A DNA stretch of 35,835 nucleotides, taken from contig JAUYSH010000075.1 of NCBI GenBank assembly GCA_030696455.1, forward strand, positions 1 through 35,835, in the 5' to 3' direction. The position numbers and the translations under genes were made by a program. The notes below the pieces were generated by a model, which was given only the letters and a program-made list of their open reading frames with translations, searched no databases and was not told the DNA's origin. This DNA is from Elusimicrobiota bacterium. Its GTDB lineage: Bacteria > Elusimicrobiota > Elusimicrobia > UBA1565 > UBA9628. Positions 1 to 35,835 of the stretch are shown piece by piece. Numbering within the stretch: the first letter of the stretch is position 1; every line of letters starts with the position of its first letter.

Positions 1-691
1 CCTCGGCGCGGCGCTCGGCCTCGGCGCGGGCGATCGCGGCGCGGCGCTCGCGCTCCGCGGCTTGCTGGGCCGCGAACCGGTCACGCTCGGACTTAGCCTC
101 GGCCGCCCGCTCGGCGGCGATCCGTCGCTTCTCGGCCGCGAGCTCGACGGCGGCGGCCTTCGCCGCCGCGGCTTTCTCGGCGACGACGGCGCGCGCGGCG
201 CGGTCGCGCTCGGCGCGCAGGCGCTTGGACTCCGCCTGCGCCTCGCGCGCGAACTCCACCGCCTGGGCGTCGACCTTGGGCTTGGCGAGCGGCCGCGGCT
301 TGGGCGCGGCCTTGGCCTTGTTCACGGTCGCGCCGGGCTTGTTCACCTTGGATCTGACCGCGGCGGGCTTTTTCACCGGCTTGGGCTTGGGCGGCGGATC
401 CACGGCGCCCTTCTTCACGGTCTCCCGTTCGAACTCGCCGGGGCCGTGCTTCGGCGGCGCGTTGGATCCGTCGCCTCCCGGATTGAGTTCGGGCGGCGGC
501 GCCGGCTGAACGGCCGGCGGCAGCGGTATCTCGGCGACGAACTCGATCGGGATCGCTTTCTCCGGCGGCTTCAGCCCGCCCCAATTGATGACGGGGTTGA
601 AGGAAAGCAACGCGCCGTGAGCGATGATCGCCGCGAGGTAGAACGGCGCCTCGTGGAACCAGTCGGGCTCGATGTGCTCACGCCATGACAT
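1..691 (-). CDS. TonB/TolA-like envelope protein, partial (C-terminus beyond window)
   Basis: The frame starts at the ATG at 691-689 (MSWREHIEPDWF) and is open to the left edge, giving about 230 residues. One hydrophobic stretch at residues 15-35 (FYLAAIIAHGALLSF) would anchor it in the inner membrane. A Pro-rich segment (PLPPAVQPAPPPELNPG) and a Lys/Pro-rich segment (PPPKPKPVKKP) follow. From about residue 145 the chain is an Ala/Glu/Arg/Lys-rich helix, probably a coiled coil (for example AEKRRIAAERAAEAK). A single N-terminal anchor, a Pro/Lys stretch and a long charged helix are typical of TonB- or TolA-type energy transducers that span the periplasm. The C-terminal domain that would decide between them lies outside the window. 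A different function, such as a membrane-anchored coiled-coil scaffold, cannot be excluded. No later in-frame ATG fits: the nearby ATG at 686 is in another frame and is followed by a stop. Confidence 0.6.
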   Translation of the reverse strand, partial: MSWREHIEPDWFHEAPFYLAAIIAHGALLSFNPVINWGGLKPPEKAIPIEFVAEIPLPPAVQPAPPPELNPGGDGSNAPPKHGPGEFERETVKKGAVDPPPKPKPVKKPAAVRSKVNKPGATVNKAKAAPKPRPLAKPKVDAQAVEFAREAQAESKRLRAERDRAARAVVAEKAAAAKAAAVELAAEKRRIAAERAAEAKSERDRFAAQQAAERERRAAIARAEAERRAE

Positions 692-699
692 TCCCTCGA

Positions 700-728
700 A
701 GGATAGCCCGCCGCGCCGGGAGGCGCAA
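700..728 (-). promoter_or_regulatory. Predicted promoter of the TonB-like gene
   Basis: On the minus strand TTGCGC (728-723) lies 17 bases before TATCCT (705-700). The ATG at 691 begins 8 bases after the -10 box, so the transcript would carry almost no leader. Only the hexamers and spacing support this. Confidence 0.4.
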
Positions 729-736
729 GGCTTTAA

Positions 737-751
737 CTGTTTCGCAAACAG
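737..751. other. Short perfect inverted repeat, possible operator
   Basis: CTGTTT and AAACAG flank a CGC centre in the spacer between the divergent genes at 691 and 851. There is no T-run, so it is not a convincing terminator. Related palindromes occur at 14205-14220 and 32710-32725. Its role is unknown. Confidence 0.25.
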
Positions 752-809
752 CCGAAGGGCAATCCGACTCGACGGCACGAACCCTGGCCTGCGGGAGCGC
801 ATTCTCGGC

Positions 810-838
810 TTGACCGAGACCCCCCCAAGCGCGATAAT
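810..838 (+). promoter_or_regulatory. Predicted promoter of the DUF4178/aminopropyltransferase operon
   Basis: TTGACC (810-815) and GATAAT (833-838) are separated by exactly 17 bases. The expected transcription start near 845 is only about six bases before the ATG at 851, so the leader is too short for a normal Shine-Dalgarno site. Confidence 0.6.
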
Positions 839-850
839 CCCTGTAATCCG

Positions 851-1477
851 ATGACCGAGCGCAAGTGCCCCTCCTGCGGCGCGATGGTTCCCTTCCGCAC
901 CTCGATCAACCTCCTCGCGATCTGCCTCTTCTGCCGCAGCCTCGTCCAGCGCAAGGACCTCGATCTCGAGAAGCTCGGCGTCTCCGCCCAGCTCCAGCCG
1001 GACGGCTCCCCGGTCCTGCTCGGCGCGCGGGGCGTCTACCGCGGCGCTCCCTTCGAGGTCGTGGGCCGCCTGCAGCTTCAAACTCCCCGCGGCTTCTGGA
1101 ACGAGTGGTCCTTGATGTTCGCCGACGGCCGCCAGGGCTGGCTCGGCGAGGCGCAGGGCACGTACGCGGTGAGCTTCAAGGCCGATGACAACGTCCCCGC
1201 GCTCGCCGATCTGAGGCCCGGCGCCAAGGTGGAGATCCTCGGACGATCCTACGAGGTCCGGGAGGTCGTGGACGCGAAGTACCTCGCGGCCGAGGGCGAG
1301 CTGCCCTTCAAGCCGCCGCTCGGGCAGACCGCGCCCTCCGCCGACCTGATCGGCGCCGACGGCGCGTTCGGCACCCTGGATTACTCCGACAACCCGGCCT
1401 CGGTTTTTATCGGTGAATACCAGGCGTTCGAGGCGCTCTCCTTCACCGGCCTCAAGGTCATCGAGGGCTGGGCGTGA
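851..1477 (+). CDS. Zinc-ribbon DUF4178 protein
   Basis: This 208-residue cytoplasmic protein opens with a zinc ribbon (CPSC near residues 6-9 and CLFC near 26-29). A DUF4178-type beta-rich domain follows, recognisable by the glycine-spaced start (GARGVYRGAPFEVVGRLQL), the aromatic WNEWSLMF segment, and WLGEAQGTYAV. The biochemical role of DUF4178 is not established. The family is known from genome context with DUF350 proteins and spermidine-synthase-like enzymes, which are exactly the genes downstream here. It is the first gene of the operon, and its stop overlaps the GTG of the next gene (GTGA at 1474-1477). There is no signal peptide or membrane segment. The family call is good; a role as adaptor or regulator of the membrane enzymes is inference. 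Confidence 0.8.
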   Translation: MTERKCPSCGAMVPFRTSINLLAICLFCRSLVQRKDLDLEKLGVSAQLQPDGSPVLLGARGVYRGAPFEVVGRLQLQTPRGFWNEWSLMFADGRQGWLGEAQGTYAVSFKADDNVPALADLRPGAKVEILGRSYEVREVVDAKYLAAEGELPFKPPLGQTAPSADLIGADGAFGTLDYSDNPASVFIGEYQAFEALSFTGLKVIEGWA

Positions 1478-1857
1478 GCGCCCGCTTCGACTGCACCGCC
1501 TGCGGCGGCCCTCTGACCTTGCGCGCCGAGGGCGTCAGCGAGAGCCTGGTCTGCCCGCATTGCGGCGCCGTGCTCGACGCGCGCGACCCGCGTCATCTGG
1601 TCATCGCGAAGTACCGCTCCAAGCTGGGGATCCGGCCGAAGATCCCCATCGGCACGCGCGGCACCTTGCGCGGCGACCAGCTCGAGGTCATCGGCCATAT
1701 GCGCCGCGCCGTGCGCTACTCCGGCGTGATCTACTCGTGGGACGAGTACCTCCTGTGGAACCCGTACAAGGGCTTCCGCTGGATGGTCGAGTCGAACGGG
1801 CACTGGCTCCTGGCCAAGACGGTCGAGAGCAAGCCGCAGGAAAGCCCCCATGGCTGA
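1474..1857 (+). CDS. Short zinc-ribbon DUF4178 protein
   Basis: This 127-residue protein starts at a GTG overlapping the previous stop. The N-terminus is a zinc ribbon (CTACGG and CPHCGA). The rest is a compact DUF4178 domain with a glycine-spaced beta start (IGTRGTLRGDQLEVIGHM), the aromatic segment YSWDEYLLWNPYKGFRW and a short C-terminal strand. It looks like a minimal paralogue of the upstream gene, shorter by the second half. It ends inside the start of the next gene (overlap 1850-1857), so translation is probably coupled. No catalytic motif is visible and its function is unknown. Confidence 0.75.
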   Translation: MSARFDCTACGGPLTLRAEGVSESLVCPHCGAVLDARDPRHLVIAKYRSKLGIRPKIPIGTRGTLRGDQLEVIGHMRRAVRYSGVIYSWDEYLLWNPYKGFRWMVESNGHWLLAKTVESKPQESPHG

Positions 1858-3214
1858 GACCTTCAACTGCCCGAAGTGCCGGGCCCCGCTCGAGGAGGTG
1901 CGGATCTCCGACGGCATCGTCGTGCGCAGCTGTACGGCCTGCTTCGGCGTGCTGTACGAGGCCGGCGACGTGGCCGTGCCGCTCAACCTCATCGGCGCGA
2001 AGCCGGCGCGCTTCGACTGCCCGCGCTGCCGCCGGCCGATGGAGACCGCGACCGCCTACGAAGGCCAGATCGAGGTGGACCGCTGCCTCACCTGCGCGGC
2101 GCTGTGGTTCGACGCGGGCGAGATCCAGATCCTGCGCAAGCTGACGGGCGTCGAGAACATCGCCGGCAAGCGCCGCGAGGAGGACGAGCAGCAGGCCGCG
2201 CCCGTCGCCGCCCCTCCGGCCTCGGCGGCTTTGCCGCCGGTTCCTCCCGTCAAGGTCAAGGACGGCAAGGCCCCGGTCCCGCCGGAGATGGAGGGCGCGC
2301 GAAACGAGGACGCCGAGCGCTCTCCCACGGTCACGCTCGACGGCCGCGTGTACCGCCATTTCCAATCGAGCATCCCCGTGACGACCTCGGTCCTGGGCGA
2401 GTTCCCTTGGGTCGCCTCCGTCGGCGACGCCGCCCGCGTGCGCGATTTCATCTCCCCCCCGTACATGCTCTCCCAGGAGGTCACCGCGACCGAGTCGGTC
2501 TGGAGCGCCGGCGAATACCTCGAGCCCGAGGAGGTCTGGGCCGCCTTCTCCATGCCCGGCTCGCCGCCGGGGAAGGCCGGCGTCGCGCCCGCCCAGCCCA
2601 ACCCTTGGGCCGCGGAGATGCCGGCGGTCTGGCGGATATTCTGGATCGGCGCGGCCGTCTGCATCGGGATCTTCGGTTTCTTTTCGGCGACCGCGTCCCA
2701 GACCAAGGTGTACGAGGGCGGCTTCGAGTTCTCCTCCGCGGACCCCGAGCGTTCCCGCGTCGGCGAGATCTTCGAGGTGCCGGGGCGCTCCTCGAACCTC
2801 CAGATCACCCTCGACACCAACCTCAACCAGCGCTGGGCCTACGTGAGCATGGCGCTGATCGACGCCGAAACCGACCGGGCGCTCGACTTCGGGCGGGAGG
2901 TCTCCTATTATCACGGCAGCGACGGCGGCGAATCCTGGAGCGAGGGCAGTAATCGCGCGACCCTGTACGTTCCGAGCGTGCCGGCCGGCCGCTACTACCT
3001 TCGCGTCGAGCCGGAGACCGACGCGCCGCAATTGAGCTTCAGCGTCATCGTGAGGCGCGACGTCCCGCTCAAGCGCATCCCGCTGATCGCGCTGGCGCTG
3101 CTGCTTCTGCCCGCGGTGTGGGCGGGCATGCGCCACGGCGCGTTCGAGAACACGCGCTGGATGGAAAGCGACCATCCGCGCACGTCGTCGGACGACGAGG
3201 AGGACGACGAATGA
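1850..3214 (+). CDS. Double zinc-ribbon, DUF4178-like, two-TM membrane protein
   Basis: This 454-residue protein carries two tandem zinc ribbons in the first about 85 residues (CPKC...CTAC and CPRC...CLTC, TFIIB-like zf type). An acidic/Pro-rich linker follows. A DUF4178-like segment starts near residue 160 (LDGRVYRHFQSS, then FPWVASVGD and WSAGEYLEPEEVWAAF). A transmembrane helix lies near residues 264-285 (IFWIGAAVCIGIFGFF), then about 115 residues of beta-rich extracytoplasmic sequence (FEFSSADPERS to FSVIVRRD), and a second helix near 405-425. The C-terminus is very acidic (DDEEDDE). The topology puts the zinc ribbons in the cytoplasm and the beta domain outside, so the protein could link cytoplasmic partners to the envelope. 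The start ATG at 1850 has GGAAAG just upstream. Its last bases overlap the next ATG (ATGA). Confidence 0.7.
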   Translation: MAETFNCPKCRAPLEEVRISDGIVVRSCTACFGVLYEAGDVAVPLNLIGAKPARFDCPRCRRPMETATAYEGQIEVDRCLTCAALWFDAGEIQILRKLTGVENIAGKRREEDEQQAAPVAAPPASAALPPVPPVKVKDGKAPVPPEMEGARNEDAERSPTVTLDGRVYRHFQSSIPVTTSVLGEFPWVASVGDAARVRDFISPPYMLSQEVTATESVWSAGEYLEPEEVWAAFSMPGSPPGKAGVAPAQPNPWAAEMPAVWRIFWIGAAVCIGIFGFFSATASQTKVYEGGFEFSSADPERSRVGEIFEVPGRSSNLQITLDTNLNQRWAYVSMALIDAETDRALDFGREVSYYHGSDGGESWSEGSNRATLYVPSVPAGRYYLRVEPETDAPQLSFSVIVRRDVPLKRIPLIALALLLLPAVWAGMRHGAFENTRWMESDHPRTSSDDEEDDE

Positions 3215-3393
3215 GCCGCTGGTACCGCTGGTACGCTTTGGCCGTGGCCGCCGCCTGCTCCTGGGCGCTCTGGACCGGCTGGTGGATGACGCCCGTCGAG
3301 CGCCTCACCGGCGTGCCCAAGTCCGTCCGCGACAATCCCGGCTCCTACCGCGCCCATTATTCCGGCTACCATCGATACTACGGAGGAAAGTAA
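3211..3393 (+). CDS. Tiny one-TM protein (60 aa), unknown
   Basis: The ATG at 3211 overlaps the previous stop as ATGA, which favours this start over an in-frame upstream codon inside the previous gene. The 60-residue product begins MSRWYRWYALAVAAA and has a single hydrophobic helix (residues 8-25). A Tyr/His-rich tail follows (SYRAHYSGYHRYYGGK), probably outside the membrane. I do not recognise a family. Its fixed place between the DUF4178 membrane protein and the DUF350 protein suggests a small subunit of a membrane complex with them. The stop shares one base with the next start (TAATG). Confidence 0.6.
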   Translation: MSRWYRWYALAVAAACSWALWTGWWMTPVERLTGVPKSVRDNPGSYRAHYSGYHRYYGGK

Positions 3394-3611
3394 TGAAGAA
3401 CTTGCTCGACGTGCAGCACCTCGTCGCCGCGATCGTCTATTCTGGCCTGGGCGCGATGGTCTTTTTCGCCTGGTTCGTGATCTTCGACAAGGTCACGCCC
3501 TACGACCTGTGGCAGGAGCTCATCGTCAAGCAGAACCGGGCGCTCGCGACCGTCATGTCCGGCCTCTCGATCGCGATGGGCATCATCATCGCGGCCGCCA
3601 TGATCGGCTGA
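3393..3611 (+). CDS. Single-unit DUF350 membrane protein
   Basis: This 72-residue protein starts at the ATG at 3393, with a strong Shine-Dalgarno GGAGG at 3382-3386. It has two transmembrane helices: VAAIVYSGLGAMVFFAWFVI, and a second one in the C-terminal 25 residues. Between them lies the DUF350-like polar loop ending in KQNRALATVMSGLSIAMG, with the conserved N-x-A-x-A and small-residue G/S pattern. Typical DUF350 proteins hold two such units in about 130 residues with four helices; this one has a single unit, so it may dimerise. DUF350 is an uncharacterised membrane family often found beside spermidine-synthase-like genes, as here. Confidence 0.7.
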   Translation: MKNLLDVQHLVAAIVYSGLGAMVFFAWFVIFDKVTPYDLWQELIVKQNRALATVMSGLSIAMGIIIAAAMIG

Positions 3612-3615
3612 CCCC

Positions 3616-5118
3616 GTGAACATCGCGCTGTACGCCTCGCTGTTCATGGTCGCGACCTGCGGGCTCATCTACGAGCTCGTGGCGGGCTCGATCGCGAGCT
3701 ATCTGCTCGGGGACACCGTCCTGCAGTTCTCGACCGTCATCGGGGCGTACCTGTTCGCGATGGGCGTGGGGTCGTGGCTGTCGCGCTTCATCGGCAAGGG
3801 GCTCGCGGCGCGGTTCGTGCAGGTCGAGATCATGGTCGGCGTCATCGGAGGCTTCTCCTCGACGATGCTGTTTCTCGCCTTCCCCCACGTGGCGAGCTTC
3901 CGCGTGCTGCTGTACCTGATCGTGTTCATCGTGGGCATGCTCGTCGGGCTCGAGGTCCCGCTGCTGATGCGGATTTTGAAGGACCGGCTCGACTTCAAGG
4001 ACCTGGTGTCCCAGGTCCTCACGATGGACTGCCTCGGCGCGCTCTTCGCCTCCGTGCTGTTCCCGCTGCTGCTCGTGCCGAAGCTCGGCCTGCTGAATAC
4101 CGCGCTGTTCTTCGGCCTGTTGAACGTCGGCGTGGCGGCCGCGACCTTGCATCTGTTTCGCGACGTGATCCCGAAGCGCGCCGGCCTGGGCGGCATGTGC
4201 GCCGCGTCCGCGGCCGCGCTGTGCCTCGGGCTCGTCTTCTCGGGCGAGATCACGTCGCGCGCGGAAGGCGACATGTACGCCGACGAGGTGATCTTCACCA
4301 AGTCCTCCCCCTATCAGAAGATCGTGCTCACCCGCTGGAAGGAGGACTGGCGCCTGTTCCTCAACGGCAACCTCCAGTTCAGCACGATGGACGAGTACCG
4401 CTACCACGAGGCCCTCGTGCATCCCGCGCTTTCGGCGCATCCTGCGCCGAAACGGGTCTTGATACTCGGCGGCGGCGACGGCCTCGCCGCGCGCGAGGTC
4501 CTGCGGGACGCGCGCGTGGAAAAGGTGACCTTGGTCGACCTGGACCCCGAGATGACCAAGCTGTTCACCACGCATGCGGCGCTTTCGGCGCTCAACGGCG
4601 GCGCGCTGTCCGATCCGCGCGTGGCCGTGGTCAACGCCGACGCGTACCGCTGGCTCGGCGAAAACGACCTCCGCTTCGACGTCGTGATCGTGGATTTCCC
4701 CGACCCGTCGAACTACGCCGTCGGCAAGCTCTACACGACCGCGTTCTACCGCCTGCTCAGCCGCCGCCTGTCCCCCGGCGGGATCGTCTCGGTGCAGTCC
4801 ACCTCGCCGCTGTTCGCCCGGCAGACCTTCTGGACCGTCGTGGCGACGATGGAGGCGGCCGGGTTCGCGACGCGCCCCTATCACGCCTACGTGCCCTCCT
4901 TCGGCGAATGGGGCTTCGTCATCGGCGCGACCTCCCCCTACCTCATCCCGAAGAAATTCCCCGCCGGCCTTCGCTACCTGACCCCGGAGATCGCGCGCGG
5001 CATGTTCGACTTCCCCGCCGACATGTCCCGGGTGCCGGCCGTGCCCAACCGCCTCGACACCCAGGTGCTCGTCCAGCACTACGAGCGCGAATGGTCCCGC
5101 ATCAGCCACGGCGGATGA
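3616..5118 (+). CDS. Membrane-fused spermidine-synthase-like aminopropyltransferase
   Basis: This 500-residue protein starts at a GTG four bases after the previous stop. Residues 1-210 hold about seven hydrophobic helices. The C-terminal half is a spermidine synthase fold: the substrate segment LFLNGNLQFSTMDEYRYHE near 250-270, the nucleotide motif GGGDGLAAREVL near 287, the acidic DLDPEM that would bind the decarboxy-AdoMet ribose, and VDFPDPSN near 357, whose first Asp matches the catalytic Asp of SpeE. The expected reaction is transfer of an aminopropyl group from decarboxylated S-adenosylmethionine to an amine acceptor at the membrane. The true acceptor is unknown. No AdoMet decarboxylase gene lies in this window, so the donor must come from elsewhere. 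The stop overlaps the next gene's start (ATGA at 5115-5118). Confidence 0.85.
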   Translation: MNIALYASLFMVATCGLIYELVAGSIASYLLGDTVLQFSTVIGAYLFAMGVGSWLSRFIGKGLAARFVQVEIMVGVIGGFSSTMLFLAFPHVASFRVLLYLIVFIVGMLVGLEVPLLMRILKDRLDFKDLVSQVLTMDCLGALFASVLFPLLLVPKLGLLNTALFFGLLNVGVAAATLHLFRDVIPKRAGLGGMCAASAAALCLGLVFSGEITSRAEGDMYADEVIFTKSSPYQKIVLTRWKEDWRLFLNGNLQFSTMDEYRYHEALVHPALSAHPAPKRVLILGGGDGLAAREVLRDARVEKVTLVDLDPEMTKLFTTHAALSALNGGALSDPRVAVVNADAYRWLGENDLRFDVVIVDFPDPSNYAVGKLYTTAFYRLLSRRLSPGGIVSVQSTSPLFARQTFWTVVATMEAAGFATRPYHAYVPSFGEWGFVIGATSPYLIPKKFPAGLRYLTPEIARGMFDFPADMSRVPAVPNRLDTQVLVQHYEREWSRISHGG

Positions 5119-6710
5119 CCGGGCTGACGCGGCGGGAGTTCATCGGCGGCGCCGTGGCCTCGGCCTTTCTCGCGGCGTGCAGGGGCGAGCGGGAGATTCC
5201 CGGCGAGCTGCTCGGGCCGAACCGCGCGCTGGGCCATAAGCTCCTGGCGGGAGGGTTCCCGGCGCCGTCGGCGACGGAGCGCGTGCCCATCGTGATCGTG
5301 GGCGGCGGAGCCGCCGGGCTCTCGGCGGGCTGGAAGCTGCTGCGCTCGGGCGAGGGAAATTTCATCGTGCTGGACCTCGAGGCCCGGGCCGCGGGCAACG
5401 CGGCCTGGGGCGAGAACGAGGTCAGCCGCTACCCTTGGGGCGCCCACTATCTGCCGGTGCCCGGTCCTCGCGCGCGCGCCGTGCGGGAGCTGCTGCGCGA
5501 GCTGAAGGTGATCACCGGCGAGAAGAACGGCAAGACCTTTTACGACGAGAACGTCCTGTGCCACGCTCCCGAGGAGCGGCTGTATCACCACGGCCGGTGG
5601 CAGGACGGCTTGTACCCCCGCCTCGGCGCCACGGACGCCGAGCTGGCCGAGCGCGACCGCTTCCACGCGGAGATCGCGGCCTTGAGGGCTCGCGTCGGCC
5701 GCGACGGCCTCCCCGCCTTCGCGATCCCGATGGAGCACAGCTCCCGCGACCCCGAGCTCCTCGCGCTCGACCGGATTTCGATGGGCGCCTGGCTCGACCT
5801 CAAGGGCTACCGCTCCCCCGGCCTGCGCTGGTACGTCGAGTACGCCTGCCGCGACGATTACGGCGGCGACCTCTCCGAGGTCTCGGCCTGGGCGGGACTT
5901 CATTACTACGCCGCGCGCGGCGAGGGCGAGGACGACCGCTTCCTCGTCTGGCCGGAGGGCCTGGGCTTCCTCACGAACAAAATGGCGGCGGCGCTGGGAC
6001 CGCGCGTGCGCACCGGCGCGCTGGCCTTCGACGTCGCGTCCGACGGCGACGGCGTCCGCGTGGACTACCATGACGAGGCGACGGGCGCCGTGCGCCGCGT
6101 CCTGGCCAAGCGCGCCATCGTCTGCGCCCCCCGCTTCGCCGCGCGCCGCATCGTCAAGGCTTTGCGCGAGGACCCGGCGCCTTCGTCCTTCGCCTATGCC
6201 CCGTGGTTCATCGCGAACCTCACGGTCGAGGACCCTCCCGCCGGCGCCGGCGCCGCCCCCGCGTGGGACAACATGATCTACGGCGGCAAGGGCCTGGGCT
6301 ACGTCGACGCGACGCATCAGAGCTTTTCTCAGAAGCGCCGCCGGTCGGTATGGACCTACTATCTTCCTCTGACGGGCGGGCCCGACGCCCAGCGCGCGGC
6401 CGCGTACAAGAGAACGCTCGCCGATTGGCGAGAGCTGTGCCTGAGCGACCTCGAGCGAGCGCTTCCGGGCGTGCGCAAGAGCGTGAGCCGCCTCGACGGC
6501 TGGGTCTGGGGCCACGGCATGATCCTGCCCAAGCCCGGCTTCATCTGGGGCGCCGAGCGCCGGCTGGCGTCCAGGCCGATCGGGCCGGTGCATTTCGCCC
6601 ATTCCGACCTCTCGGGCCTCTCGATCTTCGAGGAGGCCCAGGATCGCGGCGTGCGCGCCGCCGAGGACGTGATGTCCGCTTTGGGCAAGCCGTACCGCTC
6701 GAGCCTGTGA
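5115..6710 (+). CDS. Tat-exported lipoprotein FAD oxidoreductase (amine-oxidase-like)
   Basis: This 531-residue protein starts at the ATG at 5115 (ATGA overlap). The N-terminus has a twin-arginine motif (TRREFIGG, Arg6-Arg7), a hydrophobic core and a lipobox LAAC with Cys22. It should therefore be folded in the cytoplasm with its cofactor, exported by Tat and anchored as a lipoprotein. The Rossmann dinucleotide motif IVIVGGGAAGLSAG is at residues 59-72, followed by the acidic residue of LDLE. The rest resembles the flavin amine oxidase/protoporphyrinogen-oxidase superfamily, with a C-terminal FAD segment near FAHSDLSGLSIFEEAQ. Coupling to an aminopropyltransferase suggests an extracytoplasmic amine substrate, possibly the product of the upstream enzyme; that is inference. 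The same frame is open upstream inside the previous gene, but the export signal fixes this start. Confidence 0.8.
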   Translation: MTGLTRREFIGGAVASAFLAACRGEREIPGELLGPNRALGHKLLAGGFPAPSATERVPIVIVGGGAAGLSAGWKLLRSGEGNFIVLDLEARAAGNAAWGENEVSRYPWGAHYLPVPGPRARAVRELLRELKVITGEKNGKTFYDENVLCHAPEERLYHHGRWQDGLYPRLGATDAELAERDRFHAEIAALRARVGRDGLPAFAIPMEHSSRDPELLALDRISMGAWLDLKGYRSPGLRWYVEYACRDDYGGDLSEVSAWAGLHYYAARGEGEDDRFLVWPEGLGFLTNKMAAALGPRVRTGALAFDVASDGDGVRVDYHDEATGAVRRVLAKRAIVCAPRFAARRIVKALREDPAPSSFAYAPWFIANLTVEDPPAGAGAAPAWDNMIYGGKGLGYVDATHQSFSQKRRRSVWTYYLPLTGGPDAQRAAAYKRTLADWRELCLSDLERALPGVRKSVSRLDGWVWGHGMILPKPGFIWGAERRLASRPIGPVHFAHSDLSGLSIFEEAQDRGVRAAEDVMSALGKPYRSSL

Positions 6711-6716
6711 TATCAT
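6711..6716 (+). promoter_or_regulatory. Predicted -10 box of the cyclase gene
   Basis: TATCAT begins one base after the preceding stop and ends exactly 6 bases before the ATG at 6723. This matches the leaderless spacing at other genes in the window. No good -35 box is visible, so an internal promoter is likely but not certain. Confidence 0.4.
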
Positions 6717-6722
6717 AGCGGC

Positions 6723-7874
6723 ATGGCCGAACCGACGACGCGCCACCTGACGATACTGCTGACCGACATCAAGGGTTTCACGGATAAAACTTCGTCCAAG
6801 AGCCGCGCGGCCATCTCCACGATGCTCGACGAGCACCGCGCCGTCGTGCTCCCCCTCCTCGAGGCGCGGGGCGGCCATCTGGTCAAGACGATCGGCGACG
6901 CGTTCCTCATGACCTTCGAGAGCCCCACGAACGCGGTGCTCGCGGGCGTGGACGTGCAGGAGGCGCTGGCCAAGCTCAACGAGGGCCGCGCGGCCGACGA
7001 CCGCCTCGAGATACGCATCGCCATCAACTCCGGCGAAGTGAATCTTATGGAGAACGACGTCTTCGGCGAGGCGGTCAACATCACCGCCCGCATCGAGAGC
7101 ATCGCCGAGGCCGGGCAGGTGTATTTCACCGAGGCAGTGTACCTGGCGATGAACAAGGCCGAGGTCCCCTCGAGCGAGATCGGCCTCATGCAGCTCAAGG
7201 GCATCCCCGAGAAGATCCGCGTCTACAAGGTCCGCCGCGAGGAGCCGGTCGGCGCGGCCACCGCGGCCGCCGTGCGTTCGCGCCTGTTCGGCTTCCTGCC
7301 CCCTCCTCCCCCGTCTCCGGTCCACGCCTCCTCCGAGAAGGCCTCGCTCGCGGGCGCGGGTGTGCCGTCCACGTGGAGGCGTTTTTGGGCGCTGGCGCTC
7401 GACGGGGTCTTCTGCATGATGCTCGCGAGCGCGATCACGGGCGGCGGGGCCACGGTCCGCGCCAAAAAGAAGATGGGCTCATCCAACGTCGCGGTGAGCG
7501 TGAAAGGCCTCGACATCAAGACCGACGAGGCCGCGGTCCTCTACGACGACGAGAAGGGCTTGCGGGTGACGTTGGATGAGGACGGCGGCGGGCGCAACGG
7601 CGGCCGCGATTGGATCTTCGCCTTGGTCTGGTTCGTCTACAACCTCGTCTTCCTCAAAAAGCTCGGGACAACGCCGGGCAAACGCCTGCTCAAGCTCAAG
7701 GTGGTCTCCGTCGACGGCAGGCCGCTCGACAACCGCCAGCGGCTTACGCGCGCGTCGATCTCCTTGCTCTCCGGCTACGCCGCCGGCCTCGGCTACCTGT
7801 GGGCGTTATGGGAGCCGCAGCGGCGCGGCTGGCACGACCTGATGGCCGATACCCGCGTCGTCGCGGACGAATAG
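6723..7874 (+). CDS. Class III adenylate/guanylate cyclase fused to RDD membrane domain
   Basis: This 383-residue protein has an N-terminal class III nucleotidyl cyclase domain (residues 8-175). The two metal-binding aspartates are Asp15 (LLTDIKGFT) and Asp59 (VKTIGDAF). Lys55 and Asp112 (NDVFGEAVN) are the expected base-selecting pair for ATP, and the transition-state residues Asn119 and Arg123 (VNITARIE) are intact. So an active cAMP-producing enzyme is expected. After a Pro-rich linker (PPPPPPSP near 197-202), an RDD-type membrane domain begins with WRRFWALALDGVFCMML, includes WIFALVWFVYNLVFLKKLGTT, and ends with the typical WHDLMADTRVV. Class III cyclases usually carry receiver, GAF, CHASE or TPR partners; a C-terminal RDD domain is unusual. 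It converges with the transketolase gene, four bases away. Confidence 0.85.
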   Translation: MAEPTTRHLTILLTDIKGFTDKTSSKSRAAISTMLDEHRAVVLPLLEARGGHLVKTIGDAFLMTFESPTNAVLAGVDVQEALAKLNEGRAADDRLEIRIAINSGEVNLMENDVFGEAVNITARIESIAEAGQVYFTEAVYLAMNKAEVPSSEIGLMQLKGIPEKIRVYKVRREEPVGAATAAAVRSRLFGFLPPPPPSPVHASSEKASLAGAGVPSTWRRFWALALDGVFCMMLASAITGGGATVRAKKKMGSSNVAVSVKGLDIKTDEAAVLYDDEKGLRVTLDEDGGGRNGGRDWIFALVWFVYNLVFLKKLGTTPGKRLLKLKVVSVDGRPLDNRQRLTRASISLLSGYAAGLGYLWALWEPQRRGWHDLMADTRVVADE

Positions 7875-7878
7875 CCCC

Positions 7879-8823
7879 TTACGCGGGGTTCTTGAGGCAG
7901 GCCTCGGCGATGCTCGGGGCGGTGAGGCCGTACTTCTCGTAGAGCTCCTCGGGCGTCGCCGATTCGCCGAAGGTGCGCAGGCCGATGCGGCCGACCGGGC
8001 AGGAAATACCGCGCTCGGCGATCGCCTCGCACACCGCGGAGCCGAGGCCGCCGTGGACGTTGTGGTCCTCGACCGCGACGATGCGCTGCGAGTCCGCCGC
8101 CAGCCGGGCGACGGTGTCGCCGTCGAACGGAAGCAAGGTGGAGGCGTTGGCGACGCGCACGGCGAAGCCCTTGGCCTCCAGGAGCTTGGCCGCCTCGACC
8201 GCGTGCGGCACGGGGCCGCCCGAGGCGATGATGGTGGCCTGATACTTCGCCGGTTTCTTGGCCGGCTCGTACACCACGTCGATCTTATTGGGCTGCCACT
8301 TGTAGTCCGGGCCGTGGACGTCGGGCATCTTCTGACGGGTGAGGCGGATGTATACGGGGCCCTTATGCTCGATCATCCAGCGCACGGCCTGCTGGGTTTC
8401 CGTGTGGTCGGCGGGCTGGAGGATGGTCATGTGCGGCAGGGCGCGCATCGCGGCCACGTCCTCGAGGCCCATCTGGGAGGTGCCGTCCTCGCCGATGCCG
8501 ATGCCGGCGTGGGTGCCGACGAGCTTCATGTTGGTCTGGTTATAGGCGGCGGAGACGCGGATGGACTCCACGCGGCCGATCAGGAAGCAGGCGAAGCTCG
8601 TCAGGACCGGGATCTTGCCGGAGAGTGCTAAGCCCGCGGCGACGCCGATCATGTTCTGCTCGGCGATGCCCATCTCGAAGTGCCGGTGCGGGTACTTCTT
8701 CATGAAGGGCTGGGTCATCGTGGACTTGGAGAGGTCGGCGTCGAGGACGACGAGGTTCTCGTTGGTCGCGGCGAGCTCGAGTATGGTCTCGCCGAAGGAT
8801 TCGCGGGTCGCTTTAGCGGCCAT
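7879..8823 (-). CDS. Transketolase, C-terminal subunit
   Basis: This 314-residue protein starts at the ATG at 8823, preceded by GGAG. It holds the pyrimidine-binding and C-terminal domains of transketolase: DADLSKST near the start, the conserved Glu of MGIAEQNM that activates thiamine diphosphate, then the C-terminal Rossmann-like domain (VAVEDHNVHGGLGSAV). Together with the upstream subunit it moves two-carbon units between sugar phosphates in the non-oxidative pentose phosphate pathway, in the cytoplasm. The start lies 11 bases inside the end of the N-terminal subunit gene, so translation is probably coupled. Two-gene transketolases are common in bacteria, so this is not a frameshift. A related 1-deoxyxylulose-5-phosphate synthase is unlikely given the two-gene layout and motifs. 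Confidence 0.9.
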   Translation of the reverse strand: MAAKATRESFGETILELAATNENLVVLDADLSKSTMTQPFMKKYPHRHFEMGIAEQNMIGVAAGLALSGKIPVLTSFACFLIGRVESIRVSAAYNQTNMKLVGTHAGIGIGEDGTSQMGLEDVAAMRALPHMTILQPADHTETQQAVRWMIEHKGPVYIRLTRQKMPDVHGPDYKWQPNKIDVVYEPAKKPAKYQATIIASGGPVPHAVEAAKLLEAKGFAVRVANASTLLPFDGDTVARLAADSQRIVAVEDHNVHGGLGSAVCEAIAERGISCPVGRIGLRTFGESATPEELYEKYGLTAPSIAEACLKNPA

Positions 8824-9649
8824 TTTTGATCTCCATGCAAGCCTTGTCGGCGTCTTCCTTCTTCGGGGCGTTCCCGTGCCAGGCGATGTTGTGCTCCATG
8901 AAGGAGACGCCCTTGCCCTTGACCGTGTCGGCGACGATGGCCTGGGGCTTGCCGTCCTTGGCGGCCCAAGCGCGCGCGAGGGCATTTTCGATGGCCGCCA
9001 AATCATGACCATCGACCGCCTGGACCTCCCAGTTGAACGCGCGCAGCTTGTCGGTCAGGGGGTTGATGTCCATGACCTCGTTGACGGGGCCGTCGATCTG
9101 GCCGTTGTTGAAGTCCACGATCGCGATCAGGTTGTCGAGCTTGAACTTGGGCGCGGACATGAAGGCCTCCCAGCACTGGCCCTCCTGCATCTCCCCGTCG
9201 CCGAGGACGACGACCGTCTTCCAGTCCTTCTTGTCGGTCTTGGCGGCGATGGCCATGCCGACGCCGACGGAGAGGCCCTGGCCGAGCGAGCCCGTGGAGA
9301 ACTCGATGCCCGGCAGGCGCAGGCGGTCGGGATGGCCCTGCAGGGGGCTGCCGAGCTTGCGCAGGTTCAGCAGGTCTTCCGTGGGGAAGTAGCCGCGGTG
9401 CGCCATGACCGCGTACAGCGCGGGGCAGGCGTGGCCCTTCGACAGGATGAAGCGGTCTCGGCCTTCCCAGGCGGGCTGCTTCGGGTCGTGCTTGAGGAAC
9501 TTCCAGTACAGCACGGTCAGGATGTCGATGATCGACAAGGACCCGCCGGGATGGCCGTTGCCGGCGGCTTCGATCATGCGGATGATGTCGTGGCGAAGGT
9601 GCTTCGTCAGGGACTTCAGGTCCGTCGGGGCGGCGGTCGAGGTGGGCAT
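8813..9649 (-). CDS. Transketolase, N-terminal (thiamine diphosphate-binding) subunit
   Basis: This 278-residue protein carries the diphosphate-binding half of transketolase. Visible motifs are GNGHPGGSLSIIDIL, LSKGHACPALYA, STGSLGQGLSVGVGMA and the thiamine diphosphate/magnesium motif GDGEMQEGQ followed by the Asn of DFNNGQIDG. It is completed by the overlapping downstream gene. The start at 9649 has no Shine-Dalgarno site. Instead, a TAGAAT box lies exactly six bases upstream, which suggests a leaderless message. The gene follows the serpin gene by about 40 bases but appears to have its own promoter. Confidence 0.9.
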   Translation of the reverse strand: MPTSTAAPTDLKSLTKHLRHDIIRMIEAAGNGHPGGSLSIIDILTVLYWKFLKHDPKQPAWEGRDRFILSKGHACPALYAVMAHRGYFPTEDLLNLRKLGSPLQGHPDRLRLPGIEFSTGSLGQGLSVGVGMAIAAKTDKKDWKTVVVLGDGEMQEGQCWEAFMSAPKFKLDNLIAIVDFNNGQIDGPVNEVMDINPLTDKLRAFNWEVQAVDGHDLAAIENALARAWAAKDGKPQAIVADTVKGKGVSFMEHNIAWHGNAPKKEDADKACMEIKNGR

Positions 9650-9655
9650 GCCGAA

Positions 9656-9684
9656 ATTCTACTATTCCCGCGGCGCCCGACGAA
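9656..9684 (-). promoter_or_regulatory. Predicted promoter of the transketolase genes (leaderless)
   Basis: On the minus strand TTCGTC (9684-9679) is 17 bases before TAGAAT (9661-9656), and six bases separate the latter from the ATG at 9649. The predicted transcription start coincides with the A of the start codon. Confidence 0.5.
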
Positions 9685-9688
9685 AGAC

Positions 9689-10900
9689 CTACCGCGGGTC
9701 CTGCACCTCGCCGATAAAGAGGATGGTCTCGGTGAGCGTGTCCTCGATGACGAAGAAGAACGGCCGGTTCGCGACGAACCGGAACGGCTGCGGCCCTCGC
9801 ATCGAGGAGCCCCGGACCCCCATGACGGCGGCGGTCGCGGCGGCGGCCTCCGTGCCCTCCTCGTCGACCGCGACGAAGGTCTTCTGGACGACGCGGGTGA
9901 TGTACAGCTCTTCTTCCATCGTGGACGGCCGCGACATGTTGGAGAAATCCGCTCGCGCCTGGTCAAACGGAAGCTTCATGCCCATCGCCTTGAGCGGCGC
10001 GACCATGCCGTAGGAGTTCTCGAACTTGAACCGCGGGATCGCGACCATGCCTTTGCGCGGGGCCAAGGTCGAGCGCAGGCTCCGCCAGGTTCCTGAGTCG
10101 AGCGTCTCGCGAAACGCCGTCAGCGAGGAGGACTCCGCGGGCAGGACCGCGATCATCGCCAGGCGCCCCCCCTTGTACGGCAGGCGCACGGCCTGATGCC
10201 CTTCGCTTTCGGCGTAGTCGAAGGTCTCGTGGACCGACATCAGCTTGATCGGAAACGCGGCCTTCTTGGCGGGATGGAAGGTCTCCGGCAGCGGTCCGCC
10301 GCGGGGGCCGCCGCTGCGGCCTTTCGCGGCGCCGGACTCGGTCTTCGGGAAGGCGTGCACCCATTTCCCCTTGAAGTAGACGGCGTTGAGCAGCACCGCG
10401 CGATCGCCCTTCTCCAGCTTATCCAAGATCATCGGGATCTTGTCGTTCGTGTTCGCGCCGACCCAGGCGTTGAGCTCCTTGAGCGCGGCCGCGCCGAACT
10501 CGCGGACGAAGACCTCGGCCGCGAAGGCTTCCCGGGCGGTCTTGAGGAACGAGGGCAGGAACTCGTAGCCCTTCTTCAGGAACAGCGCGTTGGCGACCTT
10601 CAAGGTCGCCTCGCCGTTCGCGGCGGCGAGCGACTTGCGGGTGACGGTTTCCTCCGTGACGAAGGCGGGGCCGGCGGAGAGGACCCGGGCCATCTCCTCG
10701 CGGGTTCCGCCCGCGGAGCCCGCGTAGGCCATCCCCAAGGCCTGGCGCAGGCTGTACGGGGAGGTCATGATGTTGTCGCCGCCCGCGAGGCGGCGGTGCA
10801 GGGCCAGGGCGAAGGCCGTCGGGTCTGAGGACGCGGGGGCCTGGGCCGAAGCGGGCAGGACGAGGGAAAGGGCGGCGGCGAGCGCGGTTATCTTGTTCAT
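9689..10900 (-). CDS. Secreted serpin (serine protease inhibitor)
   Basis: This 403-residue protein has a Sec signal peptide (MNKITALAAALSLVLPASAQA) and a full serpin fold, including SPYSLRQALGMAYAGSAGGT, LKVANALFLKKG, LLNAVYFKGKW and the C-terminal RPFFFVIED segment. The hinge of the reactive loop, EEGTEAAAATAA (from Glu347), has the small residues needed for loop insertion, so it should be an inhibitory serpin. Counting from the hinge as in alpha-1-antitrypsin puts Arg363 (GVR|GSS) at P1, which predicts trypsin-like targets. The loop is about six residues longer on the C-terminal side, so a second Arg (SSMR|G) is an alternative. It would act in the periplasm or outside the cell, trapping foreign or self proteases. 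Its start is 53 bases from the divergent phosphorylase gene. Confidence 0.9.
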   Translation of the reverse strand: MNKITALAAALSLVLPASAQAPASSDPTAFALALHRRLAGGDNIMTSPYSLRQALGMAYAGSAGGTREEMARVLSAGPAFVTEETVTRKSLAAANGEATLKVANALFLKKGYEFLPSFLKTAREAFAAEVFVREFGAAALKELNAWVGANTNDKIPMILDKLEKGDRAVLLNAVYFKGKWVHAFPKTESGAAKGRSGGPRGGPLPETFHPAKKAAFPIKLMSVHETFDYAESEGHQAVRLPYKGGRLAMIAVLPAESSSLTAFRETLDSGTWRSLRSTLAPRKGMVAIPRFKFENSYGMVAPLKAMGMKLPFDQARADFSNMSRPSTMEEELYITRVVQKTFVAVDEEGTEAAAATAAVMGVRGSSMRGPQPFRFVANRPFFFVIEDTLTETILFIGEVQDPR

Positions 10901-10916
10901 GCCCTTATGACTCCGG

Positions 10917-10945
10917 TTCGACGGATATGTTGCATGTGGTAGAAT
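10917..10945 (+). promoter_or_regulatory. Predicted promoter of the nucleoside salvage operon
   Basis: TTCGAC (10917-10922) and TAGAAT (10940-10945) are 17 bases apart. The ATG at 10954 is eight bases after the -10 box, so the message would have a 0-2 base leader. Confidence 0.45.
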
Positions 10946-10953
10946 CGCATATC

Positions 10954-11784
10954 ATGAAGATCAACCTCTATATCGGCGCGATCCGCAAGGCGGCGGCGTT
11001 CATCCGGCAGCGGGCCCCCGGCTTCACCCCCGACGTCGGCTTCGTCCTCGGCTCCGGCCTGGCGAAGGCCGTCCCCCCTCTCGAGAAGACCTTGACGATC
11101 CCGTATCGGGAGATCCCCGGCTTCCCCCGCACCACGGTCCCCGGCCATGAGGGCAAGCTCATTCTGGGCCGCTCCTCCGGGCGCTCGGTCGCGGTCATGC
11201 AGGGCCGCTTCCACTACTACGAGGGCCATGCGATGGAGGACATAGCACTTCCCGTCCGCGCCCTCGAGTACCTGGGCCTCAAGACGATGATCGTGACCGC
11301 GGCCGTCGGCTCGATGCGCGAGAAGGTCAAGCCGGGGCATTTCACCGTCATCACCGACCACATCAACCTGATGGGCCGAAATCCCCTTCGGGCGTTTCAC
11401 GAGGAAGAATTCGGAACGATGTTTCCCGATATGACCCAGGCCTACGACGCCAAGCTCAGCAAGGTGATCCTGGCCGCCTGCCGTAAGCGCAAGGTGAACG
11501 TGCACGAGGGCGTGTATGTCGCCGTCGGCGGGCCCTCGTACGAGACGCCGGCCGAGATCAAGGCGTTCCGCGCCCTCGGCGGCGACGTCGTCGGCATGTC
11601 GGTCGTCCCGGAGGTGGTCCCCGCCCGGCAGATGGGCCTGACCACGGCGGCGCTCGTGTGGACCTCGAACATGGCCGCGGGCCTGCCCGGCGCCATCCAG
11701 AACCACGGGGATGTCCTGGCGCTCGGCGCCCGCGTGTCCGACGACCTGCGCGGCGTCCTCTCCGACCTGATCAAGGTCGTGTAG
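10954..11784 (+). CDS. Purine nucleoside phosphorylase
   Basis: This 276-residue cytoplasmic enzyme of the PNP/MTAP family splits purine nucleosides with phosphate into base and ribose-1-phosphate. Motifs include the phosphate loop VLGSGLA near residue 32, VPGHEGKLILG, QGRFHYYEGH, TAAVGSM, the base pocket GPSYETPAEI and GMSVVPEVVPA, and TSNMAAG. The start at 10954 (MKINLYIGAIRK) is preferred over an in-frame ATG at 10927 that lies inside the predicted promoter. It heads a three-gene salvage operon and ends four bases before the next gene. The length fits trimeric PNPs of about 270-280 residues. Confidence 0.9.
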   Translation: MKINLYIGAIRKAAAFIRQRAPGFTPDVGFVLGSGLAKAVPPLEKTLTIPYREIPGFPRTTVPGHEGKLILGRSSGRSVAVMQGRFHYYEGHAMEDIALPVRALEYLGLKTMIVTAAVGSMREKVKPGHFTVITDHINLMGRNPLRAFHEEEFGTMFPDMTQAYDAKLSKVILAACRKRKVNVHEGVYVAVGGPSYETPAEIKAFRALGGDVVGMSVVPEVVPARQMGLTTAALVWTSNMAAGLPGAIQNHGDVLALGARVSDDLRGVLSDLIKVV

Positions 11785-11788
11785 CGCC

Positions 11789-13096
11789 GTGCTGTTCCTC
11801 GACATCATCGCCAAGAAGCGCGACGGTGGGAGGCACACGCCCGGCGAGCTCGCCTTCGTCGCCCGTGCCGCGGCCAAAGGGCTCGTGCCCGATTACCAAC
11901 TCTCCGCTTGGCTCATGGCCGTGCTGTGCCGCGGCATGGATGAGAAGGAAACGGTCGAGCTCACCCGCGCGATGGCGGCCTCCGGGGAGACCCTCGGCCT
12001 CGGCGCGATCAAGCGCCCGAAGGCCGACAAGCACTCCACCGGCGGCGTCGGCGACGGCGTCTCCCTGGCCCTCGCCCCCCTCGCGGCCGCCTGCGGCCTC
12101 GCCGTTCCGATGATGTCGGGGCGCGGCCTCGGCCACACCGGCGGCACGCTCGACAAGCTCGAATCGATCGAGGGCTTCCGAGTGCGCCTGGACCTGTCCG
12201 AGATCCGCGCCCAGGTCTCCGCCCACGGCTTCAGCCTGTTCGGCCAGACCGGAACGCTCGCCCCGGCCGACCGCACCTTGTACGCGCTGCGCGACGCGAC
12301 GGCGACCGTCCCCGCGCGCCCGCTCATCGTCGCGAGCATCCTCTCCAAGAAGGCCGCGGAGGAGCTCGACGCCTTGGTGCTCGACGTGAAGGTCGGCTCC
12401 GGCGCGATCTTCCGCGACGCCAAGAGCGCGCGCGAGCTCGCCCGGGCCTTGGTGAAGACCTCGAAGGGCCTCGGCATGCCGACCGTCGCGGTGCTCACCG
12501 CGATGGAGCAGCCGCTCGGCCGCTTCGTCGGAAACGCCCTCGAGGTCCGTCAGGCCATGGAGATCCTGCGCGGCGACGAGACCGCCGCGGATTATCTGGA
12601 GTGCCTGCTCGCGCTCGGCGGCTGGATGCTCAAGCTCGCGGGCCTGTCGAAGACGCCCGCCGCCGGCGCCGAGCTGATGCGCTCGAAGATCGCCGACGGC
12701 TCCGGCCTGCGCCTGTTCCGCGACTGCGTGAAGGCCCAAGGCGGCAGCGTCGCCGTGATCGACGATCTTTCCCTTCTGCCCAAGGCGAAGCTGTCGCGCG
12801 AGGTCCGGGCCGCGAAATCCGGCTTCGTTTCGGCGCTCGACGCGCGCAAGGTCGGCCACGCCGCCGTGCTTCTCGGCGCGGGCCGTGCCTTCAAGGAGCA
12901 GGAACTCGACTACGGCGCCGGCCTCGAACTGCTCAAGAAGGTCGGCGACCGCGTCGCCAAGGGCGAGACGCTCGCCGTCCTCCACGCCGCCGACGAGGAC
13001 AAGCTCGACCTGGGCGAGCGCGAGTACCGCGAAGCCCTCAAGATCTCCTCCAAGGCCGTCCGCGCGAAGTCCGTCGTCCTCGAGATAATCCGGTAA
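11789..13096 (+). CDS. Pyrimidine-nucleoside (thymidine) phosphorylase
   Basis: This 435-residue cytoplasmic enzyme starts at a GTG four bases after the previous stop. It matches the DeoA/Pdp family: the phosphate site KHSTGGVGDGVSLALAP, the signature MSGRGLGHTGGTLDKLE, and the catalytic SILSKKAAEELDALVLDVKVGSGA. The family's C-terminal alpha/beta domain follows to the end. It converts thymidine, deoxyuridine or uridine with phosphate to the base and pentose-1-phosphate. A neighbouring uracil phosphoribosyltransferase suggests that released uracil is recovered as UMP. The length is typical. The choice between thymidine-specific DeoA and broad-specificity Pdp cannot be made from motifs alone. 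Confidence 0.9.
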   Translation: MLFLDIIAKKRDGGRHTPGELAFVARAAAKGLVPDYQLSAWLMAVLCRGMDEKETVELTRAMAASGETLGLGAIKRPKADKHSTGGVGDGVSLALAPLAAACGLAVPMMSGRGLGHTGGTLDKLESIEGFRVRLDLSEIRAQVSAHGFSLFGQTGTLAPADRTLYALRDATATVPARPLIVASILSKKAAEELDALVLDVKVGSGAIFRDAKSARELARALVKTSKGLGMPTVAVLTAMEQPLGRFVGNALEVRQAMEILRGDETAADYLECLLALGGWMLKLAGLSKTPAAGAELMRSKIADGSGLRLFRDCVKAQGGSVAVIDDLSLLPKAKLSREVRAAKSGFVSALDARKVGHAAVLLGAGRAFKEQELDYGAGLELLKKVGDRVAKGETLAVLHAADEDKLDLGEREYREALKISSKAVRAKSVVLEIIR

Positions 13097-13107
13097 ACGG
13101 AGCAGCC

Positions 13108-13731
13108 ATGCCCAAGCTATTCGTCAGCGACCACCCCCTCGTCTCCGACAAGCTCGCGCGCCTGCGCGACAAGCGCACCAATCCCCAGGACTTCCGTCGC
13201 TTGATGGCCGAGGTGGCCATGCTGATCGGCTGCGAGGTCCTCAAGGGCGTGCGCACGCGCAAGACGACGGTCCGCACGCCGCTGCAGACGGCGCCGGCCC
13301 TGATCCTCGACCAGCCGCTGACCTTCGTCGCGGTCCTGCGCGCGGGCCTGGGCATGACGCCGGGCCTGCTGGAGCTGGCCCCCAAGGCGTCCATCGGCCA
13401 CATCGGCCTCTACCGCGACGAGAAGACGCTCGAGCCCGTCCAGTACTACGTCCGCCTGCCCAAGAAGATCGAGGGGCATTTCGTCGTGCTCTGCGACCCG
13501 ATGCTCGCGACCGGCGGCTCCGCTTCCGAATCCATCCGTATTTTAAAGGCCGCCGGCGCCAAGAACATCGCCTTGCTGACCTTGCTCTCCTCCCGCCGCG
13601 GCGTGGCCCGCATCCACAAGGATCATCCCGACGTCCCGGTGTACACCGCGGTGGTGGACTCCGTGCTCAACGCGAAGGGCTACATCGTCCCCGGCCTCGG
13701 CGACGCCGGCGACCGCCTCTTCAACACCTGA
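13108..13731 (+). CDS. upp: Uracil phosphoribosyltransferase
   Basis: This 207-residue cytoplasmic enzyme converts uracil and PRPP to UMP. It starts at the ATG at 13108 with GGAG at 13099-13102. Diagnostic segments are FVAVLRAGLGMTPGLLELAP, IGLYRDEKTLEPVQYY, the PRPP loop LCDPMLATGGSA and the C-terminal uracil-binding YIVPGLGDAGDRLFNT. The length matches bacterial Upp (about 208). It ends the nucleoside phosphorylase operon and is followed at 13760 by a strong hairpin shared with the convergent small-protein gene. Confidence 0.95.
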   Translation: MPKLFVSDHPLVSDKLARLRDKRTNPQDFRRLMAEVAMLIGCEVLKGVRTRKTTVRTPLQTAPALILDQPLTFVAVLRAGLGMTPGLLELAPKASIGHIGLYRDEKTLEPVQYYVRLPKKIEGHFVVLCDPMLATGGSASESIRILKAAGAKNIALLTLLSSRRGVARIHKDHPDVPVYTAVVDSVLNAKGYIVPGLGDAGDRLFNT

Positions 13732-13759
13732 GCGCGCCGCCCCCTCCGGAGAAATGAAA

Positions 13760-13783
13760 AGCCCCGTCCGAAAGGACGGGGCT
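13760..13783. terminator. Bidirectional intrinsic terminator between upp and small-protein gene A
   Basis: A 10-bp perfect stem, AGCCCCGTCC and GGACGGGGCT, closes a GAAA loop. On the minus strand the 3' side is TTTTCATTT-like, a good U-tract for the gene ending at 13811. On the plus strand the tail (TGCGCTTTC) is weaker but can serve upp. Confidence 0.8.
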
Positions 13784-13810
13784 TGCGCTTTCAGGCGAGG
13801 GCGTATCAGC

Positions 13811-14056
13811 TCAGCCGCACTTGTTGGGCCACACGCACGTCGTGATCTCTCCCGAGGCCGCGATGACGGGCGCCGGGGCGGCCGAGGTCGCGGGAGCGAC
13901 CGTGCAGGTCTTGGGCCACACGCAGGGCTGGAACTGGGCCACGACCGGAGCCGGGGCGGTCTTGCACGTGTTGGGCCACACGCAGGGGCGGAACTGGGCG
14001 GTGGCCTGGGGGGCCGGCGTCGCCGTAAGGAACGTCGCGAGGATCAAGGTCATCAT
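13811..14056 (-). CDS. Exported CVWPN-repeat small protein A
   Basis: This protein has 81 residues from the ATG at 14056, chosen because AAGGAG lies 8 bases upstream; an in-frame ATG at 14062 is too close to it. A hydrophobic N-terminus (MMTLILATFL) resembles a short signal sequence. The rest is three copies of a unit, AQFRPCVWPNTC, AQFQPCVWPKTC and EITTCVWPNKCG, joined by Pro/Ala linkers (KTAPAPVV, APATSAAPAP). Cysteines at 25/31, 45/51 and 74/80 form three C-x5-C pairs, suited to disulfide loops or metal/cofactor binding outside the cytoplasm. I do not recognise a family. Two paralogues follow upstream (62 and 84 residues) with the same unit and the same promoter layout. Other possibilities include a modified-peptide precursor, though no modifying enzyme is nearby. 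Confidence 0.75.
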   Translation of the reverse strand: MMTLILATFLTATPAPQATAQFRPCVWPNTCKTAPAPVVAQFQPCVWPKTCTVAPATSAAPAPVIAASGEITTCVWPNKCG

Positions 14057-14088
14057 GGTCATGTCTCCTTACGAAAGATTGTAAGGAC

Positions 14089-14167
14089 AGGATATCGCTT
14101 CCCCGCGGAGCCGCCGAGGACGCGGGTCAAATCGAAACCTTGATCTCCGTCACTTGATCGCGCTCAA
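14089..14167 (-). promoter_or_regulatory. FNR-type promoter region of small-protein gene A
   Basis: Read on the minus strand: box TTGAGCGCGATCAA (14167-14154), directly followed by GTGACGGAGATCAA (14153-14140), 9 bases, a degenerate box TTGACCCGCGTCCT (14130-14117), then TATCCT (14094-14089). With a start at 14082 the box centres are -78.5, -64.5 and -41.5, as in the two paralogues. TACAAT (14083-14078) is an alternative -10, 11 bases (one helical turn) downstream. Confidence 0.6.
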
Positions 14168-14203
14168 CGATGAGCGTTCCCTTTATCCCCCATCGAGCCT
14201 CCA

Positions 14204-14221
14204 ACTGTTGTCGACAACAGT
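14204..14221. repeat. 18-bp perfect palindrome
   Basis: ACTGTTGTCGACAACAGT reads the same on both strands. It lies between the terminator of gene B and the promoter of gene A. The inner 16 bases have the CTGT-N8-ACAG format of gammaproteobacterial LexA boxes. No SOS-type gene is next to it, so its function is unknown. Confidence 0.6.
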
Positions 14222-14246
14222 CGGCTCGCGGGGTGTGCATAAGAAA

Positions 14247-14272
14247 AGAGCCTCCGAGGGGTCGGAGGCTCT
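14247..14272 (-). terminator. Intrinsic terminator of small-protein gene B
   Basis: An 11-bp perfect stem (AGAGCCTCCGA and TCGGAGGCTCT) has a 4-base loop, GGGG on the plus strand. On the minus strand the hairpin is followed by TTTCTTATG, a U-rich tail. Confidence 0.8.
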
Positions 14273-14298
14273 CGTGCGGCTGCCGGTTCGAGGCCGGT

Positions 14299-14487
14299 TC
14301 AGAGGGCGACGGTCTTCGGGGCGTCCTTCTTGACGCACTTGTTGGGCCAGACGCAGGTCGTGAACTGCGCGATCACGGGGGCCGGCGCGGTCTTGCAAGT
14401 GTTGGGCCACACGCACGGGCGGAACTGGGCCGTCTCGGTCGCGGGCTGGGCGTTGAACAGCGAGAGCGTCAAGATGAGGTTGATCAT
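14299..14487 (-). CDS. Exported CVWPN-repeat small protein B
   Basis: This 62-residue protein starts at the ATG at 14487 (MINLILTLSLFN). The start has no Shine-Dalgarno site; a TACACT box ends six bases upstream, implying a leaderless message. After a short hydrophobic N-terminus come two repeat units, AQFRPCVWPNTC and AQFTTCVWPNKC, joined by KTAPAPVI, and a basic tail (VKKDAPKTVAL). Cysteines are 25/31 and 45/51. The final unit in all three paralogues begins TTC and has a Lys before the last Cys, while earlier units are FRPC or FQPC, so the two unit types may have different roles. Its N-terminus is nearly identical to paralogue C (MINLILTLSL). Function unknown. It has its own terminator and promoter, so the three genes are separately controlled. 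Confidence 0.75.
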   Translation of the reverse strand: MINLILTLSLFNAQPATETAQFRPCVWPNTCKTAPAPVIAQFTTCVWPNKCVKKDAPKTVAL

Positions 14488-14493
14488 TGAGAC

Positions 14494-14572
14494 AGTGTAC
14501 CGCGGCCGCGGAAATCGGCCTAGGATGGCGGTCAACGCTCCCGTTTGATGCCCGTCATTAATGCTCCCGCAA
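14494..14572 (-). promoter_or_regulatory. FNR-type promoter region of small-protein gene B
   Basis: On the minus strand ATGACGGGCATCAA (14558-14545) is centred at -64.5 from the predicted start at 14487. TTGACCGCCATCCT (14535-14522) is centred at -41.5, and TACACT (14499-14494) is the -10 box. The distal box at 14572-14559 is degenerate. There is no -35 box, as expected for activation from -41.5. Confidence 0.6.
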
Positions 14573-14613
14573 CCGGGCCGTCATGGGTCGAACATAGGCG
14601 GACATAAAATGAA

Positions 14614-14639
14614 GAAGACCCCGAGGGGTCGGGGTCTTC
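14614..14639 (-). terminator. Intrinsic terminator of small-protein gene C
   Basis: An 11-bp perfect stem (GAAGACCCCGA and TCGGGGTCTTC) has a loop that is GGGG on the plus strand. On the minus strand it is followed by TTCATTTTATG. The layout matches the terminator of gene B, although the outer stem differs in sequence. Confidence 0.8.
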
Positions 14640-14671
14640 GCACGGCGCCGGTTCGAGGCCGGTTTAAAGGT

Positions 14672-14926
14672 TCAGGCTTTCTTGCCGCACTTGCGCGGGT
14701 ACACGCAGGTGGTGAACTGCGCGACCTCGACGACCGGCGCGGTCTGGGTCGCGGGAGCGACCCGGCAGACGTTGGGCCACACGCAAGGCCGGAACTGAGC
14801 GACCGTCACGGGGGCCGGAGCGGTCTTGCAGACGTTGGGCCACACGCAGGGCCGGAACTGGGCCGTCTGGGCCGCCGGAGCGGCGTTGAAGGAGGAGAGC
14901 GAGAGCGTCAGAATCAGGTTGATCAT
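14672..14926 (-). CDS. Exported CVWPN-repeat small protein C
   Basis: This 84-residue protein starts at the ATG at 14926, six bases after a TATACT box, so it is probably leaderless. The short hydrophobic N-terminus is MINLILTLSLSSF. Three units follow: AQFRPCVWPNVC, AQFRPCVWPNVC and AQFTTCVYPRKCG, with Pro/Ala/Val linkers and a KKA tail. Cysteine pairs are 27/33, 48/54 and 74/80. The last unit has Tyr for Trp and Arg for Asn, so the tryptophan is not absolutely required there. The N-terminus lacks the usual positive charges of a signal peptide, so membrane retention or cleavage after the Q-T-A is uncertain. It lies directly downstream of the Crp/Fnr gene on the same strand. Function unknown. 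Confidence 0.75.
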   Translation of the reverse strand: MINLILTLSLSSFNAAPAAQTAQFRPCVWPNVCKTAPAPVTVAQFRPCVWPNVCRVAPATQTAPVVEVAQFTTCVYPRKCGKKA

Positions 14927-14932
14927 GCATAC

Positions 14933-15011
14933 AGTATACCGGCCGCATGATTTATCTCCGATGAGTCCGGACAACCCGCGCGCTTGATGGATATCAATTG
15001 ATCTGGGTCAA
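14933..15011 (-). promoter_or_regulatory. FNR-type promoter region of small-protein gene C
   Basis: On the minus strand TTGACCCAGATCAA (15011-14998) abuts TTGATATCCATCAA (14997-14984), a perfect TTGAT-N4-ATCAA box. TTGTCCGGACTCAT (14974-14961) and TATACT (14938-14933) follow. Centres relative to a start at 14926 are -78.5, -64.5 and -41.5. The region lies just after the stop of the regulator gene. Confidence 0.7.
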
Positions 15012-15032
15012 AAGACCTGGACCGGGCGGGAC

Positions 15033-15740
15033 TTAGGACGCAGAGCCCGCGAGGGCCCGGAGGCGTTCTTCGCTGAGGATCAGCAGGTCCTTTTCCTTCT
15101 TGCGCAGCACGGCGCGCTCCTCGAAGTCCTTGAGCAGGCGCACCGTGGTCTCGATCGTGAGCCCGGCCATCTCGGCGAGGTCGCGGCGCTTGATGCCGGC
15201 GACGATCGCGTAGGGCTTCTTGGGGACCATCATGCGGATCAAGGTGTCGGCCAGGCGGCCGCGCGCGGGCTTGAAGGCGATGTCGCGCGCCTTGTTCTCG
15301 CCCCGGCGGACGTCCTTGGCGAGCTCCTTGAGGAGCGCGTGCGAGGCGGGCGGATACTTCGCGAGGAAGGCGTAGAAGGTGTTCTTGTCGATCATCGACA
15401 CGATGCTGGGCTCGAGGGCCTCGCCGGTGGCGGTATAGGCGCCTTCGTCGGAGAGCAAGGTCACGTGCCCGAGGAGGTCGCCCGGAGACTCGACGCGCGT
15501 CGTGAGCTGCTGGCCGGTGCGGCTCGATTTGTAGACCTTCACCTTGCCGGTGCAGACGACGTAGACGCCCTGGGGCATGGCGCCTTCGTGGAAGATCACC
15601 TCGCCGCGCTTATGGGGGTGGGCGAGACGTATCTCGCGCCAGGCTTTTTTGGACTCCTTCGTGCCGAGGAGCTCGTAAAAGCAGTTTTTCTTATAAGGGC
15701 ACCAATCGCAATTGGGCGCGTCTCGCTTCGAATAGGCCAT
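15033..15740 (-). CDS. Crp/Fnr-family regulator with FNR-type cysteine cluster
   Basis: This 235-residue cytoplasmic regulator has a CX2CX5C cluster at Cys11, Cys14 and Cys20 (CDWCPYKKNC), the same spacing as the three N-terminal [4Fe-4S] ligands of E. coli FNR. A cyclic-nucleotide-binding-like beta barrel follows (RGEVIFHEGAMPQGVYVVC, SPGDLLGHV), then a dimer helix and a winged helix with recognition helix GLTIETTVRLLKDF. The Glu and Arg that read TTGAT in FNR are kept; the FNR Ser is Val here. The fourth FNR cysteine (Cys122) aligns with Ser, but Cys63 is a possible substitute. It probably senses oxygen, NO or redox state. Three small-protein genes downstream have matching boxes. The start at 15740 has TATAAT seven bases upstream. 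Confidence 0.85.
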   Translation of the reverse strand: MAYSKRDAPNCDWCPYKKNCFYELLGTKESKKAWREIRLAHPHKRGEVIFHEGAMPQGVYVVCTGKVKVYKSSRTGQQLTTRVESPGDLLGHVTLLSDEGAYTATGEALEPSIVSMIDKNTFYAFLAKYPPASHALLKELAKDVRRGENKARDIAFKPARGRLADTLIRMMVPKKPYAIVAGIKRRDLAEMAGLTIETTVRLLKDFEERAVLRKKEKDLLILSEERLRALAGSAS

Positions 15741-15747
15741 CGCACGA

Positions 15748-15753
15748 ATTATA
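15748..15753 (-). promoter_or_regulatory. Predicted -10 box of the Crp/Fnr gene
   Basis: TATAAT on the minus strand ends 7 bases before the ATG at 15740, predicting a leaderless or nearly leaderless message. No clear -35 box or FNR-like box is present at the matching upstream positions. Confidence 0.5.
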
Positions 15754-15791
15754 GCAACTTAAGAGCGAAGGGTGGCCTCCCCTCCTCTATA

Positions 15792-17033
15792 TCAGCGCAG
15801 GGCGACGCGGTCGGAGTACTCGGCGACGGTGGAGCCGAAGGCGGTCAGGTCGCGGACCGCGGCGAGCTCGGTGTCGGTCTTGGCCTGCATCACGAAGCGG
15901 CGCAGGTCGTTGGGGCCGGCGCAGGCCTTGAAGGCCTCCTTCAGGGCGTTCATCGCGACGGCGGTCTTGCCGGACATCGCGTAGGCGATGGCGAGCTGGT
16001 AGTGCGCCGACGGGTTCATCGGGTTCTGCTGGAGGGCCTTCTGCAGGGAGCGGATGGCGACGTCGGAGGAGCCGAGCTTGTTGTAGGCCGTGCCGATCTT
16101 CTCGTAGATCTGGGCGGTCTGGGGCGCGCCGAGGGTCATGCGCTCCTGATCGAGCGACAAGGCCTCGTTGTAGGAGGAGACCGCCGACAGGTAGCGGCGG
16201 AACTTGAACTCGACGTTGCCCTGGGCGATCTTCTCGAGGACCTCGGCGTCCTGGGCCGGGGCGGCGGGCTTCGGAGCGGTGTCGCGGACGGCGTCGCGCA
16301 TATCCTCGCCGCGCAGGCCGAGATCGGCGACCATCGTGCCGTCCTCCTCCGAGCCGATGCCGAGGGCCTTGCGTGAGGCGCCGTTGGCGATCAGCGGGGC
16401 GAAGGCGGGGTCGCGGCGCACGGCGTCGCGCAAGGTCTTGCCCTGGCCGGCCTTCATCGCCTTGGTCATGGCGAGGTCGATGTTCGCGACGGCCTTGGCG
16501 GTGTCGCCCATCTTCAGTCTGAGTCGGGCGGCGTTCATGGGAATCAGGGACTTGGTCGGGGCCGCGCGCAAGGCCATCTTGTAAGCGTCGAGCGCCTTGT
16601 CGTAGGACTGCACGGCCTCGTAGCACAGGGCCATCGAGAAGTACAGGCGGGAGGCGTCGGGCAGCTCCTTCAGCGACGAATCGAGGCTCAGGGCCATCGC
16701 GTAGGCGTCGATCGCGGACTGGGCGTCGTCGCGGTCGGCGGACTCGGTGGAGCCCTGCTTGAAGCCGCGCTGGTAGTGGGCCCAGCCCAGCAGGAAGTAG
16801 GTCGAAACCGAGCCTTGCTTGCGCACGGCCTTGTTGAAGGTCGAGATCGCGGCGGAGGTCTCGCCGGCTTCCAGGTTCGCCAGGCCGGCCGACATCAGGC
16901 GCTGGGCCTCGGGATGAGCCTTGGACTTGGGGGCTTTCTTGCTCTTGGAAGCGTTCGCCGGAGGGGTGCACAGAAGAGCGGCCAACGCGATGGTGAGGAC
17001 GATTCCGATCGTCTCCGTCAGGTTTCTCTTCAT
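15792..17033 (-). CDS. Exported tetratricopeptide-repeat protein
   Basis: This 413-residue protein has a signal peptide (MKRNLTETIGIVLTIALAALLC, then ANASKS). Several TPR-like units are visible: AQRLMSAGLANLEAGETSAAISTFNKAV, YFSMALCYEAVQSYDKALDAYKMAL, and near the C-terminus IYEKIGTAYNKLGSSDVAIRSLQKAL and AHYQLAIAYAMSGKTAVAMNALKEAF. A less regular middle section (residues 180-260) is Asp/Ala-rich. TPR proteins of this kind act as periplasmic scaffolds; no enzyme motif is seen. A Cys at the end of the hydrophobic core (ALLC) makes a lipoprotein possible, but the lipobox is imperfect. The start at 17033 is six bases after TATACT, so leaderless translation is likely. The regulator gene lies 51 bases downstream with its own promoter. 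Confidence 0.75.
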   Translation of the reverse strand: MKRNLTETIGIVLTIALAALLCTPPANASKSKKAPKSKAHPEAQRLMSAGLANLEAGETSAAISTFNKAVRKQGSVSTYFLLGWAHYQRGFKQGSTESADRDDAQSAIDAYAMALSLDSSLKELPDASRLYFSMALCYEAVQSYDKALDAYKMALRAAPTKSLIPMNAARLRLKMGDTAKAVANIDLAMTKAMKAGQGKTLRDAVRRDPAFAPLIANGASRKALGIGSEEDGTMVADLGLRGEDMRDAVRDTAPKPAAPAQDAEVLEKIAQGNVEFKFRRYLSAVSSYNEALSLDQERMTLGAPQTAQIYEKIGTAYNKLGSSDVAIRSLQKALQQNPMNPSAHYQLAIAYAMSGKTAVAMNALKEAFKACAGPNDLRRFVMQAKTDTELAAVRDLTAFGSTVAEYSDRVALR

Positions 17034-17039
17034 GCTTAA

Positions 17040-17045
17040 AGTATA
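17040..17045 (-). promoter_or_regulatory. Predicted -10 box of the TPR gene
   Basis: TATACT on the minus strand lies exactly six bases before the ATG at 17033. No convincing -35 hexamer is present, so the promoter may need an activator. Confidence 0.5.
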
Positions 17046-17079
17046 GCGGCGGCCATAGAGGCCTACATGGGGCGTGGGG

Positions 17080-17109
17080 CCTGGGCCCATCTGGGTCCAA
17101 GGGCCCAGG
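17080..17109. repeat. 9-bp inverted repeat between TPR gene and tRNA-His
   Basis: CCTGGGCCC and GGGCCCAGG flank a 12-base centre that itself holds TGGGTCCA. It lies between the divergent promoters. There is no T-tract, so it is more likely an operator or cruciform than a terminator. Confidence 0.5.
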
Positions 17110-17131
17110 TCGCTTAAGAGGCGTACAGTGC

Positions 17132-17137
17132 TATAAT
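17132..17137 (+). promoter_or_regulatory. Predicted -10 box of tRNA-His
   Basis: TATAAT ends about 11 bases before the first base of the mature tRNA, placing the transcript start near 17144. No clear -35 box is visible. Confidence 0.5.
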
Positions 17138-17148
17138 GTCGGCGGTCG

Positions 17149-17225
17149 GTGGCCGTAGCTCAGCTGGTTAGAGCGCAGCGCTGTGAACGCTGAGGTCGGG
17201 GGTTCAAGTCCCCTCGGTCACCCCA
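17149..17225 (+). tRNA. tRNA-His (GTG)
   Basis: All four arms can be drawn. The acceptor GTGGCCG pairs with CGGTCAC (one G-U). The D arm contains AGCTGGTTA. The anticodon stem CAGCG/CGCTG holds the loop CTGTGAA with anticodon GTG at 17183-17185, and the T arm has GTTCAAGTC. The discriminator is C73 and an extra encoded G precedes position 1 (17148), the hallmark G-1:C73 pair of tRNA-His. CCA is encoded at 17223-17225. A strong terminator follows. Confidence 0.97.
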
Positions 17226-17243
17226 AATATTGACGCGTCAAGA

Positions 17244-17281
17244 GGCCGGGGCTGAATTATCGAGCCCCGGCCTTGTTTTTT
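17244..17281 (+). terminator. Intrinsic terminator after tRNA-His
   Basis: GGCCGGGGCT and AGCCCCGGCC form a 10-bp perfect stem around a 9-base loop. It is followed by TTGTTTTTT, a textbook Rho-independent terminator. Confidence 0.95.
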
Positions 17282-17318
17282 AGTCGATCGTGGCCGCTGA
17301 TACCCGGCGGTAAATTCG

Positions 17319-17324
17319 TAGAAT
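17319..17324 (+). promoter_or_regulatory. Predicted -10 box of the antiporter gene
   Basis: TAGAAT ends five bases before the ATG at 17330, just downstream of the tRNA terminator. The transcript would start within the first codon, implying leaderless translation. Confidence 0.4.
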
Positions 17325-17329
17325 TCGTC

Positions 17330-19333
17330 ATGCCGCAAGCCCCGCTGCTGCAGGACCTCGCGACCGTCATGATCATCGCCTCGATCATGGTGTTCGCCAT
17401 GCACCGCCTGCGCCAGCCGGCGGTCATCGGCTATCTTCTGGCCGGGCTGGCCATCGGCCCGCACACCCCCCCTTTCGCCTTGGTGCGGGACCTGCAAACC
17501 ATCCGGGCGATCTCGGAGCTTGGCCTGGCCTTCCTGATGTTCGGCATCGGCCTGGAGTTCAGCCTGCCGCGGTTCCGCAAGGCCGGGCCGTCGGCGGGCG
17601 TCTCGGCGCTGATCGTCGTGGCGGGCATGCTGGCCGCCGGCTACGCTCTGGGGCGGGCCTTCGGCTGGAGCGGGACCGACAGCCTTTTCCTGGGCGCCAT
17701 CCTTTCCATCAGCGGCAGCTCCGTGATCGCCAAGGTGTTCATGGACCTGGGCCTGACCCAGCAGCGCTTCGCGGGCGCGGTGTTCGGGCTGATGATCTCC
17801 GACGACGTGGCGGCGATGGTGATGATCTCGCTGGTCTCGGGCCTGGGCGCGGCGAGCGCGGCCGGCGTCAACGCGGCGCTCGCCCCGCTGCTTAAGATCG
17901 GCTTTTTCGTGCTGCTGTTCCTTCTGACCGGCCTGGTCCTCGTGCCGCGGATTCTCCGGGCGGTCTCGCGTTATCAGGACCCGGAGATGGCGGGAATCCT
18001 CACCATCGGATTATGCCTCGGCTCCGCTTATCTGGCCTCCGCCATGGGCTTCTCGGTGGCGCTCGGGGCCTTCCTGATCGGCGCCATCGTCGCGTCCACC
18101 TCCCAGGCGCCCGCGCTCGGCGAGTGGATGCAGCCGGTCCGCAGCATGTTCAGCGCCTTGTTCTTCGTGTCGGCGGGCATGCTCGTCGATCCTCGCCTGC
18201 TGTGGGCTTATCTCGGGCCCGTGGCGGCCATCGCCGCAGCGACGATCGTTTTCCGCACCGCGCTGGGCACGTTCGCCTCCCTGGCGACCGGCCACCGGCT
18301 CGACGACAGCGTCAAGATCGGCGTGAGCATCTCGCAGATCGGGGAGTTCTCCTTCGTCATCGCGGGGCTCGGCGTCTCGCTGGGCCTGGCCAGCGACTTT
18401 CTATACCCGACGGCCGTGATCGTGTCCTCGGCCAGCATGTTCTTCACCCCCTTGCTGATCGCCCGCGGCGACGCCATCGCCGGCCGCCTCGTCTCCGCGT
18501 TTCCGGGCCTGGAGCCGCGCCTCGAGCGGTATCGCACGAGGATGCTCGGGCTCGGCGGCGGGCGGATGGGCGGCGGGGCCATCTTCGGGCGCTACCTGGT
18601 GAGGCTGACCGCCTATACCGCCGTCCTGATCGGCCTGACCTTGGCTTACGACCGCGCGTCCGGGTTCGCTCAGGCGGCCGGGCCGGGCTGGCTGTGGGCG
18701 AGCCGGGCCGCTTTGGCCGCGGCGGCGCTGCCGGTTTCGCTGCTCATCGCCAAGTACCTGAGCCACGTATTCCTTCTGCTCGTCACGCTCGTGCTGGCCC
18801 TGCCGGCGCTGTCCTGGATCTTTCACCGGGTGGATATCCGCTGGTTCTACAACGTCTTCCACAGCCTCGCCTTGGCGGGCCTGGGCGCCGGGGTGATCGC
18901 GATCGTCGTCCCGGAGGCCGCGTCCCCGCGGCGGCTCGCGCTCAGCGCGGCGGCCCTGGCGCTGATCGCGGAACTGCTGGCCTCCCGGCTCTCCCGTGTT
19001 CTCGAGTGGATCGAGGAAAGGCTCGACGAGGCGTTCGGGCGGGCCACCAGCGAGCCGACGCGCTACGCGATCCTGGTGATGGGCGACCGGCGCTCCCTGT
19101 TCTACGATCTGACCGAGCAGATGCTCCTGCCCGAAGGAGCCCCGGGCGTGGGCCGCACGGTCGAGTCCCTGCGCATCCGGGCGGACACGGGGGCGACGAT
19201 CGCGGCGATCTACCGCGACGGCGAGCATCTGACCAACCCGACGCCGGACACCGTGCTCCGCGCCAACGACCTGATCGTGCTCCTGGGCGAGGCGCCGCAG
19301 CGCGAGCGGGCGCGCCGCCTGCTGCTGTCCTGA
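17330..19333 (+). CDS. CPA2-family cation/proton antiporter with TrkA-C domain
   Basis: This 667-residue inner-membrane protein starts at the ATG at 17330 (MPQAPLLQDLA). The first about 390 residues hold a dozen hydrophobic helices of the Na+/H+ exchanger fold, with family motifs GYLLAGLAIGP, LGLAFLMFGIGLEF, ISGSSVIAKVFMDLG, GLMISDDVAAM and GVSISQIGEFSFVIAG. About four more helices occupy residues 420-560. The C-terminus (about 605-667: GVGRTVESLRIRADTGATIAAIYRDG) is a TrkA-C/RCK-C ligand-binding domain without the NAD-binding RCK-N domain typical of KefB/KefC. It probably exchanges K+ or Na+ for protons, gated by a small ligand. The exact ion cannot be told from sequence. Confidence 0.85.
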   Translation: MPQAPLLQDLATVMIIASIMVFAMHRLRQPAVIGYLLAGLAIGPHTPPFALVRDLQTIRAISELGLAFLMFGIGLEFSLPRFRKAGPSAGVSALIVVAGMLAAGYALGRAFGWSGTDSLFLGAILSISGSSVIAKVFMDLGLTQQRFAGAVFGLMISDDVAAMVMISLVSGLGAASAAGVNAALAPLLKIGFFVLLFLLTGLVLVPRILRAVSRYQDPEMAGILTIGLCLGSAYLASAMGFSVALGAFLIGAIVASTSQAPALGEWMQPVRSMFSALFFVSAGMLVDPRLLWAYLGPVAAIAAATIVFRTALGTFASLATGHRLDDSVKIGVSISQIGEFSFVIAGLGVSLGLASDFLYPTAVIVSSASMFFTPLLIARGDAIAGRLVSAFPGLEPRLERYRTRMLGLGGGRMGGGAIFGRYLVRLTAYTAVLIGLTLAYDRASGFAQAAGPGWLWASRAALAAAALPVSLLIAKYLSHVFLLLVTLVLALPALSWIFHRVDIRWFYNVFHSLALAGLGAGVIAIVVPEAASPRRLALSAAALALIAELLASRLSRVLEWIEERLDEAFGRATSEPTRYAILVMGDRRSLFYDLTEQMLLPEGAPGVGRTVESLRIRADTGATIAAIYRDGEHLTNPTPDTVLRANDLIVLLGEAPQRERARRLLLS

Positions 19334-19337
19334 GGCG

Positions 19338-19366
19338 TTGACCGTTGACGCGAGAAGTGGCAAGAT
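19338..19366 (+). promoter_or_regulatory. Predicted lpxD promoter
   Basis: TTGACC (19338-19343) and CAAGAT (19361-19366) are separated by 17 bases. A second TTGAC overlaps at 19345. The expected transcription start, seven bases after the -10 box, is the A of ATC at 19373, where the LpxD reading frame appears to begin. Confidence 0.5.
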
Positions 19367-19372
19367 GGGCGC

Positions 19373-20410
19373 ATCAACTTAAAAGAACTGGGAGCTTTGC
19401 TGGGCGCGGAGATCAAGGGCGACGCCGCCCTGGAGATCGCGGGCCTGCGCGACATCGAGCGGCTGTCCCCCGAGCAGGCGCTCGAGGACGGCGGGCTGTA
19501 CTTCATCGAGTCGAAGGCCGTGCTCAAGCGGCATCCCCTCGCCCCGAATAACGGCGTCATTCTCACCACGCCGGAGCTGGCCCCCTATTTTCCCCGCGCC
19601 GTCGTCGTGCCGGGCGACGCCCGCCTCGCCTTCATCAAGCTGCTCGGCCATCTCGACCGCAAGCCTAAGTTCGCCCCGGGGGTCTCGATGGAGCCTCTCG
19701 TACACCCGGGCGCGAAGATCGACGCGAGCGCCTCGATCCTGCCCGGCGCCGTCGTCATGGACGGCGCCGAGATCGGCGCCCGCGCCGTGATCTGGCCGGG
19801 CGCGGTGATCGAGCCGCGCGCCCGGATCGGAGAGGACACGGTGATCCGCTCCAACGTCGTGATCGGCTACGACTGCGTGATCGGCAAGCGCTGCCTCGTG
19901 CACAGCGCGACGGCGATCGGGGCCGACGGCTTCGGCTTCTACGACCGGCCGGGCGAGCGCCACAAGATCCCCCATATCGGAAACGTCGTCATCGCCGACG
20001 ACGTCGAGATCGGGGCGTCGAACACCATCGACCGCGCCACGATCGAGAGCACGACGATCGGCGTTCACACGAAGACCGACGACCAGGTGCACATCGGCCA
20101 CAACTGCCGCGTCGGCCGCTTCATCTACATCGTCGGCAACACCGCGATCGGCGGCTCCGTCGTGCTCGAGGACGGCGTGATGCTCTCGGGCAACGTGATC
20201 GTCAAGGACCACCTGCGCCTGGCGGCGGGGACCATCGTGATGGGCGCCTCGGCCGTGGCCCAGGACACCGCGCCCAAGGACATCCTCTTCGGCACGCCCG
20301 CGCGCCCGGCCAAGGAGATGCACCGCATCAACGCCTCGCTGGGCAAGCTGCCAGAGCTGGTGGCCAAGGTCCGCGAGCTCGAGGCCAAGCTTCTGGAGAA
20401 GACCTCATGA
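19373..20410 (+). CDS. lpxD: UDP-3-O-acylglucosamine N-acyltransferase
   Basis: LpxD adds the second acyl chain in lipid A synthesis (cytoplasmic, trimeric). The uridine-binding N-terminal domain (LKELGALLGAEIKGD, GGLYFIESKA) leads into a left-handed beta helix of hexapeptide repeats from about residue 105 (VHPGAKIDASASILPGAVV) and the catalytic His in VHIGHNCRVG. The C-terminus is helical. The start is unusual: the family's N-terminal L-K-E-L-A-x-L-L pattern begins at ATC 19373. No ATG or GTG lies in frame between the stop at 19346-19348 and the TTG at 19397. Starting at TTG would cut eight conserved residues. I give the ATC start; the TTG start yields 337 residues. Confidence 0.9.
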   Translation: MNLKELGALLGAEIKGDAALEIAGLRDIERLSPEQALEDGGLYFIESKAVLKRHPLAPNNGVILTTPELAPYFPRAVVVPGDARLAFIKLLGHLDRKPKFAPGVSMEPLVHPGAKIDASASILPGAVVMDGAEIGARAVIWPGAVIEPRARIGEDTVIRSNVVIGYDCVIGKRCLVHSATAIGADGFGFYDRPGERHKIPHIGNVVIADDVEIGASNTIDRATIESTTIGVHTKTDDQVHIGHNCRVGRFIYIVGNTAIGGSVVLEDGVMLSGNVIVKDHLRLAAGTIVMGASAVAQDTAPKDILFGTPARPAKEMHRINASLGKLPELVAKVRELEAKLLEKTS

Positions 20411-20613
20411 AGACCGCCTTTATCCTCGTCGTCATCCTCGGAGCGGCCTGCGATTCTCCGAAGCCTCCCGTCCCCAAGGCCGGGACCGAGCCGAACAAGG
20501 CCGTGAAGTACGTCGGCGGCCTTCAGACCGACGTGAAGCTCGCCGAGGAGGCGAAGGCGAAGGCCGAGGCCGCGAACAAGAAGGCGCAGGAAGCCGAAAC
20601 GCTTCCGGAATGA
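20407..20613 (+). CDS. Small lipoprotein
   Basis: This 68-residue protein starts at an ATGA overlap with the lpxD stop. The signal MKTAFILVVILGAAC has a lipobox LGAAC with Cys15. The mature part is Pro/Lys-rich (DSPKPPVPKAG) and ends in an Ala/Lys/Glu helix (LAEEAKAKAEAANKKAQEAE). It resembles small Lpp-like or coiled-coil envelope lipoproteins, but no family is recognised. Co-transcription with lpxD suggests an outer-membrane role. The stop overlaps the next start (ATGA at 20610-20613). Confidence 0.7.
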   Translation: MKTAFILVVILGAACDSPKPPVPKAGTEPNKAVKYVGGLQTDVKLAEEAKAKAEAANKKAQEAETLPE

Positions 20614-20969
20614 CGGCGTCCACGGTCCTCGTCGCCGCCGTCGCCCTCGAGCATGCCGGCTTCTTCGTGCTGGAGTCCTTCCTTTTCCAGACGTCCCTCG
20701 GCCTGAGGGTCTTCAAGCTCACCCCCGAGGCCGCGAGGACGTGCGCGACGCTCGCCGCCAATCAAGGCGTGTACAACGGCTTCCTGGCGGCGGGTCTGGT
20801 CTGGGGCCTGCTCGCGGCTCCCGCCGCCGCGCCGTCGATCAAGACCTTCTTCCTCGTCTGCGTCGTCGTCGCGGGCGTCGTCGGCGGCGCCACGGCGAGC
20901 CGGAGCATATTCCTCATCCAGGCCGTTCCCGCGGCCCTCGCGCTCGTCCTGCTGCGCGCCGGCCGCTGA
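20610..20969 (+). CDS. DUF1304 family membrane protein
   Basis: This 119-residue protein has four hydrophobic helices. It shows the DUF1304 pattern: VALEHAGFFVLESFLF at the start, a middle NQGVYNGFLAAGLVWGL and C-terminal helices SIKTFFLVCVVVAGVVGG and IFLIQAVPAALALVLL. The family is uncharacterised. It starts at ATGA overlapping the lipoprotein gene, so lpxD, the lipoprotein and this gene form one unit. The TetR-controlled promoter begins ten bases after its stop. Confidence 0.8.
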   Translation: MTASTVLVAAVALEHAGFFVLESFLFQTSLGLRVFKLTPEAARTCATLAANQGVYNGFLAAGLVWGLLAAPAAAPSIKTFFLVCVVVAGVVGGATASRSIFLIQAVPAALALVLLRAGR

Positions 20970-20978
20970 AGCCGGCGC

Positions 20979-21007
20979 TGGACAAAGCCCTCCGCGCCGC
21001 GTATAAT
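20979..21007 (+). promoter_or_regulatory. Promoter of the TetR-efflux operon
   Basis: TGGACA (20979-20984) and TATAAT (21002-21007) have the ideal 17-base spacing. The expected start is near 21014, inside the palindrome at 21008-21027. Unlike most promoters here, it gives a normal leader of about 29 bases with AAGGA before the ATG at 21043. Confidence 0.75.
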
Positions 21008-21027
21008 ATGACTAACCAGTCAGTCAT
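21008..21027. promoter_or_regulatory. Predicted TetR operator
   Basis: ATGACTAACCAGTCAGTCAT is a near-perfect dyad (8 of 10 pairs match), built from TGACT/AGTCA repeats as in many TetR-family operators. It covers the predicted transcription start directly before the TetR gene, so autorepression is likely. Confidence 0.7.
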
Positions 21028-21042
21028 AAAAGGAACTTTGAA

Positions 21043-21651
21043 ATGGCCACCGTCAAGACCGTCGCCCGCGACCCCGATTCGAAGAAGCGCCTGATCCTGG
21101 CCGCCGCCCGCCGCATGCTCGTCAAGCGCGGCTTCCAGGACATCGTGCTCGACGACATCGCGCACGAGGCCGGCGTCGCCAAAGGCACCTTGTTCCTCCA
21201 CTTCAAGAGCAAGGAGGACCTGTTCTCCGCCGCCTTCGCCGACCTCGTCGACGGCCTGGGCCTGGAGCTCGAGGCGCTGCCCGGGACCGGGCTGGCCGGA
21301 CGGGAGCTGCTCGTCGCGGCGGCCAAGGTCGTGCTCAACCACTTCGACCACAGCCGCGACTTCATGGCCCAGTTCAGCACGGGCCGCTTCCCCGGCTGCG
21401 GCGACAAGTCCTGCGGCAAGCTGATGGAGAAGCTGAAGGTCAACTACGGACGCCTGCGCGCGATCCTCGCGCTGGCCTGCAAGGACGGCGGCAAGTCCTC
21501 CCCCGACCTCGGCTTCGCGGTCGCGGCGTTCTTCGGCCTGTGCCGCACGGCGACGATGACGAAGATCATCGAGAAGCATGACAAGCCGCTCGAGCGCGAG
21601 GCCGAGAAGGTCGTGACGTTCTTCCTCGGCGGCAGCGGAGTCATGGTATGA
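21043..21651 (+). CDS. TetR-family transcriptional repressor
   Basis: This 202-residue regulator has a TetR DNA-binding domain at residues 12-60: KKRLILAAARRMLVKRGFQ, then the helix-turn-helix DDIAHEAGVAKGTLFLHFKSKEDLF. The C-terminal ligand domain is helical and carries four cysteines, including FPGCGDKSC near residue 120, which could serve as a redox or metal switch. It is the first gene of the efflux operon and overlaps the TolC gene (ATGA). A palindrome over its promoter suggests it represses the whole operon until an effector, probably an efflux substrate, binds. Confidence 0.9.
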   Translation: MATVKTVARDPDSKKRLILAAARRMLVKRGFQDIVLDDIAHEAGVAKGTLFLHFKSKEDLFSAAFADLVDGLGLELEALPGTGLAGRELLVAAAKVVLNHFDHSRDFMAQFSTGRFPGCGDKSCGKLMEKLKVNYGRLRAILALACKDGGKSSPDLGFAVAAFFGLCRTATMTKIIEKHDKPLEREAEKVVTFFLGGSGVMV

Positions 21652-22904
21652 GCAAGGCTCTGCTCGTGTCGATCCTGCTCCTGCCCGCGGCGGCGTCGGC
21701 TCAGGAGCGCGCCCTCGACCTGCCCGAGGCCTACCGCCTCGCGCTGGCGCGCAGCGAGGAGATCGCGATCTCCGGCGCGACCTACGAGGAGGCCCTGGCC
21801 AACGCGGATGAGATCTTCTCGCGGGTCAAGCCGCGGCTGACCTTGATGGGGACCGAGACGCTTCAGGACGTCCCGAGCGGGCAGACGGGACTTTTCCTGC
21901 AGCGCCATCGCGAGCAGGGCTGGGTCAATCTCTCCCAGCCGCTGTTCTCGGGCTTTCGCGAGTTCCTCGCCTTCCGCGCCTCGAAGGACCTCGGCCGCGC
22001 CGCGGAGCTCTCCCTCGAGAGGGCCAAGCAGCTTCTGTATCGCGACGTCGCGCGCGCCTATCTCGACCTGCTCGCAGCACGGGACGACATCCGCATACGC
22101 GAGGCCTTGGTCGAGATCACGCGCAGCCGCGTGGCGGACCTCCAGGAGTTCCGCAAGGTCGGCCGCGCCCGGCCCGGCGAGACGCTCGCCGCCGAATCAC
22201 AGCTCGCCCAGAATCTGGCCCAATTGGAGAGCGCGCGAGCCGCCGAGCAGGTGGCGCAGTTCACCCTCGCCTTCCTGACCGGGCTCGAGGAGCGGCTGTC
22301 GCCGGCCCCCGCGCCGCAGCCCGTCGCGGTCCCCCCGCTCGAGGCGGCTCTGGCGAAGGCGCGCGCGCGCCCCGACGTGGAGTCGCGCCGCGAGGAGGCG
22401 TCGGCCGCCGAGCGCTCGATCAAGGTCGTGTCCCGCGCGCGCTGGCCCTCGATCTCGCTCGACGCCAATTACTACTTCCAGCGCCCGCCGAGCTTCACCT
22501 CGGACGTGAAATGGGACGCGACGATCACCGGCTCCCTGCCGCTGTACGGCGGCGGCGAGATCGGCTCGCAGACGCGCCAGCGCGAGGCGCGTTTGCGCGC
22601 GAAGCGCGCAGCGCTTTCCGAGACGACTCGCCGCGCCGAGCTGGAAGCCCGGTCCGCGCACCAGCGGCTGGCGTCCTCCGTCGCCGTCACGTCCGCGCTC
22701 GAGAAGGCCGCGTCCCTGGCCGAGCAGAACGCGAAGGCGCAGAGCGCCGACTATAAGCTGGGCCAGGTCACCAACCTCGAGGTCCTCGAAAGCCTGAATT
22801 CGCTCCAGCAGACGCGCCTGCAGCAGAACGCGGCGCGCATCGACGCCTATTGGTCCCGCGTGCAGCTCGAAGTCGCCGCGGGCGTTCCCGGAGGCTCGCT
22901 GTGA
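21648..22904 (+). CDS. TolC-type outer-membrane efflux channel (first copy)
   Basis: This 418-residue protein has a Sec signal peptide (MSKALLVSILLLPAAASAQE) and the two outer-membrane-factor repeats. The first begins LDLPEAYRLALARSEEIAI and includes LSQPLFSGFREFLAF; the second begins PPLEAALAKARARPDVESRREE, with SLPLYGGGEIGSQTRQREA and LGQVTNLEVLESLNSLQQTRL. Long helices and the four-strand beta segments fit a trimeric channel for a tripartite pump. It is translationally coupled to the upstream repressor and to the RND gene downstream (GTGA overlap at 22901-22904). Confidence 0.9.
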   Translation: MSKALLVSILLLPAAASAQERALDLPEAYRLALARSEEIAISGATYEEALANADEIFSRVKPRLTLMGTETLQDVPSGQTGLFLQRHREQGWVNLSQPLFSGFREFLAFRASKDLGRAAELSLERAKQLLYRDVARAYLDLLAARDDIRIREALVEITRSRVADLQEFRKVGRARPGETLAAESQLAQNLAQLESARAAEQVAQFTLAFLTGLEERLSPAPAPQPVAVPPLEAALAKARARPDVESRREEASAAERSIKVVSRARWPSISLDANYYFQRPPSFTSDVKWDATITGSLPLYGGGEIGSQTRQREARLRAKRAALSETTRRAELEARSAHQRLASSVAVTSALEKAASLAEQNAKAQSADYKLGQVTNLEVLESLNSLQQTRLQQNAARIDAYWSRVQLEVAAGVPGGSL

Positions 22905-25900
22905 GGATATCCGATCTCTCGATCAAGAATCCCGTCTTCGCCTGGATGCTGATGTTCGGCCTCATGCTCTTCGGCTGGGTCGGCTACAGCCGCATGGGCG
23001 TGTCCCAGATGCCGGACGTGGACTTCCCCGTCGTCAACGTCGCGGTGACCTGGGAGGGCGCGGCGCCCGAGATCATGGAGGCCGAGGTCGTCGACATCAT
23101 CGAGGACGCCGTCACCTCGGTCCAGGGCGTCAAGCAGATATCCTCCTCCTCGAAGCTCGGCTCGGCCTCCATCACGGTCGAGCTCGAGCTCGAGCGCGAG
23201 GTCGACGTGGCCCTGCAGGAGATCCAGACCAAGATCGCCCAGGCCCAGCTGCGCCTGCCCCGCGACATGGACCCCCCCGTGGTCACGAAGGTCAACCCCG
23301 AGGACCAGCCGATCATGTGGCTCGCGCTGTCGGGCGACGTCCCGGTCAAGGACCTGATGGTCTACGCCCAGGACGTGCTCAAGAACAAGTTCCAGACGGT
23401 GCCGGGCGTCGGGGACATCTTCCTGGGCGGCCTGATCTCGCGCAACCTGCGCGTCTGGCTCGACGCCGACAAGATGCGAGCCCACCAGATCACGGTCGAG
23501 GACGTCATGGCCGCCATCCGCCGCGAGCACGCGGAGATCCCCGCGGGCCAGATCGAGACCGCGGCCAAGGAGTTCAACGTCCGCACCCTCGGCGAGATCT
23601 CCGACCCCGCGCTGTTCGGCAACCTGTTGATCGCCCAGCGCGGCGGGCAGCCCATTCACATCCCCATTCCGCTCAAGGCCGTGGCGCGCATCGAGGACGG
23701 CCTCGCCGATCAGCGGCGCATCTCCCGCGTCAACGGAGCGCGAGCGGTGGGGCTCGGCATCCGCAAGCAGCGCGGCGCCAACGCGGTCGCGATCGCGGAC
23801 CGCGTCAAGGCGCGCATGAAGGAGATCGAGCCCGGGCTGCCCAAGGGCATGAAGCTCGGCGTCAACTTCGACTCGACGCAGTTCATCAAGCAGTCGGTCT
23901 CGAACCTGACGCATCACCTCCTGATGGCCGCGGTCCTGACGTCGTTGGTGTGCTGGCTGTTTCTCGGCTCGTGGTCTTCGACCGTCAACGTTCTTTTGGC
24001 GATCCCGACCTCCGTGCTCGGCACCTTCATCGTGACCTACTTCCTGGGCTTCACGCTGAACAGCTTCACCTTGCTCGCCCTGACGCTCTCGATCGGCATC
24101 ATCGTCGACGACGCGATCATGGTGCTCGAGAACATCGTGCGGCATCTGGAGATGGGTAAGAACCGGCTCGACGCGTCGGTGTTCGGGGCGCGCGAGATCT
24201 CCTTCGCCGCGATGGCCGCCACGGTCGCGATCCTCGCCATCTTCCTGCCCGTCGTGTTCATGAAGGGCATCATCGGGAAGTTCTTCTTCCAGTTCGGCGT
24301 GACCTTGTCGGCGGCCGTGTCGTTCTCCCTGCTCGAGGCGCTCACGCTCGCGCCGATGCGCTGCTCTCGGTTCCTCGAGCCCGCCTCTCAAGGGAACGCT
24401 CTGATACGCTGGGTCGACCGGGGCTTCGGCCGCCTGGCCGAGGCCTACAAGCGCGGCCTGGTCCTCGTGCTCGACCACCGCTGGAAGACGATCGCCGCCG
24501 CCTTCCTTTTCTTCGCGGTCTCGATGGTCAGCGTCAAGTTCCTGCGCAAGGAGTTCGTCCCGGCGCAGGACCAGTCGATGTTCATGGTCCGCCTCGAGAC
24601 GCCGGTCGGCTCCTCGATGGAGTACACCGACGGCAAGTTCAAGGAGGTCGAGGCCTGGGTGATGTCCCAGCCCGTCGTCCACCGCTACTACTCGGCGGTC
24701 GGCGGCTTCGGCGGCGGCGAGGTCAACTCCGGGATCATGTTCATCACGATGAAGCCCTTGTCCGAGCGCCCGCGCAACCCCGACGGCTCCCGCGTCACCC
24801 AGGGCCAGGTCATGGCCGAGGCGCGCAAGTCGCTCAACGCGATCCCCTCCGTGCGCGCGTTCATCATGGACCTGTCCCAGGGCGGCTTCTCGTCCTCGCG
24901 CGGCTTCCCGGTCGAGTTCACCGTGCGCGGCCCCGACTGGGACAAGCTCGTCTCCTCCTCGCTTGTTTTAAAAGAACGGCTCGAGAAGACGGGCGACCTG
25001 ACCGACGTCGACACCGACTATAAGACGGGCATGCCCGAGATCAGGGTCCACCCGAACCGCGCGAAGGCGTACGCGCGCGGCGTCTCCATCGAGTCGATCG
25101 GCGCGACGGTCAACGCGATGATCGGAGGCGTGCGCGCCGGGCTCTTCACGGACAACGGCCGCCGCTACGACGTGCGCGTGCGCGCCGAGACGCGCGACCG
25201 CCTCGACGCCGAGGCGATCGGCAGGCTTTACGTGCGCAACGTGCGCGGCGAGATGATCCGGCTCTCCGAGGTCGTGGACATCAAGGAGCAGCCGACCTTG
25301 CTCGCCATCACGCGCAAGGACCGGGAGCGGTCGGTCGGCGTCTTCGCCAACGTCGCGGCCAGCAAGTCCCAGGCGCAGGTGCTCGACGACGTCGAGCGGA
25401 TCGCCAAGGAGGCCCTGCCCGAGGGCTACCGCGTCGTGCTGTCGGGCTCCTCCCAGACCTTCAAGGAGTCCTTCCAGAGCCTGCTCTTCGCCTTGGTGCT
25501 GGGCCTGCTCGTCGCCTACATGGTCCTGGGCGCGCAGTTCAACAGCTTCGTCCATCCCTTCACGGTCCTGCTCGCCCTGCCGTTCAGCGTCTCGGGCGCC
25601 TTCCTGACCTTGCTCGCCTTCGACCGCAGCCTCAACATCAACTCGATGATCGGCCTGCTGCTGCTGATGGGGATCGTCAAGAAGAACTCGATCCTGCTCG
25701 TGGATTTCACGAACCATCGCCGCGCCGAGGGCCTCGCGCCCGAGCCGGCCCTGCTCGCGGCGTGCCCGACGCGCCTGAGGCCGATCCTGATGACGTCGAT
25801 CGCGACGATCTCGGCCGCGGTGCCGACCGCGCTCGGCACGGGCGCGGGCTCCGAGGCGACTTCTCCGATGGCTCTCGCGCTGATCGGGGGCGTGTCGGTC

Positions 25901-26053
25901 TCGACCTTGCTGACCTTGTTCGTCGTGCCGGCGGCGTACAGCCTGCTCGTGCGCGTCGAGGGCGCCGGGTCGGCGGCGGGCCCGGCCACCGTGATGCGGG
26001 CGGTGCGCGAGGCCGAGCGGCAGGAGAACGAGAAGCTGGACTCGCTCGCCTGA
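22901..26053 (+). CDS. RND efflux transporter (HAE-1 type)
   Basis: This inner-membrane, proton-driven pump has 1050 residues from the GTG at 22901 (VRISDLSIKNPVFAWMLMF). The GTGA overlap and the family's typical beginning favour this start over an in-frame ATG at 22850. It shows the RND layout: a first helix, a large periplasmic porter domain (ISSSSKLGSASITVELELE), a block of helices with GIIVDDAIMVLENIVRH (the Asp-Asp proton relay), a second porter domain and a final helix block with LLMGIVKKNSILLVDF. Substrates are likely hydrophobic or amphiphilic compounds. No membrane fusion protein gene lies beside it; the only one in the operon is at 28664. The stop shares a base with the sigma factor start. 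Confidence 0.93.
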   Translation: MRISDLSIKNPVFAWMLMFGLMLFGWVGYSRMGVSQMPDVDFPVVNVAVTWEGAAPEIMEAEVVDIIEDAVTSVQGVKQISSSSKLGSASITVELELEREVDVALQEIQTKIAQAQLRLPRDMDPPVVTKVNPEDQPIMWLALSGDVPVKDLMVYAQDVLKNKFQTVPGVGDIFLGGLISRNLRVWLDADKMRAHQITVEDVMAAIRREHAEIPAGQIETAAKEFNVRTLGEISDPALFGNLLIAQRGGQPIHIPIPLKAVARIEDGLADQRRISRVNGARAVGLGIRKQRGANAVAIADRVKARMKEIEPGLPKGMKLGVNFDSTQFIKQSVSNLTHHLLMAAVLTSLVCWLFLGSWSSTVNVLLAIPTSVLGTFIVTYFLGFTLNSFTLLALTLSIGIIVDDAIMVLENIVRHLEMGKNRLDASVFGAREISFAAMAATVAILAIFLPVVFMKGIIGKFFFQFGVTLSAAVSFSLLEALTLAPMRCSRFLEPASQGNALIRWVDRGFGRLAEAYKRGLVLVLDHRWKTIAAAFLFFAVSMVSVKFLRKEFVPAQDQSMFMVRLETPVGSSMEYTDGKFKEVEAWVMSQPVVHRYYSAVGGFGGGEVNSGIMFITMKPLSERPRNPDGSRVTQGQVMAEARKSLNAIPSVRAFIMDLSQGGFSSSRGFPVEFTVRGPDWDKLVSSSLVLKERLEKTGDLTDVDTDYKTGMPEIRVHPNRAKAYARGVSIESIGATVNAMIGGVRAGLFTDNGRRYDVRVRAETRDRLDAEAIGRLYVRNVRGEMIRLSEVVDIKEQPTLLAITRKDRERSVGVFANVAASKSQAQVLDDVERIAKEALPEGYRVVLSGSSQTFKESFQSLLFALVLGLLVAYMVLGAQFNSFVHPFTVLLALPFSVSGAFLTLLAFDRSLNINSMIGLLLLMGIVKKNSILLVDFTNHRRAEGLAPEPALLAACPTRLRPILMTSIATISAAVPTALGTGAGSEATSPMALALIGGVSVSTLLTLFVVPAAYSLLVRVEGAGSAAGPATVMRAVREAERQENEKLDSLA

Positions 26054-26631
26054 TGGACGCCCCCGGCCCGGCCGACGCCGAGCTCGCCCGCCGCGCCGCG
26101 GACGGCGACGACGCGGCCTTCGCGGAGCTCGTCCGCCGGCACGCCCCGCGCGTGCGCGCGCTGTGCGCGGCGACGCTCGGGGGCCCGGCCGAGGCGGAGG
26201 ACGCGGCTCAGGAGACCTTTTTGAAGGCGCATCGCGCGCTCCCCCGGTACACGGGCGCGTCGTCCTTCGGGACCTGGCTGCACCGGATCGCGGTCAATCA
26301 CTGCCTCGACCTCCTGCGCGCCGCCGGCCGCCGCCGCTCCGATTCCCTGGAGGCCCTTCTCGAGGCCGACTCCGCCGCCCTGGGCCGCGCGCTGTCCGAG
26401 CCCTCCTCGGCCCAGTCGCTCGAGGACCGCGACACCGTCGCCCGCCTGCTCGCGCGCCTTCCGCCCGAGCAGCGCCTCGCTCTGACCTTGCGCGAGGCCG
26501 ACGGCATGAGCTACGAGGAGATCGCGGCCGCCATGTCCTGCTCGCTGGATTCGGTCAAGGCCCGCATCAAGCGCTCCCGCGCTTATCTGCTTAAGTTGTC
26601 GCGACACTTTCCCGGCCCGGATATCGTCTAA
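26053..26631 (+). CDS. ECF (group 4) RNA polymerase sigma factor
   Basis: This 192-residue protein starts at an ATG sharing its first base with the RND stop (TGATG). Region 2 spans about residues 10-80: FAELVRRHAPRVRAL, EDAAQETFLKAHRAL and SSFGTWLHRIAVNHCLDLLR. A variable linker follows, then region 4 at about 125-180 with LARLPPEQRLALTLREADGMSYEEIAAAMSCSLDSVKARIKRSR. It directs RNA polymerase to envelope-stress-type promoters. The next gene encodes its probable anti-sigma factor. Sitting inside an efflux operon, it may amplify that operon or switch on other targets; no ECF-type promoter was identified here. Confidence 0.93.
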   Translation: MDAPGPADAELARRAADGDDAAFAELVRRHAPRVRALCAATLGGPAEAEDAAQETFLKAHRALPRYTGASSFGTWLHRIAVNHCLDLLRAAGRRRSDSLEALLEADSAALGRALSEPSSAQSLEDRDTVARLLARLPPEQRLALTLREADGMSYEEIAAAMSCSLDSVKARIKRSRAYLLKLSRHFPGPDIV

Positions 26632-26644
26632 TGAAGGAGAAGCC

Positions 26645-27043
26645 ATGACACACGATAACTTCCAGGAGAAGCTGAGCGAGTGGCTCGACGGCGAGCTCGA
26701 CGCGTCGATGAGCGCCGCCGTCGCTTCCCACCTCGGCGCCTGCCCGGCCTGCCGCCGCGAGGCCGAGCTCCTGCGGCGGCTGGGCCCGGCGCTGTTCCGG
26801 GCCCCCGCCGCCGCCGATCCGCGCGCGACCGAAGCCTTCATCGCGCGCGTGATGTCCCGCGTCGAGGCCGACGCGGTCTCGCTCTGGGAGCGGCTTTCCG
26901 CGCGCGTGCTGGCGCCCGCTCTCGGCCTGGCCTTGGCCGCCCTGATGCTCTCGATCGCCCTGCCGGGCCCCGATGAGGACGCCCCGCTCGGCGTCGCGGC
27001 CGTGTCCATCGACGTCGAGACCGCCTTCGAGGTCGCGCCTTGA
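26645..27043 (+). CDS. Zinc-type membrane anti-sigma factor
   Basis: This 132-residue protein has an N-terminal ZAS-type domain. LSEWLDGELD is followed by His29-x3-Cys33-x2-Cys36 (HLGACPACR), the zinc motif of anti-sigma factors. One transmembrane helix lies at about residues 92-108 (LAPALGLALAALMLSIAL) with a short periplasmic tail. It should hold the sigma factor at the membrane until stress releases it. GAAGGAGAAGCC just before the ATG gives a good Shine-Dalgarno site. It ends in a TTGA overlap with the next gene. Confidence 0.88.
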   Translation: MTHDNFQEKLSEWLDGELDASMSAAVASHLGACPACRREAELLRRLGPALFRAPAAADPRATEAFIARVMSRVEADAVSLWERLSARVLAPALGLALAALMLSIALPGPDEDAPLGVAAVSIDVETAFEVAP

Positions 27044-27423
27044 TCCGGGCCTGGCGCTTCATCCTTCCCGCCGTCCTCGTCGGCCTGCTCGCCGGCGTTT
27101 GGGCCGGGGCCTGGCTCGAGCGGTCGGCCGGCCGGCGGATGCGGCGCGAAGGCCCGCGGCCGGCGCGCGTGGTGAAGATGCTCAAGCGCGAATTGGACCT
27201 GCGCCCCGACCAGACCCAGGCCCTTCGCGCGCTGCTCACGGCCAAGCGTCCCGCGTTCCAGGCCATCCGCCGCGAGGAGGAGGCCCGCATGGCCGCGCTG
27301 CGCGCCGAGATCGACCGGGACCTGACCCCGTTCCTCGATGAGGCCCAGAAGAAGAAGCTGGACGCGCTGCGCGCGCGGTGGCACAAGCGCATGCAGGGCC
27401 CTCCCCCGCCCGATGCGCGCTAG
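27040..27423 (+). CDS. Spy/CpxP-like periplasmic sensor protein
   Basis: This 127-residue protein starts at a TTG in a TTGA overlap. An N-terminal membrane helix (ILPAVLVGLLAGVWAGAWL) precedes a helical periplasmic domain: VVKMLKRELDLRPDQTQALRALL, a charged central helix (REEEARMAALRAEIDRDL) and TPFLDEAQKKKLDALRARW. The two L-x-x-x-Q-type segments resemble the LTxxQ repeats of Spy/CpxP and heavy-metal resistance proteins, which bind unfolded proteins or metals. Next to a sigma/anti-sigma pair it is a plausible stress sensor that controls the anti-sigma factor. The family call is tentative. Confidence 0.6.
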   Translation: MIRAWRFILPAVLVGLLAGVWAGAWLERSAGRRMRREGPRPARVVKMLKRELDLRPDQTQALRALLTAKRPAFQAIRREEEARMAALRAEIDRDLTPFLDEAQKKKLDALRARWHKRMQGPPPPDAR

Positions 27424-28663
27424 GCTCGCCCTCCTCGTCCTGCTTCCGCTCGCGAGCGGCGCCGGCGCGGCCGAGGGGCGGACCTTGACCTGGGAGGACA
27501 GCGTGGCCGAGGCGGCCCTCGCCAATCCGGGGCTCGCCTCCTCCCGCCTGTCCGTGGACGCCAGCCGCGCCCTCTATTACTCTTCGTTCAACGGCTTCCT
27601 GCCTTCTCTGTCCCTGTCGAACTCGGTGGCCGAGTCGAATGTCGCGCGCAAGCCGGCCTGGTCGGCGAGCGCGTCGGCGTCGGTGACCTTGTTCAGCGCC
27701 GGTGAAGCCGCCTCGATCCGCTCCGCGTCGGCCGCCCTCGACTCGGCCGAGGCGTCGCTGCGCGCGTCGTCGGCCGTCCTGCGGGCGGCGCTGCGCCAGA
27801 CCTTCTCCGCGCTCCTCTTCGCCCAGGTCTCGCTCGACACCTCCCGGCGCATCGCCGCGATCCGCCGCCACGACGCGGAGCTCGTCACCCTGCGCTACGA
27901 GGCCGGGCGCGAGTCGAAGGGCAACATGCTCCGGGCCAAGGCCCAGGCTATGCAAGCGGATTACGCCGTGGTCTTCGCGGAACGCGGCCTGCGCACGGCG
28001 CAGCGCGACATGGCTCGCCAGCTCGGGCGAGAGGGCTTCGAGGCCTTCGTCGCGACCGGGGCCTTCGCCTCGGCGCCGCCGCCCGCCCGGCCCGACGACT
28101 TCCGCTCCCTCCTGCCTCTGCGGACCGATGTCGCGCTCTCCGAGGCCGCCTTGCGCTCGTCGAAGGCCTCGCTCGACCGGGCGAAGTCCGTCCTTTGGCC
28201 GAGCTTGTCGGCCAACTATAGCCGTACGCGCACCGGGCCGACGGAGTTCCCCTCCGCGCGGACGGGCTGGAGCGCGGGGGCGTCCTTGAGCTACGCGCTG
28301 TTCGGCGGCGGCCCCACGGCCGCCTACCTCGAGACCAAGGCCTCCCGCCTCGGGTACGAGCGGGTGCAGTCCGACCTGTCGGCGGCGCGCCAGGCCGCGC
28401 TGTCCGACCTCGAGAGCGCCTGGGCGGACTACGCCGGCGCCTCCGACCAGGTCGCCGTCCAGAGCGCCCTGCTCGAGGCCGCGCGCCAGCGCAACGACGA
28501 GGCCGATATCCGCTACGGCTCGGGCCTGCTGAGCTTCGACAATTGGGAAGTCATCGTGTCCGACCGCGTGTCCACCGAGAGGAACGCCCTCTCGGCGAGC
28601 CGCGCCGCCATGGACGCGGAGACCGCGTGGCACCGCGCCCTGGGCAGGGCGCTCGGAGAATAA
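27413..28663 (+). CDS. TolC-type outer-membrane efflux channel (second copy)
   Basis: This 416-residue protein starts at the ATG at 27413, 11 bases inside the previous gene. Its signal peptide is MRARLALLVLLPLASGAGAAEG. It has outer-membrane-factor features: LTWEDSVAEAALANPGLASSRL, VTLFSAGEAASIRSASAAL, the second-half repeat SLSYALFGGGPTAAYLETKA, and IRYGSGLLSFDNWEVIVSDRV near the end. It differs clearly from the channel at 21648, so it is not a recent duplicate. Its position before the membrane fusion and MacB genes indicates that it serves that exporter. Confidence 0.88.
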   Translation: MRARLALLVLLPLASGAGAAEGRTLTWEDSVAEAALANPGLASSRLSVDASRALYYSSFNGFLPSLSLSNSVAESNVARKPAWSASASASVTLFSAGEAASIRSASAALDSAEASLRASSAVLRAALRQTFSALLFAQVSLDTSRRIAAIRRHDAELVTLRYEAGRESKGNMLRAKAQAMQADYAVVFAERGLRTAQRDMARQLGREGFEAFVATGAFASAPPPARPDDFRSLLPLRTDVALSEAALRSSKASLDRAKSVLWPSLSANYSRTRTGPTEFPSARTGWSAGASLSYALFGGGPTAAYLETKASRLGYERVQSDLSAARQAALSDLESAWADYAGASDQVAVQSALLEAARQRNDEADIRYGSGLLSFDNWEVIVSDRVSTERNALSASRAAMDAETAWHRALGRALGE

Positions 28664-29677
28664 ATGAAGCGCGTGATCATCGCCGTCGTCGTCGCCGCCG
28701 CCGTCGGGGGCGCCGTGTGGATATATAAGAGAGGCGCGGCCTCGAAGGGCTCGTCCGAGGGACGATCGAAGATCGTCCAGGCCGCCGCGGGTGCGATCGA
28801 GCAGTCGATCGACGCGACCGGCTCGGTCGCGCCCGAGAACCGCGTCGAGATCAAGCCTCCGGTCGCCGGCCGTATCGAGAAGATCCTCGTCGACGAGGGA
28901 GACAAGGTCAGGATGGCGCAGATCGTGGCCTGGATCAGCTCGACCGACCGCAACGCGATCCTGGATGCCGCCCGCGCGCAGGGCCCCGAGCAGGTCAAGA
29001 AGTGGGAGGACGCCTACAAGCCCACCGCAGTGTTCGCCTCGCTGCCCGGCGAGGTCATCCTGCGCAACGTGGTCGTCGGCCAGGCCGTGGACGCCGGAAC
29101 GGTCCTCTTCGCCGTCGCCGACACGCTCATCGTCAACGCGCAGGTCGACGAGTCCGACATCGGCAAGATACGGCGCGGGCAGAAGGCCCGCATCCGCCTC
29201 GACTCCTATCCGGATCAGCCCGTGGACGGCAAGGTCTTCGACATCCTGTACGAGGGCAAGAACGTCTCGAACGTGATCACCTACGGCGTGAAGATCCGCC
29301 CCGAGAAGGTCCCCCCGTTCTTCCGCTCGCAGATGACCGCGAACGTGAGCTTCCTGATCAAGCGCAAGGACGACGCGCTGCTCGTCCCGGCCGCGGCGGT
29401 CAAGGACGGGCCGGGCGGCAAGCGCGTGGTCTCGATCCCCGCCGACGTGAAGGGCGAGCGTCCGGAGCAGCGCGAGGTCAAGACGGGCATCGAGACCGAC
29501 GACCAGATCGAAATCCTCAGCGGGCTCTCCGAAGGAGAGTCCGTCCTGGTCGCGGCGGGGCGCTACGTCGCGCAGAAGGCCCCCGAGGCGAGCCCGCTCT
29601 CGGCGATCCCCGGCCGCCGCGGCGGCCAGCAAAGCGGCGCGGCCCCCCGGCCGCGAAGGACGGGCGGCGGGCAATAG
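28664..29677 (+). CDS. Periplasmic membrane fusion protein (MacA-like, short hairpin)
   Basis: This 337-residue protein is anchored by an N-terminal helix (IIAVVVAAAVGGAVWIY). A split lipoyl domain is visible: VEIKPPVAGRIEKILVDEGDKV (61-82) and SLPGEVILRNVVVGQAVDAG (126-145). Between the halves lie only about 28 residues (94-121) in place of the usual long alpha-helical hairpin. A beta-barrel domain (VNAQVDESDIGKIRRGQKARI) and a membrane-proximal domain (LLVPAAAVKDGPGGKRVV) follow, ending in a Gly/Arg-rich tail. It joins the MacB-type transporter to the outer-membrane channel. It starts immediately after the previous stop with GGAG upstream. Confidence 0.88.
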   Translation: MKRVIIAVVVAAAVGGAVWIYKRGAASKGSSEGRSKIVQAAAGAIEQSIDATGSVAPENRVEIKPPVAGRIEKILVDEGDKVRMAQIVAWISSTDRNAILDAARAQGPEQVKKWEDAYKPTAVFASLPGEVILRNVVVGQAVDAGTVLFAVADTLIVNAQVDESDIGKIRRGQKARIRLDSYPDQPVDGKVFDILYEGKNVSNVITYGVKIRPEKVPPFFRSQMTANVSFLIKRKDDALLVPAAAVKDGPGGKRVVSIPADVKGERPEQREVKTGIETDDQIEILSGLSEGESVLVAAGRYVAQKAPEASPLSAIPGRRGGQQSGAAPRPRRTGGGQ

Positions 29678-29681
29678 GCCG

Positions 29682-31670
29682 ATGGCCCCCCTCATCGAGC
29701 TGCGCGGCGTCACGAAGACCTATTTCGTGGGCGGCGGCCGCCTCGACGTGCTCAATGGCATCGACCTCACCATCGAGGCCGGCGAATTCGTCGCGATCAT
29801 GGGCCCGTCCGGCTCGGGCAAGTCCACCCTGACCCAGATCCTCGGCCTGCTCGACCGCCCGACCTCCGGCTCCTACAAGCTGATGGGCCTCGACGTCTCC
29901 GCCTTGTCGGACGACGAGGGGGCCGCCCTGCGCTCTCGCACGATCGGCTTCGTGTTCCAGATGTTCAACTTGCTGGCGCGGACCAGCGCACTTGATAACG
30001 TGGGCCTGCCGATGCTGTACACCGGCGATCCGGGACGCGCCGAGCGCGCCGCCGAGGTCCTGCGCGAGATCGGCCTGGGCGACCGCCTGGACCACGCCCC
30101 CAACCAGCTGTCCGGCGGACAGCAGCAGCGCGTGGCCATCGCGCGCGCCCTGGTCAATAAGCCGCGCCTCATCTTCGCCGACGAGCCGACCGGCAACCTG
30201 GCCTCGGATCAGGCGGAGGAGATCCTCGGGCGCCTCGTCGCGATGAACGACGCAGGCATCACGCTCGTGATGGTCACCCACGAACTCGACATCGCGGCCC
30301 ACGCGAAGCGCATCATCAAGATCAAGGACGGGCTCGTCGTCTCCGATGAGAAGAACGAACAGCGCCGCGCCTCCCCCGCCCCGGCCGGGGCGCGCGCGGT
30401 CATGGCCGACGGCCTCGTCTGCGTCCCCCCGTCCCGCGAGCTGAGCCTCGAGGAGTTCTCCGAGCACGTACGCTCGGCCCTCGGGGCGATCCGGTCCAAT
30501 AAGCTGCGCAGCGCGCTCTCCATGCTCGGCATCCTGATCGGAGTGACCGCGGTCATCGCGATGCTCGCGATCGGCAAGGGCGCCCAGAAGTCGGTCGAGA
30601 CCCAGCTCTCGAGCCTGGGCTCGAACCTCGTCATGCTGTTCCCCCGGGCGCCCCGCGACGGCCACGGCGGCGCACGCGGCGCGTCGGGCTCCTTCAGCCG
30701 GCTGGCCATGGATGACGTCGCGGCGATCCGGCGGGCGCACCCGGGCGTCCTGCGCTCGGCCGGCGAGGTCAGCGGGAACGTGCAGGCGGTGTTCGGCGAC
30801 AAGAACGTGAACACCAGCCTGACGGGAGCGGAGCCGGTGTACGCCGACATGCGCAACGCCCAGGCTTATCACGGAAGGTTCTTCACCGCAGAGGAGAACG
30901 AGCAAATGGCTCGCGTCGCTCTGCTGGGGCCGACCGTCGTCACCGCCCTCTTCGGCGACGCGGACCCGGTCGGGCGCACGATCAACGTGAACTCCGTCAA
31001 GTTCAAGGTGATCGGGGTGCTTCCGCGCAAAGGCTCCGGCGGCTTCCAGGACCAGGACGACAAGATCGTCGTGCCTTTGAAGACAGCGATGAAGAAGGTC
31101 CTCGGCCGGCAGTACCTCGGCATGGTCTCCATCGAGACCGCCGGCCCGGATCAGACCGACGCCGTCATCGAGTCCGTGCGTTCGCTGATGCGCAAGCGCC
31201 ACCGCCTTCCCGACTATAAGGACGACGACTTCACCTTGCGCAACATGGCCGAGATCCAGGCCGCCCTGACCGGCACCTCGAAGATCTTCTCGCTGCTGCT
31301 GGGCATCGTCGCGGCGATCTCGCTCGTCGTCGGCGGCATCGGCATCATGAACATCATGCTCGTCTCGGTCAGCGAGCGCACTCGCGAGATCGGTCTGCGC
31401 AAGGCCATCGGCGCCACGCGCCGCGCGGTGCTCATCCAGTTCCTCATCGAGGCCGTGGCGATGTCCACCTGCGGCGGCTTGCTCGGCATCGCGCTGGGCA
31501 TGGCGATCGCCTTCGGCATGGCCTACTTCGCGGGCTGGGCGGCGGTCGTCACGCCGCAGTCGGTCCTCCTCGCCTTCGTCTTCTCCGCCGGCACCGGCAT
31601 CGTCTTCGGCTTCTGGCCGGCGCGCAAGGCGTCCTTGCTCTCGCCCATCGAAGCGCTCCGCTACGAGTGA
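29682..31670 (+). CDS. MacB-type ABC exporter (ATPase fused to FtsX-like permease)
   Basis: This 662-residue protein has an N-terminal ABC ATPase with Walker [10 protein letters not shown] (about 44-52), signature [15 protein letters not shown], Walker [12 protein letters not shown] and the H-loop His (MVTHELD). After a linker of about 50 residues comes a MacB permease. Its first helix is in [20 protein letters not shown]; a periplasmic domain (about 310-520) follows; and three more helices begin with [23 protein letters not shown] and the conserved [17 protein letters not shown]. MacB exports peptides, macrolides, siderophores or lipid-linked molecules through a TolC channel by a mechanotransmission cycle. 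It closes the efflux operon; the glycosyltransferase after it has its own -10 box. Confidence 0.93.
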
Positions 31671-31676
31671 TATAAT
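31671..31676 (+). promoter_or_regulatory. Predicted -10 box of the first GT9 gene
   Basis: TATAAT begins one base after the MacB stop and is followed by six C residues and then the GTG at 31683. This matches the six-base leaderless spacing; no strong -35 box is seen. Confidence 0.5.
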
Positions 31677-31682
31677 CCCCCC

Positions 31683-32666
31683 GTGGAAAGGATCACCGCG
31701 CTTTACATCGGACGCGTCGGCGACGTCATCGTCGCGACCCCGTTCCTGCGCGCGATCCGCCGCCGCTGGCCTCGGGCCCGCATCCGCCTGATCGTGGGCT
31801 GGCGCTCGACCCAGGTCCTGCCGCTGATCCCGTTCATCGATGAGCACCTCATACTCGAGAAGCCCGGGAAGGTCGGGGCGAACCTGAGCTTCGCCTGGAG
31901 CCTGCTGCGCGAGCCCTGCGACCTGCTCGTCGACCTCAACTCCTCCTACTCGAAGACCTCGACCATGATCGCCCGCGCGGCCCGCGCGCCGCGCCGGCTC
32001 GCCTTCGACAAGGGCCCCGGCCGCAGCGGCGCCTTCAGCGAAGTACTTCCCGCCCCCGCCGAGCGCGAGCACATGTGGGACCGCTACGGCCGCCTGGCCG
32101 CGGCGCTCGACGCGCCCTACGATCAGGACCCGGAGCTGCGCCTGCCGATCGCCGACACCGAGGAGGGCGACCGGCTGCTGGCCGGCATGGCTCCCGGGGG
32201 CGGAGGCTCCTTCCGGGTCGTGATCCACCCCGGCAATTTCGACCGGTTCTCCTTCCGCTGGCCCGAGGAGAAGTTCGCCGAGCTCGCCGGCCGCCTGCTC
32301 GACGACGCGCGCGTGAAGCTGTTCTTCATGGGCGGCCCCGGCGAGCACGACAAGGTCGCCGCGATCGTGAAGACCCTCAAGCGCCCGGTCCCGATCCTTC
32401 CCCCCGCGCGGCTCGGGGTCACCGGCGCGATGCTCCGGCGCATGAACCTGCTGGTCTGCAACATCACCGGGACGACCCATCTCGCCGCCGCCCTCGGCGT
32501 GCCGACCTTCGGCTTCTACGCGGGCTATACGCAGGCGGTCTGGCGTCCGCGCGGCGCGCGCCACGGCGGGACGGCGTGCGCGGAGTGGGAGTCCTGCCGA
32601 GAAACGACGGTCGACGAGGCGCACGCCGCGCTCTCCGACCACCTCAAGCGCCTCAGCCCTTATTGA
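31683..32666 (+). CDS. GT9 family glycosyltransferase (heptosyltransferase-like), first copy
   Basis: This 327-residue cytoplasmic or membrane-associated enzyme starts at a GTG. The N-terminal domain begins ITALYIGRVGDVIVATPFL, with the G-D that carries the catalytic Asp of WaaC/WaaF enzymes. The C-terminal domain holds RVVIHPGNFDRFSFRWPEEKF, FFMGGPGEHD and the ADP-sugar-binding end CNITGTTHLAAALGVPTFGFYAG. It probably adds a heptose or similar sugar to the LPS core. The donor and acceptor cannot be read from sequence. It converges with a second GT9 gene. Confidence 0.85.
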   Translation: MERITALYIGRVGDVIVATPFLRAIRRRWPRARIRLIVGWRSTQVLPLIPFIDEHLILEKPGKVGANLSFAWSLLREPCDLLVDLNSSYSKTSTMIARAARAPRRLAFDKGPGRSGAFSEVLPAPAEREHMWDRYGRLAAALDAPYDQDPELRLPIADTEEGDRLLAGMAPGGGGSFRVVIHPGNFDRFSFRWPEEKFAELAGRLLDDARVKLFFMGGPGEHDKVAAIVKTLKRPVPILPPARLGVTGAMLRRMNLLVCNITGTTHLAAALGVPTFGFYAGYTQAVWRPRGARHGGTACAEWESCRETTVDEAHAALSDHLKRLSPY

Positions 32667-32793
32667 TCCGTCGGCTGACGGGTTGGACGGAGGGCCCCCG
32701 GTGGTTCAAATGTTTCCAGAAACAGTTGTCGTTACGTTCGTACCGTTACTGTTCACATTACTTTCAACGTGGGAAGTCCGTGGAGCGGTTGAT
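32667..32793. other. A+T-richer spacer between convergent GT9 genes
   Basis: No gene is seen. The spacer is visibly lower in G+C than its surroundings. It holds TGTTTCCAGAAACA, a 14-bp perfect palindrome at 32711-32724, and a weak stem AACAGT/ACTGTT (32721-32726 and 32748-32753) with TACG-TT-CGTA inside. It may act as a terminator for both genes, but no strong stem with a T-run is present. Confidence 0.5.
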
Positions 32794-33849
32794 CTATCTG
32801 CTTCCAGAGACTAGCCGCGACAATGCGGCCCACGCCTCGTCCGTCGTGGGATGGCGCCCGGGTGTTTCCAGCAGCGCGTGCCCGGGCAGATCGTAGCCGA
32901 AGCGCCAGGGCTCGGTGTGGCTGAACAGCTGGACCGTGGGCACGCCGAGCGCGACCGCGAGGTGCATCGGCCCCGTGTCCGCGGTGAGCACCGCGCGCGC
33001 GTTGACGATGGCGGCGGCGAAGTCCCTGAGCGGCAGCTCGGGCGCGACGACGACCCCTGGGGGGATGGCGCGGCCCTCCAGGAGCTTGCGCTCCGCCGGC
33101 CCCCCCGTCAGGACGGCCTTGCGTCCGGAGCGGACGAGGCGCTCGCCGAGGTCGAAGAACCACTCGGGCTCGAGGCGCTTCTCGGCGCGCGCCCCGAGGA
33201 ACAGCGCGACGCTCTCCTTGTCGAGCCCCCACGAGGCCCAGGCCTTCGCCCCGGCGTCCTTCTCTCCGGGGCCGAAATAGTACGCGGTGCGCAAAGACGC
33301 GTCGGACGACAGCGCGGCGCCGGGCGCGGCATGGCGCACCAAGGACGCGAGGTTGGCGGTCTCGTGCGCCCGCGCGCCCGGGACGGGGGCCAGGTCGTCG
33401 AGGAACTTGGCGGCGTCCCCCCGGTCGAAGCCGACGCGGCGCTTCGCGCCCGACATGGCCGTCCAAGCGGCGCTGGACAGGGAGAACGAATGCTGAGGCG
33501 AGAAGTCGAAGGCCAGGTCATACCGGCGCAGGCGCAGGCCGGGCAGGGCCTTCGCCGTCAGGATTTCGTCCACGCAGGGGTTGTGCTTCAGCGCGTCGCC
33601 GTAGCGGTCGGCGAGCAGGACCTCCACGCGTGCCCCGGGGAAAGCCTCCTTGATGAGGCGCAAGGCGGGCGTGAGGAGCAGAAGATTTCCCAGACGCGCG
33701 TCATGGCGCACGGCCAGCACGCGCCGCACCTTCGACGCATCGGCGGGCCCCTCGTGGGGGCGGGGCTTGGGCAGGAGCCGGAGCAAGGTGGCGCGCAGGG
33801 CGGCCTTGCCCTGCGTCTCGAGCCGTTTGCCGAGGTCTTTAAGACTCAC
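32794..33849 (-). CDS. GT9 family glycosyltransferase (heptosyltransferase-like), second copy
   Basis: This 351-residue protein starts at the GTG at 33849, six bases after TAGAAT. A basic N-terminal extension of about 40 residues precedes the fold, which begins VRRVLAVRHDARLGNLLLLTPAL. Here the usual G-D is G-N, so the catalytic Asp seen in the first copy is replaced or supplied by the Asp of HDARLG. The C-terminal domain has VALFLGARAEKR, AVLTGGPAERKLL and the sugar-nucleotide site LTADTGPMHLAVALGVPTVQLFSHTEP. A role in LPS core or O-antigen assembly is likely. It is divergent from the crotonase gene, sharing a 25-bp spacer. Confidence 0.82.
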   Translation of the reverse strand: MSLKDLGKRLETQGKAALRATLLRLLPKPRPHEGPADASKVRRVLAVRHDARLGNLLLLTPALRLIKEAFPGARVEVLLADRYGDALKHNPCVDEILTAKALPGLRLRRYDLAFDFSPQHSFSLSSAAWTAMSGAKRRVGFDRGDAAKFLDDLAPVPGARAHETANLASLVRHAAPGAALSSDASLRTAYYFGPGEKDAGAKAWASWGLDKESVALFLGARAEKRLEPEWFFDLGERLVRSGRKAVLTGGPAERKLLEGRAIPPGVVVAPELPLRDFAAAIVNARAVLTADTGPMHLAVALGVPTVQLFSHTEPWRFGYDLPGHALLETPGRHPTTDEAWAALSRLVSGSR

Positions 33850-33855
33850 CGGACG

Positions 33856-33868
33856 ATTCTAGTATAAT
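33856..33868. promoter_or_regulatory. Back-to-back -10 boxes of divergent leaderless genes
   Basis: ATTCTAGTATAAT contains TAGAAT on the minus strand (33861-33856) and TATAAT on the plus strand (33863-33868), one base apart. Each is exactly six bases from its start codon (GTG at 33849 and ATG at 33875). The two polymerases cannot bind at once, so the genes should be expressed in competition. Confidence 0.6.
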
Positions 33869-33874
33869 CGGCGG

Positions 33875-34642
33875 ATGAGCCTCGTCAGCCTGCGCACCGA
33901 GCGATCCGTGTCCACGTTGCGCCTCGAGCGTCCGGAGGCGCTCAACGCGATGTCCGAGGCCATGGCGCGGGAGTTCGCGGCGACGGTCAAGCGCGCTGGG
34001 CGCGAGAAGTCCAAGGTCCTCGTGCTCGAGGCCGCGGGCGCGGCCTTTTCGGCGGGCGGCGACCTCGCCTTCATCGAGGAAAACATGAAGCGGCCGAAGG
34101 CCGCCGTGGCTGGGATCATGAGGCGCTTTTACGCGGACTTCCTGTCCCTCCGCGACGTTCCCCAGGTCACCATCGCCAAGATCCACGGCACCGCCGTCGG
34201 CGCGGGTCTTTGCCTGGCGCTGGCCTGCGATATGCGCGTCGTGGTGGAGGACGCGAAGCTCGGCTTCAACTTCGTTCGTTTGGGGCTTAACCCCGGGATG
34301 GCCGCCTGGCCGTTGGCCCGCGCCGCCGTCGGCGACGCCCGCGCGCGCGACCTGCTCTTCACGGGCCGTCTGTTCTCGGGGCGCGACCTTCACTCCTGGG
34401 GCGGCGCCTGCGCGACCGCGGCGCTCCCCGCTGAGCTCGACGCCGTCTGCGCGGAACTCTCCGGACGCATCGCCGCGGGCTCGGCCGAGAGCCTGCGCAT
34501 CCTCAAGGCCGAGACGCGCCTGGGGCTCGACCTCTCCCCCTTCCTCATCCACGAGGCCAAGGGTCAGGCCGTCACCTTCAAGGGCGCGGACCTCGCCGAA
34601 GGCGTGGCCGCCATCCGTCAGCGCCGCGCGCCGAAATTCTAA
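33875..34642 (+). CDS. Enoyl-CoA hydratase/isomerase (crotonase) family protein
   Basis: This 255-residue cytoplasmic protein has the crotonase fold: LERPEALNAMSEAM, the oxyanion segment FSAGGDLAFIEEN, the second half-site IHGTAVGAGLCLALACDMRVV, and KLGFNFVRLGLNPGMAAWPLARAVG-like sequence. Both catalytic glutamates of classical enoyl-CoA hydratase (Glu144 and Glu164 of the rat enzyme) align with non-acidic residues (Cys in GAGLCLA and Phe in FNFVRLG). A standard hydratase reaction is therefore unlikely. An isomerase, hydrolase, decarboxylase or other CoA-thioester reaction is more probable. A leaderless start is predicted. The gene stands alone between divergent and convergent neighbours. Confidence 0.82.
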   Translation: MSLVSLRTERSVSTLRLERPEALNAMSEAMAREFAATVKRAGREKSKVLVLEAAGAAFSAGGDLAFIEENMKRPKAAVAGIMRRFYADFLSLRDVPQVTIAKIHGTAVGAGLCLALACDMRVVVEDAKLGFNFVRLGLNPGMAAWPLARAAVGDARARDLLFTGRLFSGRDLHSWGGACATAALPAELDAVCAELSGRIAAGSAESLRILKAETRLGLDLSPFLIHEAKGQAVTFKGADLAEGVAAIRQRRAPKF

Positions 34643-34693
34643 ACGCTATGAGGATTTCCTCAGCGGCGTTTGTGCCGGCCGCTTGCGGCCGGC
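34642..34693. terminator. Probable terminator hairpins between convergent crotonase and RecQ genes
   Basis: Two perfect hairpins lie in the 59-base spacer. TGAGGA-TT-TCCTCA (34649-34662) is flanked by AACGC/GCGTT, and GCCGGCCGC-TT-GCGGCCGGC is at 34674-34693. Neither has a long T-run, so termination is inferred from position and stem strength. Confidence 0.5.
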
Positions 34694-34701
34694 CCCGGCG
34701 C

Positions 34702-35835
34702 TCAGCCTTCTCTTAACGCCGCCAGGAAGATCTCGCCGTACTCGACCCACTTCTTGGGGCCGACGCCGGACACCAGGCGCATCTCGGCCTCGTTGCGCGG
34801 CATCTGGGAGGCCATCGCCATCAAGGTCGCGTCGTTGAACACCATGTACGCCGGCACGTGCCGCGCGTCGGCGAGCTTCTTGCGCAAGGCCTTGAGCTTG
34901 GAGAACGTCGAGTTGCCGGCCGACGTGGATTGGGTCTCCGACGGGGCGCGGACGCCGAACGACATCTTCCGCGGCGTCGCCACCTGCGGCGAGGCGCCGA
35001 CGGGATCGAGGCCCGCGCAGGCGTCGCAGGACGCGCCGCACGCGGGCATGTCCTCGCCCAGGTGCTTGGCCATGGTCTGGTGACGGCAGAGCCGGCGCTC
35101 GATCGTGCGGAACATCTCGCGGGCGCGATTGCGGTGCCACTCAGCCTGGGACGCCTCCAGGTCGGAAACGAGGCGCTCGTAGCTCATCACGTCGGCCCAC
35201 GAGTAGAACATCACGCAGTCGCTCGGCGCGCCGTCGCGTCCCGCGCGGCCGACCTCCTGGATATAGGACTCGACGGAGCGCGGCATGTCGCGGTGGATGA
35301 CGAAGCGCACGTCCGGCTTGTCGATGCCCATGCCGAAGGCGACGGTCGCCACGATGACGTCGGCGTCGTCCCGCTTGAAGGCGTTCTGCACGTGCTCGCG
35401 CTGGGCGCTGTCCATGCCGGCGTGATACGCGAGAGCCTTCACGCCGCGGCCGGACAGGTACTCGGCCATGGACTCCACCGAGCGCCGCGAGAGGCAATAC
35501 ACGATGCCGCTCTGCCCTTTCCGTCCTTGCACGAGGCGCAAGATCGAGTTCTTGGTGTCGTTGACCGTTCCCGGGCGAGGCGCGGCCTTTTCCCCCGTTT
35601 TGAGATACGCGGACAAGTGGAGGTTGGGACGGAAGAAAGAGCCTCTGACGCGCAACGGCTCCGCCATGGCGAGCTGCTCGACGATGTCGTTGGTGACCGG
35701 CAACGTTGCCGTGGCCGTCAGCGCCAGGATCGGTACTCCATACCTTTCTTTCAGGCCTTTCAGATTTCTATACGCCGGTCGAAAATCATGCCCCCACTGG
35801 CTGATGCAGTGCGCCTCGTCCACCGCGATCATCGC
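34702..35835 (-). CDS. recQ: RecQ ATP-dependent DNA helicase, partial (N-terminus beyond window)
   Basis: About 377 residues are visible and the frame is open at the right edge. The sequence enters at the DEAH box ([18 protein letters not shown]). It continues through ALTATAT, the second RecA-like domain ([55 protein letters not shown]) and the zinc-binding region with four cysteines (LCRH, then ACGASCDAC). A shortened linker takes the place of much of the usual winged-helix part, and an HRDC domain closes the chain ([22 protein letters not shown] to [15 protein letters not shown]). RecQ unwinds DNA at forks and during recombination repair. Walker A and the first motifs lie outside the window. 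Confidence 0.95.

Follow-up and report, generated by a model that had tools for sequence, protein, structure and literature searches.

A two-box FNR-type promoter layout shared by secreted micro-protein genes and other, mostly secreted, proteins in Elusimicrobia

The window, the whole stretch of 35,835 nucleotides analysed here, belongs to a metagenome-assembled genome from the Elusimicrobia (147 contigs, 4.0 Mb in total), in which it constitutes contig C135. Read along the minus strand, it carries a gene for an FNR-like regulator of the Crp/Fnr superfamily (15033-15740) followed by three micro-genes, C (14672-14926), B (14299-14487) and A (13811-14062), which encode secreted micro-proteins of 84, 62 and 83 amino acids, respectively. 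The three genes are paralogues whose products combine a hydrophobic N-terminal segment with CX5C repeats of the type AQFRPCVWPNTC, three in A and C (CVWPNVC, CVWPNVC and CVYPRKC in the latter) and two in B; a Pfam search found no family for these micro-proteins. Because each micro-gene is followed on the same strand by a strong intrinsic terminator of its own (14614-14639 for C, 14246-14273 for B and 13759-13784 for A), three separate promoters are required. Lying between the fnr-like gene and upp, the micro-gene cluster (13759-15032) behaves like a block that can be removed: where the micro-genes are absent, as in genomes G011, G014, G021, G026 and G032, the fnr-like gene and upp, which encodes uracil phosphoribosyltransferase, directly face one another.

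Numbered from predicted transcription starts at 14926 (C), 14487 (B) and 14082 (A), the three minus-strand promoters have one layout in common, namely box 2 at -71 to -58, nine bases, box 3 at -48 to -35, 22 bases and a -10 hexamer, with a core consensus of a TGAN5ATCAA box centred at -64.5 and a TTGNCC box centred at -41.5. In gene C, box 2 (14984-14997) is TTGAT-ATCC-ATCAA, box 3 (14961-14974) is TTGTC-CGGA-CTCAT and the -10 (14933-14938) is TATACT; the corresponding elements are ATGAC-GGGC-ATCAA (14545-14558), TTGAC-CGCC-ATCCT (14522-14535) and TACACT (14494-14499) in gene B, and GTGAC-GGAG-ATCAA (14140-14153), TTGAC-CCGC-GTCCT (14117-14130) and TATCCT (14089-14094) in gene A. Genes C and A have in addition a box 1 centred at -78.5 (-85 to -72) that directly abuts box 2, TTGAC-CCAG-ATCAA at 14998-15011 and TTGAG-CGCG-ATCAA at 14154-14167, respectively, while gene B shows only a poor remnant, TTGCG-GGAG-CATTA, at this position. 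The minus-strand sequence thus bears out what an earlier sequence-only reading had described: the paired boxes before all three genes, the abutting box before two of them and a perfect TTGAT-N4-ATCAA upstream of gene C. That reading had also pointed to a second -10 candidate for gene A; the hexamer, TACAAT, is present here but absent from the orthologues of the gene, in which TATCCT is kept.

Box 2 matches the FNR-type 14-bp palindrome, and box 3 matches it by its upstream half and the TC of its downstream half. Among 55 promoters counted, the distance from box to -10 was 22 to 24 bp, the values of 24 bp being TATACT at 22 bp read greedily as TACTGT, and the box is thus centred at about -41.5 relative to the predicted starts. 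As had been proposed, a functional -35 hexamer is missing, with no sigma-70 -35/-10 pair found by a promoter scan of 13700-15800. Such an arrangement is that of class II activation by E. coli FNR, which acts mostly from -41.5, where it contacts sigma and alpha (PMC3688515). The E. coli promoters of narG, dmsA and nirB likewise have a 14-bp TTGAT-N4-ATCAA-like box at -41.5, a poor -35 or none, and a -10 hexamer 22 bp past the box. The promoters described here differ from them in having throughout a second, better-matching box at -64.5, fixed at 23 bp, and in their targets, which are secreted micro-proteins rather than respiratory enzymes. A single start preceded by two FNR boxes is also found in the tandem-FNR promoters of E. 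coli (yfiD, with sites at -40.5 and -93.5, and engineered melR derivatives), although with a box spacing different from that of the Elusimicrobia promoters; the melR derivatives with tandem FNR sites are reportedly those of Barnard, Green and Busby in 2003. Most FNR promoters of E. coli have a single site (89% of ChIP peaks; PMC3688515), and the distal site of yfiD is a repressing one, according to PMC11264516.

The layout is more frequent than expected by chance. A genome scan with the fixed-spacing core pattern TGAN5ATCAAN9TTGNC returned five exact matches in 4.0 Mb and none for a reversed-pattern control, as compared with approximately 0.04 chance matches estimated from base composition. 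When the window was scored with a weight matrix derived from 18 promoters that belong to other genera and families, excluding every same-genus sequence, the three sites ranked first to third at 34.2, 32.2 and 28.9 bits, whereas the best score among 60 first-order Markov randomised windows was 18.1; ranks four to six were the same three sites on the other strand, since the boxes are nearly palindromic. The paralogy of A, B and C could in principle make the layout a relic of recent gene duplication devoid of regulatory meaning. We regard this as extremely improbable: the box columns of the three promoters agree at 25-29 of 37 positions (68-78%) and the remaining columns at only 17-21 of 54 (31-39%), which argues against a recent copy, and the layout is kept over families and before unrelated genes, so that duplication alone was rejected. 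The same paralogy does qualify the earlier description of three independent promoters with common spacings: the spacings hold, but the promoters are not mutually independent, and independent support has to come from other genes.

Conservation was assessed in 58 relatives, 44 of which contain the micro-protein family at E <= 0.1, the weakest of these matches being at chance level. The relatives supplied 47 micro-gene promoters; 45 of them have the box 2-N9-box 3 core, with exactly nine bases between the boxes in each, and a 46th was recovered by a sequence profile. Conserved positions are concentrated in TGA, ATCAA, TTGAC, TCAT and the -10, and the spacers carry almost no information. Box 1 occurs in 36 of the 47 promoters, where it precedes box 2 by exactly 14 or 13 bp, and is lacking in gene B orthologues; promoters of families f2 and f3 carry one more box at a 13-bp pitch, giving start-to-start offsets from box 3 of 23, 36 and 49. 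Among 150 genomes sampled across the phylum, 144 had no profile match at E <= 1e-5 and the six that matched all belong to this order, so the survey doubles as a good false-positive control for the profile.

To look beyond the micro-genes, a profile trained on their promoters alone was run over this genome and its relatives. In this genome it detected, beyond A, B and C, one strong site (C50:7499, E = 7.5e-11) and two weaker ones (C53:25846 and C125:7628), all three preceding genes for proteins with signal-peptide-like starts. Relatives yielded dozens of non-micro matches, 40 of which were read individually; the targets include secreted proteins that are rich in proline and have an FDG motif close to their end, a family of secreted proteins with two Cys, DUF333 proteins, small proteins in which CX5C recurs as CSPGHIC or CAINHTC repeats, and one 71-residue protein lacking a signal peptide, and for several of the main ones a Pfam search found no family. 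In all 33 non-micro promoters examined, the upstream box lies at the 23-bp offset (the search core fixed the downstream half of this box and left its upstream half free) and box 1 is absent. The core device therefore consists of two boxes, with box 1 an addition confined to the micro-genes. Recurring in dozens of related genomes before unrelated genes for secreted proteins, the promoter layout has the look of a genuine switch for a set of genes not described before, as far as can be judged from sequence. Secreted micro-proteins that look unrelated but have this promoter type again contain CX5C repeats (13811-14926 and loci L154, L162 and L167), the variants being CVWPNTC, CVYPRKC, CQAPRRC, CSPGHIC and CAINHTC; the CVWPN type is without a Pfam family.

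Exact TTGAY-N4-RTCAA sites number 18 in this genome versus four for the reversed pattern, and three of the 18 have a -10-like hexamer exactly 22 bp downstream. These single boxes 22 bp before a -10 are L192, L196 and L191 (G000 contigs C74, C88 and C58). Two of the targets, named by reading their sequences, resemble 2-oxoacid:ferredoxin oxidoreductase and GTP-type PEP carboxykinase, and the third is another gene; the two named targets would be in keeping with an anaerobic role of the regulator. The PEP carboxykinase-like gene and the third single-box gene are apparently leaderless. A perfect FNR-type box was also observed just 3' of the stop codon of a second Crp/Fnr paralogue (L170; G000:C52:12208-12221).

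The protein encoded at 15033-15740 has the Crp/Fnr fold with an effector domain and a helix-turn-helix: Pfam assigns cNMP_binding (3.1e-20) and HTH_Crp_2 (3e-11), and an AlphaFold model (pLDDT 85.7) matches the FNR structures of A. fischeri and E. coli (PDB 5E44 and 5CVR) with Z values of 16.9-17.6, the highest being for A. fischeri FNR. It also has in common with these proteins an N-terminal CX2CX5C motif (C11, C14 and C20) and the Glu and Arg of the recognition helix (E197-T-T-V-R201), and Cys11, Cys14, Cys20 and Cys63 together with E197, V200 and R201 are invariant in an alignment of 27 orthologues. In contrast to A. fischeri and E. coli FNR, no Cys follows residue 63 and C63 is the sole further Cys, leaving the protein devoid of a C122 equivalent, and of the E209-x-x-S212-R213 helix signature only the Glu and Arg are kept, with V200 instead of Ser212. 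Owing to these two departures the protein was filed as FNR-like, not as a textbook FNR. C63 lies in the beta-roll (VYVVCTGK) and is kept along with CX2CX5C and no other conserved Cys, which makes it a possible relocated fourth iron-sulfur ligand.

Orthologues of this protein were found at E < 1e-50 in 47 of the 58 genomes, and in 27 genomes of families f1-f3 a profile match lies within about 150 bp past the fnr-like stop codon on the same strand (hand tally). When co-occurrence was examined as a possible proof of the identity of the regulator, the motif was present in 37 of the 47 genomes with an FNR-like orthologue and in 6 of the 11 without, a difference that is not significant (Fisher p = 0.13). 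The six motif-positive genomes that lack an orthologue are MAGs of 77-92% completeness. The boxes might instead be bound by another Crp/Fnr paralogue, with the neighbouring regulator a genetic hitch-hiker, and two such paralogues are encoded in the genome, C52:11496 (helix PEAVSR) and C101:12589 (helix REPLTR). The C52 helix retains the Ser-Arg pair of FNR, and C101 orthologues occur in four of the motif-positive genomes without an FNR-like gene. Against this, C52-type proteins (E <= 1e-30) are absent from 22 of 43 motif-positive genomes, which makes the C52 paralogue an unlikely candidate, and C101-type proteins are absent from nine, compared with six for the FNR-like protein; judged by distribution alone, C101 is still a candidate. 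Moreover, the C101 helix is CRP-like (Arg-Glu...Arg), and such a helix predicts TGTGA sites. Neither paralogue was seen adjoining the promoters, and we consider binding by either one rather improbable.

Taken with the box sequences, the class II spacing, conservation over three families and recurrence before unrelated genes, the adjacent Crp/Fnr gene upholds the FNR-type interpretation of the earlier reading. We think it probable that the micro-genes are switched on by a Crp/Fnr-type dimer, the likeliest being that encoded at 15033-15740, through class II plus upstream activation. Each micro-gene would form its own transcription unit of promoter, gene and terminator; a dimer on the -41.5 box would act as class II activator and stand in for the missing -35, and the -64.5 box, which is better conserved and lies 23 bp (some two turns of the helix) farther upstream, would take up a second dimer that contributes recruitment or cooperativity. 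Given the weak downstream half of box 3, this box would need the support of the strong box 2 to be occupied. The regulator may carry a [4Fe-4S] cluster and sense O2 or NO. The same two-box core would control a set of other, mostly secreted, proteins. Several points weigh against this interpretation: the association of regulator and motif across genomes is not significant; the downstream half of box 3 reads CTCAT or GTCCT instead of ATCAA, so that a reader other than an FNR dimer could be involved; a pair of dimers should collide on boxes that are 13-14 bp apart; and the candidate regulator has Val at the Ser212 position and no counterpart of C122.

Such a collision concerns box 1. The earlier reading had doubted that abutting 14-bp boxes could hold two dimers; the doubt is justified, and it gains in interest with the conservation of the 13/14-bp pitch. 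Box 1 would be hard to fill alongside box 2 and is probably an alternative register or a competitor site. One form of competition would involve two Crp/Fnr proteins at the micro-gene promoters, one on the -41.5/-64.5 pair and a competitor on box 1, resulting in a switch and not simple activation. The conserved pitch of box 1, the third box in f2 and f3 and the absence of box 1 from non-micro promoters are what a separate added function would lead one to expect, abutting boxes should exclude one another, and upstream FNR sites can convert activation to repression in E. coli, as discussed in PMC11264516. However, a single consensus describes both box 1 and box 2, with no sign in the sequence of two specificities, and a two-protein switch seems unlikely to us. 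A further, tentative proposal, which we also consider rather unlikely, is that overlapping arrays of identical Crp/Fnr boxes at a fixed 13-14-bp pitch, too tight for dimers to sit next to one another, constitute a separate cis-regulatory device. In it, a class II promoter would be tuned or toggled by register exchange among the boxes at -64.5, -77.5/-78.5 and -90.5, combined with a [4Fe-4S] cluster whose relocated fourth ligand is C63.

Our literature search found no report of Elusimicrobia FNR regulons or of 13-14-bp FNR box arrays. What appears to be new is the conserved two-box core, the abutting box exactly 13 or 14 bp upstream, the further box at 13-bp pitch in sister families and the apparently leaderless state of many of the genes. 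An uncultured lineage thereby gains a candidate redox-responsive regulon that can be searched for by a precise signature and is tied to secreted micro-proteins, hitherto unannotated, that have CX5C repeats, and the natural series of one, two and three overlapping upstream boxes offers a way into how closely packed activator sites work.

As to the leaderless transcripts, the predicted starts of B and C coincide with the A of the ATG and their mRNAs are therefore predicted to be leaderless, while gene A has a leader with a Shine-Dalgarno sequence, AAGGAG. Among 23 micro-gene promoters of the genus, 14, namely all B and C types, place the ATG six bases past the -10, half of these having been listed by the script as four bases with TACTGT read for TATACT, and the start codon falls 6-9 bases past the -10 in 20 of 31 non-micro promoters. 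Many genes under the two-box core thus seem to be leaderless, to judge from predicted starts. The regulator gene may be so as well: a TATAAT at 15748-15753 stands seven bases before its ATG, with no Shine-Dalgarno sequence, a feature of the fnr-like gene that is retained in much of the genus.

Follow-up and report, generated by a model that had tools for sequence, protein, structure and literature searches.

A Crp/Fnr-type regulator of Elusimicrobiota with a candidate cluster ligand on another barrel strand

As an O2 sensor, FNR is a textbook case, and its site consists of four cysteines at fixed positions. The window analyzed here, i.e., the whole stretch of 35,835 nucleotides of contig JAUYSH010000075.1 from an Elusimicrobiota bacterium (GCA_030696455.1), encodes a Crp/Fnr-type regulator that has the three N-terminal cysteines of FNR and a serine in the column of the fourth. 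Could such a protein hold a cluster, which residue would complete the site, and which genes would it control? A bacterial class whose regulators have a ligand on another strand, with relatives holding both positions or a third one, would constitute a natural mutation series bearing on ligand geometry in relation to O2 lability and on the path of the signal to the DNA-binding domain. In the literature searched, which covered few subscription journals, we noticed neither a report of an FNR whose ligand is displaced in this way nor any text on FNR in the Elusimicrobiota phylum.

The cysteines of the regulator and their structural context

The gene of the regulator lies on the reverse strand, from 15740 to 15033 (stop codon included), and its open reading frame translates into 235 aa. 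The protein matched the Pfam families cNMP_binding (PF00027, 72.4 bits for a cut-off of 27.5, 3e-20) and HTH_Crp_2 (PF13545, 43.6 bits for a cut-off of 27, 3e-11). Hence, having both the barrel and the Crp-type winged helix, it is a member of the Crp/Fnr superfamily. Its best NCBIfam model was that of the E. coli-type Fnr (NF008365), at 59.3 bits for a cut-off of 228. We found 13 close relatives in genome contigs, all of them from MAGs, 11 labeled Elusimicrobia or Elusimicrobiota and two labeled only "bacterium".

We used FNR of E. coli K-12 (NP_415850) as the reference for alignment. Its Cys20, Cys23 and Cys29 correspond to Cys11 (codon 15710-15708), Cys14 (15701-15699) and Cys20 (15683-15681) of the regulator, and the CX2CX5C loop (15681..15710, reverse strand) has the spacing that a first-pass annotation of this DNA had described. 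The alignment also bore out the serine which that annotation had placed at the column of Cys122 (Ser115, codon 15396..15398, reverse strand), and it matched Arg72 of FNR with Cys63 (codon 15552..15554, reverse strand), the proposed fourth ligand. In the recognition helix (LTIETTVRLL, residues 194-203, 15132..15161, reverse strand), Glu209, Ser212 and Arg213 of FNR correspond to Glu197, Val200 and Arg201. The helix had indeed been described as keeping Glu and Arg and having Val for Ser, and each of the three residues is found in all 87 members of the clade described below. Finally, Asp154 of FNR aligns with Gly147, in a column occupied among the 87 by G, L, M, I, A or V, and never by Asp.

Cys11, Cys14, Cys20 and Cys63 are the only cysteines of the regulator, and none is found beyond residue 63. 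This leads us to reject a Bacillus-type C-terminal three-cysteine cluster, and the annotation's comparison of a three-cysteine site with that of Bacillus Fnr finds no support. The latter also belongs to the Crp/Fnr proteins and has an atypical cluster site, but in B. subtilis the cluster is bound by three cysteines near the C-terminus and by Asp141 (excerpt of PMC3520743). Compared with FNR of E. coli and A. fischeri, where Cys20/23/29/122 hold a [4Fe-4S] cluster, the regulator has the same fold, CX2CX5C spacing and helix Glu and Arg, and the TTGA-N6-TCAA boxes that may be its sites have a spacing that would put them at the class II position. It differs by the Ser in the column of the fourth ligand, by Cys63 for Arg72, Val for Ser212 and Gly for Asp154, by an identity of around 24%, and by its separate branch in the tree. 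It is probably FNR-like in its working, yet outside FNR in the strict sense: it has the three N-terminal cysteines but lacks Cys122, Ser212 of the Glu209/Ser212/Arg213 helix, and the Asp154 switch.

From 14 close orthologues, only a low-quality model was obtained (pLDDT 64.5). With a second alignment of 18 sequences, which included five diverse Crp/Fnr proteins of viral contigs, AlphaFold2 reached a pLDDT of 83.3 and a pTM of 0.75. In this model Cys63 lies in a strand formed by residues 58-64, in agreement with its earlier placement in a barrel strand, and Ser115 in a strand formed by residues 112-118. We take these to be the third and eighth strands of the jelly roll, neighbors in one sheet. 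The best matches by VIA-align were to A. fischeri holo-FNR (Z from 25.4 to 25.2, 225 residues, rmsd 2.9), with model residues 6-235 superposed on residues 17-247. GlxR, which has no cluster, was almost equal (Z 24.9), and Z was above 20 for many Crp/Fnr members. The mean pLDDT of the loop (residues 11-20) was 68, and the N-terminal 38 residues searched alone against the PDB gave no meaningful match.

Conservation of Cys63 among the relatives

To assess the conservation of these residues, we searched 340 genomes of the phylum for relatives, obtained a match in 176, and fetched 80 further stretches. From the part of the listed matches that was fetched we kept 119 distinct hits; after exclusion of the copy of the window and of E. 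coli FNR, 117 distinct relatives remained. Of the 117, 87 combine Cys20 with a residue other than Cys at position 115 (85 Ser, two Ala), and all 87 have Cys11, Cys14 and Cys63. The choice of the 87 was made without using column 63, and at the remaining positions, starting from residue 24, Cys occupies 0.5% of the cells; the contrast between 87/87 and this background rules out chance conservation of Cys63. Since identity to the query falls to around 23-35% in family f8, the conservation of this residue extends beyond recent kinship. Within the clade, L051 alone combines Cys63 with Cys115.

We then considered the 115 rows having Cys11 and Cys14, a set to which a Bernardetia protein, E. coli FNR and one FNR of a viral contig were added. 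Cys20 is found in 99 of them: 86 have Cys63 only, 10 have Cys63 and Cys115, two have Cys115 only (these are FNRs of the E. coli type), and one has Cys61 and Cys63. The 16 rows lacking Cys20 comprise nine with Cys63 and Cys115, six with Cys61 and Cys115 (four of which also have Cys23), and one with Cys115 only. Hence, the barrel cysteine is never missing: all 115 rows have a Cys at 61, 63 or 115, and Cys115 is missing only where both Cys20 and Cys63 are present. The uncharacterized group formed by Bernardetia WP_338790804 and the Elusimicrobia proteins L109, L117, L120, L124 and L126 resembles the regulator in having CX2C and a cysteine in the same strand, but this cysteine is Cys61, Cys115 is kept and Cys20 is absent.

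A tree of 86 thinned rows was built with residues 1-26, 61-63 and 115 omitted; it was a quick tree, without bootstraps, where many forks stay open. The 52 clade rows group together (SH-aLRT 97), whereas E. coli FNR falls with FixK-like sequences. The presence of Cys63 in every relative that has Cys20 and lacks Cys115, together with their grouping in one clade, supports the earlier suggestion that Cys63 replaces the missing ligand.

Outside these genomes, viral contigs were searched with an orthologue and with alignment A4, and neither query retrieved a relative. Two pattern scans of the viral contigs gave 103 loci, four of them with a usable Crp/Fnr protein, and one further sequence was taken from a query with E. 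coli FNR. Among plasmids, 740 records matched, of which two were read; among the best 30 of the 740, the lowest E-value was that of the Bernardetia protein, which has CX2C, Cys61 and Cys115. Among the genome loci, L110, L112 and L113 harbor tandem pairs of Crp/Fnr paralogues with around 10 cysteines each, including Cys11/14/16/20/63/115.

Boxes beside the regulator and across the genus

The first-pass annotation had placed the gene directly before micro-protein genes and had mentioned boxes downstream. There are indeed two perfect TTGAY-N4-RTCAA boxes between the regulator and the first micro-protein, all on the reverse strand: TTGACCCAGATCAA (14998..15011), in a place where relatives also have a box after the gene, and TTGATATCCATCAA (14984..14997), which abuts it. 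A weaker stretch, TTGTCCGGACTCAT (14961..14974), may be a further box, 22 nt before a -10-like TATACT (14933..14938), itself 6 nt before the ATG at 14926. Micro-protein 1 (14672..14926, reverse strand) has 84 aa from this ATG, a signal-peptide-like start, and the motifs CVWPNVC and CVYPRKC. On the same strand, a pattern scan found a box with one mismatch (14545..14558) before micro-protein 2 (14299..14487, an open reading frame of 62 aa from ATG) and two abutting boxes with one mismatch each (14140..14167) before micro-protein 3 (13811..14062, an open reading frame of 83 aa). The second gene appears to have the same upstream layout as the first, with TTGACCGCCATCCT in the position of the weak stretch. 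In both, the distance to the -10 element is 45 nt for the box and 22 nt for the weaker box-like stretch. When one mismatch is allowed, the window contains six box matches, whereas 100 shuffles gave 0.84 on average and always fewer than six. The two abutting boxes and the weak third one at class II spacing (14961-15011) make up an unusual, putative triple-site promoter, also seen in several relatives.

The association extends to the relatives. Including the copy of the window there are 88 clade loci, 84 of them with at least 300 nt downstream. A small protein with C-x-[WY]-P-x-x-C comes next in 25 of these 84, and all 25 have a TTGA-N6-TCAA box there, against four of the 59 loci without a micro-protein downstream. 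A box upstream of the regulator gene is found in only three of 88 rows; autoregulation is thus not a general feature. The three tandem micro-proteins of the window (13811-14926, reverse strand) look exported, repeat the motifs CVWPNxC and CVYPRKC, and matched no Pfam or NCBIfam family. The motif has many matches in other genomes of the order. As a guess from the motif, the Cx5C pairs could bind a metal or have a redox role.

In the genome of the window, TTGAYNNNNRTCAA occurs at 18 sites, against four of the reversed pattern. Three boxes have TANNNT exactly 22 nt beyond, for a mean of 0.32 per spacing, and these three precede sdhC, korA and PEPCK. Across 19 genomes of the genus we counted, by a hand sum, 41 box-N22-TANNNT sites against one in the control, and 36 of the 41 precede PEPCK, sdhC or korA. 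The 38 sites outside the genome of the window comprise 16 before PEPCK, 14 before sdhC, three before korA, one before a multihaem cytochrome c gene, one before an enoyl reductase gene, and three matching no query. We also counted by gene, taking genes whether or not a box had already been seen, and korA only when upstream sequence was available. A perfect TTGA-N6-TCAA box precedes 15/15 korA, where the -10 element is 22-24 nt from the box, 17/18 PEPCK and 16/19 sdh/frdC (sdhC). The box-less promoters are those of three sdhC and one PEPCK, and all four retain the -10 element. The pattern alone is not specific to the regulator, since genus g28 still has 14 box-N22-TANNNT sites against three controls (hand count), and its only match to the protein, a weak one, is in G042.

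The fifth base of the TTGA half-site is C in 35, T in 14 and A in two of 51 rows, among which two are not real boxes and one repeats a gene. The annotation was therefore right to expect a TTGA half-site with a relaxed last base; its attribution of this to Val200 may not hold. In FNR, the residue opposite the first T of the half-site is Ser212. This T is kept in 50 of the 51 rows, so Val evidently still permits it. If transcription starts around 7 nt after the -10 element, the center of the box is at -41.5, the class II position, and the predicted sites before korA, PEPCK and sdhC, read from the DNA, have such class II-like spacing. According to an excerpt of PMC3688515, of the 23 E. coli promoters of known start that FNR activates directly, 19 have this position. 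We observed -10 elements 5-7 nt before the starts of the regulator (15740), the micro-proteins (14926, 14487), PEPCK and sdhC, and at loci L155 and L150; they are often extended (TGnTAGAAT). This proximity to the start codons suggests that the transcripts of the regulator, micro-proteins, PEPCK and sdhC may be leaderless.

A putative anaerobic activator and its alternatives

From the computed residues, conservation, fold, boxes and box spacing, we infer a mechanism in which, without O2, a putative [4Fe-4S] cluster would be held by the Cys11/14/20 loop and by Cys63, which, from its barrel strand, would take the place of the missing ligand of the Cys122 type. As a dimer on TTGAY-N4-RTCAA, the holo-protein would act at class II promoters and activate the genes of 2-oxoacid:ferredoxin oxidoreductase, PEP carboxykinase and succinate dehydrogenase/fumarate reductase, as well as those of the neighboring exported micro-proteins. 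Exposure to O2 would destroy the cluster and turn the regulator off. We consider such an anaerobic FNR-type activator, with ligands C11/C14/C20/C63, to be probable. It is supported by the invariance of the four cysteines in 87/87 while position 115 is Ser or Ala, by the monophyly of the clade in a tree without the cysteine columns, by the superposition of model residues 6-235 on A. fischeri holo-FNR (Z 25.4), and by the 41 to 1 excess of boxes at N22 spacing together with the box counts by gene and by micro-protein. What counts against it is the low pLDDT of the loop, the score of the cluster-less GlxR, the boxes of genome G202 (see below), the four box-less promoters, the sites of g28, and the Cys115 of L051.

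The same cysteines might be used otherwise. A cluster held by Cys11/14/20 only, with its fourth iron on Ser115, another residue or water, and with Cys63 kept for another function, would fit the Ser115 of 85 of the 87 clade members. It also has parallels in B. subtilis Fnr, with its Asp ligand (PMC3520743, in excerpt), and in the FNR of Acidithiobacillus ferrooxidans, which has three of the four standard cysteines and for which a Ser ligand is proposed (excerpt of PMC6659574). The latter protein also lacks Asp154 (it has Ala), but it is the reverse case, Cys29 being lost and Cys122 kept there, while the regulator kept the former and lost the latter. However, Cys63 is conserved just as strictly as Cys11/14/20, although its column holds Arg in E. 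coli FNR and various other residues in CRP-type proteins. As two of the 87 moreover have Ala rather than Ser at 115, we regard a three-cysteine cluster as improbable. A site without iron-sulfur, where the four cysteines bind zinc or act as a thiol/disulfide switch, seems unlikely too. Four invariant cysteines would suit Zn equally, and in CprK, which also belongs to the Crp/Fnr proteins, exposure to air leads to a Cys11-Cys200' disulfide, although the physiological role of this bond is doubted (excerpt of PMC12937710). Yet a disulfide pair needs fewer than four cysteines, the CX2CX5C spacing is exactly that of FNR, holo-FNR gives the top structural matches, and the korA and sdh/frd targets suit an O2 switch.

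A further question is which protein uses the boxes, as the genome of the window has five Crp-type HTH genes. A paralogue lacking cysteines and with a DNR-like helix (G000:C52:11496-12191) has a box and a gene for a multihaem cytochrome c next to it, and its helix keeps Glu/Ser/Arg. If the boxes belonged to it, the regulator would have other sites, and this would account for G202 (91% complete), where boxes are present and no orthologue of the regulator was found. Against this, 18 of the 19 genomes of the genus have the orthologue, and in G199 (75% complete), where PEPCK and sdhC have boxes, it is the sole Crp-type HTH found. This favours the window protein as the probable binder. The boxes directly after the regulator gene in 25/25 micro-protein loci, against 4/59 otherwise, also argue against the paralogue, to which we give little credence. 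At L149:2997-4759, a box and a gene for a multihaem cytochrome c come after a cysteine-free paralogue. As CX2C, Cys63 and Cys115 are all retained in its sister L111, this paralogue has apparently lost a cluster site.

Returning to the FNR-type activator with Cys63 as ligand, its off-switch may differ from that of E. coli. There, Asp154 forces the monomers apart upon cluster loss and the D154A variant is permanently dimeric (excerpt of PMC4214427). No clade member has an equivalent of Asp154; hence, the output step may be conformational instead of monomerisation. A broader scenario would combine a ligand that moved between strands (from Cys115 to Cys63, with holders of both and with Cys61 side branches) and a permanently dimeric, conformational FNR driving a class-wide anaerobic programme that includes the CxWPxxC micro-proteins. 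We put it forward as tentative and somewhat doubtful.

The candidate targets are korA (2-oxoacid:ferredoxin oxidoreductase, an O2-sensitive enzyme type), PEPCK and the membrane subunit of succinate dehydrogenase/fumarate reductase. They fit a reductive branch from PEP to 2-oxoglutarate operating without O2, if the flux runs in this direction. With the exported micro-proteins, korA, PEPCK and sdh/frd would give a testable anaerobic regulon for the Elusimicrobia, for which we saw none in print within the literature searched. The genome of the window also has three COX1-family matches, two of them above 430 bits, which suggests that the organism may respire O2 as well. At L145:4432, a box lies beside a TauD-like dioxygenase frame and may belong to the paralogue; a COX1-family gene nearby, a 775-aa open frame, is possibly a nitric oxide reductase.

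Follow-up and report, generated by a model that had tools for sequence, protein, structure and literature searches.

The textbook gene with an AUU or AUC start is infC, and to our knowledge conserved near-cognate starts outside infC are very rare. IF3 feedback on, or control of, AUU, ATC and GTC starts is known from E. coli and Streptomyces (PMC5472188); in Streptomyces sigR a conserved non-canonical GTC start doses one protein against its partner, and IF3 repression has been shown there (PMC5472188). When 61,358 ancestral AUG starts were reconstructed, one had switched to AUU and two to CUG with no switch to AUC listed, counts that lean on annotated starts (PMC5622118). Leaderless initiation in E. 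coli has a strong AUG preference, other codons being much weaker, and known leaderless mRNAs use AUG or, in some species, GUG (PMC9031893). As for LpxD itself, the part of PMC10248169 drawn on here describes two LpxD enzymes in Francisella that are expressed at different temperatures and differ in acyl chain, and a pair in Leptospira as well.

The locus analysed here shares with the LpxD1/LpxD2 systems of Leptospira and Francisella the presence of two LpxD genes per genome and differs from them in its probable non-canonical start, which that part of PMC10248169 does not report; we found no literature linking lpxD to a noncanonical start. With infC it shares a putative near-cognate AUH start that is conserved in the lineage and, in relatives, lies behind a Shine–Dalgarno sequence; infC apparently has such a start in the window genome as well. 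The infC product acts in feedback on its own gene, whereas LpxD2 is a lipid A enzyme without a known role in translation. The likeness to sigR (PMC5472188) lies in a conserved non-canonical start on a gene other than infC that would dose one protein against a partner, although the codon and the phylum are different, the partner here would be LpxD1, and the IF3 dependence of lpxD2 is something that we infer. A promoter-like stretch in the window genome would make the start codon 5′-terminal as in leaderless mRNAs, but the candidate codon here is AUC. Our main reading, to which we give a probability of roughly 0.78, is that lpxD2 would start at AUC 19373, a codon that is recruited by a Shine–Dalgarno sequence in relatives and whose use IF3 probably keeps low, and that the window leader was lost in a rearrangement.

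A second lpxD gene and its start region

The window (the whole 35,835-nucleotide stretch that was analysed) comes from a draft Elusimicrobiota genome that totals 4.0 Mb over 147 contigs, and all genomes compared are draft assemblies. Its LpxD matches the TIGR01853 profile over the full length (261.6 bits against a cut-off of 242.5, positions 4–324 of 325); named Elusimicrobiota relatives have 54–64% protein identity, and the nearer LpxD2 relatives include a Leptospirales contig (48%). Because contig C44 of the same genome carries another LpxD (LpxD1, 37% identical, near an LpxA-like acyltransferase match), we regard the window gene as the second lpxD and term it lpxD2 (Table 1). The aligned start of LpxD1 is a canonical ATG. 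The coding sequence of lpxD2 is under purifying selection (dN/dS 0.15–0.17 against G003 and G016), and the QVHIGHN stretch of its product is intact.

The sequence-only reading had placed the opening of the conserved LpxD N-terminus at ATC 19373, and profile matches and the alignment to 3eh0 bear this out. In the NF002060 match (286.6 bits), profile position 4 corresponds to frame residue 9, which is ATC 19373, and residue 2 past this codon pairs with residue 5 of chain 3eh0, the E. coli LpxD (PDB matches), so that the ATC sits where LpxD proteins begin. It had also claimed that no ATG or GTG stands in frame ahead of the TTG at 19397; direct reading of the frame confirmed this, finding no ATG, GTG or TTG between the TGA at 19346–19348 and that TTG, and the codons after the TGA run CGC GAG AAG TGG CAA GAT GGG CGC ATC(19373) AAC TTA AAA GAA CTG GGA GCT TTG(19397). 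The sole nearby ATG, at 19365, is out of frame. No Shine–Dalgarno sequence precedes ATC 19373 in the window genome, where the leader lacks GGAGG.

Table 1. Features of the lpxD2 start region and its surroundings in the window
Feature	Position	Strand	Remark
CPA2/Kef-type cation:proton antiporter gene	17273..19333	+	CPA2 family assignment below curated cut-offs
Promoter-like TTGACC-N17-CAAGAT, TG before second hexamer	19338..19366	+	Unproven; would put transcription start near 19373
In-frame stop TGA, upstream limit on the start	19346..19348	+	Read in the sequence
Out-of-frame ATG...TAA mini-ORF (M-G-A-S-T; TAA 19380–19382), overlaps candidate start	19365..19382	+	One base added after the ATG would bring it in frame
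Candidate start codon ATC (AUC)	19373..19375	+	Relatives' column holds ATG/GTG/TTG (15) or ATC behind GGAGG-N4 (G003, G016, G013, G015)
TTG, first canonical in-frame codon	19397..19399	+	Would cost 8 residues; absent at the column in G003, G016, G015, G013
lpxD2, second LpxD (UDP-3-O-acyl-glucosamine N-acyltransferase)	19373..20410	+	345 codons from ATC; stop TGA 20408–20410

The start codon among relatives

Orthologues of lpxD2 occur in 27 of the 56 genomes of the order, and codon counts are taken from those with a readable N-terminus. The codon aligned with ATC 19373 is ATG in 12 other relatives, GTG in two and TTG in one; G044 and G010 have an ATG one codon upstream of the aligned position. 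ATC is the first possible start in the window genome and in G003, G016, G013 and G015, and in these four congeners a GGAGG lies 4 nt ahead of it, with spacing identical to that of the GGAGG-N4 before ATG in G004 and G042. Since the column holds ATG, GTG or TTG in 15 relatives and an ATC behind a Shine–Dalgarno sequence in four, the placement of ATC 19373 exceeds chance.

We regard G003 as the decisive case for the predicted ATC start: 30 open codons upstream contain no canonical start and extend into a tRNA-His gene, and downstream no canonical codon appears until a GTG 49 codons inside. Upstream in-frame canonical codons do exist in G016 (ATG, 46 codons away) and G015 (GTG, 18 codons away), both upstream of the Shine–Dalgarno sequence. 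In G001, G006 and G007 an ATG stands two codons upstream of the aligned position, and because G001 and G006 retain the ATC as an ordinary Ile codon in its presence, ATC alone is no proof of a start in the window genome. The GGAGG-N4-ATC element is found in another family too, in G035, which carries CGGAGGCGTTATCACGATT, equal at 16 of 19 bases to CGGAGGCACTATCACGATC of G003, and there the N-terminus is 7 codons longer with no canonical codon for 31 codons. A usable canonical start at the conserved N-terminus is thus missing from the window genome, G003, G016, G013, G015 and G035. Alignment of the locus in relatives was among the checks that the sequence-only reading had proposed for its AUC start, and it strongly supports AUC as the probable start of lpxD2 in the clade. 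A sequencing error behind the ATC itself is ruled out for the clade, as the ATC is present in four further genomes.

Two observations concern the surroundings of these starts. The lpxD2 start element CGGAGGCRYTATCACGATY is almost the same in G035 and G003, which belong to different families (L283 of G035, also L027), a likeness that may reflect shared descent, exchange or constraint. In G003 the stretch just ahead of lpxD2 holds the tRNA-His gene (L007:2594–2670, minus strand), so the genes that precede lpxD2 vary among close relatives.

In an LpxD2 tree built without the first residues, the window genome, G003, G016, G013, G015, G006, G001 and G007 form one clade with support of 100/100. ATC forms make up five of its eight members, and the upstream-ATG forms are nested inside, beside G015, so that in the simplest history ATC would have arisen once before the clade and an upstream ATG would have been gained once later. 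A single base substitution would turn the ATC back into ATG, and an upstream ATG was indeed gained in three relatives, which counts against the main reading; because ATC was kept for so long although one base from ATG, its retention suggests selection for a weak start. In this clade, gene callers limited to ATG, GTG and TTG would misplace or truncate the lpxD2 start, by between 8 and 49 codons according to species.

AUC initiation in the lineage and a possible role for IF3

AUC as a general start in the lineage was considered and rejected, as ATC is not enriched after Shine–Dalgarno sequences and orthologue pairs share canonical starts. In 780 kb of G000 and G016, ATC followed a Shine–Dalgarno sequence at 10 of 442 sites, no more commonly than other codons (2.0%); under a strict filter three ATC sites remained, not above background, one of them G016 lpxD2 (1.9 Mb, 1,576 called genes). 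Genome-wide statements are based on the 1.9 Mb of G000 and G016. A DNA-block comparison of these two genomes found a common canonical start column in 93 of 96 real-frame orthologue pairs, and for lpxD2 the first shared canonical column is column 59, deep inside the protein. A search of 48 genomes with the pattern CGGAGG-NNY-TATCA returned 17 CGGAGGNNYTATCA sites, at five of which the ATC opens a conserved full-length gene, lpxD2 in every case; the other long open reading frames at CGGAGGNNYTATCA either have an ATG right after the ATC (e.g. a GAPDH-like gene) or are short or without signs of a gene. By these comparisons the putative ATC start is specific to lpxD2 within the sequence sampled, and lpxD2 is, as far as the alignments go, a gene other than infC with a conserved near-cognate start, a kind of gene already known.

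Two other genes have unusual codons at the family N-terminus. In a NodU-like carbamoyltransferase on contig C7 of the window genome (L206:1987–3678, minus strand) the conserved N-terminus begins at an ATT 4 nt past a GGAGG; GGAGG-N4-ATT recurs in its orthologue in G018 (83%), where a GTG follows two codons later, and more distant orthologues have ATG or GTG. A HisF/WbuZ-like gene on contig C116 of the window genome (L218:6596–7351, plus strand) fits its family profile from a CTG 5 nt past a GGAGG, and a relative in G043 (73%) has ATC at the CTG position and a GTG 7 codons upstream.

The infC gene of the window genome, judged by position, lies at an ATC (CCAGGAGCAACCAGCCTC-ATC-AAT-AAC), while match coordinates place ATT at the infC start of G003, G016 and G013, other genomes having ATA or ATC. 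Because infC lies at an ATC position, the lineage very probably initiates at AUC elsewhere too, under IF3 feedback. In our main reading AUC 19373 would be read by the initiator fMet-tRNA, so that the protein would begin with Met, and AUC would be the inherited start of the lpxD2 clade, recruited in relatives through a strong GGAGG 4 nt away and not by a leaderless mechanism. IF3 would discriminate against this AUC as it does for infC (AUU/AUC) and Streptomyces sigR (GTC). The amount of LpxD2 would then be small, increasing under limiting IF3, and this would set its ratio to the canonical-start LpxD1. Control by IF3, with LpxD2 kept low relative to LpxD1, is wholly what we infer; the weak AUC start probably serves to hold down the enzyme level. 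Such a dose would have a plausible purpose, because Francisella has two LpxD enzymes that differ in expression or acyl chain and Leptospira has a pair as well (PMC10248169). If so, an AUC on an outer-membrane enzyme would offer a second natural test, after sigR, of IF3 discrimination setting the dose of a protein.

More tentatively, a selected AUC might tie lipid A acylation to IF3: when IF3 is limiting, as with a growth change or stress, the LpxD2/LpxD1 ratio would rise and outer-membrane acyl composition would shift, and the window AUC itself may be leaderless. We consider this rather doubtful as a whole.

The window leader and competing starts

The window genome differs from its congeners just where the start lies. 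Against G003, identity is 62% in the first 60 nt of lpxD2 and 91% in the body, and the upstream-ATG type has the nearest 5′ end (77% for G001 over 60 nt). Across the 18 other genomes of the genus nothing matches the antiporter gene ahead of lpxD2 at E ≤ 1e-100, and of 247 other Elusimicrobiota genomes only seven have it, at 42–48%, so it is likely to have been acquired. An old antiporter–lpxD2 gene pair was rejected, since the antiporter is absent from congeners and the two genes are non-adjacent in G040, the one relative in which both were seen here. The whole 5′ region in the window genome has the look of a replaced or diverged stretch beside an antiporter that congeners lack, and in our main reading the Shine–Dalgarno leader would have been lost along with the rearrangement that placed the antiporter upstream. 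Leaders of the window genome, G003, G016 and G015 folded no better than shuffles (z of –0.4, 1.3, 1.3 and 1.1, the G003 stretch ending at the ATC), and no conserved RNA structure was found at the start. In the window genome the message could possibly begin at the A of the ATC; the transcript could also be longer, or the gene could be shifted by one base relative to ATG 19365.

The first of these possibilities was the mechanism favoured by the sequence-only reading, in which a promoter starts the message on the A of ATC 19373 and ribosomes initiate at the 5′-terminal AUC. The hexamers and spacing that it named are present (TTGACC at 19338–19343, N17, CAAGAT at 19361–19366 with a TG just ahead, A19373 being the seventh base after), the window gene is without a Shine–Dalgarno sequence, and CAAGAT resembles a TGGYATAAT-like stretch found upstream of several orthologues. 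CAAGAT matches TATAAT at only 3 of 6 positions, however, and a consensus scan passed no promoter in 19100–19700, so the promoter itself is in doubt. The stretch in several relatives is better than CAAGAT and, in G016 and G015, lies 21 nt before the start and is followed by a Shine–Dalgarno leader. Same-clade orthologues likewise have Shine–Dalgarno leaders; lpxD2 begins 39 nt past the stop of the same-strand antiporter gene, with which it may be cotranscribed; and leaderless initiation in E. coli strongly favours AUG (PMC9031893). Because four congeners pair ATC with an ordinary GGAGG leader, tolerance of AUC is independent of a 5′-terminal codon, which leaves the proposed tie between AUC and a leaderless message unsupported. 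We consider a leaderless AUC unlikely.

Alternatively, the true window start could be ATG 19365, if the GGG run at 19367–19369 is one base short through an assembly error or a loss in the gene itself. This ATG lies 8 nt ahead of the ATC and one base off frame, restoring the base would give M-G-R-I-N-L-K-E-L, and the nearness of the window 5′ end to the upstream-ATG type would fit. The reading needs an error or lesion at exactly that place, though, and leaves G003, G016, G013 and G015, which have no such ATG, unexplained; we think it improbable. That window lpxD2 is a decaying gene whose start was lost when the antiporter arrived would account for the diverged leader and first 60 nt, but is very hard to reconcile with 345 open codons, the low dN/dS and the intact QVHIGHN. 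Least plausible of all is a start at TTG 19397 with incidental conservation upstream: although it is the first canonical codon and has a GGGAG 2 nt ahead, that spacing is too short for a Shine–Dalgarno sequence, the 8 residues lost are protein-conserved in relatives, and canonical codons are absent from the column and its neighbourhood in G003, G016 and G015.

Elsewhere in the window, a small open reading frame (14672–14974, minus strand) has a secretion-like N-terminus and repeated AQFRPCVWPNVC motifs, and alike short sequences near it suggest a tandem family.
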